Below, in pieces: positions 1 to 64,000 of a stretch of 64,000 nucleotides of DNA (position 1 is its first letter; each line of letters begins with the position of its first letter). The DNA comes from Noviherbaspirillum sp. L7-7A. GTDB lineage: Bacteria; Pseudomonadota; Gammaproteobacteria; Burkholderiales; Burkholderiaceae_D. Made by a program: the position numbers and the translations under genes. Below the pieces are notes generated by a model. That model did not search any database and was not told the DNA's origin. It worked only from the letters and a program-made list of their open reading frames with translations. Location: contig NZ_JAHQRJ010000002.1 in NCBI RefSeq assembly GCF_019052805.1, forward strand, positions 310,001 to 374,000, in the 5' to 3' direction.

Positions 1-538
1 TGGCCAGGGTGATATCGGCGAAGGTAGGTTCATCACCGCCCAGCAGCCATTGGCGCCCGTCCGAGAGGTGTTTGTTGACCAGTGCGGCATGGGCCAACGC
101 TTCTTTGCGGCAGTGCTCTCCCCAGGCTTCGTTCTTGGTCAGTTCGAGCTTGAAGCCAAGGCCCGTATGCAGAACGTGGAAGGCCGTGACGATGCGATAC
201 AGGATGTGAACCCAGATGCGGTTATCCCACATATTGTCCAGGCCCTGTTCTAGGGGCGTGTCACCCATGATCTTGCGGCCGGGGTAAGACTGATCTAAAT
301 AACGGACAACTGCAGCAGTCTCGGAGATGAAGCTACCGTCAGCGAGTTCGAGAGTCGGTGTTTCGCCCCAAGCATTCATTTTCAGGTGACGCCAACCACG
401 CTGTTCGCCAACCGGCGTCATGTCATAAATTGTTTCCTGGAACTGATCAGCGATTCCCTTTTCATGCATGAACAGGCGCAGGCGCTGCGGATTGGGGAAA
501 GCCGATGGCGAGGTGAAAACGTTCAGTTTGCTAGTCAT
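1..538 (-). CDS. glutathione S-transferase (3' end outside window)
   Basis: The first 179 codons of a gene that runs off the left edge; the start is the ATG read leftward from 538. The N-terminal thioredoxin-like fold is recognisable: an initial strand followed by a helix rich in Arg/Leu (NPQRLRLFMHEKG), the cis-proline segment GETPTLEL near residue 60, and the glutathione gamma-glutamyl binding segment ISETAAVVRYL near residue 73. The all-helical C-terminal domain begins about residue 90 and is cut by the window edge. GSTs conjugate glutathione to electrophiles in the cytosol. It is transcribed divergently from a LysR gene, which is the obvious candidate regulator. The exact GST class cannot be settled from this part. 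Confidence 0.9.
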   Translation of the reverse strand, partial: MTSKLNVFTSPSAFPNPQRLRLFMHEKGIADQFQETIYDMTPVGEQRGWRHLKMNAWGETPTLELADGSFISETAAVVRYLDQSYPGRKIMGDTPLEQGLDNMWDNRIWVHILYRIVTAFHVLHTGLGFKLELTKNEAWGEHCRKEALAHAALVNKHLSDGRQWLLGGDEPTFADITLA

Positions 539-592
539 TTTTTGGGTTCCTTAAAGTAAGTCGAGATATGGCCAAACTTTGTACTGCTTAAG

Positions 593-696
593 TACCTTGG
601 CCTCGGTGCCTTCTTGCTGAAGCAGTGAACGTACTTTAATACCTTGTATTCGGTAGATAAACCGGGTGATAATCAATTCATCTATTACACAAGGTA
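593..696. promoter_or_regulatory. divergent GST/lysR promoter region with repeated TACCTTG motif
   Basis: The 164-base gap between the GST and the LysR gene carries TACCTTG at 593-599 and 640-646 and its inverse CAAGGTA at 690-696. The pair 640-646 / 690-696 forms an inverted repeat across the lysR start region. LysR proteins usually bind dyads in such divergent gaps, so these are candidate operators; this is inference from position and repetition. Confidence 0.4.
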
Positions 697-702
697 ATGA
701 AT

Positions 703-1614
703 ATGGCAGCTGTGAACGCTCTTCAACTCGGCAGCATTGAACAATTTTGTAAAGCTGCGGAGACAGGCAATTTCACAAGTGCAGCTGAGGTACTTGGCCT
801 AACACCAGCCGCAGTGAGTCGGTCGATCAGTCGGCTCGAACAGCGTCTTGGTGTTCGTCTTTTTTTGAGGACAACCCGTGCTGTCAAGCTCACAAATGAA
901 GGCGAACTGTATTGGAAAGAATGCCAGTTAGCCCTTGAGCAAATCGCCGAAGCTGAGCGTGCTATCACCGGCGCGCAGACCGTCCCAAGTGGTCCGCTAC
1001 GCATCAGCGTCAGTGCTGCTTACGGAACGTTTCGCTTGTTGCCGTTAATGCCTAAGTTCGCCGAGCTTTACCCGCAGATCGACATTGAAATCAGTATCTC
1101 AGACAAAATTATTGACTTTGTAGAAGAAGGCTTTGACCTTGCAATTCGATTAGGCATCCAACAAGATTCGCGTCTTGTCGCATTCAAGCTTGAGGACGCA
1201 ATTTTGGGCGTATTTGGTACCCCAACATACTTGGCGAAAAAAAGGGAGCCACGCACCATCGACGACCTGGATAGACACGATTGTATTCAATATATATCGC
1301 CGAATACTGGGCGCCCACTACAGTGGCTGTTCACTGACGAACGAGGTAATGCAGTCGAGAAGCCAATAACGAGCCGGATGCGCGTGCTTAACGATGCGCT
1401 AGGGGCTGTTGCGTGGGTTAACGCGGGCGGTGGGCTTTATCAGACCTACCGCTTTGCAGTGGCCGATGCGTTAAGGCGTGGCGACCTTGTAGAGGTCCTT
1501 CAAAAATACGGGGGACGCTCTCGCCCGTTTTCGATCCTCTATCCTCAAAATCGTCACCTTTCGGCGAGAGTGCGTGCATTTGTTGAGTTTTTGCGCGCAG
1601 CAGTAAAATCATAA
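703..1614 (+). CDS. LysR family transcriptional regulator
   Basis: 303-residue LysR-type regulator. The winged HTH occupies about residues 8-65 (SAAEVLGLTPAAVSRSISRL, then RLGVRLFLRTTR), followed by the two-lobed effector-binding domain to the end; length is normal. I chose the ATG at 703 because AAGG at 691-694 lies 8 bases before it; the in-frame ATG at 697 is too close to that ribosome binding site. It is divergent from the glutathione S-transferase at the left edge, the classical arrangement for a LysR controlling its neighbour. The effector is unknown. The sequence is intact. Confidence 0.92.
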   Translation: MAAVNALQLGSIEQFCKAAETGNFTSAAEVLGLTPAAVSRSISRLEQRLGVRLFLRTTRAVKLTNEGELYWKECQLALEQIAEAERAITGAQTVPSGPLRISVSAAYGTFRLLPLMPKFAELYPQIDIEISISDKIIDFVEEGFDLAIRLGIQQDSRLVAFKLEDAILGVFGTPTYLAKKREPRTIDDLDRHDCIQYISPNTGRPLQWLFTDERGNAVEKPITSRMRVLNDALGAVAWVNAGGGLYQTYRFAVADALRRGDLVEVLQKYGGRSRPFSILYPQNRHLSARVRAFVEFLRAAVKS

Positions 1615-1630
1615 ATCACAAGAAGCGCAA

Positions 1631-2076
1631 TTACTTTATCGGAGAGCCAGGAATCCTCGCTAGCCGCTTGGTCAATAGTACTTATGAGGCACTGCGCTCC
1701 GGCACCTCTCGCCGCGCATCCTGGCGCGACATTAGGTGACATCAGATGCGTCATCCAGACCATCTCACAGCGTAAGGGATTCTGTGTCGTTCGCGAATTC
1801 TGTGGCCGTGGGATCGGGAAGGTTTATCACGATGAACTCCAAGTGCTGTACTTTGTCCATCCAGGCGCCGGGCTAATTCTTAAACCGGGCATTATCCTCA
1901 CCGTCGCGCCGATGTTCAATGCAGGGAAGCCACTTACCAAGCACCTGGCAAATGGTTGGAACATCGTGACGATAGAACGCTCACTGTCTGCCCAGCAGGA
2001 GCAGATGGTGGCCCTAACCGAAAGCGGAATTGAAATGTTGACTGTGTGGCTGTACGGAAATGCACAGTATTCATGA
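1631..2076 (+). pseudogene. decayed methionine aminopeptidase (3' half, frameshifted)
   Basis: Two frames together give the C-terminal half of a type I methionine aminopeptidase. Frame 2 from 1631 reads FIGEPGILASRLVNSTYEAL, then frame 1 from about 1705 continues PGATLGDI, VVREFCGRGIG, QVLYF, LKPGIILTVAPMFNAGK, WNIVTIERSLSAQQEQ. In the active enzyme the segment VREYCGHGIG supplies a metal-binding His and the segment TIEPMVNAG a metal-binding Glu; here these are Arg and Ala. With the missing N-terminal half, a frameshift near 1700 and two lost metal ligands it cannot be a working peptidase. A true map gene is presumably elsewhere in the genome. Confidence 0.8.
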
Positions 2077-2341
2077 TTGCAGTAGAGGCAGTATATCGAG
2101 ACGCTACGACCTGAAAGCGGGAGCGAGGCCGTCTTTCCAGTGTGCCGACGCAGCCACTGGCCGCTTCTGGCCGGCTGCCGCTAATGCCGGAGGGGTGGAC
2201 CCGACCCTTTGCTGCCTGTAGGCCCTCCAGAAAGCGGACGCTCAACGTTTGAGATAACCGACATCCTTTCTCCCGGGGCATATCCGATTGATTGAAGGCT
2301 GAGGCTTCAGGTGTTCAGCGGAGCCGCCATGCTTGTGCCGT
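2077..2341. other. intergenic stretch, no gene seen
   Basis: Convergent gap between the methionine aminopeptidase relic and the second GST. It contains the string CGGACGCTCAACG (around 2233-2245), which recurs at about 25494; this and other GC-rich pieces look like eroded repeats. No coding signal was recognised. Confidence 0.35.
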
Positions 2342-2995
2342 TTACTTGCTTGGTTGAACAGTAGTGAAGACAGTCAATTGAGCAGCAAAAGCACGCATAA
2401 AGGCAGGGCGTGCTTCGCCGCGCGCGACATAGGCGGAGAGATTTGGATATTCTTCCAAGATTCCGGAATCTTTCGACCTGAATAGCACCCCCACCATCAA
2501 AAGGTCGCCTGCGGTGAAGGTGCCATCGAGCCAGTCGGCATCGCCAAGTCGACGGGAAAGTTCATCAAGCCGTTTGCGGGCGCGATCCTCGACGACAGGC
2601 TGGCGTTGTTCATACCAAGGCTTATCACGCTCCTGTAGCATGGCAACTTCGCGATCTACAAGCGGCGGCTCCACCGTGTTGAGCGCGGCGAACATCCATG
2701 TGATCGCGCGCCACCTGGCATTCGCATCGTCTGGCAGGAGGCCACCATGGCGCTCCGCAATATGGAACACGATCGCCCCTGATTCGAACAGGGTGAGATC
2801 GCCTTTTTCGTAAGTCGGAATCTGACCAAACGGATGAAGAGCGAGATGCGCAGGTTCTTTCATTTCACTGAACGATACAAGACGGACGTCGTATGGCTGA
2901 TTCATTTCCTCAAGTGCCCAGCGAACGCGCATGTCACGTGCCTGTCCCGTGCCGTGATCCGGAGATTGCTCAAAGGCGGTAATGATAGGGGTCAT
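2342..2995 (-). CDS. glutathione S-transferase family protein
   Basis: 217-residue GST. The N-terminal thioredoxin fold begins TPIITAFEQSPD and contains the cis-proline segment GQIPTYEKGDLTLFESGAI (about residues 58-76), with Glu-Ser for glutathione binding; the helical C-terminal domain follows (WLDGTFTAGDLLMVGVLFR). The ATG at 2995 fits the family's usual N-terminus; an in-frame GTG at 3019 would add eight residues with no better ribosome binding site. It stands alone between a pseudogene and a 560-base gap, so context gives no substrate. Likely cytosolic detoxification of electrophiles. Confidence 0.88.
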   Translation of the reverse strand: MTPIITAFEQSPDHGTGQARDMRVRWALEEMNQPYDVRLVSFSEMKEPAHLALHPFGQIPTYEKGDLTLFESGAIVFHIAERHGGLLPDDANARWRAITWMFAALNTVEPPLVDREVAMLQERDKPWYEQRQPVVEDRARKRLDELSRRLGDADWLDGTFTAGDLLMVGVLFRSKDSGILEEYPNLSAYVARGEARPAFMRAFAAQLTVFTTVQPSK

Positions 2996-3403
2996 TGGAA
3001 GACTCTGGGTGATACGCACAGAAGCATTTTGCGGCCAAGTTTTTGTTTTGAAAAGAGTGATTCGACATAGCCCTAATTAGACAGACACTGCATATACGAA
3101 CAGCGTGACCCGAGCCGTTGAAGGACCGGGTGTTGGTTTCATGGAGGAAATACTAGCCGTTCGCTCAGCGATTGTTCACTCCGCGCCGATGCGTTACGTC
3201 AATTGTCGATATAACAGCGAATGTCTGCTATCAAGCGGCGTAGGCCGCTACGCAATGGCTGGAAATGGCCGACTGCTGCCGCAACTCGTGAGTCGTAAGT
3301 TACTGATAGCAGGCACCCACAGATGCGCAAGCGTGCTAGGAACACATCACAACATATAACTCGAAAAAGTCCCTGTTCGAAACCGCATGACAAGAAATGA
3401 AGT
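2996..3403. other. intergenic stretch, no gene seen
   Basis: No convincing coding region. It holds the upstream side of both the GST (leftward) and the PEP-CTERM gene (rightward). Short open frames here lack ribosome binding sites and family resemblance. Confidence 0.4.
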
Positions 3404-3420
3404 TGTCGAAAAACTTGACA
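3404..3420 (+). promoter_or_regulatory. candidate activator-binding dyad upstream of PEP-CTERM gene
   Basis: TGTCGAAAAACTTGACA is a TGTC-N9-GACA inverted repeat lying about 65-80 bases upstream of the sigma-54 -24 element at 3484. An almost identical site (TGTC-N9-TACA with the same GAAAAA core) sits upstream of the second PEP-CTERM gene at 22869-22885. Position and similarity suggest an enhancer-binding site, possibly for PrsR; this is inference. Confidence 0.5.
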
Positions 3421-3482
3421 GTTTCACCTAAGAATTTAGTTTCAAAAAATCAAGTCATTGAATAAAAACAATATATTTCCGG

Positions 3483-3498
3483 TGGCACATTTTATGCC
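3483..3498 (+). promoter_or_regulatory. sigma-54 (-24/-12) promoter
   Basis: TGGCAC, five bases ATTTT, then ATGCC: the GG at 3484-3485 and GC at 3496-3497 have the spacing of an RpoN promoter. The PEP-CTERM start codon is 62 bases downstream. The second PEP-CTERM gene has TGGTAC-ATTTT-TTGCT at a matching distance. Confidence 0.65.
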
Positions 3499-3559
3499 TA
3501 CTACCGGTTAGCCCAGTCCAGTGGCTTATTAAAAACGACAATTTTCCCAGGGAGTATTT

Positions 3560-4228
3560 ATGAAAACACTCAAAACCTTCACGGCAATCGCAGCATTGGC
3601 CTGCGCTGCAACTACAATCCCGGCCCATGCAACCTTGACCACCTATACTGACCTAGCAGCTTTCCAAGCTGCTGCTGGTCTAACTACTGTTGAGACATTT
3701 TCATCCGCCACGGTCGGTTTCAGCACGGCTAACTATGCTGGTTCGTTCAAAGGATTTAGCCTTTCAACTGTTGCTAACGGCGATAACTCAGGTATTTCGA
3801 CCGGGTCATTGTCTTGGGGTGACGATACCGCTATCCCGTCGAACTTTGCAGGTCAAAACTTCTACGGTTGGGGCGACAGCGGTGATGGATATGTGGGACC
3901 GACCACCTTGTTCACGTTTGACAACGCCGTAACGGCGTTTGGTTTCGACTGGTTCGACACTGACTATACCGACAGCTATTCTGTAACTATAAACGGCCTC
4001 ACCGAGACAGTATTTAATACATTATCGAGCGGGTTTTTTGGCGTCGTTGGCACGGATAACGAAAGTTTCACGTCAGCGTCTATTCAGACCGCCTATTTCG
4101 GAGGTTTTATTTCAACAGAAGGCTTGGATAATGTGCGCGTTTCAGCCGTTCCTGAACCCACTGGCGTGGCTCTTTTCGGGATCGCTCTGGTTGGTCTCAT
4201 AACAGCTCGCCGTCGCTCACGCGGCTAG
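3560..4228 (+). CDS. PEP-CTERM sorting domain-containing exoprotein
   Basis: 222 residues with a Sec signal peptide (about residues 1-24, cleavage after PAHA), a beta-rich, Gly/Ser/Thr/Asp-rich middle, and a C-terminal PEP-CTERM signal: VPEPTGVALFGIALVGLI followed by TARRRSRG. The last part is the sorting motif, a membrane span and an Arg cluster, processed by exosortase (XrtA type) for delivery to the cell surface or extracellular matrix. The exosortase is not in this window. The ribosome binding site AGGGAG at 3549-3554 supports the start. A sigma-54 promoter and an upstream dyad precede it, and a clear hairpin terminator follows, so it is a monocistronic unit. The middle domain's specific role is unknown. 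Confidence 0.9.
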   Translation: MKTLKTFTAIAALACAATTIPAHATLTTYTDLAAFQAAAGLTTVETFSSATVGFSTANYAGSFKGFSLSTVANGDNSGISTGSLSWGDDTAIPSNFAGQNFYGWGDSGDGYVGPTTLFTFDNAVTAFGFDWFDTDYTDSYSVTINGLTETVFNTLSSGFFGVVGTDNESFTSASIQTAYFGGFISTEGLDNVRVSAVPEPTGVALFGIALVGLITARRRSRG

Positions 4229-4269
4229 TAGCGTTTGCTCTTCATCCTCCAAAGAGCACGCATTGCCTG

Positions 4270-4304
4270 ATCGCCACCTTATGTTTCCCGGTGGCGATAT
4301 TTTT
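4270..4304 (+). terminator. rho-independent terminator
   Basis: Perfect 9-bp stem ATCGCCACC (4270-4278) / GGTGGCGAT (4290-4298) with an 11-base loop, followed by ATTTTT. It lies 41 bases after the PEP-CTERM stop codon. Confidence 0.85.
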
Positions 4305-5038
4305 ACATCGCGCTAAATGGCGTAGGCGAAAGCAAATTTGCCTAGAGACGTGCCCTTAAAAAAGAAGCTCGCCTAACTGTGGGAGCGCTAAAGTCTCAAC
4401 TAATTGCCCTGTCAACCGGCTTTACTCTCTTCTTTTCATAAATATAGATAAAAAAGTCGACTGGGCTCAGTTGCTGACGGTTGGCAGGCTTTAAGCTTTC
4501 TGGATTGTGGAGTGGGGATGCCTTTAGGGAGATTGTGATCGCTGCGTACAGACCCGCCTAGCAAGGTTGTATAGGGTACAGTCCGTCATGACATCTGGGT
4601 CATAACTGGATGCAGCAGCGAAAAGCTAACCCACTTGCCACGCACCTTGGAAGCTAACCCGGCGGCAATCAATTGCCGGTGATGGCAAGCCTATGCACCC
4701 ATTCAAGCTGATGCGTATGATGCCGTGCGACGGACGGCATGGATTATTCTTGCCAAGCAGTTGCTACTTTAACCGACAGGCTATAGCGAACAACGAATGT
4801 CGCAGTTCGACCCATTGGCGCCCTTCGATCGTATCTTTCCAATGTCTGCTCCACATTGGAAACCGGCCGTTCTTAATTCATATGTGTGCATGTCAAGCAA
4901 TCCACTTGCTGTACCCTGACTACCAGCTTCTTCGCCCGCCGCTATGCCATCAAGACGGCTAGTTCCATACATCTAGCAAAAGTCCACCTTTCTTATTACT
5001 GTCGCCTGAGTAGCTCGTCATAGGTATGCGCTATATCA
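4305..5038. other. long intergenic stretch, no gene seen
   Basis: About 730 bases without a recognisable gene. It contains a perfect 16-base palindrome CGGCAATCAATTGCCG at 4663-4678 and a 7-bp stem ATGCCGT/ACGGCAT near 4722-4742. The one longer open frame (4693-4962) has no ribosome binding site and no family resemblance. It may hold eroded repeats. Confidence 0.4.
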
Positions 5039-5062
5039 TTCGTCGCGGAGCATAGCGACGAA
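5039..5062 (-). terminator. stem-loop after the acyl-CoA dehydrogenase gene
   Basis: Perfect 8-bp stem TTCGTCGC/GCGACGAA with an 8-base loop, 12 bases past the stop codon of the acyl-CoA dehydrogenase. There is no T-run on the minus strand, so it may be a 3' stabiliser rather than a full terminator. Confidence 0.45.
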
Positions 5063-5073
5063 GCGGTGCCGAA

Positions 5074-6864
5074 TTAGAACTGGTCTTCTGCCAGCGCCAT
5101 TACGCCAACGCTGCCGCCGACGATGGCAGCGCGGCAGGACGAGGCCTGCGACAGCAGATAATCGGCAAAGAAGCGCGCCGTGGCGATCTTGGCCTGGTAG
5201 AAGCGCGCATCGCCCTCGCCCGCATCCAGCTTCTTCTGCGCAATCAACGCCGCGCGCGCCATCTGCCAGCCGCACAGCACGATGCCAGCCATCTTCAGGT
5301 AGGGCACGCTGCCCGCGAACACTCCCTTGATGTCGGACTTCATGTTGCCCACAATGTACTCCACCACCTCTTCCAGCGCCCGTGAGCCGGCGGCCAGCTG
5401 GTTGCGGATCGCCGCCAGGTCGCCGCCGCCGGCCGATTCCAGTTCGGCCTCGGTGCGCCGCACCTGCGCCAGGATGGCGCGGGCGGTGGCGCCGCCGTCG
5501 CGCACGGTCTTGCGGCCGACCAGGTCGTTGGCCTGGATCGCGGTAGTGCCTTCATAAATGGTCAGGATGCGGGCGTCGCGGTAGAACTGCGCCGCGCCGG
5601 TTTCCTCGATGAAGCCCATGCCGCCATGCACCTGCACGCCGGTCGAGGCGACGTCGATCGACATCTCGGTCGACCAGCCCTTGACGATGGGCACCATGAA
5701 TTCATAGAAGGCCTGGTTCTCGCTGCGTGTTGCGGCATCGGCATGATGATGGGCCGCGTCATAGGCGGCGGCCGTGACATAGGACAGCGCGCGGGCGCCT
5801 TCGGTCTGGGCGCGCATCGCCATCAGCATGCGCCGCACGTCAGGATGGTGAATGATCGCCACCGGGCCGGCCGAACCGGCCAGGTCACGCGACTGCACCC
5901 GGTCGCGGGCATAAGCCACCGCCTTCTGGTAAGCCGTCTCGGCCACCGCCACGCCCTGCATGCCGACCGCAAAACGGGCCGCGTTCATCATGATGAACAT
6001 GTATTCCAGGCCGCGGTTCTCTTCGCCAACCAGGGTGCCGATCGCGCCGCCATGGTCGCCGAACTGCAGCACGGCCGTCGGGCTGGCCTTGATGCCCAGC
6101 TTGTGCTCGATCGACACGCAATGCACGTCGTTGCGCGCGCCCAGGCTGCCGTCGGCATTGACCAGGAACTTCGGCACCACGAACAGGGAAATGCCCTTCA
6201 CCCCTTCCGGCGCGTCCGGCGTGCGCGCCAGCACCAGGTGGATGATGTTCTCGGCCATGTCATGCTCGCCGTAGGTGATGTAGATCTTGGTGCCGGAAAT
6301 CTTGTAGGTGCCGTCGCCCTGCGGCACTGCGCGGGTGCGCACCAGGGCCAGGTCGGAGCCGGCCTGCGGCTCGGTCAGGTTCATGGTACCGGTCCACTTG
6401 CCCGAGATCAGGTTGGCCAGGTAGGTATTCTTCTGCTCGTCGCTGCCGGCGGTGAGCAGCGCCTCGATCGCGCCGTCGGTCAGCAAGGGGCACAGCGCGA
6501 ACGACAGGTTGGCCGAGTTCAGCATCTCGATGCAGGGCGTGGCCACCAGCTTAGGCAGGCCCTGTCCGCCGAATTCGACCGGATGCTGCACGCCCTGCCA
6601 GCCGGCTTGGCCAAAGGCATGGAAAGCCTCCTTGAAGCCGGGCGTGGTGACGACGTCGCCATTCTTCCAGGCGCTGGGATCGCGGTCGCCGGCCACGTTC
6701 AGCGGCGCCACGACCTCGCCGCAGAACTTCGCATTCTCCTCCAGCACCGCTTCCACGGTTTCGGGCGTGGCATCCTCGCAGTCGGGCAGGGACTGGACGG
6801 CCGGCAGGTTGGCCAGTTCATTGACCACGAACAGCATGTCCTTCAGGGGGGCGACATAGCTCAT
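5074..6864 (-). CDS. acyl-CoA dehydrogenase with C-terminal extension (AcdB/DmdC-like)
   Basis: 596-residue flavoprotein oxidising acyl-CoA to 2-enoyl-CoA, passing electrons to ETF. Length and the C-terminal extension (about residues 470-596) match the long subfamily that includes 3-methylmercaptopropionyl-CoA dehydrogenase DmdC. FAD-binding segment MNLTEPQAGSDLA lies near residue 160, GEENRGLEYMF near 280, GVQVHGGMGFIEE near 420, and the presumed catalytic Glu in TIYEGTTAIQ near 450. Start at 6864 (SYVAPLKDML) is chosen because AAGG sits 7-8 bases upstream. It lies 193 bases after the GntR gene on the same strand. Its third-codon positions are markedly more GC-rich than in the neighbouring operon, suggesting a different origin. 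The exact substrate is uncertain. Confidence 0.9.
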   Translation of the reverse strand: MSYVAPLKDMLFVVNELANLPAVQSLPDCEDATPETVEAVLEENAKFCGEVVAPLNVAGDRDPSAWKNGDVVTTPGFKEAFHAFGQAGWQGVQHPVEFGGQGLPKLVATPCIEMLNSANLSFALCPLLTDGAIEALLTAGSDEQKNTYLANLISGKWTGTMNLTEPQAGSDLALVRTRAVPQGDGTYKISGTKIYITYGEHDMAENIIHLVLARTPDAPEGVKGISLFVVPKFLVNADGSLGARNDVHCVSIEHKLGIKASPTAVLQFGDHGGAIGTLVGEENRGLEYMFIMMNAARFAVGMQGVAVAETAYQKAVAYARDRVQSRDLAGSAGPVAIIHHPDVRRMLMAMRAQTEGARALSYVTAAAYDAAHHHADAATRSENQAFYEFMVPIVKGWSTEMSIDVASTGVQVHGGMGFIEETGAAQFYRDARILTIYEGTTAIQANDLVGRKTVRDGGATARAILAQVRRTEAELESAGGGDLAAIRNQLAAGSRALEEVVEYIVGNMKSDIKGVFAGSVPYLKMAGIVLCGWQMARAALIAQKKLDAGEGDARFYQAKIATARFFADYLLSQASSCRAAIVGGSVGVMALAEDQF

Positions 6865-7057
6865 GTTTTTGCCTTCAAAAATTCTAACAACATCGTGGAA
6901 GGGCTGGGGGCTCAAGGGAGTGCTTTGTTTAGCCTGCCACTTTCAGCAGTGCTTGCCTTTTTACACTGCGCTTAGTGACGCCCAAATTTTGTTCAATCCA
7001 GTTCAAAAACTAGCTACAGAATGTAGTTCGAACAGATCACTAATCGGCGTGAAAGCC

Positions 7058-7780
7058 TCAACTCAAGCGCCGCTGGGAGCTGACCCTGACGGTCACGGCC
7101 GATAAATTAATCATATCCATCAATGTGGTGCGAGCGAAATTCTCTGCGTAATCGTTACGGGCGGCGGCAGCTTCGATGGCTTCATTTACCGCACCGTCCA
7201 CGACCGCCTGCAACTGTCGGATGTGGAGTTCACAGATCACAGGCAGATTCGTGTAGTGCTCTTGGTGAAAGAACCAGAAGCGGCGCGCGAGGCCTGCAAG
7301 CATCGCATAGAATTCAGCGGCATAACTGTTGCGGCAAGCTTCACAAAGCAACTTGGTCCAATCGAAATTGGTACGCAAGTATCCGCGCGGATTAGGGTCT
7401 GCTTTCAACGCCTCCAACTGCTTGATAACGTTGCGCATGTCTTCGCGCTCTTGTTCAGTTGCGGACCGTGCTGCTTCAGCCATAATCAATTTTTCGATTT
7501 CACGGCGCGCCTGAATAACTTTAATTTGCCCTGGGTAATCGATTTCGGAGATAAAGATTCCTTCCCGAGGTGCAATATTGACCAAGTGTTGGAACGCCAG
7601 TTTCTGGAGAGCGGCGCGCGTTGGCGATCGCCCGAGCCCGATACGCTCACTTAATGCGATCTCCGACCATTGACTTCCAGGTGGCAGTTCTCCTGTAACG
7701 ATAAGCTCTTCCAGAACGACGAATGCCTTCTCGGTCTGGCTAACGGCCTCACGATTAAAAAGGCCGGTTACTGTTTTCAT
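7058..7780 (-). CDS. GntR family (FadR/FCD-type) transcriptional regulator
   Basis: 240 residues. The GntR winged HTH covers about residues 15-80 (LPPGSQWSEIALSERIGLGR, then SPTRAALQKLAFQHLV), followed by an all-helical effector-binding domain of the FCD type rich in His and acidic residues. It is the last gene of the liv-thiolase-ligase operon: its ATG overlaps the ligase stop by four bases (ATGA, 7777-7780). Regulators of this family in acyl-CoA operons often respond to CoA thioesters. A good candidate target is the palindrome at 15202-15219 in front of livK. Intact. Confidence 0.9.
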   Translation of the reverse strand: MKTVTGLFNREAVSQTEKAFVVLEELIVTGELPPGSQWSEIALSERIGLGRSPTRAALQKLAFQHLVNIAPREGIFISEIDYPGQIKVIQARREIEKLIMAEAARSATEQEREDMRNVIKQLEALKADPNPRGYLRTNFDWTKLLCEACRNSYAAEFYAMLAGLARRFWFFHQEHYTNLPVICELHIRQLQAVVDGAVNEAIEAAAARNDYAENFARTTLMDMINLSAVTVRVSSQRRLS

Positions 7781-9309
7781 GTAGATTTTCCAATTTGTTT
7801 TTGCAATTCTCTTTTCAACACCTTGCCTATGCCGTTCTTAGGCAAGTCAAAGACGTAAATATACCGTTTTGGACGTTTAAAGCGCGCGATTGCATTCAAG
7901 CAGTGCGCATTTAAGTCGGCATCTTCGACAACGGTACCTGGCTGTCGTACGATGAATGCTACTACCGACTCTCCCCACTCCGGATCCGGCGCACCCACCA
8001 CGGATACCTCGGCAACTCCCGGATGCGTCAGCAGGACTTCCTCCACCTCGCGTGGATAGATATTAGTGCCGCCGCTAATGATCACGTCCTTGGAACGGTC
8101 ACGCAAATGCAGCAGGCCGCGCTCGTCGATTAAACCGACATCGCCGGTTCGCAATGCACCGTCGATGACCGTGCTAGCCGTTGCCTGAGGGTTATTCCAG
8201 TATCCAGCCATCACGACCGGGCCACGCACCATCACTTCGCCAAGCTCTCCAGCTGCAACCGGACAACCGTCGTTATCCACAATTGATACCTGCACTGAGG
8301 TCATCGGAAAGCCGACAGAGCCGAGCAGCTGACTGTCACCTGCATTCACCGCAGCACCAATTTGATCTGCGCTAATGCGGGAAATCGTCATCGGGCTTTC
8401 ACCCTGGCCGTAAACCTGAGCAATTCTTGGACCGAAGCTCTGTACAGCCGTCTTGATGTCTTCCATGTAGAACGGCGCACCGCCCACTAGCAGGGCGCGC
8501 AGGCCAGAGGGGCGGACATTGTTCTCATTGGCATAACGCACCATGCGCTGGACCATCGTCGGCGCTGCAAACAGACTTGCACGTTGATGGGTATCCAGCA
8601 GCCTGAACAGTTCAGCCTCGTCGAAGCCGCCCGACTCAGGCAACACTTGTGTGCCACCTTTGATCCAATAGGGAATGCTATAGATGCCTGAGCCGTGTGA
8701 TACTGGTGCCACATGGATAAGCGCATCGCCCTGGCTCACCGACTGCACGTCGGAAAAGAAGTTAAGTGCCACATTTACCAAGTTGGCATGCGTGATCATG
8801 ACGCCTTTTGAGCGGCCTGTGGTGCCGCTTGTAAAGAACAACCACGCCACAGCATTCTCGTCATGTGTGCGGCCAACCGACAATTGTGGTGACCCTAGCG
8901 CATTGAGATAAGCGTCTTCCCCAGCGTCGATGACATCGAGCTGAGCCTTTATCGTTGGGTGTTCACGCAAGGCAGCGGCAAGCGATCCCTGCGAAAGGCA
9001 CTTGCGGGTGCCTGCATCTTGAGCCATCGCCGCAATTTCGTTAGGGTGTAGTTTGCTGTTGACTGGCACTACGCACAACTCCGCCCGCCAGGCTGCCAGC
9101 AAGCTTTCGATGTATTCTGGACAGTTCTTCATTACAAGCAACAGCCGGTCGCCTGGTTGCAGCCCAAGATCTTGTCTGAACCAATGCGCGAGTGCACCAA
9201 CGCGTTGGTCGAGTTCTCGGTAGGTGCGGCGGATCTGGTCACCGCAAGCAATTGCGGTGCAATCTGGGTACATCTGGACGCTGCGCTGAAATAATTGGCT
9301 GAGGTTCAT
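7777..9309 (-). CDS. class I adenylate-forming acyl-CoA ligase
   Basis: 510-residue AMP-dependent CoA ligase that activates a carboxylic acid through an acyl-adenylate. Signature motifs: P-loop-like FFTSGTTGRSKGVMITHANL (about residue 170), YGQGESPM (about 305), the hinge/Asp segment LRTGDVGLIDERGLLHLRDR (about 395), SGGTNIYPREVEEVL (about 420) and the catalytic-Lys region PKNGIGKVLKREL near the C-terminus. The ATG at 9309 gives the usual family N-terminus; an in-frame TTG at 9360 is less likely. It lies 51 bases after the thiolase gene and overlaps gntR by four bases, so it belongs to the same operon. The substrate could be a branched, aromatic or medium-chain acid brought in by the Liv transporter. 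Confidence 0.92.
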   Translation of the reverse strand: MNLSQLFQRSVQMYPDCTAIACGDQIRRTYRELDQRVGALAHWFRQDLGLQPGDRLLLVMKNCPEYIESLLAAWRAELCVVPVNSKLHPNEIAAMAQDAGTRKCLSQGSLAAALREHPTIKAQLDVIDAGEDAYLNALGSPQLSVGRTHDENAVAWLFFTSGTTGRSKGVMITHANLVNVALNFFSDVQSVSQGDALIHVAPVSHGSGIYSIPYWIKGGTQVLPESGGFDEAELFRLLDTHQRASLFAAPTMVQRMVRYANENNVRPSGLRALLVGGAPFYMEDIKTAVQSFGPRIAQVYGQGESPMTISRISADQIGAAVNAGDSQLLGSVGFPMTSVQVSIVDNDGCPVAAGELGEVMVRGPVVMAGYWNNPQATASTVIDGALRTGDVGLIDERGLLHLRDRSKDVIISGGTNIYPREVEEVLLTHPGVAEVSVVGAPDPEWGESVVAFIVRQPGTVVEDADLNAHCLNAIARFKRPKRYIYVFDLPKNGIGKVLKRELQKQIGKST

Positions 9310-9360
9310 GGCTGGCAATCTAATGATCAGGGTAGGGTTGATCGGCGTGGCGAAGTGCAA

Positions 9361-10602
9361 CTAGGAGCGCCCGAGAATCGTGATGCAGGTGGTCGCTTCC
9401 TCGACACCAGAAAAGCCCCCGCCATTCTCGGCGATGGCGAAACGCGCATTTTCCACTTGGCGTGGTCCTGCCTCGCGGCGCAGTTGCGTAACCATTTCGA
9501 AGATCTGCGCCAGGCCGGTAGCACCGACCGGGTGGCCGCGCGACAGCAGTCCACCGGACACGTTGATTGGGATCTGCCCGCCCAGCGTGGTGGCGCCGGT
9601 CTCGGCCATCATTCCACCTTCTCCAAATACGCAGAAGCTGAGTGCTTCGGTTTGCTGAATCTCGGCGAATGCCGTGGCGTCGTGTACTTCGGCTAACGAC
9701 ATATCGTCTGGGCCCACGCCGGCGATCTCGTACGCTTCATTGGCAGCGAGGTAGCACAGATGGCGGTCGTACTGGTCGGCGCGGCGGTCAGTTGCGCTGC
9801 GCATCACACTAGCCAATATTTCAACCGCGCGGCCGCGCTGTAACCGTTGTAGCCCATCTTCGTTGCAGACAATGGCCGCCGCCGCGCCGTCGCTGATTGG
9901 AGCACACATCGGGAGCGTCAGCGGCCAGGATACGGCCCGCGCCGAGAGCACTTCGTCGATTGTCAGCGGGTACTGAAATTGCGCCAACGGATTGCGCGTG
10001 GAGTGGACATGGTTTTTGGCGGCTACGGCAGCTATCTGGCGCTCGGTCGTGCCATAGGTTTTCATGTGCAGGCGAGCCAAACTCGCGTAAATATCCATGA
10101 ATACGCTACGTTTGCCAGGCTCGACATAGCCCGCTGGTAGGGGAATGTCGCTCGACAACGACATCAGGTAGCGTAGCTGCTGCTCAGCGGTATGCACGTC
10201 CCAACCGCCGTCGAATACGGCAAAACTGCGCTCCTTGTCGTTTGAGAACAGCTTGTCGACACCCACTGCAAGGCAGATATCCGCTGCACCGGAAGCAACA
10301 TGCAGCCTAGCAGCGTTAAGCGCGGTGCTGGAGCTGGCGCATGCGTTCTCGACATTGGTGACAGGTATCCCCGTAATGCCCATTGCCCCCAGCGCAATCT
10401 GGCCAGAAACCATAAACTGCCCTTCCATTGCCCCCTGTCCAGCAGTCGCGAAATAGGCAGCCTGCAGGGCGCTGCTGTCGCAGCCAGCATCCCTCAGTGC
10501 CGCGGATACAGCCTCGCGGACGAGGTCTTTCACGCTGCGCTCTAGTTGTTTGGCAAACGGCGTCATGCCCACGCCAACGATATAAGTTTTTTCAATTTTC
10601 AT
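9361..10602 (-). CDS. thiolase family protein (SCP-x / lipid-transfer type)
   Basis: 413 residues. The N-terminus (YIVGVGMTPFAK) and the nucleophile segment VENACASSSTALNAARL near residue 83, together with SRGHPVGATG near residue 355, place it among thiolases of the SCP-x type, which carry out thiolytic cleavage of 3-ketoacyl-CoA or act as acetyl-CoA acetyltransferases. The start at 10602 is supported by AGGAG seven bases upstream and overlaps the end of livF by 11 bases. With the downstream CoA ligase it indicates that the imported acid is activated and cleaved. Members of this subgroup often act on branched or steroid-type side chains; that is family knowledge, not shown here. Confidence 0.88.
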   Translation of the reverse strand: MKIEKTYIVGVGMTPFAKQLERSVKDLVREAVSAALRDAGCDSSALQAAYFATAGQGAMEGQFMVSGQIALGAMGITGIPVTNVENACASSSTALNAARLHVASGAADICLAVGVDKLFSNDKERSFAVFDGGWDVHTAEQQLRYLMSLSSDIPLPAGYVEPGKRSVFMDIYASLARLHMKTYGTTERQIAAVAAKNHVHSTRNPLAQFQYPLTIDEVLSARAVSWPLTLPMCAPISDGAAAAIVCNEDGLQRLQRGRAVEILASVMRSATDRRADQYDRHLCYLAANEAYEIAGVGPDDMSLAEVHDATAFAEIQQTEALSFCVFGEGGMMAETGATTLGGQIPINVSGGLLSRGHPVGATGLAQIFEMVTQLRREAGPRQVENARFAIAENGGGFSGVEEATTCITILGRS

Positions 10603-11305
10603 TGGATACTCCTGTCGTAATGATCGATTCAACATGTTCGCGCTGGGCGTCGAGTTCCTTTGACGTCCCTGACCAGGCCACAGCGCCATGGTCGAGTACA
10701 TACTGACGGTTCGCCAGGCGCATCGGCACCTTTAGGTTCTGTTCCACCAGTACAAGTCCTGTTCCCAAGCGATGCACTTGCAAGAAAATCTCGATCAGCT
10801 CGTCGACGATCTTGGGCGCCAAGCCCTCCGTCGGTTCATCCAGGAGTAATATTGTTGGATTACCCAATAGCGCCCTAGCGATCGATAACATCTGTTGCTC
10901 GCCGCCGGACAACTGATCGCCACCGAAGCCAATGCGCTCTCCCAGCCGCGGGAAGATTTCCAAGACGCGCTGAATAGTCCAGTAACCCGGCTTGTAGGCG
11001 AGAGTGCCCATGCGCAAGTTTTCATGCACGGTCAGGTTGGGAAAGATTCTGCGGGTGTCGGGAACGAAACCCACGCCGAGGCGGCTGATTTGCTCGACCG
11101 ACAGCCTTGTGATATCCCGCTGCTGGAAGAGACGCTTTCCTTTAGATAAGGGCAGCAGGCCCATCATCGCCTTCAGCGTGGTTGACTTGCCAGCGCCGTT
11201 CCTGCCGACGATGGCAATAATTTCATTTTCTGATGCCTCGATGCTGACGTCACTGAGTACGCGTGCCAGCCCGTAGTGCACAGAAGCTCCGTCGAGAACC
11301 ATCAT
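10592..11305 (-). CDS. livF: branched-chain amino acid-type ABC transporter ATP-binding protein
   Basis: 237-residue LivF-type ATPase. Walker A GRNGAGKST (about residues 35-43), Q-loop region with VPDTRRIFPNLTV, ABC signature LSGGEQQML, Walker B ILLLDEP and H-loop equivalent LVEQNL (Gln rather than His after the strand, normal for LivF). It energises uptake through LivH/LivM at the inner membrane. Its ATG overlaps the livG stop by four bases (ATGA). The presence of a thiolase and a CoA ligase in the same operon argues that the real ligand is a carboxylic acid rather than an amino acid. Confidence 0.93.
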   Translation of the reverse strand: MMVLDGASVHYGLARVLSDVSIEASENEIIAIVGRNGAGKSTTLKAMMGLLPLSKGKRLFQQRDITRLSVEQISRLGVGFVPDTRRIFPNLTVHENLRMGTLAYKPGYWTIQRVLEIFPRLGERIGFGGDQLSGGEQQMLSIARALLGNPTILLLDEPTEGLAPKIVDELIEIFLQVHRLGTGLVLVEQNLKVPMRLANRQYVLDHGAVAWSGTSKELDAQREHVESIITTGVSNEN

Positions 11306-12057
11306 GCTGGGGCCTCCTCGCCAAGATAAACGGAACGCACGGTCTGGTCGGCCCGGATTACTTGCGGCACACCGCAGGCAATCTTGCGGCCGTTGCTCAT
11401 TACAACGATTTCGTCCGACAGGGACATGACCGCATCCATGTTGTGCTCGATCAGCAGCACAGTCCGCCCCTCGGCTGCGGAACGAATCAGCTGTGTGGCT
11501 CTATCAATTTCATGGTGGCCAATACCGGCAAGCGGCTCGTCGAGAAGCAGGATGGTAGGCTGAGGCAGTAGCGTGACGCCCAACTCCAGCGCCCGTTGCA
11601 GACCGTACGAGATCGTTCCCGCTATCTCGTCGCGGTACGCGACTAGACCGGTAAGTTCAAGCATCGCATCGATGTCGTGCTGCAGTTGCCTGTCGTAGCG
11701 CGTCGCAACCCAGAACGGCAGGAACCGGGAACGCTTGATTTGAGCAGCAATACGCAGATTCTCCGCAACCGTCATTTCGGGATAGGTCTTGGTGATCTGG
11801 AAGCTGCGTCCGATGCCGGCGCGTGCACGCTTGTATGCTGGCATGGCGGATATATCAGCACCATTGCAAAGGACGATCCCCTTGTTTTGGAAAAGCCGCC
11901 CCGCCAATACATTTAGCAACGTGGTCTTTCCGGCGCCATTAGGGCCGATTAGGCCATAGTTCCGGCCTGCTTCGAACTGGTGGCTGAACCCGTCGATCGC
12001 CTTGAGCGCGCCAAAGCTGACCGTAACGTCACGGCATTCGAGTGCAATTTGTGTCAT
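11302..12057 (-). CDS. livG: branched-chain amino acid-type ABC transporter ATP-binding protein
   Basis: 251-residue LivG-type ATPase starting MTQIALECRDVTVSFG at 12057, with a GGAG ribosome binding site. Walker A GPNGAGKTT, signature-like segment ISYGLQRALELG (the usual SGG triad is replaced by SYG, common in LivG proteins), Walker B ILLLDEPLAGI and IEHNMDAVMSL as the H-loop. It pairs with LivF. The start codon overlaps the livM stop (ATGA, 12054-12057), indicating translational coupling. Confidence 0.93.
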   Translation of the reverse strand: MTQIALECRDVTVSFGALKAIDGFSHQFEAGRNYGLIGPNGAGKTTLLNVLAGRLFQNKGIVLCNGADISAMPAYKRARAGIGRSFQITKTYPEMTVAENLRIAAQIKRSRFLPFWVATRYDRQLQHDIDAMLELTGLVAYRDEIAGTISYGLQRALELGVTLLPQPTILLLDEPLAGIGHHEIDRATQLIRSAAEGRTVLLIEHNMDAVMSLSDEIVVMSNGRKIACGVPQVIRADQTVRSVYLGEEAPA

Positions 12058-13010
12058 GGCTTTCTCCGTTGCGCACGAGTAGCGAGGCGGCGAGCCTCGC
12101 CTAAGAAGCCTTTTGGAAAATAGATGGTAGCCAGAATGAATACCACGCCAAGTACCCCATACCAGTATTGTGTCTGTCCGCTCAGCCACTCCTTGAGGAG
12201 CTCAAACAGGATCACACCGCCCACAGGCCCCCACAGTGTCCCGGCGCCGCCCAGCAGTGTCATGATGATGACGTCGCCAGAGGTGGTCCAATGCAGCATC
12301 TGCGGATTGACGAACATAAGCAGCGAAGCTAGCAGCGCGCTGGCCAGGCCGCTGATGCCGCCTGACACGAGGAAGGTAATTTGCTTAATACCGTGAACAT
12401 CGTAGCCGAGCTGCTCAGTGCGGATCTCGTTCTGCGCAACGCCTTGCATGACCCGGCCGAATGGCGAGGCCCTTAACATCGCCACACAGGCCACCACAAT
12501 TGTGAACAGCACGACGACATACCAGTAAAACGCCTGGGTTGTGAAAAAATCGACACCAAACAATTGCGGCCGGGTGACACCAGCGATGCCATCGGCACCA
12601 CCCGTCAATTCTCGCAACTTGCTATCGGCAAGGATGTAGAGCAGCTGCGACAGCGCAAGCGTTACGAGTGAGAAAAAGATGCCAGATACGCGCAGCGCGA
12701 AGAAGCTGAAGATCCACGCCAGTAGCGAGGCTGCAGCCATGGCGGCCATTGTACTGGCCTCGAAGGACCAGCCGTAGCGCTGGGTAAAGATGGCAACGAT
12801 ATAGCCTCCCATTCCCAGGAAACTGGCATGGCCGAACGACACCATGCCGATGGAACCGAACACGAGATCGAAGCCGAGCGCGAAGATTGACCAGATCATC
12901 ACAAGCAGCGCAAGGTTCAGGAAAAAGTCATTCTGCGTCGCAAATGGTAGTGCGATGACAGTCGCACCGATCAGAACGGCAATGGCTAAGTCAAAACGGC
13001 GGGCGCTCAT
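12054..13010 (-). CDS. livM: branched-chain amino acid-type ABC transporter permease
   Basis: 318-residue LivM-type inner-membrane permease with about eight to ten hydrophobic spans. The conserved start of the core, FDLVFGSIGMVSFGHASFLG, lies around residues 48-67, and the cytoplasmic coupling region (RASPFGRVMQGVAQNEIRTE) around residues 180-200. It forms the translocation pore with LivH. Its ATG overlaps the livH stop by four bases. Sequence intact. Confidence 0.93.
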   Translation of the reverse strand: MSARRFDLAIAVLIGATVIALPFATQNDFFLNLALLVMIWSIFALGFDLVFGSIGMVSFGHASFLGMGGYIVAIFTQRYGWSFEASTMAAMAAASLLAWIFSFFALRVSGIFFSLVTLALSQLLYILADSKLRELTGGADGIAGVTRPQLFGVDFFTTQAFYWYVVVLFTIVVACVAMLRASPFGRVMQGVAQNEIRTEQLGYDVHGIKQITFLVSGGISGLASALLASLLMFVNPQMLHWTTSGDVIIMTLLGGAGTLWGPVGGVILFELLKEWLSGQTQYWYGVLGVVFILATIYFPKGFLGEARRLATRAQRRKP

Positions 13011-13864
13011 GCTGACCTCACAGGACGGGAAAACAACCCTTGGGGGCGGGTCATTAAGGTCGCGATCAGCAGCGAAAACGTCAGCACATCGACCCAGCTC
13101 GGCGCGAACGTATAACCAACCGCTCGCACCATGCCGATCAGGATCGCTGCGGCGACCACGCCGCGGATGTTGCCAAGACCACCCAGGATAACCACGATGA
13201 AGCAGTCGATGATTACAGTAGTGGCCATGCCAAGCTCAATCGGAAACAGCGGCGCGGCGATTGCGCCGGCGAGTCCAGCCAGTCCTGCGCCAAGCCCGAA
13301 CACGGCGTTGCGAATGCTTGCCGCACGCAGCCCTAAGATCTGTACCATCTCGGCGTCGCTGCTGGCGGCGCGCACTTTCATACCGAAGGTGCTGCGCTCA
13401 AGAGCCAGGAACAGCGCGATGGAAACAACTGCGCCAAAGATGATGACAAAAAGCCGATAGACCGGGATGGTGCTGCCAAAAAGCACTATCGTTCCTGCGA
13501 GTGCATCGGGCATCGGCGTTTCCTTGTAACCCAATCCCCAAGTGAATTTGACGGCTTCGGTAATGACGAGGATGAAGCCAAATGTCAGAATCAATTGGTA
13601 GAAGTGCGGTCGCGCATAAAGTGGACGCAGCGCTAGTCGCTCCATGGCGAATCCAGTCGCCGCCGTGACTAGGGTGGCCACTACCAGTCCCAGTGTAAAA
13701 GAGCCTGTGCGGCGGCTGATGTCGAAGGCAACATAGGCGCCGAGCATGTACAAGGCACCGTGGGCAAAGTTGATGACGCCAAGCATGCCGAAAATAAGCG
13801 TTAGGCCTGAGGCAAGCAGGAAAAGGAGCATGCCAAGGCTAAGCCCGATAATGATCATAGACAT
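13007..13864 (-). CDS. livH: branched-chain amino acid-type ABC transporter permease
   Basis: 285-residue LivH-type permease with multiple membrane spans. The family segment IFGMLGVINFAHGALYMLGA is near residues 24-43, and the cytoplasmic loop with FGMKVRAASSDAEMVQILG lies around residue 170. I chose the ATG at 13864, which has AAGG six bases upstream; a second ATG follows two codons later. The gap to livK contains a hairpin, so livK may be expressed more strongly than the permeases, as is common for binding-protein genes. Confidence 0.92.
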   Translation of the reverse strand: MSMIIIGLSLGMLLFLLASGLTLIFGMLGVINFAHGALYMLGAYVAFDISRRTGSFTLGLVVATLVTAATGFAMERLALRPLYARPHFYQLILTFGFILVITEAVKFTWGLGYKETPMPDALAGTIVLFGSTIPVYRLFVIIFGAVVSIALFLALERSTFGMKVRAASSDAEMVQILGLRAASIRNAVFGLGAGLAGLAGAIAAPLFPIELGMATTVIIDCFIVVILGGLGNIRGVVAAAILIGMVRAVGYTFAPSWVDVLTFSLLIATLMTRPQGLFSRPVRSA

Positions 13865-13927
13865 AGAAAGCCTTACAAAAATGCAGGAGCGCAAATATGC
13901 GTAAGCCAGTGATGCCGCCACTGTCGA

Positions 13928-13954
13928 CCTGCCGACAACAACTTTGCCGGCAGG
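13928..13954 (-). promoter_or_regulatory. livK-livH intercistronic hairpin
   Basis: Perfect 7-bp inverted repeat CCTGCCG (13928-13934) / CGGCAGG (13948-13954) with a 13-base loop and no T-run. It lies between livK and livH. Such hairpins commonly stabilise the upstream binding-protein mRNA or attenuate readthrough; function here is inferred. Confidence 0.45.
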
Positions 13955-13982
13955 GATCGTCAGCTTGTTTGTGGCAGCACCC

Positions 13983-15173
13983 TCAGTTGTGGCAAGGTTC
14001 GAAGATCTGATTGGGTGGGTACACCTTCACAATCTTCATCATGAGCGCTGGGTTCGGATCGCGGCCGGGCACCACTTCGCCCCACAGACCGTCCTGCAAT
14101 GCTTGGTGATCGCATGCACGCATCTCCTTGCGGCCTTCGACAGAGTTCTCACGCACGCTACTGGCCATTGCATCTACCCATTTTTCCTTGTCCCAGGTGC
14201 CAGTTTTTTCGACGACATCCAGCCACCATGCCATGCCGTCGTAGGCTTCACCTGCGGCCATCGATGGGAACTCGTTGTATTTTTTTCGGTACGCATCGAC
14301 AAATTTCTTATTGGCCGGATTGTCGATGGTGTAGTGGTAGCGAACGCCGGAATTGACGCCAATAGAGGCGGGACCCACAGCTGCAGCCATCGTTTCATCG
14401 GCAATCACGGGTCCGAAGATTTTCTTTGTCTTGGCGAGATTCACTTGACCAGCCTGCTTGACTAGCGTGACCGCGTCAGATCCGGTTTGGAACAGGACTA
14501 CGCTGTCAGCGTCCGATTTAGCGACCTTGTCGACGATGGTGGAAAAGTCGCGATTCCCCAATGGAGGAAAGTCAGCGCCAACAATTTGAACACCGGCTTT
14601 TTCCGCCTCCTTGCGATACCACTCCCAGCTATCGCGCGTGGCCTGATAGTCGGCAATCACGCCATAGACCCGCTTTAGTTTTTGGTCCTTGGTGTAGTTC
14701 AGCGCCATTCGCTGTTCCATGCCAAGGGTATTTGACGTGCGAAAGGTGTAGCGAGAGGCTCCAGGCACAGTAATCTTATCGTCGGCCGAGATCGTGACCA
14801 AGTGCGGGACTTTGCGTTGCTTGGCGATGTTCATAATTGCCAATGTCGAAGAGGAACTGACTGCGCCAAAAATCATCTGCGCGCCATCGGCAATTAAACG
14901 CGTCGTTTTCTGAACAGCTGGCTGGGGTTTCGTCTCGTCATCTTCCCAGCTCACCTTGATCGGTTTTCCCAGGACCTTGCTACCGCGTTGTTCGATGGCA
15001 ATTTCGACGCCCTTGCGCATGTCATCTCCAAACATGCCGTACGTTCCTGACAGCGACACTACACCGCCGATATAGAAGGTGTCTGGATCCGCCGCGTGCG
15101 CATTCGCGATACTAAAAAGTGCGGCTATAACGGCGCTTGTGGCGTGCTTAGCGGCAAGTATTCCTTTTGTCAT
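13983..15173 (-). CDS. ABC transporter substrate-binding protein (LivK/peripla_BP_6 type)
   Basis: 396-residue periplasmic binding protein with a signal peptide (about residues 1-27, cleavage after NAHA). The mature start has the family pattern FYIGGVVSLSGTYGMFGDDM followed by KGVEIAIEQ. It captures ligand for LivHMGF. First gene of the operon with a strong AGGAGA ribosome binding site and a visible promoter at 15223-15251. The C-terminal tail (RACDHQALQDGLWGEV, GRDPNP) resembles binding proteins for aromatic or short acyl substrates more than leucine-specific LivJ/K; that is a weak inference. Confidence 0.9.
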   Translation of the reverse strand: MTKGILAAKHATSAVIAALFSIANAHAADPDTFYIGGVVSLSGTYGMFGDDMRKGVEIAIEQRGSKVLGKPIKVSWEDDETKPQPAVQKTTRLIADGAQMIFGAVSSSSTLAIMNIAKQRKVPHLVTISADDKITVPGASRYTFRTSNTLGMEQRMALNYTKDQKLKRVYGVIADYQATRDSWEWYRKEAEKAGVQIVGADFPPLGNRDFSTIVDKVAKSDADSVVLFQTGSDAVTLVKQAGQVNLAKTKKIFGPVIADETMAAAVGPASIGVNSGVRYHYTIDNPANKKFVDAYRKKYNEFPSMAAGEAYDGMAWWLDVVEKTGTWDKEKWVDAMASSVRENSVEGRKEMRACDHQALQDGLWGEVVPGRDPNPALMMKIVKVYPPNQIFEPCHN

Positions 15174-15201
15174 GAAAGTCTCCTAATGTGCGTTCTTGGT
15201 T

Positions 15202-15219
15202 TATGTAACATGTCACATA
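15202..15219 (-). promoter_or_regulatory. 18-bp near-perfect palindrome, probable operator of the liv operon
   Basis: TATGTAACATGTCACATA matches its own reverse complement at all but one symmetric pair. It starts three bases past the -10 box, so it covers the expected transcription start. This is an ideal place for repression, most likely by the GntR protein encoded at the operon's end. Confidence 0.6.
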
Positions 15220-15222
15220 CGA

Positions 15223-15251
15223 TTTATAACACATCAGAAGCATTAGTCTAA
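15223..15251 (-). promoter_or_regulatory. sigma-70 type promoter for livK operon
   Basis: On the minus strand, -35 TTAGAC (15246-15251) and -10 TATAAA (15223-15228) are separated by exactly 17 bases. The livK start codon is about 50 bases further on. Confidence 0.6.
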
Positions 15252-15520
15252 TATCTTTGTGTTAAATTTTGGACTCCGCTACCGCCGGCGTGAATGCCAT
15301 TTGGACAATGCTGTACCGTGACACGCCGTTCGTAATGCATGGTCTTATAATGTTTAAGTGACAACACATTCACGGTGGCAGCATCTGAATGTTTGTGAGT
15401 CATGGGTTTAACTTTGATTTACACATCAAAGCGCCCAGGCTTGCGGTAGAGAGACACGCTCGTCGATGGCGGAATAAAAATCGTGAAAGCATTCTGTTTA
15501 AAAACCAGTGTGGAGCATCT
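15252..15520. other. upstream region of the HIBADH-like gene
   Basis: AT-richer divergent gap between the livK promoter and the dehydrogenase start. The longer open frame reaching back to 15389 has no ribosome binding site and extends beyond the family's N-terminus. No other gene seen. Confidence 0.4.
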
Positions 15521-16435
15521 ATGAAAGAACCTATGCATGTCGGCTTTTTGGGGCTCGGCCAGATGGGTGGCGCGATGGCCGAACGACTTCTTGGCAAGGA
15601 TTTTCGCTTGCATATCCACGACCCCGTGCGTCCTGCGATGGAGCGATTTGTCGCCACGGGGGCTGTTGCCCATGACTCTCCCAAGTCCGTGGCAGATGCA
15701 GCGGCTATCGTGTTTGCCTGTTTGCCCAACCCGGAGACATCGCTTTCCGTGGCATCAGGGCCTCAGGGGGTGATACATGGTTCCACCATCAAGGTATATG
15801 TGGAGATGTCTACTATTGGGAAGGCGACGATCGAACAGATCGCTGCCAGTCTCAAATCGCAGGCAATTCATACCATTGATGCGCCGGTGACCGGTGGACC
15901 GCCAGTTGCCCGCGCAGGTAAGCTTACGATTATGGTGGCGGGCGAGGCAGCAGTGTTGAAGACCGTGTGGCCACTTTTAGCCACAATCGGTGAGAAGATT
16001 TACACGCTTGGTGAAGAGCCAGGCATGGCACAAGTGATGAAGGTCGTCAATAATTTGATCTTGGCTGCCAACATGATTGTTGCTTGTGAAGGACTGTCGA
16101 TGGGCGCCAAGGCAGGCCTGGATGGGGATATGATGCTGCAGGTTCTCAAAGCTGGCTCGGGGCAAAGCTTTGGTGGTTGCGAAATATTGCGCAGGGGTGT
16201 GGACGGGACTTTTGACTTTGGTGCTGCTCTGTCGACTTGTGACAAAGATGTCACGTTGGGCTTGCGCGATGCAGGCGCTTTGAATGTCGAGATGCCTGTG
16301 ATCGAACAGGCGCGGCAGGTCTGGCACTCAGCTTTCGAAGCAGGCTGGGGTGACCAAGATTTCACGACAATTTTAAAAGTCATTGAACAGAAAAATGGAA
16401 CCTTGGTGCGCAGGAAGCCTTCATCGCAGACTTAA
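15521..16435 (+). CDS. NAD(P)-dependent 3-hydroxyisobutyrate dehydrogenase-family protein
   Basis: 304-residue beta-hydroxyacid dehydrogenase. Rossmann motif VGFLGLGQMGGAMAERLL at the N-terminus; substrate-binding segment DAPVTGGPPVARAGKLTIMV near residue 120; catalytic-Lys helix KVVNNLILAANMI near residue 170. Start at 15521 is backed by GGAG seven bases upstream and by fit to the family. It oxidises a 3-hydroxyacid to a semialdehyde or reduces the reverse; 3-hydroxyisobutyrate is an intermediate of valine breakdown, which would suit a Liv-linked locus. It is divergent from livK and could share the operator region. Confidence 0.9.
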   Translation: MKEPMHVGFLGLGQMGGAMAERLLGKDFRLHIHDPVRPAMERFVATGAVAHDSPKSVADAAAIVFACLPNPETSLSVASGPQGVIHGSTIKVYVEMSTIGKATIEQIAASLKSQAIHTIDAPVTGGPPVARAGKLTIMVAGEAAVLKTVWPLLATIGEKIYTLGEEPGMAQVMKVVNNLILAANMIVACEGLSMGAKAGLDGDMMLQVLKAGSGQSFGGCEILRRGVDGTFDFGAALSTCDKDVTLGLRDAGALNVEMPVIEQARQVWHSAFEAGWGDQDFTTILKVIEQKNGTLVRRKPSSQT

Positions 16436-16494
16436 GCATCGGCAATGAAGCAGGCATGCTCGGGTAAGTAGTCGATGCTGAACAATTCTACTTT

Positions 16495-17799
16495 TCAATA
16501 AGCCGGAGTCATCGGCCGACAGGATTTAAGCTTGTTAATGATGAGCCGGATGTTATGTCCAGCGCCGCAAAGCACTGCATGCATGGCATCGCCCAATGCC
16601 CCTTTAAGCCAATTACGCCCCAGCTTACCGTCGTTCTTCATATGGCCGATGATGGGTTCAATAGCGCTGCGGCGCTTGATCATCGCCTTGAGGCCTCGCG
16701 TGACACCGTGTCGCTGGCCTGACTTCCAGATCTGCACCCCGTCGACCTCGATACCGCGATAGCCGCGGTCGACGAATGCCATCAGCGGTTTGACCTCGGA
16801 GAGGATTTCGGCCTGCTCCAGCGCCTCGTGGAGCGTATGGCCATCGTAGGGATTGCCTGGCATGGAACGCGCGCCGACCACCAGACCTTCTTTCAACGTA
16901 GTGACGATTGACACCTTTACGCCAAATTCATACGGTGTTCGGGCCTTGCCCTTGGCAATGCATTCCACTTCAGGCGCATGTAGCGCATACAACTTGTTCT
17001 TGTCTTTGCGCAGTTGCGTCAGGATGCGGCCAGTCCGCGACAGCAGGTCATCGAGTGCCTTGCGCTGCGGCAGGCACACCTGGTCCAGCTGACGTGCGAT
17101 ATCGCGGTGAACTCGTCCCACTCGTGAGTGTAGGGTACGCAAGGCTGCACGCATGCGCCGGAACTGTTTGGCATGGGCATAGCGGCTAATCTGCTGCACC
17201 AGGCGGGGCGCTTCACGGTTGTAATTCTGACGAAGACGCAGGCTGCACTGGCGTGCTGCCTTTACCAAGTGTTCACGACTGCGTTCCAGCAATGCCGAAT
17301 CGGTTGGATAGGCAATTGCCTTCTCCATGACTGTCGTATCGACAATCACTCGCTGCATACTCGACGGCTTGATCACATTGGCGCGTTTGGCTGCTTCGAT
17401 GCTTTGCGCCAGCAATTCCTCCATGCCGACTTCGCCTAAACGATTGCGCCAGCGCGACAGGCTTGACGGGTCGATGGGTGGCTCAGTCTGCAAATGTGTC
17501 TCGCCGGTGAACACCTGCCAATATGGGTTCTCCAGCCAGCCGGCGACGACCTGTTCATCGGAGAGATTGAATGCATGCTGCAGGTACAGGAGGCCGGCGA
17601 CAAGCCGTGGCCGCAGGATTGGGCGCCCCGGCCCGGGCTGAAACGGCTCGGTCGCGACGCGGTCAATGGCGGCCCAGTCGATCATGTCGGCCAATTCCAC
17701 GAGAGGATGGTGCAGGTCGATATGCTCCCGCAGCGGGTACCCCTGCGTGTTGCTGTGCTGGAAAATACGGCGTTTCCTGCGCATGGAAACCTCCGCCAA
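16495..17799 (-). CDS. IS5-like DDE transposase
   Basis: 434-residue transposase. N-terminal domain includes RPRLVAGLLYLQHAFNLSDE and PPIDPSSLSRWRNRLG (family DUF772-like region), first Asp in VIVDTTVME, second Asp in MAFVDRGYRG, and a DDE C-terminal part with RRSAIEPIIGHMKNDGKLGR carrying the Glu. This order is typical of the IS5 superfamily, IS1478-like branch. The frame is intact, so the element could be active. I could not define terminal inverted repeats or a target duplication by eye; the 3' flank starts right after the dehydrogenase gene. Confidence 0.88.
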   Translation of the reverse strand: MAEVSMRRKRRIFQHSNTQGYPLREHIDLHHPLVELADMIDWAAIDRVATEPFQPGPGRPILRPRLVAGLLYLQHAFNLSDEQVVAGWLENPYWQVFTGETHLQTEPPIDPSSLSRWRNRLGEVGMEELLAQSIEAAKRANVIKPSSMQRVIVDTTVMEKAIAYPTDSALLERSREHLVKAARQCSLRLRQNYNREAPRLVQQISRYAHAKQFRRMRAALRTLHSRVGRVHRDIARQLDQVCLPQRKALDDLLSRTGRILTQLRKDKNKLYALHAPEVECIAKGKARTPYEFGVKVSIVTTLKEGLVVGARSMPGNPYDGHTLHEALEQAEILSEVKPLMAFVDRGYRGIEVDGVQIWKSGQRHGVTRGLKAMIKRRSAIEPIIGHMKNDGKLGRNWLKGALGDAMHAVLCGAGHNIRLIINKLKSCRPMTPAY

Positions 17800-17800
17800 A

Positions 17801-17841
17801 TTTGCAAGGAAAAGGCCAGTTATAGTGGCTGTTCCTGCAAA
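17801..17841. repeat. imperfect inverted repeat just upstream of the IS5-like transposase
   Basis: TTTGCA...GGAA and TTCCTGCAAA form an imperfect hairpin (17801-17811 with 17832-17841) that also contains a CCA/TGG inner pairing. It may be part of the IS end or of its transcriptional control. Confidence 0.4.
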
Positions 17842-17997
17842 TCTAACACTGACCTATCTCAGCCAAGACCGCATCCGTGCTGGGCGTTCGCTATATTTCA
17901 GCGCCGACTAAGTATCTGCGCCAACCACAACACCAACAACTCTTCCGCTTGGCCCTCGCGTGACTGAGCCGCGCTCGACAAACCAATAGGAGCATTT

Positions 17998-18111
17998 ATG
18001 AAGATCCTGAACATCAGTGTCGGGAGTATCGGCGCAACACTTGCACACACAGCGGCTGTAAGCGGTCATGGGGTTATGCTCACAAATTCCAGTGAGACGG
18101 AAACAATCTAG
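17998..18111 (+). pseudogene. N-terminal relic of NADPH-dependent F420 reductase-family protein
   Basis: A 37-codon frame with a good ribosome binding site (AGGAG ten bases upstream) reads ILNISVGSIGATLAHTAA, then GHGVMLTNSSETETI and a stop. This matches the Rossmann start (GxGxxG-like, GSIGATLA) and the NSRGPE-type segment of COG2085 NADP-binding oxidoreductases, which are normally about 200 residues or more. Everything after the first 37 residues is missing. The following 200 bases show no continuation. Confidence 0.6.
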
Positions 18112-18346
18112 ATGCCGTAACTGATTTCCGGCCAAAACAACCCTCATCGGGAATGCGTTGCGTAGTCTGCTTCGAATCGCGAAGCAGACGTTCGTTCAGC
18201 CTTGTTGAACGACGGCTTTTGGCCGGAAGCGGTTAGTAGTCCAGCTACCGTAGGAGAAACCAAGCCAGTGAAGGCACAAATTATTGATCACGCCGCTTTT
18301 TTTACACTGGCTCGGGCCATAGTAACCCGTGAGCCACAAATGCTCG
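18112..18346. other. intergenic stretch, no gene seen
   Basis: Short region between the reductase relic and the 3' end of the sensor kinase. Nothing recognised. Confidence 0.4.
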
Positions 18347-21127
18347 CTATCGAGACGATGCATCCACAAGGATTGAAAAAAGCGTTTTAAAGTCTACCGG
18401 CTTCACTAGGTGGTAATCGAAGCCCGCGGCAAGGGTAGCTTTTTTGTCCTCTTCCTGACCATAGCCGGTTAAGGCGATCAGGAGTGTTTCGGCAGCTTCC
18501 GGCATGGCGCGCAGATGCTGCGCCAATTCATTACCGTTCATGTCAGGGAGTCCGATGTCCAACACGCAAACATCGGGCCGTTCGATGCTTGCACGCTCCA
18601 AGGCACTTCTTGCGCCGTTCTCAACCAACACCTGGTGACCAGATGCCTCTAGCAGCATGCTCAACAAGGTCGCCGCGTCCGCATTGTCATCCACCACTAG
18701 GATCTTCAGCGAGCTGCTTGAGATTTGGAGAGCGCCGTCGGACTGGGTCGTGTCGGGTTGCTCGACCGGCCGTCGCAGTCGCGGCAAACGTATAGTGAAC
18801 AGGCTGCCTTTGTCGGCGCCGTCGCTGTTCGCCTTGACCGAGCCCCCATGCAGTTCCACCAGACTTTTCACTAAAGCCAGACCCAGTCCCAATCCGCCTG
18901 TGGAACGATCGGAACTGCGTTCAGCCTGTGTAAACAGATCAAAGACCCGACTTAGCAGCTCGGGCGACATGCCGACACCGTTATCCTTTACATTGAGCAG
19001 CACATCGTCATTTAGCACTTCAGCGTGCAAGGCAATATTCCCACCTTCCGGCGTATATTTCGCGGCGTTGTTCAGAATATTGGTCACGATTTGCACCAGT
19101 CGCTTGCCGTCGCCTAGAACCATCATCTCATCTGGCGGAAGATGCAAAGCCAATTGATGGCGTTTTAGCTGAATGATTGGACCCGTCTGTTCTACCGCTT
19201 CGGCAATGACATGGCGCATGTCCAGCGTAGTATTGTCTAACTCAACCAGTCCTCGCTTGACCCGTGACACGTCCAGCAAATCATCAATCAAGTTGTTCAT
19301 GTGCCTGACCTGCCGACCGATGATTTCGCTGGTTTGCCTGACTTGGCTCCCATCCAGCCTGACCATCTGCAAAAGCTCGGAACCAGCGCTGATGGGCGCA
19401 AGCGGGTTGCGTAATTCATGCGCAAGCATGGCCAGGAATTCGTCCTTGCGGCGATCTGCTTCACGCAGTTCCTGCTCAATCAATTTGCTCTCCGTGATAT
19501 CCCTGAAAACAAATGCCACATGGCGGTCTTCCGGCTTTCCGATGGGAAAGGCATTCACGTCGAACCATCTGCCCAAAGCAGAAGAATGATCCGCGAAACG
19601 CTCTGCCTGCCCAGTTAGCGCAATCCTGCCAAAGGCATCGATCCACAATGCCTCCACGTTCGGCACCATTTGACGGATGGTTTTGCCAATGACTTCGTTC
19701 AGGCCGGTCTGCTGTTCGAATACCGGGTTTGTTTCAAGATAACGGAAATCCGCTGGCTCGCCTTCGTTATTCAGGATGACTTCGACAATGCCGAATCCCT
19801 CGTCCATCTTGCTAAAGAGCGTACGGTATTTTTCTTCTGACAGGCGCAAGGCTTCCTCGATGCGCTTGGATGCATCAATGTTCGTGACGACGGCGACTTG
19901 GCCAGTAATCTGCTTTCTGTCATTCCTGATCGGCACGGCTGCGACTTGAGTCCACATTTTCGTGCCGTCGTCCTGAGTGTACAGTGCCTCGATTCCCGGC
20001 ACCACTCGTTCCCCGCGCAGTGCCCGGGCTCCAGGAAATTCTTCGCGCGAAAGCAGACGGCCATCAGTGTCATGGGCGTTCCAGCGAGCATGGCGTTCGC
20101 CATCCTGGGAAGGGAGGATATTGGTTGGCAGATAATGCTGCATCTGCTGGTTGGAGAGTATGGTGCTGCCGTCTGGACTGAATACGCCAACCCCGACCGG
20201 GAGAATTTCGAAGACGGTTGACATCAACGCTTGGGCGTTATGCAGCGCCTCTTCTGCCTGCTTGCGATGAGTAATATCTAGTACGTTGCCGACAAAGCCC
20301 AGGAATTCACCTGAAATGGAAAATCGCGGGCGGCCGGCGTCAATTACCCAACGATAGCTTCCGTCCGCATGCAAGAGCCGGAATTCATCCTCGTATTCTT
20401 TCTTCCTTACATTGGCATCGATGAAGGCTGCCTTTGCGGTTTCGCGGTCTTCCGGATGGATGGCAAGTGTCCATCCATAACCGAACCCTTCATCCTTGCG
20501 TTGCCCGGTAAACTCGTGCCAACTCCGGGATAAAAATGAGCAAAAGCCGTCCGGTTCGGTTACCCAAAGCATGGCCGGCCCTGCGTCAGCTATCTCTAGG
20601 AAACGCTTCTCGCTCATCATCAAAGCCTGCTCGGTGCGCCAGCGCTGTATGACCGCAGCAGCTTGATTTGCACCGAAGCTCAACAGCAGCCGGTCATGCT
20701 CAGATGGAAAGTCAGCGCGATGGGACGCGGCAATGACCACGCCATTGTCCTCGGCAATGCCGAATCGGGTAGGATGCACGCACAATTGTCCATCGCCAAA
20801 CAAGTCCGGCAGAGCCATATCCTGGTTGACATCTCGCTGCGCCAGGAACCGATCCAGCTCCGCTCTGGTGCTCGGCGAAACAAGGTCGGCAACGTCGCGT
20901 TGATTGCTGGAAATGGCTTCAATTGACTCGCGCCGCTCGTGACTGGCAAGGCGGATATAAACTGAGTCCAGATTAAGTATGTCCAGGAACACCTGAGATA
21001 GGTTCTTGATCACTTCCTCAGGAGAAAGGCTACCCCAGAAGGCCTGCAAAGTCGAAATAGCAACGAGGTCACGGGTGGTTTGCTGCAGACGTTCCGTTTC
21101 CGAGCTAGGATTTTTTGCTGTCTGCAT
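18347..21127 (-). CDS. hybrid sensor histidine kinase with GAF, three PAS and REC domains
   Basis: 926 residues, apparently cytosolic since no signal peptide or membrane span is seen. GAF domain about 20-165, PAS domains about 172-290, 298-420 and 430-550, each ending in a PAC-like segment. HisKA with H-box FLAMLAHELRNPLAP (His570), HATPase with N-box asparagines around 684-687, G1 DNGVGM (715-720) and G2 GLGLGLAL. C-terminal receiver: acidic pair Asp813-Asp814, phosphoacceptor Asp857 (VLDIGLP), conserved Lys909 (LVKP). The protein autophosphorylates at His570 and passes phosphate to its own receiver. No partner regulator is adjacent, so the output is unknown. Sequence is intact. Confidence 0.93.
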   Translation of the reverse strand: MQTAKNPSSETERLQQTTRDLVAISTLQAFWGSLSPEEVIKNLSQVFLDILNLDSVYIRLASHERRESIEAISSNQRDVADLVSPSTRAELDRFLAQRDVNQDMALPDLFGDGQLCVHPTRFGIAEDNGVVIAASHRADFPSEHDRLLLSFGANQAAAVIQRWRTEQALMMSEKRFLEIADAGPAMLWVTEPDGFCSFLSRSWHEFTGQRKDEGFGYGWTLAIHPEDRETAKAAFIDANVRKKEYEDEFRLLHADGSYRWVIDAGRPRFSISGEFLGFVGNVLDITHRKQAEEALHNAQALMSTVFEILPVGVGVFSPDGSTILSNQQMQHYLPTNILPSQDGERHARWNAHDTDGRLLSREEFPGARALRGERVVPGIEALYTQDDGTKMWTQVAAVPIRNDRKQITGQVAVVTNIDASKRIEEALRLSEEKYRTLFSKMDEGFGIVEVILNNEGEPADFRYLETNPVFEQQTGLNEVIGKTIRQMVPNVEALWIDAFGRIALTGQAERFADHSSALGRWFDVNAFPIGKPEDRHVAFVFRDITESKLIEQELREADRRKDEFLAMLAHELRNPLAPISAGSELLQMVRLDGSQVRQTSEIIGRQVRHMNNLIDDLLDVSRVKRGLVELDNTTLDMRHVIAEAVEQTGPIIQLKRHQLALHLPPDEMMVLGDGKRLVQIVTNILNNAAKYTPEGGNIALHAEVLNDDVLLNVKDNGVGMSPELLSRVFDLFTQAERSSDRSTGGLGLGLALVKSLVELHGGSVKANSDGADKGSLFTIRLPRLRRPVEQPDTTQSDGALQISSSSLKILVVDDNADAATLLSMLLEASGHQVLVENGARSALERASIERPDVCVLDIGLPDMNGNELAQHLRAMPEAAETLLIALTGYGQEEDKKATLAAGFDYHLVKPVDFKTLFSILVDASSR

Positions 21128-21477
21128 GTCGTTTGGTCACGACCGCAGGCTATGCCGCGGAAGCTTGATGGTTACGTTATTTCGCAATTTTACGCGCTTT
21201 GACTTCCCTGATAATTTTCCTGGCAAAATATAGACTCACGCTACGTAGTCAGTCTATCGACTCTTAGCGAGCACTTCATCGAACATTCCAATCCACATTC
21301 AACAGGCAGCAGAAGCAATTTCGGCTGCTTAACGTCGAATGTATCCGCTCGTAGCCCGCTGCTGCCGGCACTGAAGGACTGTACCCGACCCTAAGCTTCC
21401 AGTCAGGCTGGCTTAGAAAACGTCGGCTTTGTCACCGCAAACAGCCACTCCGAATATACACAGATATTATCGATGCT
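21128..21477. other. intergenic stretch, no gene seen
   Basis: About 350 bases upstream of the sensor kinase. It contains its promoter by position, and GC-rich pieces that resemble eroded repeats. No gene recognised. Confidence 0.4.
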
Positions 21478-21537
21478 CTAGATACCCAGCAGCTTCCTAA
21501 ATCGGCCGCGTTTCTTGAAGTAGTCTTCACGAGACAT
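21478..21537 (-). other. 19-codon frame after the Crp/Fnr relic
   Basis: An ATG at 21537 opens a short frame SREDYFKKRGRFRKLLGI with Lys/Arg-rich, well-formed composition, in a frame shifted relative to the Crp/Fnr relic that ends here. It could be the displaced C-terminal tail of another gene. I do not recognise it. Confidence 0.25.
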
Positions 21538-21961
21538 TTCTTTCAACTCCTGCCACTCCAAATCTGCATGCCCTTCTGTGAGCAATCAGTTCTGCACGCT
21601 GGAAGGCATTGGCGAACAGGCTCACACTCAGCCAATGGACAACAAGCATTTCCGACAAGAAGCCTGGTGTGAGCGCGAATTGATCACTCTGTACTAGGTG
21701 CTGAGTAAAGAGTAACCAACGGGCACAGTAGGATGCAAGGTTATGCGCATTATCGCAGGAGACTGACGGGGAAATCCGGGCAAGATAACCTTGCAAGCAG
21801 GTCCCCGTTACACTGACTGCCCAAAGTTTGCTACGGTCATGAGTCGACGGTGCTAGTTCCTGCAACACGCCATCCGCGGTCAGTGGCACCTTGCGGGTAT
21901 GTACCGGCAGAATCTTCTCGCGGCCGCGCCTGCCAGGAAAATGGACCACCACGCCGGCCAA
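21527..21961 (-). pseudogene. decayed Crp/Fnr family regulator
   Basis: The open frame retains the C-terminal pattern of cytoplasmic Crp/Fnr proteins of this order: LQGYLARISPSVSCDNAHNL, then CARWLLFTQHLVQSDQFALT, FLSEMLVVHWLSVSLFANAF and QRAELIAHRRACRFGV. This corresponds to the dimer helix and the HTH (normally L-x-M-L-G-V-R-R-x-x-V). The HTH arginines are lost and the N-terminal cyclic-nucleotide-binding-like domain is unrecognisable. A functional regulator is therefore unlikely. It lies between the sensor kinase and the truncated hydrolase. Confidence 0.55.
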
Positions 21962-21992
21962 AACTCCGAACTTGTTTTCGGCAGGCCAAGGG

Positions 21993-22745
21993 TCAGCTGA
22001 AATTTCCTTCCTTCCTGAACTTTTCCAGCGCCTGCATCAGCTGGACCTGGATGCGGGGCTCGGATGGCGCATGGCCGGCGTCCGGCACGATGTGCAGCAC
22101 CGAACCGGGCCAGGCACGGTGCAGTCGGTAAGCCGCCTGCGGCGGCGTGATCACGTCATGGCCGCTCTGCACTATAGCGGCCGGCAGATGGGCGATGCGC
22201 TCCATATTATTGATCAGCTGGCCGGGCTCCAGGAACATGCGGTGCCTGAAGTAATGCGCACGCAGCCGAACGGTGCTGTAGACCACGCTGTTTTGCTTCA
22301 GGGCTTGCTGGACGGCTTGCGGATCATGCGCAAGCAGCGCACAGTCCTCGCTGTAGCGGTACCAGCGCCGCGCAATTTCCATGCGCACCGCCGGCGCGTC
22401 GGCGAAAAGCCGCTTTTCATAGGCGGCAAGGAGATCGCCGCGCTTTTCTTCCGGTATCCATGTGGTGAAATGTTTATGCGCCTGCGGATAGAACAGGCGC
22501 ATGCCATGTAGGAACCAGTCGATTTCCCCCAGGCTGTCGAGCAGGATGCTGCTCAGCACGAAGCCCAGGCAGGCATCCGGATAAGCTTGGCCATAGGCCA
22601 GGGCCAGCAGCGCACCCGAGGAGCCGCCTGTCACCAGCCAGCGCTCTATGCCCAACATCCGCCACAGGGCTTTCAGGTCATGCACCAATAGCTGGGTGGT
22701 GTTGGCGCGGCATTTTCCGAGCGGCGTGGAGCGGTATGCGCCCAT
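21993..22745 (-). pseudogene. N-terminally truncated proline iminopeptidase (alpha/beta hydrolase)
   Basis: 250 residues of an alpha/beta hydrolase of the prolyl aminopeptidase family. It begins inside the conserved segment that in complete proteins reads DQRGxGRSTPLG (here GAYRSTPLGKCRANTT). The nucleophile elbow VTGGSSGALLALAYG, the catalytic Asp in SGHDVITPP and the His in DAGHAPSEP are all present. About 60-90 N-terminal residues containing the oxyanion-hole HGGPG segment are absent, and the upstream DNA is AT-rich intergenic sequence. It is probably an inactive remnant, although the frame itself is clean. Confidence 0.7.
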
Positions 22746-22868
22746 TCCAATAAAACCTCTTTGGTGCGTGCGAAATTATTCCATTCCCTAATTGAGGTAC
22801 TGCTCATCTTTAAATTGTTGCTGCCCGCCTTGTTGGCCTTACCAATTCGTTCCCAAAAAGTAACCATG

Positions 22869-22885
22869 TGTCGAAAAATTTTACA
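22869..22885 (+). promoter_or_regulatory. candidate activator-binding dyad upstream of second PEP-CTERM gene
   Basis: TGTCGAAAAATTTTACA resembles the TGTC-N9-GACA site at 3404-3420 (same TGTCGAAAAA half). It lies about 85-100 bases upstream of the sigma-54 -24 element. Repeated GTTACC strings follow at about 22897-22910. Confidence 0.5.
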
Positions 22886-22969
22886 CCAATTGTTACCGAT
22901 AGTTACCAAACGTTAATACTTATTAAATTGTTTATTTCAAATCAAATAGTTACGAATTCGTCAACTGTT

Positions 22970-22985
22970 TGGTACATTTTTTGCT
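22970..22985 (+). promoter_or_regulatory. sigma-54 (-24/-12) promoter
   Basis: TGGTAC-ATTTT-TTGCT agrees with the RpoN consensus TGGCAC-N5-TTGCW at all but one position, with GG and GC at the required spacing. The PEP-CTERM start codon is 58 bases downstream. Confidence 0.75.
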
Positions 22986-23042
22986 GAAATGGCACCGCAG
23001 CAAAAAAGGGTTTGTGTTTAACAATTAAGAAGAAAGGCACAT

Positions 23043-23876
23043 ATGAACTGCGTTAAGTGTATTTGCGCCGGGGCTTTTGCCGTATTCGCCTCAGTTCCGG
23101 CAGCAGCAGCCACCTTCGTCAATGGTGGCTTCGAAACTGGCACTACTGCGGGCTGGTCTACCGGCGAGGGCTACCGCGGCGGTGTCGACAATGCAGCACT
23201 CACACCGTCGAGCGTTCTCCCCGGCGGTTCGCTATATGATGGCCCTGCAACCCGGTCAGGCGTTGTTTCCGCCGGAACTGTCGATCCGACCATTGGCGCT
23301 TCCTTTGGAAGCACTGTCTATGCGGGCAACAACGCCTACCGGATTGAGGACACATCGTCTGGCGGCTACGCTTCGGCGATCAGCCAAAAGGTGACCGGCT
23401 ATACCGACTCAACCATTATTTTTGCTTGGAAGGCGGTGCTCGAGAATGGCGGCCATGATCCAGCTGACTCAGCTTTCTTCCGCATCGTGCTGCGCGATGA
23501 CACCACCGGACGGGATGTGATCAGTCGCACCTATGATGCTGGCGCCGAAGGGGGTGGAGTGGACAGTCGCTTCTCCGCCCTTGGTGACTACTTCTATACT
23601 TCGCAATGGCAGATCGAAAACCTGGTCATCGATTCATCCCTTCTCGGCCATGACTTCACTCTCGCGTTGCTTGCTGCCGATTGCCTACCGACCGGGCATC
23701 TCGGCTACGCCTACCTAGATGGGTTCGGTGGCTCGATAACAAATCCTCCGCCAATCGATCCGCCGCCTGGCGGCAATCCTCCGCCAACCGGCCAAGTACC
23801 GCTTCCTGGAACCTTAGCTTTGCTGGGCTTGGGTATGGCAAGCCTTTCTGCTGCTCGCCGGCGTAAAGCTGCCTAG
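23043..23876 (+). CDS. PEP-CTERM-type exoprotein
   Basis: 277 residues with a signal peptide (about 1-22, ending AAAA), a beta-rich domain starting FVNGGFETGTTAGWS, typical of carbohydrate-binding-like PEP-CTERM proteins, a proline-rich linker (PPIDPPPGGNPPPTG) and a C-terminal sorting signal VPLPGTLALLGLGMASL followed by SAARRRKAA. The usual VPEP is replaced by VPLP, a known variant. It would be exported and processed by exosortase. Transcription is predicted from the sigma-54 site at 22970; a strong terminator follows directly. It shares promoter design with the PEP-CTERM gene at 3560, so the two are probably co-regulated. Confidence 0.88.
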   Translation: MNCVKCICAGAFAVFASVPAAAATFVNGGFETGTTAGWSTGEGYRGGVDNAALTPSSVLPGGSLYDGPATRSGVVSAGTVDPTIGASFGSTVYAGNNAYRIEDTSSGGYASAISQKVTGYTDSTIIFAWKAVLENGGHDPADSAFFRIVLRDDTTGRDVISRTYDAGAEGGGVDSRFSALGDYFYTSQWQIENLVIDSSLLGHDFTLALLAADCLPTGHLGYAYLDGFGGSITNPPPIDPPPGGNPPPTGQVPLPGTLALLGLGMASLSAARRRKAA

Positions 23877-23896
23877 CATTTTCATCCTGATGTCTT

Positions 23897-23923
23897 GGTC
23901 CGCTCCCAATGGAGCGGACCTTT
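23897..23923 (+). terminator. rho-independent terminator of PEP-CTERM gene
   Basis: Perfect 10-bp stem GGTCCGCTCC (23897-23906) / GGAGCGGACC (23911-23920) with loop CAAT, followed by TTT. The IS3 element begins immediately after, at 23925. Confidence 0.8.
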
Positions 23924-23957
23924 ATGAGGTGTACTGTCAATAGTGGACACTCTCGTG

Positions 23958-24814
23958 TCATGCGTCCTGCAGATGTTTGAAGGTTTCAGCAAACACTGCA
24001 GGGGACAGGTAGCCAAGGCGTGAATGGCGCCGCTGGCGGTTGTAAAAAATCTCGATGTATTCCTGGACCGCTGCCTTGGCATGGGCACGCGTTTCATAAT
24101 GCTGGTGATGTGTCAGTTCATTTTTCAGGCTGCCCCAGAAGCTTTCCATCGGTGCGTTATCGAAGCAATTTCCTTTGCGCGACATGGATGCTTGCATGCC
24201 AAACTGGTCCAGCAACTTACAATAGGCATGCGCACAATATTGACTTCCCCTGTCCGAATGATGGATCACTAGCGCTGGTGGTCGCTTGTTGCGCACAGCT
24301 TGCCAGAACGCCCTGGCCGTCAACTCCTGCGTCATGCGCTCGTCCATCGCATAGCCGACGATTTCACATGTGAAGACATCTTTCACGCCAGCCAGGTAAA
24401 GCCAGCCTTCTCGAGTGGGCAGATAAGTGATATCGGTCAGCCACATTTGATTTGGGCGGGTCGGCATAAATATCTGGGCCAGCAGATTGGGCGCCACCGA
24501 CAGGTTATGCGGGGAATTGGTCATAGCTGTGAACTTGCGTTTCTGCTTGCAGCGCAAGCCCAATTTCTGTCGTCGCCGTCCAATACAACCCGCCCAGCCG
24601 GGAACCCTTGTGCCGCCAGCTCTGGCTGTATCCGGCGTATGCCGTAGGTTTCACGGCTCTGCCGGTGTACTGCCTTGATGGCCACCTTCAGTTGTTCGCC
24701 AGCTTGCTGGCGTTGTGACGGCTTGCGGGCAATCCAGGCATAGAAGCCGCTGCGCGAGACGTCAAACACACGGCACAGCAATGCAATCGGGTAGTCGAGC
24801 CGCATTGTCTTCAA
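23958..24814 (-). pseudogene. IS3-family transposase OrfB (frameshifted)
   Basis: Two overlapping frames make up one OrfB. The upstream part (24814 down to about 24590) has the HTH_21-like segment SRSGFYAWIARKPS and ETYGIRRIQPEL. The downstream part (to 23958) has the integrase core: first Asp in MWLTDITYLPT, second Asp in HHSDRGSQY, Glu in DNAPMESFWGSLKNE. The frames break around 24585-24600, where the reading passes from GFPAGRVVL to GRRRQKLGLRCKQ. The frameshift separates the N-terminal region from the DDE domain, so this copy is probably not autonomous. Its start overlaps the orfA stop (ATGA). Confidence 0.85.
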
Positions 24815-25134
24815 TTGCGCGTACCGGGCAGCGACTCCCGAGCAAAGTACGCAGCGGTGCCTTTTTTTAAGACTTCCTTCTCCATGCGATCCACCGCGAG
24901 CTCACGGCGCAACCTGGCGTTCTCCGCTTCCGAGTCAGCGACGTTACGACTGCTAGGGGCTGAGGTTGATGCTGTTGATCCCCGCTTGGCGGCCGTGACC
25001 CAGTTTGCCAGCGTCCCTTTCAGCACCGACAGCCGCTGCGCCGCCACTTCCAGTGATAGTCCCTGTTCCAATACCAGCTTGACCGTTTCCGCGCGAAACT
25101 CGGGCGTATAGGTCCTCAAATCTGTTCTCGTCAT
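24811..25134 (-). CDS. IS3-family transposase OrfA
   Basis: 107 residues, TRTDLRTYTPEFRAETVKLV at the start, then the HTH segment SLEVAAQRLSVLKGTLANWV and a C-terminal leucine-zipper-like helix (SEAENARLRRELAVDRMEKE). It binds the IS ends and is normally fused to OrfB by ribosomal frameshifting. An in-frame ATG at 25146 would add four residues. Intact frame. Confidence 0.88.
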   Translation of the reverse strand: MTRTDLRTYTPEFRAETVKLVLEQGLSLEVAAQRLSVLKGTLANWVTAAKRGSTASTSAPSSRNVADSEAENARLRRELAVDRMEKEVLKKGTAAYFARESLPGTRN

Positions 25135-25245
25135 GCTTTCTCCCATTGATTCAGTTTATCAAACGGGAGTGTCCCCAGAAGTCAGGCTACCTCACATCTG
25201 CAGGCCGCCTGACACGAGAGTGTCCATTATTGACAGTACACCTCA

Positions 25246-25448
25246 ACGCGCAGGCTTACCAAGTCACAGCCACGCAACTTGCTATCAATGGCGAGGTTGA
25301 ACAGCGCCAGATCACGGGCTTTTTCGGCAAGCTAGAGTCTTATTCGGGTGGCCCAAATCTCTTTGAGTTTCAACGGAGCTTTCTGACCAACGAGCCTGCC
25401 TTTGTTCCAGGGAACCGACGTCTTGGAAATTTCAGTATGAGATTTCAT
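25246..25448 (-). pseudogene. N-terminal half of a tyrosine recombinase (integrase), cut by IS3
   Basis: From an ATG at 25448 with GAAGGAGA just upstream, the frame reads KSHTEISKTSVPWNKGRLVG, QKAPLKLKEIWATRIRL, an in-frame TAG, LAEKARDLALFNLAIDSKLR and GCDLVSLRV, where the IS3 right end begins. This is the N-terminal half of the short phage-type integrases common in this order; the Arg in SKLRGCDLV is the first catalytic Arg. An internal stop and the IS junction kill it. The missing half is not on the other side of the IS; a C-terminal half of the same family occurs at 55803-56030. Confidence 0.75.
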
Positions 25449-25559
25449 GAGAGTCTCCTTCAATGAAAGGACTCCCATTGTGGTCAGGCAAACGGACGCT
25501 CAACGACCCAAAACAGACCTCGCGTAGTCAACAACCATTGCCAAAGTGGCGACTAGCGC

Positions 25560-26456
25560 TTATACGGATCGGTGCCGAAGCGCATCCACCACAAGCTCGA
25601 AGGCCCGTGAGGGTTGACGCCGGCTCGGATAATACAAGTAGTAGCCGGGGAAGGTCGGCGACCAGTCTTCCAGCACAGGTACCAGTCGACCGCTCTCGAT
25701 GTGCTGCTGCGCGAGTGTCACGGGCACATACGCAATGCCAATGCCGGCCAGCGCGCCCTCCAGCATTTGCGGCGTCGTGTTGCCAGTGAATTGCCCCCGC
25801 ACCTGTACCTCCAGCATACCGCTATCCTTTTTGAATTCCCAAGCATATAACCCGCCGTGGGTCGCCAGCCGCAGATTGATGCAGTTGTGTGCCACTAGGT
25901 CCTGCGGCCTCTCCGGGCGCCCATGCGTTTCGAAGTAGCTCGGCGTCGCGACGACTGCCATGCGCAGGTCAGCTGTGATGCGTACCGCGATCATGTCCTG
26001 CGCTACCTGATCGCCGAAGCGTAGGCCTGCGTCAAAGCGCTCGGCCAAGATGTCAACCATTCGGTTGTTGATGTCGATTTCGATATTGATGTTGGGGTAC
26101 TTCGTCATTAATTCCGACAACTTGGGCCATAGAAAGCTGCTTGCCCCATAGTCAGAGGCAGTGATCCTGATCGTACCAGCAGGTTTGTCCCGATTGCTAT
26201 CGAGCTCAGCCAGCCCGGCTGCGATTCCTTCGTAATGTGGTGCCAGGCTTGCCAATAGACGTTCGCCTGCCTCCGTCGGCGACACGCCACGCGTCGTACG
26301 CGTTAGCAGGCGTACGCCCAAGCGCGACTCCAAGCTTTTGATTGTATGGCTTAGCGACGGTTGCGCAACGCCGAGCTGGGCGGCAGCGCGCGTGAAGCTA
26401 CGTTCGCGGGCGACGACGATGAAAGCTTGCAAATGGTTGAAATCAACATGTGGCAT
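25560..26456 (-). CDS. LysR family transcriptional regulator
   Basis: 298 residues. HTH at about 8-60 (RAAAQLGVAQPSLSHTIKSL, RLGVRLLTRTTRG), then the LysR substrate-binding domain with the two-lobed fold to the end. Of the group that controls adjacent SDR/aldo-keto reductase genes. It is divergent from the SDR gene with a 106-base gap, which is probably its binding region. Intact and of normal length. Confidence 0.92.
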   Translation of the reverse strand: MPHVDFNHLQAFIVVARERSFTRAAAQLGVAQPSLSHTIKSLESRLGVRLLTRTTRGVSPTEAGERLLASLAPHYEGIAAGLAELDSNRDKPAGTIRITASDYGASSFLWPKLSELMTKYPNINIEIDINNRMVDILAERFDAGLRFGDQVAQDMIAVRITADLRMAVVATPSYFETHGRPERPQDLVAHNCINLRLATHGGLYAWEFKKDSGMLEVQVRGQFTGNTTPQMLEGALAGIGIAYVPVTLAQQHIESGRLVPVLEDWSPTFPGYYLYYPSRRQPSRAFELVVDALRHRSV

Positions 26457-26562
26457 TAATAGATATTTCGTATAAGCCTATGTCGATCTTAGCATCTAAT
26501 CCAATAGCCTGTGGCGAAGTAAAGTGCGGCTCTTATCACCAAACTTCGTCTCAGGAGAAGAC

Positions 26563-27324
26563 ATGCACCTTTCATTCGAAAACAAAGTTGCGCTGGTTAC
26601 CGGAGCAGGGTCAGGCATCGGCTTGGTAACAGCAACGGCATTCGCTCAGGCTGGTGCCGCAGTAATACTTGCCGACATCGACGAAGCTGCGGTCAGTGCT
26701 GCGGCACAAGCACTGGTGGCGGCAGGGCACAAAGCAATGGCAATTGGCTGCGACGTGGCTGACGAGCGGGAGGTCGCTTCCATGGTCGAGAAAACCGTCG
26801 CCACATTTGGTCGGCTTGATGTAGCTTTCAACAATGCCGGGATCCAAGTGCCCGTCGCAGAGACTGCCGATGCTAGTGGCGCCCACTTCGATCGCATCAT
26901 AGCGACCAACCTGCGCGGTGTGTGGAACTGCGCGAAGCACGCGCTTCGTCACATGCGCATCCAGGGAAGCGGAGCAATAGTTAATACCTCGTCGCAGGCT
27001 GGCCTTGTGGGTACCGCCGGCCTGGGTGCCTATACGGCGTCTAAGCATGGGGTGATTGGTCTGACCAAGTGTGCGGCACTTGAGTACGCTGCCGTGGGTA
27101 TACGGATCAATGCAATCTGTCCTGGCGCCATCGACACGCCAATGGTCCAGCAGGCGCTGGCTGACGAACCTGACACTATGAAGGCAGTAATTGCCGAAAT
27201 TCCGGTAGCGCGTCTTGGGCGCTCGGAAGAAATCGCTTCTACGGTGCTTTGGCTATGTAGTCCAGGGGCGGGCTTTATGACTGGTCAGGTCATTGCAATC
27301 GATGGAGGCTTTACGATAAGGTAA
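26563..27324 (+). CDS. SDR family oxidoreductase
   Basis: 253-residue classical short-chain dehydrogenase. Cofactor motif TGAGSGIG (about residues 14-21), Asp-containing loop CDVADERE, NNAG near residue 90, catalytic Ser in NTSSQAGLVG and the YTASKHG (Tyr/Lys) motif near residue 157; C-terminal IDGGFTIR is typical. NAD(H) is suggested by an acidic residue (ADIDEAA) after the second strand. The ATG at 26563 has AGGAGA five bases upstream. Divergent LysR neighbour is the likely regulator. Substrate not deducible. Confidence 0.92.
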   Translation: MHLSFENKVALVTGAGSGIGLVTATAFAQAGAAVILADIDEAAVSAAAQALVAAGHKAMAIGCDVADEREVASMVEKTVATFGRLDVAFNNAGIQVPVAETADASGAHFDRIIATNLRGVWNCAKHALRHMRIQGSGAIVNTSSQAGLVGTAGLGAYTASKHGVIGLTKCAALEYAAVGIRINAICPGAIDTPMVQQALADEPDTMKAVIAEIPVARLGRSEEIASTVLWLCSPGAGFMTGQVIAIDGGFTIR

Positions 27325-27477
27325 AGACATGTCCGCTTCTGGCCGAACGCCGCCCAGCAGGCTACTCGCTAAATACAGTTAAGTTTGTATCGCTACGGGG
27401 CTAATCGAATGAACCGGGTAGCAGATGTGGCGATCATAGCAATGTGGCGACTCTTTCTTGGTCATCCTGAGCTTGCG

Positions 27478-28722
27478 ATGAAACCGTGGATCAAGCATAT
27501 ATTCAAGTTGCCGGTTTGCCTGGCCGGCATGCTCGCCGGATGCGGCGGATCAGGCGGTGATGGCACCAGTCCTGCCACAGGCAGCGCCGGCTTGAGCAGT
27601 GAGCCAGCAGGACAGCCGGCGACGGCTTTTATCCCGCCGTCGGCAGACGCGGCGCCGGCGTTGGCGGCAAAAGCGGTCGCGAGCGGATTGTCCAGTCCGG
27701 TGTTCCTGACCGCACCCGATGGCGATACGCGGCTTTTTATCGTAGAGCGCGGCGGAAGCATACGGATTGTTCAGGACGGCGGGCTGCTGCCTATGCCTTT
27801 CCTCGATATCCGCGGCCGCACGACAACCGACGGCGAACGCGGCCTGCTGTCAATGGCATTTGACCCAGCCTATGCTGAAAATGGCTTTTTCTATGTGTAC
27901 TACACGGACCTGAACGGCGACATCGCTATTGACCGCTACCGCGTTTCAGCAAACCCAGCACAGGCCGACTCCCTCTCGGCTTTGCGAATTCTTTCTATAC
28001 CGCATCCACAGTTCTCAAATCATAATGGCGGCCTCCTGCGGTTCGGGCCCGATGGATACCTGTATGTAGGTACCGGAGATGGTGGCAGCCAAGGTGATCC
28101 CTTTGCTAATGCGCAGAACACTGGGGTGCTTCTCGGTAAGTTATTGCGTATTGATGTTTCGGCCACAAGCGCTGGTACGCTGTATGCCATTCCCGCGACC
28201 AACCCGTTCCTCAACCAGCCCGGGAAGCGCGCGGAGATTTGGGCGTATGGCTTGCGCAATCCATGGCGCTATGCTTTTGATGCGAGCACCAGCCTGCTGT
28301 ATATCGCTGACGTTGGGCAGAACAAGCGAGAAGAAATTGATATTGCACCAACTGAGCAAGGCGGCCTGAATTACGGCTGGAATGTCATGGAAGGCGAAGT
28401 TTGTTTCACCGGCGACGCTTGTGACAGCCGTGGCTTGACGTTACCTGCATTGGAATATGGGCGTGATGGCGGCGCTTGCGCCATCGTTGGCGGATTCGTC
28501 TACCGCGGTGCCGCGATCCCAGGCTTGCAAGGTGTCTACCTGTACTCCGACCTGTGCGCGGGCTGGATCAAGGGGCTTCGTTACGCAAACGGCACTACGG
28601 CAGCGGGCATGGACTTCGGCAGACTCGCCAGCGGCGCCATACTTTCTTTTGGTGAAGATGCGCAACACGAACTTTACCTGCTCACGGTGGAAGGCAATGT
28701 GTATCGCATCGTCGCACGATAG
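27478..28722 (+). CDS. PQQ-dependent sugar dehydrogenase (GSDH) lipoprotein
   Basis: 414 residues. N-terminal lipoprotein signal with lipobox LAGC at about residues 21-24 (AGMLAGCGGSGG). The rest is a six-bladed propeller of the glucose/sorbosone dehydrogenase family (yliI/Asd-like): GLSSPVFLTAPDGDTRLFIV, GERGLLSMAFDP, FSNHNGGLLRFGPDGYLYVG, a Gly-Asp-rich loop TGDGGSQGDP, LRNPWRYAFD and DVGQNKREEID. It probably oxidises an aldose at the outer-membrane periplasmic face using PQQ, but the family also has members without known substrates. The ATG at 27478 gives the correct lipoprotein signal; upstream in-frame ATGs at 27385 and 27409 would bury it. Confidence 0.85.
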   Translation: MKPWIKHIFKLPVCLAGMLAGCGGSGGDGTSPATGSAGLSSEPAGQPATAFIPPSADAAPALAAKAVASGLSSPVFLTAPDGDTRLFIVERGGSIRIVQDGGLLPMPFLDIRGRTTTDGERGLLSMAFDPAYAENGFFYVYYTDLNGDIAIDRYRVSANPAQADSLSALRILSIPHPQFSNHNGGLLRFGPDGYLYVGTGDGGSQGDPFANAQNTGVLLGKLLRIDVSATSAGTLYAIPATNPFLNQPGKRAEIWAYGLRNPWRYAFDASTSLLYIADVGQNKREEIDIAPTEQGGLNYGWNVMEGEVCFTGDACDSRGLTLPALEYGRDGGACAIVGGFVYRGAAIPGLQGVYLYSDLCAGWIKGLRYANGTTAAGMDFGRLASGAILSFGEDAQHELYLLTVEGNVYRIVAR

Positions 28723-28867
28723 CGCCGCGCAGACTTCCGGCCCAGAAAGCGAATCAACGATCGAGTTGTGGTGCCAATGATTGCCACAATGTAGGAGAGC
28801 GGCAAGGGCATTAACCACAGCGCGGCAATGGCGAGGATTCGCTGCCGGTACGCTCCTAACGACGACT

Positions 28868-28951
28868 ATGCATGCAGGCATCGCCGCCCTACTCGCACTG
28901 TGGCCGAGCGCGAATTACCCCACCCGCATTATCAATGTCTTTTTTCGCTGA
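28868..28951 (+). pseudogene. possible N-terminal relic of a Bug/TctC binding protein
   Basis: A 27-codon frame reads GIAALLALWPSANYPTRIINVFFR, which resembles the end of a signal peptide plus the mature start of Bug proteins (YPTRPI-x-VVPF). Three other TTT genes follow downstream on the opposite strand. The resemblance is short, so this is tentative. Confidence 0.3.
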
Positions 28952-29010
28952 CGCTAGCCCGAAGTGCAACTAACACTTTCGACTCGTTGCTGTCATTCGC
29001 TTCAACGATA

Positions 29011-29045
29011 TGACTGGCTCCTATTGAGTACCAAGAAGCCAGTCA
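29011..29045 (-). terminator. stem-loop downstream of tctA
   Basis: Perfect 9-bp inverted repeat TGACTGGCT (29011-29019) / AGCCAGTCA (29037-29045) with a 17-base loop, about 65 bases past the tctA stop. No T-run follows, so termination strength is uncertain. Confidence 0.4.
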
Positions 29046-29109
29046 GCATGAGGAATTCAGGATGGCGACATTTGAATGATCGCCATGCAATCAATATCGC
29101 TTACCCTTC

Positions 29110-30660
29110 TCACGCAGCCTCTTCCTGGAACGCTTCCTCGCGCTTGGACTTGATCGACGGCAGCGCCACGATCACCACCAGCGCCGCAGCCGCCAGCAGC
29201 AGGCCCAGCGAGATCGGCCGCGTAAAGAACACGCTGAAGTCGCCTCGCGACAATAGCAGCGAACGACGGAAGTTCTCTTCCATCATCGGCCCCAGCACAA
29301 AGCCCAGCAGCAGCGGCGCGCCTTCGCAACCGAGCTTGATGAACACATAGCCCAAAACGCCAAAGCCTGCCGTCATGAACACGTCGAACACGCTGTTGTT
29401 GACCGTGTAGACGCCAATGCAGCAGAACACCAGGATCGCCGGGTACAGGTAGCGGTACGGGACCGTCAGGAGCTTGATCCAGATGCCAATCAGCGGCAGG
29501 TTCAAAATCACCAGCATCGCATTGCCCAGCCACATCGACACGATCAGGCCCCAGAACAGCGTCGGGTTGCTGGTCATGACCTGCGGGCCCGGCTGGATGT
29601 TGTGGATCGTCATCGCGCCCACCATCAGCGCCATGACCGCATTGGGCGGAATGCCCAGCGTCAGGAGCGGAATGAACGAGGTCTGCGCCGCGGCATTGTT
29701 GGCCGACTCGGGCCCGGCCAGGCCTTCGATGGCGCCCTTGCCGAACTCGGCGCTGTTCCTGCTGATCTTCTTTTCCATCGTGTAGGCGCCAAACGAGGCC
29801 AAGGCCGCACCGCCGCCGGGCAGGATGCCCAGCATCGAGCCCAGCGCGGTGCCGCGCAGGATGGGCGCCACCATGCGCTTGAAGTCGTCTTTCGACGGGA
29901 ACAGCGTGGTGATCTTGCTGGTGAAGACTTCGCGCTTTTCCTTCTGCTCGAGGTTGGTCATCACCTCGGCAAAGCCGAACACGCCCATGGCCACCGCGGC
30001 AAAGCTCACGCCGTCGGACAGCTCGGGGATGTCAAACGCATAGCGCGATACGCCAGTGTTGACATCCGTGCCGATCACGCCGCCCAGCAGGCCCAGCACA
30101 ATCATGGCAATGGCCTTGACCAGCGAGCCGGAGGCCAGCACCACTGCGCCGATCATGCCCAGCACCATCAGCGAGAAGTACTCGGCCGGGCCGAACTTGA
30201 AGGCCACTTCGGCCAGCGGCACCGCGAAGGCAGCCAGCAGCAGCGTGCCGACGCAGCCGGCAAAGAACGAGCCGATGGCAGCGGTGGACAGCGCCACGCC
30301 GGCACGGCCGCGCCGGGCCATCTGGTAGCCGTCGATACAGGTCACCACCGACGAGGTTTCGCCGGGCAGGTTGACCAGGATGGCGGTGGTGGAGCCGCCG
30401 TACTGGGCGCCATAGTAAATGCCGGCCAGCATGATCAGGCCGCCCAGCGGGGGCAGCGCATAGGTTGCCGGCAGCAGCATGGCGATGGTGGCGATCGGGC
30501 CCAGGCCCGGCAGCACGCCGATCAGGGTGCCGATCAGGGCGCCGATGAAGCAGTAGGCCAGGTTCATCGGCAGGCTCATGGTCAGGCCGAAGACCGAGAA
30601 CGGCTCGGTGGCCAGCACCGCGCCGAAGCCGGTGGAGAGGTTGGCAAGCAGGGTTTCCAT
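29110..30660 (-). CDS. tripartite tricarboxylate transporter large permease TctA
   Basis: 516-residue inner-membrane protein with about 11-12 spans. Conserved TctA segments: IGVLPGLGPIATIAMLLPAT near residue 45, YGAQYGGSTTAILVNLPGET near residue 85 and GILPGGGAALASFGAYTMEK near residue 290. It forms the Na+/H+-coupled transport channel for a carboxylate delivered by a Bug protein. RBS AAGGAG precedes the ATG at 30660 and the gap to tctB is nine bases. Both tct genes are distinctly GC-richer than the five genes upstream of them. Confidence 0.94.
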   Translation of the reverse strand: METLLANLSTGFGAVLATEPFSVFGLTMSLPMNLAYCFIGALIGTLIGVLPGLGPIATIAMLLPATYALPPLGGLIMLAGIYYGAQYGGSTTAILVNLPGETSSVVTCIDGYQMARRGRAGVALSTAAIGSFFAGCVGTLLLAAFAVPLAEVAFKFGPAEYFSLMVLGMIGAVVLASGSLVKAIAMIVLGLLGGVIGTDVNTGVSRYAFDIPELSDGVSFAAVAMGVFGFAEVMTNLEQKEKREVFTSKITTLFPSKDDFKRMVAPILRGTALGSMLGILPGGGAALASFGAYTMEKKISRNSAEFGKGAIEGLAGPESANNAAAQTSFIPLLTLGIPPNAVMALMVGAMTIHNIQPGPQVMTSNPTLFWGLIVSMWLGNAMLVILNLPLIGIWIKLLTVPYRYLYPAILVFCCIGVYTVNNSVFDVFMTAGFGVLGYVFIKLGCEGAPLLLGFVLGPMMEENFRRSLLLSRGDFSVFFTRPISLGLLLAAAALVVIVALPSIKSKREEAFQEEAA

Positions 30661-30669
30661 GTGTGCTCC

Positions 30670-31131
30670 TTAGGTGCCGAGGAAGGTGGGCCACAGCGGA
30701 AACTGCAGACTCAGGGCATAGACGAAGACGAACAGGCACAGCGCCACCAGCACGACGGTGTTGATCAGGGCGGCGCGCCAGCCGAATTCATGGCTGGCAT
30801 AGCTCGACACCAGCACCACGGTGATGAGGGAAATGACCAGGCCCAGGCGCGGCAGGAACAGGCCAAAGAGCACGACCGAGCCGAGGATGAGAATGATGGT
30901 GGACCAGGAAAAGCGGTCGACCTTGTGCGCCTCGGCCTTGGGCGAGAGTGCCATGAGGGCAATGCCGACGCCCATGACGATGAGGATGACGCCGAGTACG
31001 GTGGGAAAGTAGCCGGGGCCCATGCGGGCGGCCGAGCCGAAGGTGTAACGGGTACCAAACCCGGCGAAGAAAAGGCCGAAGGCGGCAAACATCACCCCCG
31101 ACCAGAAGTCCTTCTGGTTCCTAATTAACAT
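30670..31131 (-). CDS. tripartite tricarboxylate transporter small membrane protein TctB
   Basis: 153 residues with four hydrophobic spans. Starts LIRNQKDFWSGVMFAAFGLF, then ARMGPGYFPTVLGVIL, a signature of TctB proteins. It stabilises TctA in the membrane. The ATG at 31131 has AGGAGA nine bases upstream. 129 bases separate it from the SMP-30 gene, the widest gap in the cluster, so tctBA may have an additional promoter. Confidence 0.9.
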   Translation of the reverse strand: MLIRNQKDFWSGVMFAAFGLFFAGFGTRYTFGSAARMGPGYFPTVLGVILIVMGVGIALMALSPKAEAHKVDRFSWSTIILILGSVVLFGLFLPRLGLVISLITVVLVSSYASHEFGWRAALINTVVLVALCLFVFVYALSLQFPLWPTFLGT

Positions 31132-31260
31132 GTTGCAAAGTCTCCTGCTGTTATATGACGCGGCAAATAATTGCGGAATCGGTAAATGCCTGTTACATAC
31201 GGCGTGCCACTTGAAAGCATTGCGCTTGCCTGATTGATCCGGCAAGCCGAACGCAACTCA

Positions 31261-32193
31261 TCAGCTGTGTGAGTACAGATCCATTCCGGCCGTTGGCAAC
31301 GCTGCCTGAAGCACGCTACCCGAGGAAGAATCGGTCAGCACCAATGTGGACGTGCCTGGTCGAAAAGCCACGTTGGTAATGGTGTGTCCTGCGGGACTGC
31401 GCACGAAATGCGTTATCTCACCTCTTGCATTGATAACAAATGCTCCCCCAAGGCTTGCATGGGCTACCACCAGTCCACCGTCGCGGTCGACCGCCATCCC
31501 ATCTGGCCCACTGATGCCAAAAAAGCTTTGGAATACCCCTACTTTTGACACGCTTCCTGCGGAGGGAAGCGGCGCGCGCCAAATCTGGTTGGCCCGGGTG
31601 ACGGCCAGAAAAAGCACTTTGCCATCCTGGCTGAGGGCAAGCCCGTTCGGACTCGGCGCATTGGAAATGAGGCACTCAAGTGATTGCAGATCCGATTGTC
31701 CATGACGCAAGCGATAGACCCGACCCGTCGGGTCTTGCATACCGGTCTGCCCCTGGTCAGTAAAGTAGCAGGCGCCCGCCGCATCAAAGGTTAAATCGTT
31801 TAGACCCTTGAAGGATTCACTGTTACGGTGTCCCAAAAGCGTAGATAGGTCACCGGTTTCGACCTGGAGCCTGAGCAATCCGCGGCGGTAATCAGCGATC
31901 CAGACTGAACCGTCTGCGTGTATCGCCAAACCGTTCGGCCACCCCTCGTACTGCGCGACGCACGCCCACTTCAGGTCAGGCGAGACCCGGAAGATACGCC
32001 CATGGGGAATATCGGTGAGGTATAAATTTCCTGAACGATCGAAGGAAGGGCCCTCCAGGAAGCAATCAACGATTTGCCCGGGCTTGTTGGCATGGGCCCA
32101 TTCGCTCATTACCGGTTTGCGCAACGCAGCAGGCATGCTGGTCAACACCTTGGCGTCTATGACCTGCGGCGGCGAAAAGGAAAGATTCCACAT
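31261..32193 (-). CDS. SMP-30/gluconolactonase/LRE-like protein
   Basis: 310-residue six-bladed beta-propeller. Key segments: EGPSFDRSGNLYLTDIPHGR (Glu metal ligand), EGWPNGLAIHADGSVWIADY, GLNDLTFDAAGACYFTDQG (Asn ligand), APSPNGLALSQDGKVLF (Asn) and ISGPDGMAVDRDGGL (Asp ligand). These are the metal-binding positions of lactonases of this family. It lies in a tight row (22-base gap) with two Bug proteins and a CoA-transferase/lyase pair, suggesting hydrolysis of a lactone precursor of the imported acid. The lactonase role is family knowledge; substrate unproven. Confidence 0.88.
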   Translation of the reverse strand: MWNLSFSPPQVIDAKVLTSMPAALRKPVMSEWAHANKPGQIVDCFLEGPSFDRSGNLYLTDIPHGRIFRVSPDLKWACVAQYEGWPNGLAIHADGSVWIADYRRGLLRLQVETGDLSTLLGHRNSESFKGLNDLTFDAAGACYFTDQGQTGMQDPTGRVYRLRHGQSDLQSLECLISNAPSPNGLALSQDGKVLFLAVTRANQIWRAPLPSAGSVSKVGVFQSFFGISGPDGMAVDRDGGLVVAHASLGGAFVINARGEITHFVRSPAGHTITNVAFRPGTSTLVLTDSSSGSVLQAALPTAGMDLYSHS

Positions 32194-32215
32194 CTCTACG
32201 CTTCTTTCAGTTGAC

Positions 32216-33184
32216 TCATTCTGGTTGGACTTTCGCGTCTTTGGCTGCAGCCCGCCACAGCGCGGCGTCGCGCCGAATCAGTTCGGAAAACTGTTCGGGA
32301 GGAATTCCTCCTGGCTGAGCGCCTTGCTGGGCAAATTGATCGCGTAAGCCTTTGTCTTCCAGCGCCTTGTTGACCAGCGCATGCAACTTGATGATGACCT
32401 CTTTCGATGTGCCCTTGGGTGCCGCCAAGCCAAACCAGTTATTGACGGCATAACTCGGCAAGCCCGCTTCCTTGAACGTCGGAACGTCTGGCAAGGAAGG
32501 CAATCGACGCTCCCCAGTGACTGCCAATGCGCGCACTTTTCCGCCTTTTATTTGCGGCACGGCGGTAGGGCTTGCGGTGACCAGGAGATCCACTTGATTG
32601 GAAATCAGGCCAAGCATCGCCTCGCCAGCGCCTTTATAGGGAACATGAACGACAGGTGCCTTGGCTTCCTTTTTAAATACTTCTGCAGCGAGATGGGTGG
32701 AGCTGCCAGATCCGCCAGACCCAAAGTTCAGCTTGTCCGGGTTCTTCTGTGCATAACTAATCAATTCACCCAGATTTTTGTAGGGGGAACTTGCACTCAC
32801 GATCAGAATCACTGGAGTTTGTGCAATGGTCGTCACCGGAACGATGTCATTGTCATAGTTCCATGGAAGTTTGGCGAACAACGATGGCAGCATTGTGTAC
32901 GTCGTGTCATTGGCCAGAAGCGTGTAGCCATCCGGGGCTGCCTTGGCAACGAAGTTCGTCCCGATCGTACCGCTGGCGCCAGGCTTGTTCTCGACAAAAA
33001 ACGTTTGCTTGGTTTGCTCCGAGAGTTTGGCAGCAATCTGACGTGCTGCGTAGTCGGTCGTTCCACCGGGTGCATAGGGTACGACGATGCGAACCGGTCT
33101 CTCGGGCCAGGTGGCTTGTGCCACAGCGGCAATTGGAAGTACGCAGGCCACAGCAAACGCGCAGCCGGATAGTTTGGCAATCAT
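32216..33184 (-). CDS. Bug family tripartite tricarboxylate transporter substrate-binding protein
   Basis: 322 residues. Signal peptide about 1-23, then the Bug hallmark WPERPVRIVVPYAPGGTTDY, VENKPGASGTIGTNFVAKAA and NDTTYTMLPS. It binds a carboxylate in the periplasm for TctAB. It is the second of two Bug genes in the operon, 26 bases after the first. Having two binding proteins and one permease pair suggests either two ligands or partial redundancy. Confidence 0.9.
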   Translation of the reverse strand: MIAKLSGCAFAVACVLPIAAVAQATWPERPVRIVVPYAPGGTTDYAARQIAAKLSEQTKQTFFVENKPGASGTIGTNFVAKAAPDGYTLLANDTTYTMLPSLFAKLPWNYDNDIVPVTTIAQTPVILIVSASSPYKNLGELISYAQKNPDKLNFGSGGSGSSTHLAAEVFKKEAKAPVVHVPYKGAGEAMLGLISNQVDLLVTASPTAVPQIKGGKVRALAVTGERRLPSLPDVPTFKEAGLPSYAVNNWFGLAAPKGTSKEVIIKLHALVNKALEDKGLRDQFAQQGAQPGGIPPEQFSELIRRDAALWRAAAKDAKVQPE

Positions 33185-33210
33185 GCTGGTCTCCTTTGAT
33201 TGATGAACTT

Positions 33211-34197
33211 TTAGTCTGGCTTAATGCCGGCTTCCCGGATCAGGCTGCCCCATTTTTCCTGTTCAGCTTTAATGAACTTGGCCGCTTGTTCCGGGGAACC
33301 GGTCATAGGGGTGCTGCCTTCAGCTTCCAGCGTGGCGACCAACGCCGGCTGCGCAAGCGCCTTTCCGACTTCTGCGTTCAGGCGTTGCACAATCTCCGGA
33401 GGCGTTCCAGCTGGAGCAACAATTGCCTTCCAATCCATCGCTACGAAGTCCTTGTAGCCGGATTCAGCGACTGTCGGCACATTGGGGAGGAAGGACAAAC
33501 GCTTTTGCGAAGTGACGGCGATCGCGCGCAACTTGCCACCCTTGATCATTCCAGCTACCGATTGGGGTGTGGCAAACATGTAATCGGTCTGCCCGCCAAT
33601 GAGATCGGTGATGGCTGGCGCGGCACCTTTATAGGGAATATTGAGCACCTGGATCCCGGCTTGGCGGCTCAGCATTTCGCCTGCTAGATGACCTACCGTG
33701 CCATTTCCGGCAAGAGCCTGCTTGACCTCGCCCGGTTTGGCTTTTGCGGCTTTTACTGCATCGCCCACCGATTTCCAGGGAGAGTCGGCTCGCACTACCA
33801 TGACTGTCGGAAGCTCGGCCACTAGTGCAACCGGAACGAGATCCTTGGATGCGTTGAATGGCATCTTGGGAATCAGGGTGGAATTGATGGCCAGATTTGC
33901 GGTTTGCCCCATGCCGATGGTGTAGCCGTCCGGCTTGGACTTCGCCACTGCGTCCATGCCGATGTTGCCGTTGGCGCCAGGCTTGTTATCCACCAGGAAG
34001 GTCCATTTGGTATTGCCAGACATTTTTTCCGCGATATGGCGCGTCACCGTATCCGTGCCGCCTCCCGGGGTATAGGGAACGATGAAACGTATTGGCTGAT
34101 TCGGCCAGTTACCGTTTTGCGCAAAACTTGCGCCGGTGGAGAGCGTCATCGCCGTGGCGAGAACGACAAACAAATTTTTGCTGCGGGGGGATTGCAT
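33211..34197 (-). CDS. Bug family tripartite tricarboxylate transporter substrate-binding protein
   Basis: 328 residues with signal peptide (cleavage about residue 27, ASFA), then WPNQPIRFIVPYTPGGGTDT, VDNKPGANGNIGMDAVAKSK and GMGQTANLAINSTL. The ATG at 34197 has AGGAGA upstream; the longer open frame to 34278 runs into the CoA-transferase gene and is not used. Nineteen bases separate it from the CoA-transferase stop. Ligand is probably the substrate of the adjacent CoA-transferase. Confidence 0.9.
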   Translation of the reverse strand: MQSPRSKNLFVVLATAMTLSTGASFAQNGNWPNQPIRFIVPYTPGGGTDTVTRHIAEKMSGNTKWTFLVDNKPGANGNIGMDAVAKSKPDGYTIGMGQTANLAINSTLIPKMPFNASKDLVPVALVAELPTVMVVRADSPWKSVGDAVKAAKAKPGEVKQALAGNGTVGHLAGEMLSRQAGIQVLNIPYKGAAPAITDLIGGQTDYMFATPQSVAGMIKGGKLRAIAVTSQKRLSFLPNVPTVAESGYKDFVAMDWKAIVAPAGTPPEIVQRLNAEVGKALAQPALVATLEAEGSTPMTGSPEQAAKFIKAEQEKWGSLIREAGIKPD

Positions 34198-34216
34198 CTG
34201 ATGTCTCCTACGTAAT

Positions 34217-35398
34217 TTATCGAACGATTTGTTGCGTCTGCATGGCGCGGATCGCGCCCTCGTCGTAGCCCAGCTCACTTAGTATTTCGGTGCTGTGTTC
34301 GCCGAGCTTTGGGGGATTGAGTCGAATGCCGGGCCTCTCGCCGCCAAGTGTCAAAGGCAGCAATGCAGTCAAGGTTTCGCGTCCGTCGGGAAGCCTCATG
34401 GGTGCCAGCCCGCCGGTTTGCATTAAATGCGGATCGTCAAGCAGGTCGTGTGGCCGGGTAATCGGAGCAAAAGGCAAGCCGTGTTTTTCAAACACTGCCG
34501 ATAGCTCGGCGACGCTGTAGCGCGCCATCTCGGCACGCAGCAAGGGCATCATCCAATCGCGGGCAGACACTCTGTCATTATTGGTGATCAGGCGCAGGTC
34601 GGCTTTCAGGTCAGACAGGCCAAATGCATCGCAGAAGATGGCCCACTGCGTGTCGCTCACCACTGCCAGGAAGATCTGCTCGTTGTCCTTGACGTTGAAC
34701 ACGTCATACACCGCCCACGCGGAAATGCGACTGGGCATAGGTGCGGCCGGCTTGCCTGTCACCGCATACTGCATCATGTGCTGCGCGACCAAGAACACAT
34801 TGTTTTCATAAAGTGCGCTTTGTACTTCCTGCCCCCGGCCGGTCTGGGCGCGCTCTGCCAATGCAGCCATCGCGCCGAGGGCACCGAATATGCCGCCCAT
34901 GATGTCGTTGACGCTGGTACCGGCACGCAGCGGATCGCCAGGTCGCCCGGTCATGTACGCTAGGCCGCCCATCATCTGCACGACCTCATCAAGCGCCGTG
35001 CGATGGTCATAGGGGCCGGGCAGGAAGCCCTTGTGGCTGACATAGATCAGCCGTTCATTGCGGGCGGACAGGCTGGCATAGTCCAGCCCCAGCTTCTTCA
35101 TGGTGCCGGGCTTGAAGTTTTCGCTGACGATATCGGCCGTATCGATCAGCCTCAAGACCAGCTCTCTGCCTTCCGGCGTTTGCAAGTCGACAGCGATGCT
35201 CTTCTTGTTACGGTTGAACATCGGGAAGAAGCCAGCGCCGGAGCCGAGCAGCTTGCGGGTGTTGTCACCGCCGATCGGCTCGACCTTGATGACTTCCGCA
35301 CCCAGATCGGCCAGCACCATACCGCAGGTCGGCCCCATCACCATGTGCGTGAACTCAACGACGCGTACACCCTTGTAGGGAAGATGTTTAGCTGACAT
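34217..35398 (-). CDS. CaiB/BaiF family (class III) CoA-transferase
   Basis: 393 residues. N-terminal segment GVRVVEFTHMVMGPTCGMVL and LGAEVIKVEPIGGDNTRKL; SENFKPGTMKKLGL; the region expected to hold the catalytic Asp is TALDEVVQMMGGLAYMTGRP near residue 145; LPFAPITRPHDLLDDPH near residue 310. These enzymes transfer CoA between acids through an Asp-CoA anhydride. Its start overlaps the HMG-CoA-lyase-like gene by 11 bases. Coupled to a lyase, it would make the CoA thioester that the lyase cleaves, for example succinyl-CoA:hydroxymethylglutarate or citramalate type; the exact acid is inferred. Confidence 0.92.
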   Translation of the reverse strand: MSAKHLPYKGVRVVEFTHMVMGPTCGMVLADLGAEVIKVEPIGGDNTRKLLGSGAGFFPMFNRNKKSIAVDLQTPEGRELVLRLIDTADIVSENFKPGTMKKLGLDYASLSARNERLIYVSHKGFLPGPYDHRTALDEVVQMMGGLAYMTGRPGDPLRAGTSVNDIMGGIFGALGAMAALAERAQTGRGQEVQSALYENNVFLVAQHMMQYAVTGKPAAPMPSRISAWAVYDVFNVKDNEQIFLAVVSDTQWAIFCDAFGLSDLKADLRLITNNDRVSARDWMMPLLRAEMARYSVAELSAVFEKHGLPFAPITRPHDLLDDPHLMQTGGLAPMRLPDGRETLTALLPLTLGGERPGIRLNPPKLGEHSTEILSELGYDEGAIRAMQTQQIVR

Positions 35399-36338
35399 GC
35401 GACACTCCTTGTTGAAAACCTTTCGGCAGACCGGCTTCCGGCGTCATGCCATATAACGGCTCGCCCGGCAGGCCGGCCTTGAGCGGCTCCCGTGCCGCGA
35501 TCAGGCGGTCGATATCGATCCCGGTGCGCACGCCCATGGCTTCGAACATGAACACCAGGTCCTCGGTCACCACGTTGCCTGACGCGCCTGGCGCATACGG
35601 ACAGCCGCCCAGCCCGCCCAGCGAGGAATCGAAGACGCGCACGCCTTCTTCAAAGGCGGCCAGGCAGTTCGCCAGGCCAAGGCCGCGGGTATTGTGCATG
35701 TGCGCCGCGCCAGCCTTTTCGCCGATTTCCGAGCGCATGCGGCGAAACAGGCGCCGCACCTGCGCCGGATTGGCATAGCCGGTCGTGTCCGACAGGCCGC
35801 AGTCGTCGACCCCGGCCGCCGCACACCAGGCTGCCATCCGGATCACATCGTCCTCGGCGACCAAGCCTTGTATCGTGCAGCCGAACGCGGTGGAAATACC
35901 GGCTTCAATCTTTACGCCGGGCGCAGTGCGATTTCGCAGCGCGACGATCTCGCGCACCGTATCGATCATCTGTTCCCGCGTCTTACGCACATTTGCCAGC
36001 GAATGGGCCTCGCTGGCTGATACCGGGATGGTGACCTTGTGCACGCCTGCCGCTAGCGCCGCCTCGGCACCGCGCAGATTGGGCACCAGCGCCATCACGG
36101 TCAGGCCGGGCAATGTCAGTGCATGCCGGACGACTTCTTCCGCGTCCGCCATCTGCGGCAACAGTTTCGCCGGCACAAACGAGGCCACCTCGATCTCACG
36201 AATGCCTGCGTCATGCAAGGCGCTGATCCAGCGCTTCTTGTGCTCGGTCGGCATGGTTGCTTTGACGGACTGCAGCCCGTCGCGCGGGCCGACTTCGCTG
36301 ATCAAGACATCAGGTCCTGCTTTTGGATCAAAACTCAT
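35388..36338 (-). CDS. hydroxymethylglutaryl-CoA lyase family protein
   Basis: 316-residue TIM-barrel lyase of the HMGL-like family. N-terminal catalytic segment EVGPRDGLQSVKA (Arg and Asp), metal ligands in HMHNTRGLGLAN near residue 215, and the mobile cysteine loop GGLGGCPYAPGASGN near residue 248. The family splits 3-hydroxy-3-methylglutaryl-CoA to acetyl-CoA and acetoacetate; relatives cleave other 3-hydroxyacyl-CoA. The HxH is followed by Asn where the mitochondrial enzyme has Asp. ATG at 36338 has GAGGAG upstream. First gene of the IclR-linked operon. Confidence 0.9.
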   Translation of the reverse strand: MSFDPKAGPDVLISEVGPRDGLQSVKATMPTEHKKRWISALHDAGIREIEVASFVPAKLLPQMADAEEVVRHALTLPGLTVMALVPNLRGAEAALAAGVHKVTIPVSASEAHSLANVRKTREQMIDTVREIVALRNRTAPGVKIEAGISTAFGCTIQGLVAEDDVIRMAAWCAAAGVDDCGLSDTTGYANPAQVRRLFRRMRSEIGEKAGAAHMHNTRGLGLANCLAAFEEGVRVFDSSLGGLGGCPYAPGASGNVVTEDLVFMFEAMGVRTGIDIDRLIAAREPLKAGLPGEPLYGMTPEAGLPKGFQQGVSHVS

Positions 36339-36444
36339 CGTTGGACTCCTCAAATTACTTGGCACGGCAAACCTCCGCGCTGGCTCAAAGGGGTTGCTGT
36401 ACGGTTCTTCAAGCTAGATGTTTTTGGAATCAAGGCTGGACCGT

Positions 36445-36473
36445 TTGCAACGCTTTGTTCTGTCTGTTAGAAT
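36445..36473 (+). promoter_or_regulatory. sigma-70 type promoter of iclR gene
   Basis: -35 TTGCAA (36445-36450), 17-base spacer, -10 TAGAAT (36468-36473). The -10 lies inside the palindrome at 36465-36485, consistent with autoregulation. Confidence 0.5.
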
Positions 36474-36485
36474 GATGTTCTAACA
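36465..36485. promoter_or_regulatory. perfect palindrome, probable IclR operator
   Basis: TGTTAGAA-TGATG-TTCTAACA: two perfect 8-base arms around a 5-base centre, in the 209-base divergent gap between the lyase operon and the iclR gene. Size and position fit an IclR-family dimer site. Confidence 0.7.
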
Positions 36486-36547
36486 TTCGAAATAGTTTGC
36501 AAGTGCTTCCCATGCATGTCAAGTTTTTTTTAAGGAGATGAATTCCG

Positions 36548-37279
36548 ATGCCGCGCAAAGCCCAGACTGAATCGGTAGCAGATGTGAATGCCGCGCCTGG
36601 TGGTGCCGCTGCCGTGGACAAGGCGATCTCCCTTTTGGCGGCATTTCGCTCTGGCGATCGCGCGCTGGCGTTAGGTGAACTGGCCGAACGCACCCAGCTA
36701 TACAAAAGCACGGTGCTGCGCGCGATCGCTTCACTTGAGCACGCGCGGCTGATTCAGAAGATGCCTGACGGCAGGTATGCCTTAGGTAGTGAAATAGCGC
36801 GCTTGTATAGCATCTATGCAGCTTCGTTTTCGCTAGAAAGTATCGTGCTGCCAGCGCTGCAGGAACTTGTCAGGCAAACTGGCGAAAGTGCGGCCTACCA
36901 TGTCCGTCAGGGCGATTCACGTTTGTGCTTGTACCGGGTCGACTCGCCGCATCCAATACGGGACCATGTGCGTGCCGGCGAAGTGCTTCCTCTTTATCGC
37001 GGTGCAGGGGGGCGTGTACTGGTGGCTTTCGACGGGGAATTGCTGAAAAAGGCGCCAAGCGAAGAAGCGGAAATATATCGACAAATCGTCGAGCAGGGAT
37101 TTTGCGCGACCAGAGGCGATCGGCTGGCGGAGGTAGCCGGCATTTCCGCACCGGTGTTTCGGCAAGATCATCAACTTGCGGGAGCACTTACCCTAACGAT
37201 GCCAGCACACCGTTACGCCGATCATTACATTGAAAAAGTCATCACGACAGCAAAATCGTTGTCGAATCAAATGCCTTGA
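36548..37279 (+). CDS. IclR family transcriptional regulator
   Basis: 243 residues. Winged HTH about residues 22-80 (ALALGELAERTQLYKSTVLR, IASLEHARLIQK), then the IclR ligand domain (GESAAYHVRQGDSRLCLYRV, LYRGAGGRVLVAFDG, FCATRGDRLAEVAGISAPVF). RBS AAGGAG lies ten bases upstream. Divergent from the HMG-CoA-lyase/CoA-transferase/TTT operon, which it presumably controls in response to the imported acid or its CoA ester. Confidence 0.93.
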   Translation: MPRKAQTESVADVNAAPGGAAAVDKAISLLAAFRSGDRALALGELAERTQLYKSTVLRAIASLEHARLIQKMPDGRYALGSEIARLYSIYAASFSLESIVLPALQELVRQTGESAAYHVRQGDSRLCLYRVDSPHPIRDHVRAGEVLPLYRGAGGRVLVAFDGELLKKAPSEEAEIYRQIVEQGFCATRGDRLAEVAGISAPVFRQDHQLAGALTLTMPAHRYADHYIEKVITTAKSLSNQMP

Positions 37280-37901
37280 TGCGGAAAACTGGCCATGAAA
37301 AGGTGGAGGACCACTAGTCCGACCGGCGGCAACAGTCCTTCGACCCGTCTGCGGAGTCGCTCTGAATATAGGCCGACTTCAGGAATAACGCTGTAAAATA
37401 GCACTTATGGACGCCACTACTTCAAAAAGCGTTATTCTCCGTAATGCAGATGATGTGGCGTTGCCTATCGGATGGTGGGATTAGGGGCACAACTTTTCCC
37501 AAGCTGCCTTGCCTACCAGTGAAATTAATAAACTGGTAAGCGTCTGTCCCAATTGGTTTATGCCAGAGTGAACCCGATTTCCAAGCGCTACTTAACGCCT
37601 CCCGTATCCGTACCTGCTTCTGTCAGCGCCGGACCTAACTATTCTTGAGGCCAACCTGTCCTATCTTCGTAGCACGGGAAAACCGCTCAATAGATTGCGG
37701 GGAAGAATGTATTCGTCGCATATCCCGAAAATTCTGCTGACCCGGAATCAACAGCCGTACAAGATGTACGCCGTCTATTGAGCGCGCTATTGTTACCAAG
37801 CGCCCGGATACCGCGCCATTTATGCGTTACACGGTACCCGAAGAAACCTCTGACGACCTATGAAAACGTTTAGTCGAGTAAAACACATAGCCAGGCTCAG
37901 T
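37280..37901. other. intergenic stretch with a 10-bp inverted repeat, no gene seen
   Basis: GAATAACGCT (37383-37392) and AGCGTTATTC (37428-37437) form a perfect inverted repeat. Between and after them lies a 25-codon frame (37407-37484, DATTSKSVILRNADDVALPI and a few more residues) whose start resembles nothing I can name with confidence. No other coding signal was found in these 620 bases. Confidence 0.35.
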
Positions 37902-38318
37902 TTAGAGTGGTTTTGATACCGGCACGAGGGAAATAACATTTCCAGTGAAAGCGACGTCTTCGTGTACGCGGTCAATTTGTGCTAGAAGGCTTAGCAGGGT
38001 TTCCAGCCAGGGATAACGGCGAAAGCGCTCGCTCCGATTCGCGCCTTCAAGGCTTGCGATAAAGGCTGACGTCAAAACACGTGGCTGCGTCCGGCTACAT
38101 ACACCGCCATGAAGTTGCGCACGGCGGCCAAGATAGGCAAGTGCACAGGCGCGAAAATACGCCGTCTCCGTTTTATAACTCTTGAAGGCAATACTGCTTT
38201 CAACGTCTTCTTTTGTTATCCAGCGCTTGTATGCGACCCAGTCGCCTTCGGCTATGCAAATCTGCAGAGGACTTTGCGCGTTTTCTACTGTCCTGCTCGA
38301 GCAAATACTGGTCTCCAT
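37902..38318 (-). CDS. hypothetical protein
   Basis: 138 codons, ATG at 38318 with GGAG six bases upstream. The composition is protein-like, with segments LQICIAEGDWVAYKRWITKE and YFRACALAYLGRRAQLHGGV, a basic and Trp-containing soluble protein without signal or membrane span. I do not recognise a family. It sits between an empty stretch and the ISKra4 remnant. It may be real or an accidental frame. Confidence 0.35.
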   Translation of the reverse strand: METSICSSRTVENAQSPLQICIAEGDWVAYKRWITKEDVESSIAFKSYKTETAYFRACALAYLGRRAQLHGGVCSRTQPRVLTSAFIASLEGANRSERFRRYPWLETLLSLLAQIDRVHEDVAFTGNVISLVPVSKPL

Positions 38319-38515
38319 CCCCGACTCCCACTGTTTACTTTTATTACACTTGGTATGGATGATGCAACATTACTGTCGTGTGTTTCTGAATCCATGCTAT
38401 CCATTAAATTGCAATGAATCAACTTTTTTGCCGTCATTCATTGCCGACGTTGTATTTCGGCGTCGGATGTGTTGGCACCGTGGTCGTGCCGGTGAACCAA
38501 GGCCTAGACGTAGGA

Positions 38516-40057
38516 GAGAGCAGTTAAAACCGGAGGCAACCGTTCGGTCTAATTTGGCAATACATTATTGTTTTAATAACAATAAATAGAGACAGTTATG
38601 CGGATGGTCATCGAGGCACGCTTTGAAGACAATGCTGGTGGTAGTGTACCGGTCTGATTGGCTGAATTTGAAGCGCCGATGGTGAACTGACGCAGTTGGG
38701 ATTGACCTTAGCTGAAAGCAAACAACTTGTGCACGAAGCGCAGCGCGCTTTGGTCAACGTGCAAGCAAACGGTTTCGTGGCCGCGTCCAAACACTGCCCC
38801 CACTGCGGTGCAGCCTTGTCGATTAAGGCCAAACATACCATCCAATATCGAACGGTTTTTGGCAAGATGACCATCGACAGCCCCCAGCTGCGTGTCTGCA
38901 AGTGCGGTCAAGACACACGCAGCAAGTCATTTAGCCTGCTTGCAGCCGCGTTACCCGGACGCCCCAGTCCTGAATTGGAATACCTTTAGGTCAAGTGGGC
39001 AGCGCACCTACCGTATGCGGTCGCTACCGCGCTCTTGAAAGAAACTTTGCCGGTCGATCAGGCTATCTCTATCTCCGGCCTTAGGAACTGCATATAGACG
39101 GTCGGACAAGAACTGGACAACTCTACCGAAAGGGCCACTTACGGTGAACGCGTCGATCCGCCTGTAAATGGCAAGCTCAAGATTGTCGCCCTGGCAGTGG
39201 ATTCTGCATGGTTACGCCACCGCTCCTCACAACAGGAACAGGACGAAGCCAAATTGGCGCAGTATTTCCCGTCAAAAAAGCTTCCGTCCACTGGGCGGCA
39301 CGTGAACATCATCGCCGGCCGGTCCGCAATGATGGCAGCTGCAAAGTGTATGGCTATGTCAACCGGGAAGTCACCTCGGCCGCGACACGCCTTGACCACT
39401 TTCTCTCGGAGCAAGGCGCTGCGCAGGACCAAAGATAAACATCGTCTCCGACGGCGCAGGCGAATTCGAAAAAGCGGTCGACGGATCCAAAAGGCCGTTG
39501 ACTCGGATTCGGGATTGGTTTCATATCGCGATGAAATTTCGCGCAATCGAGCAATCGGTGCAGAAGTTTCCTGATCTGACAGCACCGAGCGGTCGCTCAG
39601 TGCAAGACGAAATCGCATCCGCGAAATAGCTGACGTGGTACGGCAGGGGTTCCGAAGAGGTGAAGACACTGAAAACCTCCATGACATGATTGGTCTCGCC
39701 CCGGAGGACGCGGCTTGCAGGGCGTTATGGTGGAATTGCGGAGGACATATTGGTACCTCGAATCTAATGCGCAATACCTGGTCAACTATGGATGCCGTTA
39801 TCGGCGCGGCATGCCGATCAGTAGCAGCATCGCTGAATCGGCGGTCAATGAAGTTGTCAGTTTGCGTTGCGCGAAAAAGCGGCAGATGCGTTGGACGAAT
39901 AAGGGGGCACACCTTCTTGTGCAGGTTCGGGCAGCGGTGCTGAACGGCGAGCTGAAAATGCGTGACATGCCTGATCGACGACGAACATTCACAGAAAAAA
40001 GAATGACGATCACTGCCAATGCGTAGCCTAGCGGTGCTTCCGGTTTTAACTGCTCTC
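38516..40057 (+). mobile_element. ISKra4-family insertion sequence remnant
   Basis: Terminal inverted repeats GAGAGCAGTTAAAACCGGA at 38516-38534 and its exact inverse at 40039-40057 frame a decayed transposase gene. At 1542 bases it is close to full length, so the decay is by point mutations and small indels rather than by truncation. Confidence 0.85.
38598..40026 (+). pseudogene. ISKra4-family transposase, multiply frameshifted
   Basis: Pieces in all three frames follow the family from end to end: start RMVIEARFEDNAGG with an early stop; LTLAESKQLVHEAQ; a zinc-ribbon-like segment HCPHCGAALSIKAKHTIQYR; DSPQLRVCKCG; VKWAAHLPYAVATALLKETL; VNIIAGRS; NIVSDGAGEFEKAV; RDWFHIAMKFRAIEQ; and the C-terminal NYGCRYRRGMPISSSIAESA, VNEVVSLRCAKKRQMRW, AHLLVQVRAAVLNGEL. 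At least four frame breaks and stops (for example at 38653 and 38989) show it is dead. Confidence 0.85.
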
Positions 40058-40800
40058 CTCAATCTCGTTTTTAATGCCCTTCGCCTCGTCGACCGGCAAT
40101 AGGTGCTGGGTGCGCGGAACGTCCCACATCCACTCAGGCAACCTCCATTGGGTAGCGGGAGGGCTTTTGCTGTATGTCTTGCGGACATGCCACTATGGGG
40201 GCCAGCAGACTGAGGAGTACGACGATTCTTGCATTTCGGAGTTTCCTAGCTATAGCTCCGGTCTTCAATTCTAATTCGATTCCCAGATTAGGTATCGTTC
40301 CATTCGAATACGATAAACCGCACTCATTAGCTTATTTTGATAAATCCCACATACAAATTTCGTAACAATTCTCGCAAACTAAAATAGAAGTTTGGTTTAT
40401 GACGGCCCTACTGCCTAATCATTGCGCACATAAAATTTCCAACAGGACTAATGCCGGTTATCAATGAACTAGTTGCAAAGCAATTACGATTATTTACTAT
40501 GGTAAACGCTATTCCTTGATTAGCTATAATTCATTGCGCCTATCGCTGGACCCGTTAAAATCTAAACCTTGGCATTGGCAGTTGATGAAAAAATCAAGTT
40601 TTTAATTGGCTCGGAAAGCTATCTGTTTTCCCTAGGCAACTAGGCACAAGCTAGCATACGAAGGTTCTAGCTGTGCATTGAAGCAATTATTTAGGTTGCA
40701 GATTAATGCTTCGTGCCCGAACGGGGTGCGAAAACGATTTTAAAGAATATTGGTTTATCCAAGGACCTGTTACGTCCTAACGATTTAAAGGGTATTAACA
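40058..40800. other. AT-rich intergenic stretch, no gene seen
   Basis: About 740 bases between the ISKra4 remnant and the lytic transglycosylase. The right 450 bases are strongly AT-rich and probably contain the transglycosylase promoter. No gene recognised. Confidence 0.4.
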
Positions 40801-41613
40801 ATGCGAAACAAAAAATTCCCACCCAGCAAAGCCATCCATAAAATTTCGTCGAAAATTATTAATAGAAATAATCTGATTCCTTTTTTTACAGGATCGCTTG
40901 GACTGTTCATTATCGGCACACAAATCTCACATTTAGCAGCCGACAGATTGCAGGCAAATGATTCGCAAACACAGTACCAGCGAAGCAAATCACCGTCGCA
41001 GGCAACAGTGGAGAAAAACGCGGTGCAGACCGCACCGGCGAAAAGCGAAATCGAGAAAGAGAAATCTGGCCCCACGGCAATCTGCGAGAAGGAAACGGGC
41101 AAAATTGCTAGTGCTTCCCCCAATCTTGATGCGCAGACCGGACATAGGCTCGCGTCCCACGTCGAGACGCGATACAAAGTCTCAGCCTCGACGGCAAGAG
41201 AGATTGTCACGACCACAATCTCCCTGAGTAAGAAAAACGATATGGATCCATATCTTGCCCTTGGCATCATTGCCAGTGAGTCCAGTTTCAATCACAAGGC
41301 GAGAAGCGGATATGGCGCCACAGGCTTAATGCAGGTCTACGCGCCTATTCATAAGAACGTGCTTGAGGATCTTGGAATTCGTTTAAAGAGTCGAAAACTA
41401 GTTGAGAAAGTCCTGACCGAGCACATTCCGCTAAATGTTGCTGCAGGCATCCGCATTTACAAGACTTATGAAAAGCAATACGGTTCGCCCAAAAAGGCAC
41501 TACAAGCGTACAACGGAGCAAAGCAGGATACGACATACTCCTACGCTAACAAAGTACTGGCGATGCAGGAACAGCTTCGACAGGTGGCGTCCCCATCAGG
41601 TGCATGTGCTTAA
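40801..41613 (+). CDS. lytic transglycosylase (SLT domain) with N-terminal anchor
   Basis: 270 residues. A hydrophobic segment (about 25-45, LIPFFTGSLGLFIIGTQ) anchors it in the inner membrane, followed by a Ser/Gln/Lys-rich linker and an SLT domain (about 120-260). The catalytic Glu is in LALGIIASESSFNHKARSGY, followed by ATGLMQV; NVAAGIRIYKTYEKQYGS and LQAYNGAK complete the lysozyme-like fold. It cleaves peptidoglycan between MurNAc and GlcNAc. AAAGGG eight bases upstream is the ribosome binding site. A lone gene in AT-rich surroundings; could serve a secretion apparatus or cell-wall remodelling. Confidence 0.88.
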   Translation: MRNKKFPPSKAIHKISSKIINRNNLIPFFTGSLGLFIIGTQISHLAADRLQANDSQTQYQRSKSPSQATVEKNAVQTAPAKSEIEKEKSGPTAICEKETGKIASASPNLDAQTGHRLASHVETRYKVSASTAREIVTTTISLSKKNDMDPYLALGIIASESSFNHKARSGYGATGLMQVYAPIHKNVLEDLGIRLKSRKLVEKVLTEHIPLNVAAGIRIYKTYEKQYGSPKKALQAYNGAKQDTTYSYANKVLAMQEQLRQVASPSGACA

Positions 41614-41728
41614 AGTTTGGTTGTATAGCGCTGCCCCAACCTTCTCGGTCATACAAAATGCGTTTCGAGCTTGAAATTGCGGCATCGATAACAGTAAATC
41701 GCCAGCGCTTGTGCAACTGGATGATTGA

Positions 41729-41851
41729 ATGCCCAGAAACAGCGACCAGCAGGAGGTTTTCGACCTTCTCGCGATCGCACATTCTGACCTTACTGACGAT
41801 CAACGGCGCATGATGAAAGTGTGGGAGCTAAAGAATGCCGTTTCTCCTTAA
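41729..41851 (+). CDS. small hypothetical protein
   Basis: 40 codons: PRNSDQQEVFDLLAIAHSDL then TDDQRRMMKVWELKNAVSP. Acidic/helical and protein-like, but no clear ribosome binding site and no family recognised. Tentative. Confidence 0.22.
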   Translation: MPRNSDQQEVFDLLAIAHSDLTDDQRRMMKVWELKNAVSP

Positions 41852-41975
41852 CTAATCCAGTTTTCGCCTTCTGATATACATCAACGCACCACTACTACAA
41901 GCCGCTTTCTCGCTATCGCAGCCTAAACTGAAGTCAAACGGTTTAGAGCAACTAACTGTTTTAGTGGAGAAAATC

Positions 41976-42461
41976 ATGCGATACAAAAACAAGTTGGCGG
42001 TCCTGGCAGTAGTTATTGCAGGATATTTTCCCTTTAGCCCATCAGTGTCGGCAGCAGAAAAGACATTGGAATTCAAGTTGGTAGTAAAACTATACGAACC
42101 GACAGCGCTAGAAGCGCCTAATGTGCCGGGTCAAATGATTACAGAATCAAAAGCTTTCGGCGTTGGTATATTTAAGGATGGTCGAATCGCGGTCAAGGAA
42201 TTCGTCACCGTTTCGGATCTCAACAAGGGAGTTGGTTCAATGTATGGATATAGCACCTATACCTTTGACGATGGCTCCACGATAACGGCCCGCTTTACCG
42301 GGGACTTTAAACCAAATCAGCCGGTGCATGGAGAATACAAGATCTTGTCAGGAACCGGCGCCTATGCAGGCGCAACAGGAACGGGCACTCTCGATAGCAT
42401 TCCGAATCAGTTTAAAGGAGCGAACTTGTTCAACATAAAGCTGATAGTGACAACGCCATGA
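41976..42461 (+). CDS. secreted allene oxide cyclase-like beta-barrel protein
   Basis: 161 residues with a signal peptide (about 1-24, ending SVSAA) and a beta-rich mature part. The C-terminal half GDFKPNQPVHGEYKILSGTG, AYAGATGTGTLDSI resembles the repeating G-x-G-x-Y/F strands of allene oxide cyclase/dirigent-like barrels. Ribosome binding site GGAG lies before the ATG at 41976. Bacterial members have no established function. Stands alone between the transglycosylase and an IS3 remnant. Confidence 0.72.
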   Translation: MRYKNKLAVLAVVIAGYFPFSPSVSAAEKTLEFKLVVKLYEPTALEAPNVPGQMITESKAFGVGIFKDGRIAVKEFVTVSDLNKGVGSMYGYSTYTFDDGSTITARFTGDFKPNQPVHGEYKILSGTGAYAGATGTGTLDSIPNQFKGANLFNIKLIVTTP

Positions 42462-42481
42462 AGGCATATGGCGTCTGTAGC

Positions 42482-43110
<629 letters not shown>

Positions 43111-43194
43111 AAACCGGTAGGAAGTGCGGAAGAAGCTGCAAGGCAAGCAGTGCCATAACGCTTGTCGTGCCATCGCGGCTAGGCTTAGCCAGCG

Positions 43195-43705
43195 GGAATG
43201 TCTCCCTACTTGCCGCTGCTGCCGCTACCTGTGCCGGCCGCTGCACCGGCGCCGTCGGCCCCGCCCGCGGTCCCAGCATGGCTGCAGCTTCGCCAGCGCC
43301 GCTGGGTGACAGTCCTTGGTGTCCTGACTCCTTGCCCGTCGGTTTCCTTAATAGCGCATTCCAGCCCATCCGGATCAGATGCAGCAATTGCCGGTCGACG
43401 ATGCGTCGTGCCAGCGCGCGCATCAGTTCTGAATGTGAAATGTTGCCGACGTAATCAGCAAGAACAGCGTCGACCACCTCCGTTTGTCCCCGGCGAATCC
43501 GTTCCTGCACCTCTTGCGCTGCCTGTTGGGCATTGCGGCCCGTCCGGTGCGCGTACTGCTTTGTTGGAAGGGCGGTTTTGAAGATCGGTTCGAGCACCAG
43601 CATTGCTGCTGTCATGCAGACCCGATCCGTACAGTCGAGATGTCCAGCGGCCTTAGCTTGCCGTTGGGCTTGGGAATGAACATCCTGCGAATCGGATCCA
43701 GTCGA
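43195..43705 (-). pseudogene. group II intron reverse transcriptase/maturase fragment
   Basis: Reading on the minus strand in shifting frames: RRMFIPKPNGKLRPLDISTV (RT domain 1), MTAAMLVLEPIFKTALPTKQ, YAHRTGRNAQQAAQEVQERI, VDAVLADYVGNISHSELMRA (domain 3, where active enzymes have a catalytic Asp), LARRIVDRQLLHLIRMG, then a shifted frame IKETDGQGVRTPRTV and finally a mutated GxPQG-like piece near 43200. The catalytic YADD block and maturase domain are absent. Frameshifts and truncation make it inactive. No intron RNA domains V/VI were identified. Confidence 0.7.
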
Positions 43706-43926
43706 GGAATGTGGTGCTGGTATTGCTGCCGACCGCCAGCTCCGGTGGATGCGGCCTATTTTGTTGAAAGCTTTGTCTCTCTTCGAAGCCACATGGGGCG
43801 GATAGTAGCCGAACTGCATGTCGAACTCATGACATACGCCAACCGGTGCGCCGTGCTGGCGGCATACCGACTGCGCGCGGCGGTTCCTGGACGAGGGCCA
43901 GTCTGATCAAGCGATTGCACGCATGA

Positions 43927-44113
43927 TCAGGCCAGCAGCAAATGCGCCGGGTCGTGATAATGCGCTGGCCTGACTCTATGACGTCCTACAGCCAGATGCG
44001 CCCCTGTCTGGCAGAACTAAAGGGGGCGAATAGGTATAAAGCAGATTCAGTCAGTCTTTTCCCCAGCCTCCCCGCGTGGGGAACTGCCCGCTCACATGAA
44101 GCGGGCTTTTTTT
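43927..44113 (+). ncRNA. candidate structured small RNA ending in an intrinsic terminator
   Basis: Four consecutive hairpins without an intact gene: TCAGGCCAGC (43927-43936) / GCTGGCCTGA (43964-43973), extendable by GCA/TGC past one bulged A; CGCCCCT (43999-44005) / AGGGGGCG (44021-44028) with one bulge; TTCCCCA (44059-44065) / TGGGGAA (44077-44083); and the terminator at 44086-44113. A TATAAA at 44035-44040 could be a -10 box for a shorter transcript of about 65-70 bases. A structured RNA is inferred from folding only. Confidence 0.35.
44086..44113 (+). terminator. strong rho-independent terminator
   Basis: Perfect 7-bp stem GCCCGCT (44086-44092) / AGCGGGC (44100-44106), 7-base loop, then seven T. 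It does not follow any recognised protein gene, which is why an RNA gene upstream is suspected. Confidence 0.85.
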
Positions 44114-44290
44114 GCCGAGCACATTCACTGCAAGTGCCTAATATCACCGGCACCGGCGACAACACATGGCGGCCGTGCAAATGTCGTTATGGTGGGTTAG
44201 TGCGGGGCTTCGTAGACTTTTCATGGCGCTGCTCACCACCCTACGCGCAGGGTACAAGCGTGCGGCGCAGCGGTAAAGTCGGCTTGCATT

Positions 44291-44940
44291 CTAGCCGATC
44301 ATTCGGGTGAATCGATCGTCAAACAGAATCGCAAATTGATTCATCGCGGTCTTCCAGTTATTCGCAGCGCGCCCCATTCAGCGGTGATATTGCGCAGCGC
44401 CGGCTACATCAACTTGGTGGCAGCGTCGTCAGTCGGGAAGTGTCCGCGCGTCTTGAGGATCTTGCGTAGCCTGGCATTGACGCTCTCGATGGCGTTGGTG
44501 GTGTAGATCACGCGGCGCACCTCGGGCGGGAAGGCAAAGAACGGGATCACGTGGGTCCAGGCCCGTCGCCAGCTGGCCACCACGGTCGGGAATTTTTTGC
44601 CCCAGGGGCCGTCCTCGAAGGCGTCCAGTTCTGCCGCTGCCGCCTCTGCGCTCGCTGCTGCTGCGCTCGCTGCTGCATAGATAGGCTTGATCGCCGCGGC
44701 CAGCACCTTACGGTCCTTCCAGCTGGCGTAGTCCAGGCTGTTGCAGATCAGGTGCACGATGCAGGTCTGTAGCGTCGTGGCCGGGTACACCGCTGCCAGC
44801 GCTTCAGGCATGCCCTTGAGTCCGTCGGTGACAGCGATCAGGATGTCGCCCAGGCCGTGCGTATTGAGGTCAGTGAACACTTTCATCCAGAATTTCGCCC
44901 CCTCCGTGTTCTCGATCCACAGCCCGAGGATGTCGCGAGC
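44291..44940 (-). pseudogene. IS256-family transposase, C-terminal part
   Basis: From about 44940 leftward: RDILGLWIENTEGAKFWMKV, VTDGLKGMPEALAAVYPATT, LQTCIVHLICNSLDYASWKD (second Asp region), WGKKFPTVVASWRRAWTHVI, FPPEVRRVIYTTNAIESVNA (catalytic Glu region), RLRKILKTRGHFPTDDAATK, then an in-frame stop at 44404 and, after a frame break, NWKTAMNQFAILFDDRFTRM. The N-terminal 40 percent with the first catalytic Asp is absent, replaced by a ParB-like gene fragment. An Ala/Ser-rich insertion (AAASAAAASAEAAAAELD) is also unusual. Inactive. Confidence 0.85.
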
Positions 44941-45215
44941 CGTCCGGCAGCACGCCCCAGCGCCTTGTCCCGAACAGCCTTTTCGGTCGCCGCGAGCAGC
45001 TCGGCATGGCCCAACTGGATCTTGCGTCCGTTGACCGCGGTGCGAACGGCTTCTGAACAGTTGGTCAGCACCAGACGCTTGACCAGGGTCGCATGAGACC
45101 AGCCAAGACGCTTTGCCGCCTCGTCGTGGTCACTGGCACAGCTTTGCAACACGCGGGCAGCTGCGACCGCTTCCTCGGTCGGCGACCTCTGCGCGCGCTG
45201 CACGTTTTCGATCAG
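44941..45215 (-). pseudogene. PRTRC-type ParB family protein fragment
   Basis: LIENVQRAQRSPTEEAVAAA, then RVLQSCASDHDEAAKRLGWS, HATLVKRLVLTNCSEAVRTA and KIQLGHAELLAATEKAVRDK. This is the DNA-binding middle of the ParB-like proteins of the PRTRC gene cluster, which is found on plasmids and integrated elements. The N-terminal nuclease-like ParB domain and the C-terminus are missing; the left edge runs directly into the IS256 transposase fragment at about 44940. Confidence 0.65.
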
Positions 45216-45490
45216 TAGTCGCTAATGAACAAAGAGGTTGCAGGCTGATACCGGTTTTTCCTAGGTCATGGGAATGCACTAGACGCAGTGATAACCGGGC
45301 ACGAATAAGAGTTACGGGCTAACGCGTTGATAGGCGGGGTCGGGCGCGAGGGCGCCGATCACCAAGAACGGAATGACAGGAGGGATGAGAGGAGAACAGC
45401 CCGATACGCAATCGTTTGCGCTTCAACAACTTTCGAGGAGGAAAATTGTTTAACATGTAACAATAATGACATTTTAATACGAAAGCGATC
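45216..45490. other. upstream region of HTH mini-protein, no gene seen
   Basis: Non-coding by eye. AGGAGG occurs at about 45380 and a GAGGAGGAAAA string at about 45433, but the frames after them are short. AT-rich just before 45491, as expected for a promoter. Confidence 0.35.
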
Positions 45491-45781
45491 ATGGACCAGA
45501 ACGAATCGATTATGGCGCAGGCGGAATACAACCCGGACAGGTTACTCGACGCGCTTATCAAGAGGCTCGAACTGAAAAATGATGCTGCCTTGTCCAGGGC
45601 TCTCGAAGTTGCTCCGCCCGTCATCAGCAAGGTACGGCACCGTCGCTTGCCAGTCGGTGCGTCCTTGCTCATCCGCATGCATGAAGTCGCGGACTTGTCC
45701 GTCAAGCAGCTGCGCGAGTTATTGGGTGACCGCAGGCAGAAATTCCGGATCAGCGACGTGCAAGGAAGGCCAAAGAATTAA
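45491..45781 (+). CDS. small HTH (XRE-like) protein, copy A1
   Basis: 96 residues. The central segment LKNDAALSRALEVAPPVISK, then VRHRRLPVGASLLIRMHE, has the layout of a Cro/XRE-type helix-turn-helix (A-x-x-L-x-V-x-x-x-x-I-S-K-x-R), followed by LSVKQLRELLGDRRQKFRI. No effector domain is attached. It is convergent with a paralogue (B1) 33 bases away. Together with copies at 49404 and 49721 it forms a family of four in 4.5 kb. Likely a DNA-binding regulator; targets are unknown. Confidence 0.75.
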   Translation: MDQNESIMAQAEYNPDRLLDALIKRLELKNDAALSRALEVAPPVISKVRHRRLPVGASLLIRMHEVADLSVKQLRELLGDRRQKFRISDVQGRPKN

Positions 45782-45814
45782 AACCTCGCCGGCCTTGCTG
45801 AACCCAAACGATTG

Positions 45815-46105
45815 TTAGGCTTCTTTGGGCTTGCCTTGGACCAGGCTGATCCGGTACTTCTGACGCCGGTCGCCCATCAGGTTGCGTAATTCACGGATCG
45901 ACAAGCCTGATACCTCATGCATGCGGATGAGCAGGGCCGAGCCGACCGGCAAGCGTCAATGCCGAATCTTGCGCAACAGACGCGGCGCAACTTCCAGCAA
46001 ACGGGCCAGCGCTGCGTCATTTTTCAGTTCGAGCCTTTCAAGAAGCGCGTCAAGCAGATTGTCGAGGTTATAGGTGTTGGGCGTAGTGGTAAGTGGTGCT
46101 TCCAC
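45815..46105 (-). pseudogene. small HTH (XRE-like) protein, copy B1, interrupted
   Basis: Reads from a GTG at 46105: EAPLTTTPNTYNLDNLLDAL, LERLELKNDAALARLLEVAP, RLLRKIRH, an in-frame TGA, RLPVGSALLIRMHEVSGLSI and GDRRQKYRISLVQGKPKEA. The TGA lies at the turn after the recognition helix. It is closest to copy B2 (49404-49709; shared DNLL-ALARLLEV and SALLIRMHEVS). A single nonsense mutation makes it a recent pseudogene unless read through. Confidence 0.7.
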
Positions 46106-46247
46106 TGAGACGGTGAGGTGCTGATGAAAAAAGCAAATAATATCTTATAGGAAATTAATGATACAGAATATTCATCATCTTTGCCTTTCTAGGCGTTCAG
46201 GTGAGGAAAGGTAACAGGCGACGCGCACCCGGCAATTCTCCCTTCTT
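46106..46247. other. short non-coding gap
   Basis: AT-rich gap between copy B1 and a decayed minus-strand gene. Nothing recognised. Confidence 0.3.
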
Positions 46248-46655
46248 TTATTCCAGTAGCTTTATCCCGCCATATGCCAGCACGGCCACCGCCTCCAGAA
46301 TTTCGCGCGGATTACCAAGCCTGCTGCCATAGAAATTCAGGCATACGCCACCGGTACGCCGGACGATCTCTTTAAAGACAGATGGCCTTCTGGTCTCCGG
46401 TCGAGGCATCGTCAAAGAGGATAGCACGCACGCCCGGCAGCCGAAGCGCGTCGGCCTGCCCGAAGGCAGCTGCTGACGCTTCCTAGAAACAGTCTCCGAT
46501 ACCCCGCCCGTACTTCACCGTCACGAAGCTGAGAGGATAGTCGCAGTTATCCAATACCGAGACGGTTTCGTTATTGATGTGATCCGAAAAAACCAGGTTT
46601 AACAAGAGGCGAAGCGCTTTAACAGCGCCCGGTAACACCGCAAAGTCATTGCCGT
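46248..46655 (-). pseudogene. decayed gene of unknown family
   Basis: Minus-strand frames with protein-like sequence broken by stops and a shift: GAVKALRLLLNLVFSDHINN, ETVSVLDNCDYPLSFVTVKY, GRGIGDCF, stop, ASAAAFGQADALRLPGVRAI, LFDDASTGDQKAICL, stop; then, in another frame from an ATG at 46409, PRPETRRPSVFKEIVRRTGG, VCLNFYGSRLGNPREILEAV and AVLAYGGIKLLE. Composition suggests a former gene, but I do not recognise it. Confidence 0.4.
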
Positions 46656-47283
46656 GAAAATACTATCCCGAAACAGTCCTAACTACCCCTTTGCAATACC
46701 GGGTGCGTGGGTGCCGAGCCGCGCCGCCTGAACTAGCGATTCCTTCGCGGATTGTTTAAAAAAACCAGTCTATTGAAGACGGCTCTATCGGACGGCGCGA
46801 CCGGTCGAACAGCTTAGCAGTCGAACAGCTTCGGACTGAGGCTAAGGCCATGTTTTGTGTTCGAATGCTTAGATTCAATAGTCTCCTATACTTTTCAACT
46901 TTTGCGATAATTGAAATGTTAGTTCGGTCATAACATAAATGAATTAGGGTCCGTTATACGGCGGAAGCGCACGAAATAGTAGTCGGCCCTGAAGAATTCC
47001 GAAGGTCAAAAAATGGGGCTGAACTGGCAAGCACCTTCGATTGAAGCAAAGCCTTGATTGAAATAGGTGCTGCTTATCATTGACGACGTTATGCTGAGGG
47101 TAAGAATGCTGCCAGTTCGTACAACGCATCGGTTTGTAGCTAGCAGAACCATGGGGTGATTTAGTGTATTTGAAGTGCTTGAATAATCTCAAAAAAACTT
47201 TTTAACCGCGCAAGTTGCAAAATATTTCCCATTGAAAATATTTTATGTATGAAAAGCGTCCAATCAAATAAAGAAAACATGTT
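46656..47283. other. long non-coding stretch upstream of mscL
   Basis: About 630 AT-rich bases, presumably including the mscL promoter. A minus-strand frame at 46944-47192 has no ribosome binding site and no family resemblance. Nothing else recognised. Confidence 0.35.
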
Positions 47284-47730
47284 ATGAGCGTCCTGCAAGA
47301 GTTCAAAGCCTTTGCTATCAAAGGCAATGTTGTCGATTTGGCAGTTGCCGTTATTATCGGTGCAGCGTTTGGCAAAATCGTCGAGTCTTTAGTGCAAGAC
47401 GTTATGATGCCGATTGTAGGGAAGATTTTTGGTGGTGTAGATTTTTCCAATTACTATCTACCATTGAATGGCCAAAGCATGCAGTTACCGTTGGCAGATG
47501 CAAAAAAGGCCGGCGCCGTATTGGCTTATGGTAATTTTTTGACGGTTTTGATTAATTTTATTATTCTGGCATTCATCATTTTTTTAATGGTACGTATGAT
47601 TAACAAGGCTAGATCGCTTTCGCTACGTAAGGATAGGGAGATGCCGGCTGTAAAACCATCCATACCAGAGGAGGTACTGCTACTCCGTGAGATACGTGAC
47701 TCACTGAAACAACCAAGCAATTCACGATAA
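47284..47730 (+). CDS. mscL: large-conductance mechanosensitive channel
   Basis: 148 residues. N-terminal amphipathic helix [20 protein letters not shown] leads into TM1 with the pore-lining [20 protein letters not shown] (residues about 23-42); periplasmic loop with [10 protein letters not shown]2 [20 protein letters not shown]; and the C-terminal helix [15 protein letters not shown]. This is the complete MscL pentameric osmotic safety valve in the inner membrane. It is followed after 32 bases by an RlpA-like gene, so the two may be co-transcribed. The ribosome binding site is weak (AAAGAAAA). Confidence 0.95.
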
Positions 47731-47762
47731 AAGTTTTGCGTGAACAATCAACTGGAGACAAT

Positions 47763-48194
47763 ATGATTCGCTCTTTCCTTTCAGTGTGTGCGGCTACTGC
47801 ATTGTTTTCTTTAATCAATGAGGCGACTGCGCAATCTACCGGGCATGCCAACACGGCTCATAGCAGCAGTACACACGTCTCTTCCGGAAAAGTCGCGTGG
47901 TATGGCAGCAAATTTAACGGTCGAATAACCGCTAGTGGAGAACGCTTTAGCGCTCGCGCACTAACCATGGCGCACAAAACCCTGCCTTTCGGAACGAAAG
48001 TCCGAGTGACAAATTTAAAGAATAAGAAAAGCGTTGTTGTCCGCGTCAATGATCGGGGTCCAAGCTCGCCTGAATTAGTCGGTGATGTTACCTACGCTGC
48101 GGCACAGCGTTTAGGAATGTTCCGTTCTGGAGTCGTAGAAGCCAAACTCGATGTTGTAGAGACACCTTCAAAGCGGCAAAACAAACAATCCTAA
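47763..48194 (+). CDS. septal ring lytic transglycosylase RlpA-family protein (DPBB domain)
   Basis: 143 residues. Signal peptide about 1-24 (ATALFSLINEATA), a short Ser/His-rich linker, then the double-psi beta-barrel: GKVAWYGSKFNGRITASGER, FSARALTMAHKTLPFGTKVR, VTNLKNKKSVVVRVNDRGP. The Asp of NDRGP and the His of AHKTLP are the conserved catalytic-type residues. No SPOR domain is present, so it is a minimal RlpA. It acts on glycan strands in the periplasm. GGAG ribosome binding site eight bases before the ATG at 47763. Confidence 0.88.
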   Translation: MIRSFLSVCAATALFSLINEATAQSTGHANTAHSSSTHVSSGKVAWYGSKFNGRITASGERFSARALTMAHKTLPFGTKVRVTNLKNKKSVVVRVNDRGPSSPELVGDVTYAAAQRLGMFRSGVVEAKLDVVETPSKRQNKQS

Positions 48195-49060
48195 CGAGAA
48201 TTCGTCAAACCGGTCATGAAGACGAGCGGTGTCACTCACAGCCGAAAAAGTCATGCCTTTGGCACGCTTTCTTGAAACAAGGGGGCGCTTTAACTGACCA
48301 GACTGCAATAAATCGGCATATTTACTTAATGACGATGCCAAGCCTTCGAAACAAAGCGCGACGATTTTGGGGTGAACAAACGACGCAATATGTTGGTCAT
48401 TTTATGACCCGTCGTGAAAATTGAGAAAAATTGGGTTAACCTCTGGAATAGAACAGACGTTGTTCTAGGTTTACCATGCTGGATGACTATTGTCCAGGTA
48501 AGAACATGTGTTTTAAAATTTCCGAAGTGTCCAGTGCAGTGGACGATGCTCTTCATTGACATGGAGAAAATGTCCGCTATCAGTCTGAACATCTTGGTTT
48601 TCAAAAGCAGACAATCGCAGGGGCCTGGCGAACGGAAAAATCGACCCTTATCAGAAGTTCGAGCCTGCGCTCCTAACGACAGGAAAGAACTGCATAGCGG
48701 ACGCTTCAAAAGATGAATCTAGCGAACAGACCGTGTATGTAAAGGCAGGTTGTACTAGTAACAGGTGCGTCGCTTCCAGCATCAAGGGCAAGTCCTGAGT
48801 ATCAGCTGCGCCCTACGTCCTCTGCACTTCATCGAGACAGCGCAAGGCATTTAGTCCGAGGTAGCTACCAATAAAGTGGAAATGAAATCGCAAAGATTTA
48901 TGGGCGGTTCCGCAACTCTTTAACCTATGAATAAGCGAATTTCGGCTATGGGTCGAAAACGACATTCTTGATCTGCAACGTTCTGTCATATCAAGTTGGA
49001 ACCAATACATATCATCCGTAGCAATGGACACTCTCCGAGATGGATAGTGCCCATTCTGTT
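48195..49060. other. long non-coding stretch, no gene seen
   Basis: About 870 bases. The frames at 48326-48709 and 48813-49064 on the minus strand show no family resemblance or ribosome binding site. No repeats or hairpins stood out. Confidence 0.35.
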
Positions 49061-49258
49061 TCATTCTGGCTGATCTTGCTTCTCTATTTCGTGATCCATT
49101 TGTTTATCAGACTGATTCTGGCCGCTAGTATTACCTTCAACCGCACCCGTGTCACTTGTGCCAATATTTGGTTGTGGCGCAGTGTTCTCTACGTTCTCAA
49201 CTGCGTCAACAAGATGCTGATCAAGTGGTCGATCTTTTGGGCTTACTTTGTGATCCAT
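49061..49258 (-). CDS. small hydrophilic, probably disordered protein
   Basis: 65 codons with AGGAG six bases before the ATG at 49258. The product is rich in Asp, Glu, Gln, Asn and Lys (DHKVSPKDRPLDQHLVDAVE, EGNTSGQNQSDKQMDHEIEK) and contains no hydrophobic core, signal or membrane segment, so it is probably intrinsically disordered. Family not recognised. The ribosome binding site and bias make it more credible than neighbouring frames. Confidence 0.5.
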   Translation of the reverse strand: MDHKVSPKDRPLDQHLVDAVENVENTAPQPNIGTSDTGAVEGNTSGQNQSDKQMDHEIEKQDQPE

Positions 49259-49403
49259 GCGTATCTCCTATGTACTGAACTTTTCCCGATCTGCATTCAT
49301 TTCCTAGAGGGGGATGCCTCTCAATGAGGCCGAAGCAATGACCTTGCATGTTAATTAGCCAATAATTTTATTGCTATTAGGATAATATTGGGGTGCCTCA
49401 GTT

Positions 49404-49709
49404 ATGCTTGGCTACCCAATGGAAACTACGTCCGCGTCTGCACCACATTCATACAATACTGACAATCTACTAAACGCACTGATCGAAAAACTAGGGCTGA
49501 AGAATGACGCTGCTCTGGCGCGATTGCTCGAAGTTGTCCCTCCCATCCTAAGCAAAATTAGTCATCGGCACCTGCCGGTGAGCGCTGCGCTGCTTATCCG
49601 CATGCACGAGGTATCAAACCTGCCGATCCGCGAGCTGCGCGACCTGATGCGCGACAGGCGCCAGAAATACCGCATCAGCCTTGTCCCGGGTAAGCCTAGA
49701 GAAGGCTGA
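49404..49709 (+). CDS. small HTH (XRE-like) protein, copy B2
   Basis: 101 residues from 49404, or 96 from the in-frame ATG at 49419. HTH core LKNDAALARLLEVVPPILSK, ISHRHLPVSAALLIRMHEVS, then PIRELRDLMRDRRQKYRISL. It differs from the A copies in the recognition helix (VPPILSKISHRH versus APPVISKIRHRR), so DNA specificity may differ. It is convergent with copy A2 with an 11-base gap. Intact. Confidence 0.7.
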   Translation: MLGYPMETTSASAPHSYNTDNLLNALIEKLGLKNDAALARLLEVVPPILSKISHRHLPVSAALLIRMHEVSNLPIRELRDLMRDRRQKYRISLVPGKPREG

Positions 49710-49720
49710 TGGGTAAAAGC

Positions 49721-50029
49721 CTAATCCCCGGCCAAGGCGCCCTGCTTGGGTTTTCCTTGCACGGCACTGATTCTGTACTTACCGCGACGATCACCCAGCA
49801 TTTCCCTCAATTCTGCCACTGAAAGATCTGTCACTTCGTGCATGCGAATTAGCATGGACGCGCCTACGGGGAGACGGCGGTGGCGGATTTTGCTGATGAC
49901 TGGTGGCGCAACTTCGAGCGCGCGGGAAAGTGCTGCATCGTTTTTTAGTTTGAGCCGTTCAAGTATCATATCAAGCAGATGGTTGGGGTCGTAGCTCGTC
50001 TGGGACGTCTGTGGGTGCTGCCGGTCCAT
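49721..50029 (-). CDS. small HTH (XRE-like) protein, copy A2
   Basis: 102 residues with a strong AGGAGGT ribosome binding site six bases before the ATG at 50029. HTH core LKNDAALSRALEVAPPVISK, IRHRRLPVGASMLIRMHEVT, then DLSVAELREMLGDRRGKYRI and a short tail. It is nearly identical to copy A1 (45491) in the recognition helix. Convergent with copy B2. Confidence 0.78.
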   Translation of the reverse strand: MDRQHPQTSQTSYDPNHLLDMILERLKLKNDAALSRALEVAPPVISKIRHRRLPVGASMLIRMHEVTDLSVAELREMLGDRRGKYRISAVQGKPKQGALAGD

Positions 50030-50140
50030 GGCTACCTCCTATTTGTGACTTTGTTGAAATCCGAAAATAGACAATAGTCGCTGAAAAAGGTTTCCATCAT
50101 GCCAATATTTCTTTTAGAACCGATTTTTCGCATAAGCTGC

Positions 50141-50368
50141 TTACCTCTTGCCGTCGTCTGGTAGAGAAATCTGATGCGCTTGATAAGCGCCCGCAGGCTG
50201 GCCAACCGCTACTCGGTGGCGCGAATCGTCGGCAATGACTTCCAGCCACAGTCCCAAGATCGCTTTGACGCAATGCTGGCACAAAGTCGAGCGCACAACG
50301 TTCTCGTCGCCGAAGACACGTCCATAGCCTGCCCGAAAATTGATTTCAGGGCGCTCCTGATATTCCAA
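50141..50368 (-). pseudogene. fragment of a hypothetical protein
   Basis: Frame beginning near 50368 reads INFRAGYGRVFGDENVVRST, LCQHCVKAILGLWLEVIADD, then VAVGQPAGAYQAHQISLPDD. The C-x-x-C pair (CQHC) and the balanced composition suggest a former small protein. The upstream end lies against a PilU fragment on the other strand and only a TTG could start it, so the 5' end is probably lost. Family not recognised with certainty. Confidence 0.4.
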
Positions 50369-50628
50369 TTTCTCAGCGCCTTGTGCCGCTGAAACAGACG
50401 AAGGGGCGTTGCGCGGCCGTTGAGATCATGAAGAAGTCGCGTGAGATCGGTATGCAAACCTTCGATCAGGCACTCTTCGACTTGTACGAAACTGATCGCA
50501 TTTCCTACGAGGACGGGCTGCGAAATGCCGATTCGCTCAATAACCTCCGGCTGTCCATCAAACTCAACAGCAAGAACGCGAAGGATCGTGACCTGGCGGC
50601 TGGCACTGCTCATCTCGGCATCGTATGA
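50340..50628 (+). pseudogene. C-terminal fragment of twitching ATPase PilU/PilT with internal deletion
   Basis: Frame reads ISQRLVPLKQTKGRCAAVEI, then directly MKKSREIGMQTFDQALFDLY, ETDRISYEDGLRNADSLNNL, RLSIKLNSKNAKDRDL and a stop. In complete PilU/PilT the AAVEI segment is followed by about 20 residues (NTPLIADLI... type) before the next KKS/SRE helix; that stretch is missing here. The ATPase core is also absent. It is a relic, presumably of an insertion or duplication of a pil gene. Confidence 0.65.
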
Positions 50629-50806
50629 GCAGCAGGACGCGATGCACCGGTTTATCCAGGCGCCGGCACCTGGATAAACCGGCAGCGTTCGGAACTGACG
50701 CCGGGCCGCTGGCTGCGCTGCATTACGCTTCTGCATCAGTTTGGGCTTGTCAGGCGGAACAGGAAACGCCTGCCGCAGGGCCAAGGGGCGACGGGCCATG
50801 CGCAAC
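50629..50806. other. short non-coding gap
   Basis: GC-rich gap between the PilU relic and the methyltransferase stop codon. The duplicated string CCGGTTTATCCAGGTGCCGG-like inverted sequence around 50648-50685 (TTTATCCAGGCGCCGG / CCGGCACCTGGATAAA) forms a hairpin that may terminate the methyltransferase transcript on the minus strand. Confidence 0.35.
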
Positions 50807-51643
50807 TCATGCCTTGCGGGTAATCACCACCTCGAGGTATTCACTTGGGAGCACCAGCGTATCGTCCCCGGAGCGGTTGCCCTCCTTCATTAGCGTGAAC
50901 ACTTCCTGAATAAAGGTTGATCGCTTCTCATCATCCAGGGCGGCCAGGGTCTTGTTGAGCGGGCCATAGTAAGTGCGAAATACGTCGAGCCAATGCTGGG
51001 GCGAACGGTAACGAAGCATATACGAGCGACTAGTTGCCTGTATTTCCTGGGCGGACGCGCCGAACAGTTCTTCCAGCCCGGCCCTAGTGCCCCACAGCGC
51101 TGGCGATCTGACGCCCGGCGCGGGCGGGATGTAGCGGCCTATCAACTTGAACAGCTGACCGATGAAACTCTCTGGCGTCCAGTTGGCAAGACCTATCTTG
51201 CCGCCCGGCCTGCAGACCCGCGCCAGCTCGGCTGCGGCCCGCTGCTGGTCCGGGGTAAACATCACCCCGAATGTAGACAGCACGACATCGAAGGAGGCAT
51301 CGGGGAATGGCAGGTTTTCGGCGTCGGCCACCTGGAACTGAATGTCGTGACCTTCAGCTTGCGCTCGCGCCCGCCCCGACTCAAGCAGCGAGGCCACATA
51401 GTCGGTGGAAGTGACGTCGCACCAGCGGCGCGCCGCAGCCAGCGTTGCATTACCGTTGCCGGCTGCGACATCGAGCACACGCGAACCGGCGCGCAGGTCC
51501 AGCGCTTCGCACAAGGATTCTCCGACAAGTTGCAACGTTGTGCCGACGACCGCATAGTTTCCGGTGGACCAGGCGGCCTGCTGACGCGTCTTGACTGCGG
51601 ACAGATCGATGTTAGCCTGGGGAACGGGGGTTACTGTAGACAT
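50807..51643 (-). CDS. class I SAM-dependent methyltransferase (UbiE-like)
   Basis: 278 residues. Motif I VLDVAAGNGNATLAAARR near residue 57, acidic end of strand 2 in VTSTDYVASLLESGR, motif II AENLPFPDASFDVVLSTFGV near residue 112, then RVCRPGGKIGLANWTPE, a typical post-core strand. Ribosome binding site AAGGAG precedes the ATG at 51643. Proteins of this type methylate small molecules; substrate not identifiable. Downstream (minus strand) are only relics; upstream lies a GFA fragment on the same strand. Confidence 0.88.
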   Translation of the reverse strand: MSTVTPVPQANIDLSAVKTRQQAAWSTGNYAVVGTTLQLVGESLCEALDLRAGSRVLDVAAGNGNATLAAARRWCDVTSTDYVASLLESGRARAQAEGHDIQFQVADAENLPFPDASFDVVLSTFGVMFTPDQQRAAAELARVCRPGGKIGLANWTPESFIGQLFKLIGRYIPPAPGVRSPALWGTRAGLEELFGASAQEIQATSRSYMLRYRSPQHWLDVFRTYYGPLNKTLAALDDEKRSTFIQEVFTLMKEGNRSGDDTLVLPSEYLEVVITRKA

Positions 51644-51743
51644 GGTGGTACTCCTTAGAGATGGAGGTTGGTGTCAGGGCCTGCGACAAGCGGATCAGGC
51701 GCGTTGACGGAATGCCGGAACACCGGCTTGGATGGCGGCGGGC

Positions 51744-51980
51744 TTATTCCGCCATGGTGATGCCGGACCTGCCCATTTCAGCGGGCAGGTCCTTCATTTT
51801 CGACAAGCCGTCTTTCACCGGCAGTTTGGTCTCCGTGTAATGCACATGGATACCCGCGAAATAGGGAAACGCTGGAATTCTGGCTGTATAGACGTCTGTG
51901 AGCCCCATGCCAGGATGCCCCGTAAACAAATGGCCGCCGCAGGTTTTGCACCACTTCCCATAGCTTCTGGGCGTCGCCAT
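51744..51980 (-). pseudogene. C-terminal fragment of a GFA-family protein
   Basis: Reads ATPRSYGKWCKTCGGHLFTG, HPGMGLTDVYTARIPAFPYF, AGIHVHYTETKLPVKDGLSK and MKDLPAEMGRSGITMAE. This is the second half of the GFA (glutathione-dependent formaldehyde-activating-like, CENP-V fold) family, with the second zinc Cys pair CKTCGG. The first half with its CxCG zinc site is missing, replaced by an unrelated DoxX-like fragment in another frame. Confidence 0.65.
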
Positions 51981-52029
51981 ATGTTTTCTCCAAGCTTCGG
52001 ACGGCGCCTGAAAACTGGTGTCCGCTATC

Positions 52030-52344
52030 GGCGGCAATATAGAAAGTGAGCGCTATAATTGCCAACGCCACGACTCGCGCGAAAGCGGCGATGCCTGCGC
52101 TAATCAAGGGCAGGCGCACGGTAGTGGCGCCAAGCTCAAGCGCTAGGGCAAGCGCAAAGGCTAAGGTTGGAGAGGGCCGGCCCGCCGCTGCCACGCTTGC
52201 CGTTGCAATCATCGGGACAAGACGCTTTGCAAAGGTCTTGAATGCCATGCGCATCTTCAAGGGCAGGCGGCGGGCAGCGATGGCTACCGTCAATCTTGCG
52301 TACACGTTCGACCGATTCATTTCGCGCTGACAGGTGGTTTGCAT
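52030..52344 (-). pseudogene. possible DoxX-family membrane protein fragment
   Basis: From an ATG at 52344 the frame has a hydrophobic stretch GRPSPTLAFALALALELGAT, TVRLPLISAGIAAFARVVAL, AIIALTFYIA, which resembles the second and third membrane helices of DoxX proteins (P-x-P-x-L...ELGG...G...R...A...A). The first helix is poorly conserved and the frame dissolves into the GFA fragment. Tentative. Confidence 0.35.
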
Positions 52345-52475
52345 AATGATTTCCCGGTATTGCTCCCTTCCTTGCCAAAAGAGGAGCACAATTGCAGTAT
52401 CGTTGTCCGCCTCTCTTTATTGAATGATCGGGCGTCCGGCTTTCTTGTCCGGGACGCCGGAATGAAATCAGTCCC

Positions 52476-53456
52476 ATGGATGCGCTATCGCAAGTCTTGC
52501 AAGTGGTCGAGCTCAGCGGCGCGGTCTTCCTGACCGCAGAGTTCACGGCGCCATGGTGCGTACTCAGCAAGGCGAGCGATGAAATCTGCGCCGCTTACCT
52601 GCCACGCTCGGACCGGGTTGTCGCGTATCACCTGATCGCCGAAGGGCACTGCGTGACATGCCTGTCTGGTGAAAAAGGATCGGCGGTTGAGCTTAATGCG
52701 GGCGATGTGCTGGTGGTGCCGCAAGGCGATGCGCATTTGCTGGGCAGCACACTGGACCTGGAGCCGGCGCCATCCGAGCAACTCCTTGCACAGCATGTCG
52801 AAATGCATCCAGGCCGGGTATTGCGCTTCAATTATGGTGGCGGCGGCACGACGACCCGCATGATCTGCGGCTTCCTGACCTGCGATGGTGTGCTGGGCAA
52901 TCCCCTTTTACTGTCCCTGCCAAAGCTGTTCAAGGTCAACATCGGCAGCGGTGTCGAATCGGCATGGCTGGCGCCGGCGCTGGATTTCGCAACGGCTGAA
53001 GCCGCCGAGCCGCGGGCCGGCAGCGCAACCATGCTGTCCAAGCTTTCGGAACTATTGTTTGTACACGCAGTGCGGCGTTGCATCGATTCCATGCCCGACA
53101 GCGAGAAGGGCTGGCTGGCCGCGCTCCGTGACCGCTATGTCGGGCCTGCGATGTTGCGCCTGCACGCGCAGCCGGCGCATGCCTGGACTGTCGATGAACT
53201 GGCTGGCAACGTTGGATTGTCCCGCTCGGCGTTTGCGCAGCGTTTCAGCGATCTGCTTGGCCAGCCGCCCATGCAATATCTGGCACGCTGGCGCCTGCGC
53301 GCCGCCGCGCATGCGCTGCGCAATGGGAGCCGGTCCCTGGCTGAAGTGGCAGGCACGGTGGGATATGACTCAGAAGCAGCTTTCAGCCGGGCATTCAAGC
53401 GCGAATTCGGTCTGCCGCCAGCGAGCTGGCGCAACAGCCATCGGCAACCCGGTTAG
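52476..53456 (+). CDS. AraC family transcriptional regulator (cupin_6 sensor)
   Basis: 326 residues. N-terminal cupin-type sensing domain (about 1-190; AAYLPRSDRVVAYHLIAEGH, GDVLVVPQGDAHLLGS) and C-terminal AraC DNA-binding domain (about 215-320): WTVDELAGNVGLSRSAFAQR, FSDLLGQPPMQYLARWRLRA, then SLAEVAGTVGYDSEAAFSRA, FKREFGLPPASWR. Length and layout match the AraC_binding_2/cupin_6 type. Divergent from the DoxX/GFA relics. It may regulate a lost or distant oxidoreductase. Intact. Confidence 0.92.
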   Translation: MDALSQVLQVVELSGAVFLTAEFTAPWCVLSKASDEICAAYLPRSDRVVAYHLIAEGHCVTCLSGEKGSAVELNAGDVLVVPQGDAHLLGSTLDLEPAPSEQLLAQHVEMHPGRVLRFNYGGGGTTTRMICGFLTCDGVLGNPLLLSLPKLFKVNIGSGVESAWLAPALDFATAEAAEPRAGSATMLSKLSELLFVHAVRRCIDSMPDSEKGWLAALRDRYVGPAMLRLHAQPAHAWTVDELAGNVGLSRSAFAQRFSDLLGQPPMQYLARWRLRAAAHALRNGSRSLAEVAGTVGYDSEAAFSRAFKREFGLPPASWRNSHRQPG

Positions 53457-53940
53457 ACGCTTATCGGCGTGATCACGGCAACGCGCTGAAACAGAACGGC
53501 TGGCCGCAGCGAAGCCAGACAGGCGCAATGACTTCCTGCATCAGCCATTATTTTCAGCGCTGAAGATGCACTCGGGATGTAATACCGTTCCTATCTGGCT
53601 TGCTTCAAATGGGGGCCGCCTTGTGCCAACGATGGCCGGTGCCAAGCGTTAACCCTCAAATACAGTTGCAGCATAGAATTACACCCAGGAAGGTATTTTC
53701 ATTGTTGAATTCATAGCAGTTAACCAACGGCGCAGTGTATGCGACCGCCGATGGTAAAGTGCAGTAGGCCACTGGCGCTTTTCTATTAATCTTGGAAAAC
53801 TTTAACGCTTATGAACAATTTTTTGCGCATTCAATGCGGCTGACCATGTTTGATCCCAGCGCAGCCCCGGCTGGCCTTGCCCTCGGGCACGCGATGTCGG
53901 CATGCGAAGCGAACCGGCCAATTACGGTTGCTGCATCTAA
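53457..53940. other. intergenic stretch, no gene seen
   Basis: About 480 bases between the AraC gene and the IS110 relic. The part from 53880 may hold eroded IS110 5' sequence, but stops interrupt it. Nothing else recognised. Confidence 0.35.
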
Positions 53941-54381
53941 GTTGGCGTCGACCTCATTGGTGCGGCCTTGCTGCTGATGGAAATCGGCACCGACATGGCG
54001 GCCATCGGCAGCCATGACCGGCTGGCCTCGTGGGCGGGCGTATGTCCGAGCAATAATGAGTCGGCAGGCAAACGCAAGTCTGGCCGGGCGCGCAAGGGCA
54101 ATCCCTACGTACGCCGGCTGCTGTGCGAATTTGCCCACTCGGCCAGGCGAACAACCTGCGCTTTCAAAGCCAGGTTCGAGTCCTCGTACCTGCGGCGAGG
54201 GCATAAACGCGCCATCATCGCCCTTGCACACAAGCTATTGCGTACCGTGTTCTTCATGCCCCAGCGTGGCCAATACTACTGGGACAGCGCCACCGACTAC
54301 GAAGCACTGACGGTCAAACGCAACGCACCTCGCTGGATCAAGGCCCTCACCAAGTTCGGCTTCATCGCCAAGCCGGCTTGA
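53941..54381 (+). pseudogene. IS110-family transposase, C-terminal part
   Basis: The frame from 53941, just after a stop, reads VGVDLIGAALLLMEIGTDMA, RLASWAGVCPSNNESAGKRK, SGRARKGNPYVRRLLCEFAH, SARRTTCAFKARFESSYLRR, HKRAIIALAHKLLRTVFFM and APRWIKALTKFGFIAKPA. This is the Transposase_20 (HhH/DEDD-linked) C-terminal domain of IS110 transposases with the serine of SAGKRKSG. The N-terminal DEDD catalytic domain is missing. Confidence 0.85.
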
Positions 54382-54688
54382 GGGTATGCCCACAGCAATT
54401 CTTAATGACCTGCACAGGTCAGGACGGCGTGCGTCCGTCGCCTACAGTTCTTTCACGTGACGTTAAGCGGAAGTAGCCGGATGCGAAAAGCGGTTATTCA
54501 ATTCAAGTGCTTCACGCGATCAGCCACGATCGTCCGTAGCTACGCTGCTAGACATGCCTGCAGCACAAGGACGCGCTATTGTCATCGGAATGCAAAATGC
54601 CGGCGCCTGCTTAAGTGCATATAGGTCACACCCCAGAATAGGCCATCCAACCGTTTGGATGGCTAGGCTTTTGTGCTGCATGCGGATT
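54382..54688. other. intergenic stretch, no gene seen
   Basis: About 300 bases between the IS110 relic and the tautomerase stop. No gene, terminator or repeat was recognised. Confidence 0.35.
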
Positions 54689-55078
54689 CTAATGATGATA
54701 GCGATACTCCTGGGTATATCCGCCGAAGCCATAGGAAGCAGCCCGCACGTCCTGAACGTAGATGTAGCTCTCCTCGTGCAGGCTTCCAAGGATTCTGGCG
54801 AAACCGTCAAAAGCTTCTCTAATATAGAGTGCCTTTTCGTCCTTCGTGTTGGTCTCGTCCGTAATCTTTATATCGAAGTAAAAACTGTGCTTTTGCTGCT
54901 CGCTAAGCGATGTGCCGCCGACTATCCAGTTATCCGGGTCGATGTAATCTATTGCGATAGCGGTTACCTCCCTCTTCTTTTTCAAGATACGCGTGGTCAG
55001 ATCAAGCAGAAGCTCAGATATTTGCCTTGTCAGTTCAGGGGATTTTGCTCCACTTACTTTTACATTAAGGATGGGCAT
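54689..55078 (-). CDS. 4-oxalocrotonate tautomerase-like protein
   Basis: 129 residues beginning Met-Pro: PILNVKVSGAKSPELTRQIS, so Pro1 of the processed protein would be the catalytic base, followed by LLDLTTRILKKKREVTAIAI and an extended C-terminal part (FYFDIKITDETNTKDEKALY). Longer than the 60-residue 4-OT, similar to the 130-residue tautomerase subgroup. AGGAG lies six bases upstream of the ATG. The gene follows marR by 46 bases, and the same 16-base operator-like sequence precedes both. Confidence 0.85.
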   Translation of the reverse strand: MPILNVKVSGAKSPELTRQISELLLDLTTRILKKKREVTAIAIDYIDPDNWIVGGTSLSEQQKHSFYFDIKITDETNTKDEKALYIREAFDGFARILGSLHEESYIYVQDVRAASYGFGGYTQEYRYHH

Positions 55079-55091
55079 TTCATACTCCTTT

Positions 55092-55109
55092 TAGTTAGCT
55101 ATGCAACTA
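55092..55109 (-). promoter_or_regulatory. MarR-type operator in front of the tautomerase gene
   Basis: TAGTTAGCTATGCAACTA has inverted arms TAGTT/AACTA around AGCTATGC. The 16 bases GTTAGCTATGCAACTA recur exactly at 55564-55579 upstream of marR. TTGTCA (minus strand, about 55111-55116) may be the -35 of a promoter it overlaps. Confidence 0.65.
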
Positions 55110-55124
55110 CATTGACAAAAAAAT

Positions 55125-55541
55125 TTATTCTAGCGAGGAGCGAATGTTTCTCATTTTTGAGACAATCTCGTCAAATTGGGTGTCGCCCAGATCTTTTTTC
55201 AAACGTTTTGTGATTGCTGCGCTTTCTGCATTGAGACGATCTTTCATCTTTTGGGCCAATGCCGTTGGATGAATTCCATACTCCCTGCCGTCCGATTCAG
55301 TTGTGCGGCGCTCCACCAGTCCCAATTTTTGCAACCCGTCCAATGTTCGCGTAGCAGTTGGCCGAGAAATAGTCAGTTCCTTCGCCAGTTCATTTTGTAG
55401 TAATGAAGGCTTTTCGAGCACCACTCGCAGCATAAACGCTTGTGACGGCGTAAGGCCGAGCGGTTTGAACGCTTTAGTCCATTCTCGCTCGACTAAGCGA
55501 GCCAGAGCAGTAGTGTTGAAATAAAGGCAGTGATCAAACAT
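55125..55541 (-). CDS. MarR family transcriptional regulator
   Basis: 138 residues. Winged HTH: LTPSQAFMLRVVLEKPSLLQ, NELAKELTISRPTATRTLDG, LQKLGLVERRTTESDGREYG (wing), with dimerisation helices at both ends. Normal length. It probably represses itself and the following tautomerase gene through the duplicated operator at 55092 and 55564. Effector unknown, likely a phenolic or electrophilic compound by analogy with the family. Confidence 0.92.
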   Translation of the reverse strand: MFDHCLYFNTTALARLVEREWTKAFKPLGLTPSQAFMLRVVLEKPSLLQNELAKELTISRPTATRTLDGLQKLGLVERRTTESDGREYGIHPTALAQKMKDRLNAESAAITKRLKKDLGDTQFDEIVSKMRNIRSSLE

Positions 55542-55563
55542 GCATGTACATTATCAAAGATTG

Positions 55564-55579
55564 GTTAGCTATGCAACTA
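55564..55579 (-). promoter_or_regulatory. MarR-type operator in front of marR
   Basis: GTTAGCTATGCAACTA, identical over 16 bases to the site before the tautomerase gene (55094-55109). It lies 23 bases upstream of the marR start and overlaps a possible -35 TTGCAT on the minus strand. Confidence 0.65.
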
Positions 55580-55802
55580 TATTTCACATTTACCTTAGAC
55601 ATATCCTCTCTTTGGAATGAAAGGCTGCTTTGTAGACTACACGCTCACCGGCTGCTTCTGGGCGACGTACGTCCTTGATTGCAGCGTGGAAAGGTCCGCT
55701 ATCAGCCTATTGTGAATTTTGAGGGGTTTTCGCCGTGACGTATCGACGAAAACCCCCTACTTATACAAACTTTAGGCTTATGGTATTCAAACTTCTGTGC
55801 TT
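55580..55802. other. short non-coding gap
   Basis: Upstream of marR. A near-palindrome around GGGGTTTTCGCC / CGACGAAAACCCC (about 55721-55757) forms a stem. No gene seen. Confidence 0.35.
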
Positions 55803-56030
55803 TCAGTCCAAGTTGGTATGGTCCAGCAGCAGTTGCACGGCATGCATGTTCTTAATTTGGCGGTAGATCAACGTCACTTTTGTCCAACCCATGGTGTGGG
55901 TTTCATAGGCTGCACAATTGAGTCCGTTGGATTTGACCCACGAAGCAACGATCCGAGCATATTGTCGAGTCGTGATGCGCCTACAATCAATGACGCGGAA
56001 TTCGGTTCGCTGGAACGGACAGCTGCGCAA
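55803..56030 (-). pseudogene. C-terminal half of a tyrosine recombinase (integrase)
   Basis: Reads RITTRQYARIVASWVKSNGL, NCAAYETHTMGWTKVTLIYR and QIKNMHAVQLLLDHTNLD then a stop. This is the catalytic half of the short phage-type integrase whose N-terminal half is seen at 25246-25448. The active-site H-x-x-R (THTMRRTK in intact relatives) has become THTMGWTK, and the LGHT motif is LDHT; the terminal catalytic-Tyr segment is lost. A dead fragment. Confidence 0.78.
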
Positions 56031-56132
56031 GCACCGCTACCTCTTTCGGGCTTCGTCCCCTAGAGCTTCATGGCCTAAGGCGTATACTGTTGGAGCGTCG
56101 GGTTTCGTCCGGCGGCTACACAGAAGACCGCA

Positions 56133-56567
56133 ATGATCAAGAAAATCCATCCCAAAGATATCAACCAGAATGCGCAGGCGTTGCTGGCCGCTCTCAAAAA
56201 AGCAGGCGTTGACCTGAGCGACGAGCCTGGCACGCCTGGCAGGCTATGGCGCGCGCTGGCCGCCGGCAGCCGTGAGGGGCTTACCGCAGAGTTTTTGTCG
56301 GAAATTCAAGCACGCGACGAAATGGTCGCCGAAATAGAAGCAGCACGAGCCAGATTCGATGCAACAGGCAACCAAAATCCAGCGGATCTAGGTTTTTTAC
56401 TCCTCGGCCTCTTTTGCACGTCTACCAGCGATTCGTTCGAAATAGCAGGTGATATTCTGGCTTTACTGCGCGCGAAGAAAGCCGGTCGCGCTTCTCCTAA
56501 TGAGTATGACGAACGCGCAACACGCATCATCAACCCCACCCTGCCCGCCGACCGTGAGGCAGGCTAG
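56133..56567 (+). CDS. hypothetical protein, soluble helical
   Basis: 144 residues, start ATG at 56133 (weak AGAAGA upstream). Sequence such as INQNAQALLAALKKAGVDLS, RLWRALAAGSREGLTAEFLS and FLLLGLFCTSTSDSFEIAGD is protein-like, rich in Ala/Leu/Glu and probably helical, without signal or membrane segment. I do not recognise a family. It lies between the integrase relic and an empty stretch, so it may belong to the remains of a mobile element. Confidence 0.55.
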   Translation: MIKKIHPKDINQNAQALLAALKKAGVDLSDEPGTPGRLWRALAAGSREGLTAEFLSEIQARDEMVAEIEAARARFDATGNQNPADLGFLLLGLFCTSTSDSFEIAGDILALLRAKKAGRASPNEYDERATRIINPTLPADREAG

Positions 56568-57034
56568 CAATAATCTCCAGGTCTGTCTCAGGTCTCTCTA
56601 AAACAGCTCCCAAAACGCCCGCTGAAGGCAACCTAGCGTTCGTCTAGTCCGTTCTCGCAAAAGCTTCCCATAGTTTTGGCCACCGGTTTTAGTGTGTGTT
56701 GGCCAATGCAGTTCAGTGTAGTGAGAGGTGGCCCCTTTGGTTTGGGCAGAAATCGCTCGGTCTTAAGTGGGGCCTGATTCACTTGAGCTTTGTGAACCAT
56801 TTCCAGCGTTAGTTTTCCCCATTCTGATGCAGCACAGTGCGAGCTGCTTCAGCAACTTATATACACACATAATTATTTCTGCAGTCTGCTGTATCCTAGA
56901 ATCATAACAAAATGAGGGAAGATGGGGCTCCCTTTTGTTTCTTTATACTCATTAAAATGCTTGATGCAACTTCGAACCTAACGACAGCTAGGACTTGAAA
57001 AATGTAAATTGAAGCTATTAGGGAAATCATTGAG
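56568..57034. other. intergenic stretch, no gene seen
   Basis: About 470 bases, AT-rich towards the right, probably the old promoter of the DUF1016 gene. Nothing else recognised. Confidence 0.35.
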
Positions 57035-57639
57035 ATGCCTAATATTAATCTGGATCTTCTGAATGGATATGTTGATTAGTTAGCAAGTGTAAAGAAACGT
57101 ATTGCTACCGCTCAGCAAAGAGCGTCGCTTACCGTCAACCAAGAACTCGTATTGCTTTATTGGCAAATTGGTCAGCAAATTTTGGACCGCCAGCAGCACC
57201 AAAGGTGGGGGCAAAAGTAATTGACCAACTCTCCCGTGATTTAGTCTCATCCTTTCCTGCGATGAAAGGTTTTTCCCCACGTAATCTGAAGTATATCCGC
57301 GCTTTTGCACAAGCTTGGCCAGACGAGGCAATTGTGCAAGCGGTGCTTGCACAACTGCCTTGGTATCACCAGATCGCTCTACTCGATAAGCTTGACAGTG
57401 TCATGGAGCGGCGTTGGTATGCCCGAAAAGCGATTGAACATAGCTGGTCTCGTAACGTCTTGGTGATGCAAATAGAAACGCGCCTACTGCAGCGCCAAGG
57501 AGCAGCTTCTACCAACTTTGCGACACGGTTGCCGCCCTTACAATCTGACTTGGCCCATGCAACCCTGAAAGATCCATACATCTTCGATTTTCTAGGTTTA
57601 TCTGAGGATGCCCAGGAACGGGACAACATATCCTCCTGA
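57035..57639 (+). pseudogene. DUF1016 / YhcG-type nuclease, truncated and frameshifted
   Basis: From ATG 57035: PNINLDLLNGYVD, in-frame TAG, LASVKKRIATAQQRASLTVN, QELVLLYWQIGQQILDRQQH; then after a one-base shift at a G5 run (57207-57211) GAKVIDQLSRDLVSSFPAMK, GFSPRNLKYIRAFAQAW, IVQAVLAQLPWYHQIALLDK, WYARKAIEHSWSRNVLVMQI and KDPYIFDFLGLSEDAQERD, where it stops. This is the N-terminal DUF1016 domain; the C-terminal PD-(D/E)XK nuclease domain is absent. Such proteins are often carried near restriction or mobile elements. Confidence 0.82.
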
Positions 57640-57949
57640 GTGTGAGGTACCGCACGGAGGTGCAAACCCTAGTCATTCAGAATTGGGACATCAGTTTTGT
57701 GGATGTAGCCCGAGGGTACGGCCGGCACTGTGCGCCGGAGGCAAGGCCGGGTCTTCTTGAGCTCAAGACAGGGCAGTCAAGGAGCGAGAGGGCGAAATCC
57801 TAATGTCTGCCTATACAATCTTACGGCGCCTCGTGGCGAGGCTCCCTGTGCTATCCCATCCAAGACGAGTCCTGAGTGGCCTACGAGCGTAGATCTCCAC
57901 AAAAATCGCCAGTCGCCTCATGTGCAGGCAAAGCTCGAGGGAGCTAGCC
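57640..57949. other. intergenic stretch, no gene seen
   Basis: GC-rich gap with a 6-bp stem GCCTCG-TGG-CGAGGC at about 57831-57845 and CGGCCGGCACTGTGCGCCGG-like dyads near 57718. No gene recognised. AGGGAG at 57938-57943 serves the next gene. Confidence 0.35.
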
Positions 57950-58804
57950 GTGCTAACGCCTGCGTCCCGGGACGCCTTGTTGAACGCCATACACCGACCG
58001 ACGTCATCGGTTGCAGAAGTCGGTGTCAGCTTAGCATTGGGTCTGCGCGACGGCATGCGGCCCCGACTGGCATTGATGTCAATCATGGCAGGTTTGGTAG
58101 CCTTTGCAGTCTGGCTAAGCGTATTCATTGTCTGGCGCAGCGACCTATGGACATGGTCCGACATCGCAGCGAAGTGGGCAATGAATGGGCTGCTTTCGCT
58201 GGTCTGGCCTGACGGTGGGGGCGCTGGAAGAGACGTCGCGACGTCAGTACCGACCGCCGTTTCCGTGCCAGAGAGAGCACTCCATCGGATCACCATGCCA
58301 ATGGTAAACGCAGTGAAAGTCTTGCTGATCACCGCAAGTCTTGTATTGCTGATCATGCTCAGCATGCGCGTCTATTTAGAGGTTTTTCTCATGAGCCGCG
58401 TGCAGGAGCAGTGCCTGAAACATTATTCCTTTCCGTCTTTGGGCGTTAAAGCGAGTGTTAGCCTCAACGCCCTTTCTTCGTTAAAGATGTTGATCATTCT
58501 AGCTGGGGGCTTACTGCTGCTGGTTATTCCTGTGCTGGGCGGAGTTTTATTCTCCTTATTGGCCAGTTATCTGAATGTGCGTAGCTTGGTGAATGACGCT
58601 TTGGAAGATCTTGCTACGGTTAAAGAACGCCGCACGATCGTGCAGGCGATGCGTCTTCCGATGCTGCTACTTGGCATAGCGGTGACAGGTCTGCTGCTGA
58701 TTCCACTAGCAGGATTGTTTGTTCCAGCCATCTTAGGCGCAAGTGTTTGCCATCTGTGCATGAGGGCGTTGGTGAAAATGCGCTCGACTGTTCCGAACGC
58801 TTAA
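57950..58804 (+). CDS. EI24-domain/CysZ-like membrane protein
   Basis: 284 residues from a GTG at 57950, chosen because AGGGAG lies six bases upstream (an ATG at 57920 is possible). At least four to six membrane segments: ALMSIMAGLVAFAVWLSVFI, VLLITASLVLLIMLSMRVYL, ILAGGLLLLVIPVLGGVLFS and MLLLGIAVTGLLLIPLAGLF. Layout and the RPRLAL...W start resemble the EI24 domain (CysZ-like) proteins found next to molybdopterin genes in Burkholderiales, whose role is unsettled. Stands alone. Confidence 0.7.
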   Translation: MLTPASRDALLNAIHRPTSSVAEVGVSLALGLRDGMRPRLALMSIMAGLVAFAVWLSVFIVWRSDLWTWSDIAAKWAMNGLLSLVWPDGGGAGRDVATSVPTAVSVPERALHRITMPMVNAVKVLLITASLVLLIMLSMRVYLEVFLMSRVQEQCLKHYSFPSLGVKASVSLNALSSLKMLIILAGGLLLLVIPVLGGVLFSLLASYLNVRSLVNDALEDLATVKERRTIVQAMRLPMLLLGIAVTGLLLIPLAGLFVPAILGASVCHLCMRALVKMRSTVPNA

Positions 58805-58988
58805 ATCATCTCTCCCGGCTTGGCTAGACGAAGCCATGCAGTAGCGCCTACCTATGTATAAACGATCCCGAATGAATTCCATTAAAATATTTAAGTATCA
58901 TTTATCCATAGATGCTTCTAGTATGGCTCTACACCAAACGCAAACACGTTAGCGGACCCTTCTACACCACATCTCTTAGGAGTCTCCC

Positions 58989-59318
58989 ATGTCAAATCTT
59001 CAAGCGATCCACCACGCTGCAGACACCGCCGCCGATGTTCACCGCGATGCATATAACGCTGCCTTCTATGAGCTCGGTTTGAAATGGCATTGGGATGAGG
59101 CGGTTTACGAGAACGTGCTGGCGGAAAGCCAAGAAAGGGAGCGCATCCTCGCGTACATGACTATGCACCAGACGCATTTGTTGAAAGCGTACGATCCTGA
59201 CTTCCTGATTGCTGCAATCCAGACCACAAAAGCACGCTGCTACGATACGCTGGTGCAAACCGGCACCAGGCGAACGACCAATTGGGCCGAATTCCACCAG
59301 GCGCAGATCGGCTCCTAA
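58989..59318 (+). CDS. hypothetical protein
   Basis: 109 residues, AGGAG seven bases before the ATG at 58989. The sequence is well formed and soluble, rich in His, Trp and aromatic residues: HHAADTAADVHRDAYNAAFY, ELGLKWHWDEAVYENVLAES, AYMTMHQTHLLKAYDPDFLI. Mostly helical. Family not recognised, although the composition resembles small conserved proteins of Oxalobacteraceae. Monocistronic as far as can be seen. Confidence 0.7.
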   Translation: MSNLQAIHHAADTAADVHRDAYNAAFYELGLKWHWDEAVYENVLAESQERERILAYMTMHQTHLLKAYDPDFLIAAIQTTKARCYDTLVQTGTRRTTNWAEFHQAQIGS

Positions 59319-59431
59319 GCCCAGACGCCAAAAGGTCACAGGCTTTGCCGACATGGGCCGTTTGGCACTGAAACCTCATCAGTAAGAGCCAGGTGCCGAA
59401 CGCGGAAGGTGTGCTTGTCGCCGGCTCTATG

Positions 59432-59580
59432 CACTACCAGCCATTAGACAGGCAAGGCCAGTGATGGGAGTGGTGGTGGAGCTCGGCCGCCTTACCGACA
59501 TCCCGACGCCGCATAGAGACGCCGTCTACGCATTGGTCGATCTGCAAAAAGCGGCATACGCAGCGATAAGGTTCGCCTAG
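59432..59580 (+). pseudogene. C-terminal fragment of 2-dehydropantoate 2-reductase
   Basis: In frame to a TAG at 59578: RPVMGVVVELGRLTDIPTPH, RDAVYALVDLQKAAYA. This corresponds to the end of PanE/ApbA reductases (ALVGAVVELGRLxGxxTPHxDAVYALVKL). Nothing of the N-terminal Rossmann domain is present. A short relic. Confidence 0.6.
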
Positions 59581-59680
59581 CTGGAAGGCAGTAGGCTGGG
59601 CGCCGATTGTCGTTGCCCGGTCAAATGCATTTGCAGCGCTTGCTGAGATTGCGCTCAGCGGACTTTTCCCTTTTTCTTTC

Positions 59681-59869
59681 ATGAAAACATCTGGTCGCAA
59701 TCCTAGGCAAAATCACCTCTATGCGATTACGCGTGCGAAGTTGGCGTTCGATAACCTGATGACCGCGCAAACCAAGGAAGAACGACGCAAGGCCCGCCTT
59801 TGGATGTTGGCCTGGACCAAGACAGCCAACGTTCACTTGCTGGGCAACGACTTGGTACGCACCCGATAG
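59681..59869 (+). CDS. small basic hypothetical protein
   Basis: 62 codons: KTSGRNPRQNHLYAITRAKL, AFDNLMTAQTKEERRKARLW, MLAWTKTANVHLLGNDL. Basic and helical, protein-like, but no clear ribosome binding site. Family not recognised. Confidence 0.35.
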   Translation: MKTSGRNPRQNHLYAITRAKLAFDNLMTAQTKEERRKARLWMLAWTKTANVHLLGNDLVRTR

Positions 59870-60070
59870 CCGGTAAAGGGTGCCGTTGTTGCGTCGTCAT
59901 CCGATCCTGTCCACCACCAAAAACAGGCGCCTCACCATGGGACGTTTGGAAAGACAAATGCCGGACCGTTGCGCATTCGTCAGCCAGCAAAAACAAAAAA
60001 GTTGTAAGTCTTCCGCGATGCAACGAGGCGCATGACTATCAGCGGCCTCGCCGCGACACCGGCTTGCCGG

Positions 60071-60781
60071 TCAGCTTCCCCGCTTCGGAACGTTCATATC
60101 AACCGTCGACCTGCCGGTCGTGCCCGAGGTTTGGTCGAGATCCAAGCCGCTTCGCTGCGATCCTGAGGTCTGATCCACGTCGACCACCGTGCTGCGTACC
60201 GTGTCGGAAATTTGCTCCGTGCGGGACGTTGCCTCCTTGCCAACTACCACTTCCTCTCCTATATGCGCCGTTTTGCTGACGACTGCCTTCTATGCTGTCA
60301 CACGAACCTCGATGGACTGCGCCGCACTCAAATCGGCTTCGGTTGCAGGGCGGTCCACGGGGCGCAGTTCAATCGTCGCGTGCTCTTCGCGAAGGGTAAC
60401 GTTTTCAGATACTGGCGTCTCTACCAATCGCGACACTATGCGGACTGCACCCATATCGACTTGGCGCTTGCCAACTTCCAAGTCCTCTTGGATAACCGGA
60501 ATTACCCGGGCACGCTCTTCAGCGACTTGACCTGCCGTAAAGGGTGGAGAGTTCTTCTGGTATCCTGTATAGCCAGTGTTGCGCCACGCGGCCATGTGCT
60601 CCTCGATATTGACAGCGCCCACGCTGGCCAGCGCAGAACGTGCCGCATCGACTTTGGTTTCATCCTCGACAGTGACGGTCACCACTGCACCGCCGCGACG
60701 CACGGCCTCGGTATAGTGGCCAGCATCGTCGCTGTTCGAACCGCCAAAGAGGTTGGAGAAGAAATTTTCCACGCCTGCCAT
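60071..60781 (-). pseudogene. YsnF/AvaK-domain stress protein interrupted by an amber codon
   Basis: From ATG 60781: AGVENFFSNLFGGSNSDDAG, then a general-stress flavin-independent N-domain with AVVTVTVEDETKVDAARSAL, and the YsnF/DUF2382 domain IPVIQEDLEVGKRQVDMGAV, RIVSRLVETPVSENVTLREE, HATIELRPVDRPATEADLSA. A TAG at 60290-60292 follows VRVTA, but the same frame continues with KAVVSKTAHIGEEVVVGKEA, TSRTEQISDTVRSTVVDVDQ and a Thr/Ser-rich tail to a TGA at 60071. The intact protein would be about 236 residues. Function is poorly known, linked to stress and photosynthetic relatives. An IS5-family element lies 35 bases upstream of the start and may disturb its promoter. Confidence 0.75.
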
Positions 60782-60816
60782 GAACCCACCACTCGACCCG
60801 GTTTGGGGAGTGCTTA

Positions 60817-61698
60817 GAGCCTCTAACAAAATGGGATTTTTACTGTCATACCAACTCGTCGATAATTATCGTGGCGAGGCAATATGGTACGCGAACTGGT
60901 TGATGATGAACTTTGGGAAATAGTGCAGCCACTGCTTCCAGCCAGGCGACGGCGCAAGACGCATCCCGGCCGCAAGCCCCTAGATGATAGGCGCGTGCTG
61001 ACGGGCATCCTGTTTGTTTTGCAGTCGGGAATTCCGTGGGAGATGCTCCCGCAGGAAATGGGGTGTGGCTCTGGCATGACCTGTTGGCGCCGGGTGCGTG
61101 CCTGGCAAAAGGCCGGCGTATGGCGCAAGCTGCACCGTGTGCTGCTGGATAAACTGCGTGGCGCCGATAAGCTCAATTTCTCCCGTGTCGTTGCCGATAG
61201 TTCGTCCGTACGTGCTGTGCATGGCGGAAAAAAACTGGACCGAACCCAACCGATCGCCGTAAGGCGGGCAGCAAGCACCACCTCCTCGTCGACGCGGAGG
61301 GTATCCCGGTCAATGTCATTCTGACCAAGGCTAACCGGCATGACGTAACGCAGTTGTTGCCTTTGGTCGATGGCGTCCACCCGATCCGAGGAAAGCGCGG
61401 GCGGCCACTGAAAAAGCCCAAATCCGTTCAGGCTGATCGTGCTTACGACAGTCGTGCACACCGACTGGCATTGGAGCAACGCGGCATCGGACACCAGATT
61501 GCCAAACGCCGAACTGCGCATGGCAGCAACTTGGGCAAGACCCGGTGGGTGGTGGAACGCACTATCGCCTGGTTGCATCAGTTCCGGCGACTGCGTGTAC
61601 GCTACGAACGACTACCCTCGATCCATGAAGCATTCCTTCACTTGGGCTGTGCCCTTATTTGCTGGCGCATTTTGAAACACTCATTTTGTTAGACGCTC
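60817..61698 (+). mobile_element. IS5-family (IS427-like) insertion sequence, apparently complete
   Basis: 882 bases bounded by inverted repeats GAGCCTCTAACAAAATGGGA (left) and GAGCGTCTAACAAAATGA (right, inverted), flanked by a 3-bp direct repeat TTA (60814-60816 and 61699-61701). It carries a two-frame transposase with an A7 slippery run. Ends, target duplication and both frames are intact, so this is likely a recent, functional insertion. Confidence 0.88.
60884..61692 (+). CDS. IS5-family transposase, two frames joined by -1 frameshifting
   Basis: Frame 1 from 60884: VRELVDDELWEIVQPLLPAR, RVLTGILFVLQSGIPWEMLP, then VVADSSSVRAVHGGKK with the first catalytic Asp. At the A7 run (61228-61234) a -1 shift continues KKTGPNPTDRRKAGSKHHLL, VDAEGIPVNVILTKANRHDV, TQLLPLVDGVHPIRGKRGRP, QADRAYDSRAHRLALEQRGI (second Asp) and RWVVERTIAWLHQFRRLRVR (Glu) to a stop at 61692. 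IS427-group elements are known to make transposase by such frameshifting. Without the shift the first frame ends at 61324. Confidence 0.85.
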
Positions 61699-61701
61699 TT
61701 A

Positions 61702-62252
61702 GCTGCGCTGACGTATTGGTGATCGGCATGTCGCCTTCATGGACCACTGCCCCCAGAGACAAGTCTTCGCGCCACTCCCGCAAGCGTTTGTCGTCGCCGA
61801 GTAAACTCAGATTTATCAAAGAATCGCATCAGATTCATTCGTACTTAATGGTCAAAACACTAGCTTCCCTGTTCTGAAGGATTGTTGGCATAACTTTTAA
61901 AGCATGCTGGTGCTCGCAGGAACTTATTTGGGTAAACAACGAATTCCCTGGGCCTGCTACATGAAACCCAGACGGCGTCGACTAACTGTTTTGGCTATAA
62001 ATGGGGTGAATCTTTACGCGGTCAGGTTTAGCCCCCGAAATGCGTCCCCTTTACTTGAGCAGATTAGGGCATGTAACAGGAAAGCATCAGTCTGAAATAC
62101 GGAACCGGACATTGTCAAAAATAGAGTGACTGCCAAAAGGCGACCCACTTCTGTCTTCCCAGGCGTTTCAATTAGCCTCATCAAGTCAGTTTTTTCGATG
62201 TCTGCACTGGCGCATCACTAAGCTCTGATTACCCGAGATGTACGTATGCCCG
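61702..62252. other. intergenic stretch, no gene seen
   Basis: About 550 bases between the IS and the antiporter stop. A 63-codon frame at 61904-62095 has no ribosome binding site or family resemblance. Nothing else recognised. Confidence 0.35.
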
Positions 62253-63548
62253 TTATTCCCGCCAGAAACGTGCAAGGAGCGGCTTGGTGCTCATCCCGTG
62301 TAGGTATACGGATAGCATAATGGCCGTAAGTGTAAGCGAAGCCATTTCCCGCGCGAGGTTCTCAGGTAGCCCATGTTGAATCGCGTACATTAGATAATAA
62401 ACAGAACCGATACCGCGTACGCCAAACCAGCCTGTGATGGCCCGCAGCCGGAACGTGGTCTTGGTGCCCGTGAGCCCTATGAAAACGCTTAGCGGCCGAG
62501 CAACGAAGAACAGGAATGCCGCCAGGCCTACCGCGCGCCAGCTCCACTCGCCTAGATAGATCATGCCGCCTAAGAGCAGAACCAGCATGAGCTCAGAGAG
62601 TCGCTCCAGATGTTCTTTAAAAACCAATGCCTCGGCACTTACGGTCAGTGGTGCCTGATGCTCAGGGTCAGCTTTCGCAGCCACTGACTTGGACATGTCT
62701 GACTCGAGAACCCCCGCTTTATCCCGCGGCGCTCCGGCAAGAACCAGTTCGGTATGGCGTAACGCCACTCCTGCGAAAAAGACCCCAAGAAAACCCCATG
62801 TTTTCAATGAAACGCACAAGCCGTAGGCAATAGCAATCAGACCGAGTCCGACCAAGTCATCAAGCACGTCGTGTTTTGGCTTAGCACCCCGAAGCATCCA
62901 ACCAACTTTGGCCAACGCGGCACCGCATGCCGTGCCAATCAGGATGGCACCAGCCGTCGCCCAAAGCACATCTACTAGGAACCAAGTCTGTCCAAAGGAA
63001 CCAATCTGGTGCAACCCAAGCATGCCAAGGCCCAGCATGACAAATGGGAACGCACTGCCATCGTTCATGCCAGCTTCGCAGGTGAGCATAAAACGCAGCT
63101 CGTCGCTGTCCCCGGCGCGCCGGACCTGGACATCAGTTGCCAATACCGGATCTGTCGGCGCGAGTATCCCGCCCAGCAAAATACCAGCCCCTAGCGGGAG
63201 ACTAAAGACGAAATAGCAGAAAGCAGCGACCAACGCTACTGTGATCGTCATCGAGACCCAAGCAAGGCGCACTGGCGCCGCCCATCGCTTGAATGTCACC
63301 GGTACCGGCATTTTGACGCCGGCAGAAAACAATGAGATCAGCACTGCAATCTCGGTAGCCACTTCAAGCATGGCTGATTGCTTTAGCGGATCAAATGCGA
63401 AGATATGAAGGAATGTGGGCCCAAGTAGGAGGCCGACCGTCAAATAAAAAATGGCCGACGTTACCGGAAGGCGCGTGATCGTCGTCGCGGCTAGGCCACG
63501 AGCAAGCATCAAAACGCCAATTAACATGAACCAGTTGGCATTGGTCAT
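62253..63548 (-). CDS. cation:proton antiporter (CPA1, NhaP-like)
   Basis: 431 residues with about 12-13 membrane spans, from the ATG at 63548 (TNANWFMLIGVLMLARGLAA); a longer frame to 63674 would add a hydrophilic 42-residue leader and is less likely. Core motifs: GGILAPTDPVLATDVQV near residue 130 (the ion-binding TDP), CEAGMNDGSAFPFVMLGLG near residue 157 (equivalent of the ND/DG ion-binding pair), and GWFGVRGIGSVYYL near residue 370, typical of NhaP/SOD22 proteins. It exchanges Na+ or K+ for H+ across the inner membrane. Stands alone in the window. Confidence 0.92.
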   Translation of the reverse strand: MTNANWFMLIGVLMLARGLAATTITRLPVTSAIFYLTVGLLLGPTFLHIFAFDPLKQSAMLEVATEIAVLISLFSAGVKMPVPVTFKRWAAPVRLAWVSMTITVALVAAFCYFVFSLPLGAGILLGGILAPTDPVLATDVQVRRAGDSDELRFMLTCEAGMNDGSAFPFVMLGLGMLGLHQIGSFGQTWFLVDVLWATAGAILIGTACGAALAKVGWMLRGAKPKHDVLDDLVGLGLIAIAYGLCVSLKTWGFLGVFFAGVALRHTELVLAGAPRDKAGVLESDMSKSVAAKADPEHQAPLTVSAEALVFKEHLERLSELMLVLLLGGMIYLGEWSWRAVGLAAFLFFVARPLSVFIGLTGTKTTFRLRAITGWFGVRGIGSVYYLMYAIQHGLPENLAREMASLTLTAIMLSVYLHGMSTKPLLARFWRE

Positions 63549-64000
63549 CGTAAAGGACCGCTCGCGGAAAATGTTCGAGTCTATAAGACCTTCATCATCC
63601 CGTTTTACTTCAAGGTCTAAAAGAATAATGGAAGATGCGTTGATCGCACGCATTGCCTTTGGAGGTCGATGCATTGCAGATGAGCTAGCCAGTCGTCGTT
63701 ACTCAACGCCTGAGTGATGCTGCCGGTACCCTAGAACAATAGTGGCCCGCTTTTTATCGCAAAGGGATATGTACCTGCCGCCTTAACTCACGAAACACGC
63801 TCTGCGACGGCGCGACCCAGGTGATTTTCATGCAAGCCTCTGTTTAAAAATGTCGCGGCCGCCTCTGCGGCCCCTTTTGAAGTTAACTGTCGTGCTTCTG
63901 TAGTCGAAGACTGGTCTCGTCCCTATATTCCCGTACCATCGGCGTTAGTTAATCAAGGCTCGCTTTTCTATAAACATGCGTGGCGGCAGGTATTTTAGTG
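63549..64000. other. intergenic right edge, no gene seen
   Basis: No gene recognised. It holds the presumed antiporter promoter and a GC-rich hairpin GGCCGC-CTCT-GCGGCC (63857-63872) followed by CCTTTT, a possible terminator on the plus strand for something not visible in this window. Confidence 0.35.

Follow-up and report, generated by a model that had tools for sequence, protein, structure and literature searches.

Which regulator switches on the two PEP-CTERM genes found in the window, and do the elements in front of them mark a wider regulon? The window is the whole 64,000-nucleotide stretch of the Noviherbaspirillum sp. L7-7A genome that was analysed here. A first-pass annotation of it had placed a sigma-54 promoter and an upstream TGTC-N9-GACA-like dyad ahead of both genes, and had proposed that the dyad serves the PrsK/PrsR pair as an enhancer and defines a regulon. 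Promoters of this class have been described in proteobacteria, where a 17-nt motif ending in TTTACA, a spacer and a sigma-54 motif were reported before 99 of 167 PEP-CTERM genes (Haft 2006, PMC1569441). In the same report the spacer was given as 62.8 ± 10.6 nt (range 32-92), the motif was assigned to PrsR, and its occurrence across species was matched to that of PrsR, PrsK and PrsT. For Aquincola tertiaricarbonis RN12, RpoN1 dependence of the PEP-CTERM gene pepA has been reported from experiment, with the start mapped behind TGGCAC/CTGCTT and a predicted enhancer upstream (PMC9850573).

Results

Two PEP-CTERM promoters with three elements each

The first PEP-CTERM gene of the window (3560-4228, + strand) encodes a 222-aa protein ending in VPEPTGVALFGIALVGLITARRRSRG, and the second (23043-23876, + strand) a 277-aa protein ending in VPLPGTLALLGLGMASLSAARRRKAA. 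Their C-terminal segments match PF07589 with 22.9 and 27.3 bits, respectively, above the Pfam cut-off of 20.7 bits, and no other TIGR02595 or PF07589 match of the genome falls within the window. A gene for a 926-aa hybrid sensor kinase (18347-21127, − strand) adjoins the second PEP-CTERM gene.

When checked against the sequence, all four upstream strings lie where the first-pass annotation had put them, namely TGTCGAAAAACTTGACA at 3404-3420, TGGCACATTTTATGCC at 3483-3498, TGTCGAAAAATTTTACA at 22869-22885 and TGGTACATTTTTTGCT at 22970-22985, and the two start codons (ATG, at 3560 and 23043) are, as it had given, 62 and 58 bases past the promoter ends. The putative PrsR box of promoter 1 (3404-3420, + strand; motif 1 of Haft 2006) has the 3′ end TTGACA and scores 20.1 with a position weight matrix (PWM) built from relatives only. 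Between it and the sigma-54 -24/-12 promoter TGGCACATTTTATGC (3483-3497, + strand; 79 bp from box start to TGG) lies an IHF-consensus-like site with one mismatch, CAAGTCATTGAAT (3451-3463, − strand). This site occupies a "near" position, offset by 47 from the box start, and its pseudo-dyad is ~19 bp ahead of the TGG by the position rule derived from the relatives' promoters. The putative box of promoter 2 (22869-22885, + strand) is near the family consensus, has the 3′ end TTTTACA and scores 26.3. Here the IHF-consensus site AATCAAATAGTTA (22940-22952, + strand) is a perfect match in a "far" position, offset by 71 from the box start and with its pseudo-dyad ~31 bp ahead of the TGG, and the sigma-54 -24/-12 promoter TGGTACATTTTTTGC (22970-22984, + strand) begins 101 bp after the box start. 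Counted from the box end, the TGG follows after 62 nt in promoter 1 and 84 nt in promoter 2, inside the 32-92 nt range of Haft 2006. Both promoters have a 17-nt box with a TTTACA-type 3′ end ahead of a PEP-CTERM gene and a TGGCAC-N5-TTGCW-like element, and the genome encodes RpoN (one Sigma54_DBD match, 224 bits). A pattern composed after both sites were known, TGTCGA-N5-TTKACA with TGG-N9-TGC 31-91 bases further on, matches the window exactly twice, at these two promoters, while the box plus promoter pattern appeared in none of 100 dinucleotide-preserving shuffles of the window.

The box lies where the dyad had been proposed, but as a dyad it is imperfect and asymmetric. Searching the genome for TGTC-N9-GACA returned 66 sites compared to 57 for a reversed-pattern control; this is no enrichment, and the pattern was dropped as a search term for the operator. 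With the 3′ half relaxed, the genome search gave 19 box plus promoter matches, of which seven stand ahead of PEP-CTERM genes, whereas nine are chance-like. The remaining three (L054, L055 and L056) stand ahead of other genes and have an AT-rich spacer and in-register spacing. Nine of the 19 matches end in GACA, and only the window's site at 3404 is upstream of and on the same strand as a PEP-CTERM match. Boxes of relatives give the consensus TGTCGR-N5-TTTACA, in which the TGTCG and TTTACA ends were fixed by the search pattern.

The regulon in the Noviherbaspirillum genome

The genome (5,224,893 bases in three contigs) has 18 loci above the TIGR02595 or PF07589 cut-off, 16 of them of the TIGR02595 type. 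A joint matrix scan detected a box with a -24/-12 element at 12 of these 18 loci and none at the other six. Joint scores of the 12 loci ranged from 26.5 to 45.4 against a shuffle maximum of 9.5, with a matrix built partly from nine of these 12 boxes; with the relatives-only matrix all 12 boxes score 12.7-26.3, in one common orientation. The spacing from box start to TGG is 78-80 bp in 11 of the promoters and 101 bp in that of the window's second gene. Among the six loci that lack the box (L008, L017, L018, L019, L021 and L042), the open frames around L008 and L042 span just 80 and 38 codons, respectively, and the matched frame of L017 is broken by a stop. An early 56-bp spacing class in this genome, based on hand-made sites (spacing 56 in L012, none in L013), was dropped because the joint matrix gave in-register sites with a spacing of 78 in both. 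L012 also has a distal box in the opposite orientation (211 bp), and L013 a second, distal one (252 bp); both were left out of the analysis.

One PrsR is above the cut-off (TIGR02915, 756 bits, cut-off 502.6; C1:1583691-1585019), with one PrsK above the cut-off adjoining it (TIGR02916, 862 bits, cut-off 300), and their neighbours are an exosortase-A-associated ligase and a glycosyltransferase. Exosortase A (L329; TIGR03109, 353 bits, cut-off 208) is encoded together with its PEP-CTERM substrates, as in an XrtA system. IhfA and IhfB are also encoded (L322, 163 and 150.6 bits; L321, 152.2 and 132.4 bits), above the NCBIfam cut-offs.

Three box promoters of this genome precede genes of other kinds. 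L054 (C1:833722-833813, − strand; spacing 77) stands before an Acyl_transf_3 gene (95 bits) and is likely to belong to the regulon although the gene is not of the PEP-CTERM kind; a search allowing two mismatches found no IHF site there. L055 (C1:1771203-1771298, − strand) has a box and -24/-12 element with a spacing of 81 before an OpgC_C gene (186 bits). L056 (C1:1775162-1775256, − strand; spacing 80) stands before a gene for a 94-aa protein beginning METILLKGKAVPKF, which has no Pfam match; a PAS/hybrid kinase reading frame comes next. By eye, the 926-aa kinase of the window is like this hybrid kinase. Box promoters with a small ORF like that of L056 were also seen in two genomes of the same genus (L295 in G312 and L298 in G348).

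Box, PrsR and PEP-CTERM genes in relatives

The box-promoter pattern was found in 162 of 392 genomes of the family, compared to six matches in the rows of a reversed-pattern control. A pattern longer by one base matched four of 300 genomes of the order, the present genome not among them. PrsR, called at E ≤ 1e-140, is present in 191 of the 392 genomes. Both box and PrsR occur in 149 genomes and neither in 188, while 13 of the 162 box genomes lack a PrsR above the cut-off and 42 of the 191 PrsR genomes lack a strict box-promoter match (Fisher p 3e-52, on genomes that are not independent).

A PEP-CTERM ORF lies behind 119 of 170 distinct promoters, compared to two of 319 control windows on the opposite strands, in a set where relatedness of the genomes makes the promoters non-independent and where an exact box pattern supplied most of them. 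These 170 are the promoters with at least 900 nt downstream; six of 176 distinct promoters were shorter and were excluded. The PEP-CTERM model was purpose-built from 13 C-termini of the Noviherbaspirillum genome. The assumption that every box promoter stands ahead of a PEP-CTERM gene was ruled out, as 51 of the 170 gave no match to this small model; part of these 51 are nevertheless PEP-CTERM by NCBIfam, TIGR02595 being found in six of 31 scanned proteins (28 from the 51 and three from the Noviherbaspirillum genome). Two gammaproteobacterial contigs (L109 and L153) have PilZ-domain genes behind box promoters with spacings of 101 and 102 and an IHF site, a possible link to c-di-GMP. At L113, L115, L160 and L242, the proteins behind the box promoters look exported, have an RR-x-FT/LL N-terminus and lack a Pfam match; they are possibly one unnamed family.

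Together with the box and -24/-12 element at 12 of 18 PEP-CTERM loci of the genome itself, this comparison of loci and genomes supports the proposal that the box is the PrsK/PrsR enhancer site and marks a regulon, although binding of PrsR to the box is a prediction both here and in the cited papers.

The spacing between box and promoter is quantised

The distance from box start to TGG forms a comb with teeth near 69, 80, 90.5 and 102 bp. Among the first 150 family places listed, 146 fall on the teeth, with 20 at 67-70, 93 at 77-82, 19 at 89-92 and 14 at 99-103 bp. The four off-tooth places among these 150 have spacings of 48, 58, 60 and 72, and the two that were examined as loci (L223 and L230) did not give a PEP-CTERM ORF. 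Every one of the 119 promoters with a PEP-CTERM ORF behind it is on a tooth (67-71, 77-82, 89-92 or 99-103), and the phase of their spacings has a vector length of 0.87 at a period of 11.0. Off-tooth promoters make up eight of the 176, none of them among the 119. Of the 150 listed places, the 176-promoter sample includes all 52 that lie in other genomes on the 69, 90.5 or 102 tooth, compared to just 28 from the 80 tooth, so that the sizes of the tooth classes in the samples of 176 and 119 are not representative, the 80 tooth being under-sampled; those of the 150 places are representative for the listed part. The comb was repeated in named GTDB contigs (at least 80 loci from at least 118 stretches). 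A comb of this kind, we infer, would produce roughly the standard deviation of 10.6 nt published in 2006.

Both window promoters fit the comb and the associated IHF-site position, the box-to-TGG distance of promoter 2 being two teeth longer than that of promoter 1 (101 compared to 79 bp). Second boxes up to 100 bp upstream number five among the 119 promoters (shuffle mean 0), too small a set to build on.

An IHF-type element lies between box and promoter

Most promoters of the Noviherbaspirillum genome have YAA-N4-TTGATW between box and promoter, 47-49 bp from the box start. This is the reverse complement of the IHF consensus, which we took to be WATCAA-N4-TTR, with the pseudo-dyad presumably beside the WATCAA core as in the known structure. 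Published papers, PMC3897727 among them, give the consensus as WATCAR-N4-TTR. A site with at most one mismatch is present in 82 of the 119 promoters, compared to 17.9 ± 4.0 (maximum 32) in 300 dinucleotide shuffles, and a perfect site in 31 of 119 compared to 1.1 ± 1.0 (maximum 5). In the remaining 37 promoters no site was recognised with up to one mismatch, and four of the 119 have theirs elsewhere than at the near or far position. Site centres cluster at -18 to -20 and at -29 to -32 from the TGG. Sites occur in either orientation, and the pseudo-dyad, or bend centre, falls at one common place. The 33 promoters with a spacing of 80, unselected for IHF, gave the logo YAA-GT-NA-TTGATW at one place, with columns of A 30, A 26, T 31 and G 27 of 33.

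The position of the site varies with the tooth. The 69 and 80 classes have the near site alone (16 and 34 promoters), the 90 class has eight near, nine far and three with both, and the 102 class has the far site only, in eight of the eight promoters where it was located, with five more promoters without a site. IHF-type sites are also present in alpha-, gamma- and some deltaproteobacterial records. An above-chance consensus between box and promoter, in a genome that encodes IhfA and IhfB, is what is expected of an IHF-assisted sigma-54 promoter.

Discussion

The promoters of the window are of an ordinary, already described type, found in a new genome. The inference of the first-pass annotation was right in kind but not new, since Haft 2006 had defined the promoter class and RpoN1 dependence had been established in Aquincola. 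Box, spacer, sigma-54 motif, PEP-CTERM units that are mostly single genes and the presence of PrsR and PrsK in the genome are shared with the Haft class; the difference is that spacing was given there as a mean with a standard deviation, whereas here it falls on teeth ~11 bp apart (PMC1569441). Aquincola pepA is of the same type, with an RpoN1 promoter and a predicted enhancer upstream, but was studied by experiment at one promoter, in an account that does not mention IHF (PMC9850573). The term is likewise absent from the report of the Haft class (PMC1569441). For the PrsR regulon, the open-licence literature searched gave no description of the comb or of an IHF element, with earlier reports possible elsewhere, and its sole match joining exosortase, IHF and promoter was a Geobacter paper (PMC7962754). 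To the known class our comparison adds a comb-like spacing rule and a putative IHF element, which make the mechanism directly testable.

Three elements in a fixed order, with quantised spacing and linked to PEP-CTERM genes and to the presence of PrsR, are features of the genomes themselves; from them we infer which proteins are bound, the bend, the phosphorylation and the activation. We consider it probable that both window genes belong to the PrsK/PrsR-RpoN regulon of the XrtA PEP-CTERM system, with an IHF bend and helical phasing. Phosphorylated PrsR, an NtrC-type response regulator, would bind TGTCGR-N5-TTTACA ~98-120 bp upstream of the transcription start. IHF on the DNA between box and promoter would bend it such that PrsR meets the RNA polymerase-sigma-54 waiting at -24/-12, and ATP hydrolysis by PrsR would open the promoter. 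Box, bend and promoter would each have to keep to one face of the helix, which would let spacing change only in steps of ~11 bp, and the short loop would make the helical phase strict. The steps would be carried by two arms, box to IHF (~41, 53 or 63 bp, centre to centre) and IHF to promoter (~19 or 30 bp).

One alternative concerns the third element: a protein other than IHF might bind it, or it might be a static, curved A-tract, the region being AT-rich; we regard this as rather unlikely. IHF occupancy here is predicted from sequence, and in two ihf mutants of Geobacter sulfurreducens, whose genome has several ihf copies, the PEP-motif gene GSU1943 went up, not down, 2.98- and 2.83-fold (PMC7962754, Table 2). 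This rise opposes simple activation by IHF, GSU1943 being known here as a PEP-motif gene only; IHF may act on promoters of this kind in both ways, restraining and helping, or a different factor may read the element. Exact matches to the published consensus are nevertheless far above dinucleotide shuffles, and sites in both orientations share one common centre, as expected of a pseudo-symmetric bending protein. Moreover, IHF between the activator site and the -24/-12 element is the usual arrangement of such promoters in published accounts, PMC3897727 among them. At orp1 and orp2 of Desulfovibrio vulgaris, for example, the IHF site sits downstream of the activator palindrome and upstream of the -24/-12 promoter, as proposed here, although these are single promoters with another activator and a more distant activator site (-131 at orp1), for which that account describes no regulon-wide phasing (PMC3897727).

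A second alternative retains box and sigma-54 promoter as described but has another NtrC-family protein in place of PrsR as the activator. The genome has nine matches to the PrsR model at E < 1e-75, PrsR included, and in 13 genomes the box occurs although no PrsR passes the cut-off. Eleven of these 13 have just one or two box matches each, however, and in the other two, G624 (eight matches) and G526 (one match), PrsR is split. With box and PrsR occurring together across genomes as counted above (149 with both and 188 with neither, against 13 and 42 discordant), and the same profile match reported in other species (Haft 2006, PMC1569441), we consider another activator improbable. The split PrsR genes lie in two overlapping frames (G624 C1:1885804-1887121; G526 C1:4271673-4273009) in genomes where boxes are still present, and result from either gene disruption or faulty assembly.

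Shared ancestry of a few promoters, with no mechanical need for helical phase, could also leave a comb. One family supplies many of the 119 promoters, some genera are heavily represented, and there are paralogous copies. Yet the comb is seen both in the family sample and in named alpha-, beta-, gamma- and deltaproteobacterial contigs, the sequence between the elements is not conserved, and four teeth and both near and far IHF positions are filled; descent alone is therefore a poor candidate for explaining the phase. Chance resemblance in AT-rich intergenic DNA, conceivable for short motifs at two sites spotted by eye, is refuted by the counts (none in 100 shuffles, 162 of 392 genomes compared to four of 300 for the longer pattern, and 119 of 170 promoters with a PEP-CTERM ORF) and can be given practically no weight.

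Beyond the window, we lean towards a general reading of PrsK/PrsR-RpoN control with an IHF bend. The whole proteobacterial PrsR regulon may be built on one mechanically tuned box/IHF/sigma-54 promoter held in helical register, with whole-turn changes shared between its two arms, a constraint that would be readable from genome statistics, and it may reach polysaccharide acyltransferases and c-di-GMP-binding PilZ proteins. Together with their exopolysaccharides, PEP-CTERM proteins form flocs and biofilms. PrsR has been predicted as the activator since 2006, and the reports drawn on here contain little bench work on it. If the three-part layout is true, it names the exact bases to mutate and predicts that the insertion of half a helical turn would kill the promoter while that of a whole turn would not. 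The spacing rule would sort true members of the regulon from chance matches in genome searches, and the set of promoters would offer a natural series of phased enhancers for studies of DNA looping.
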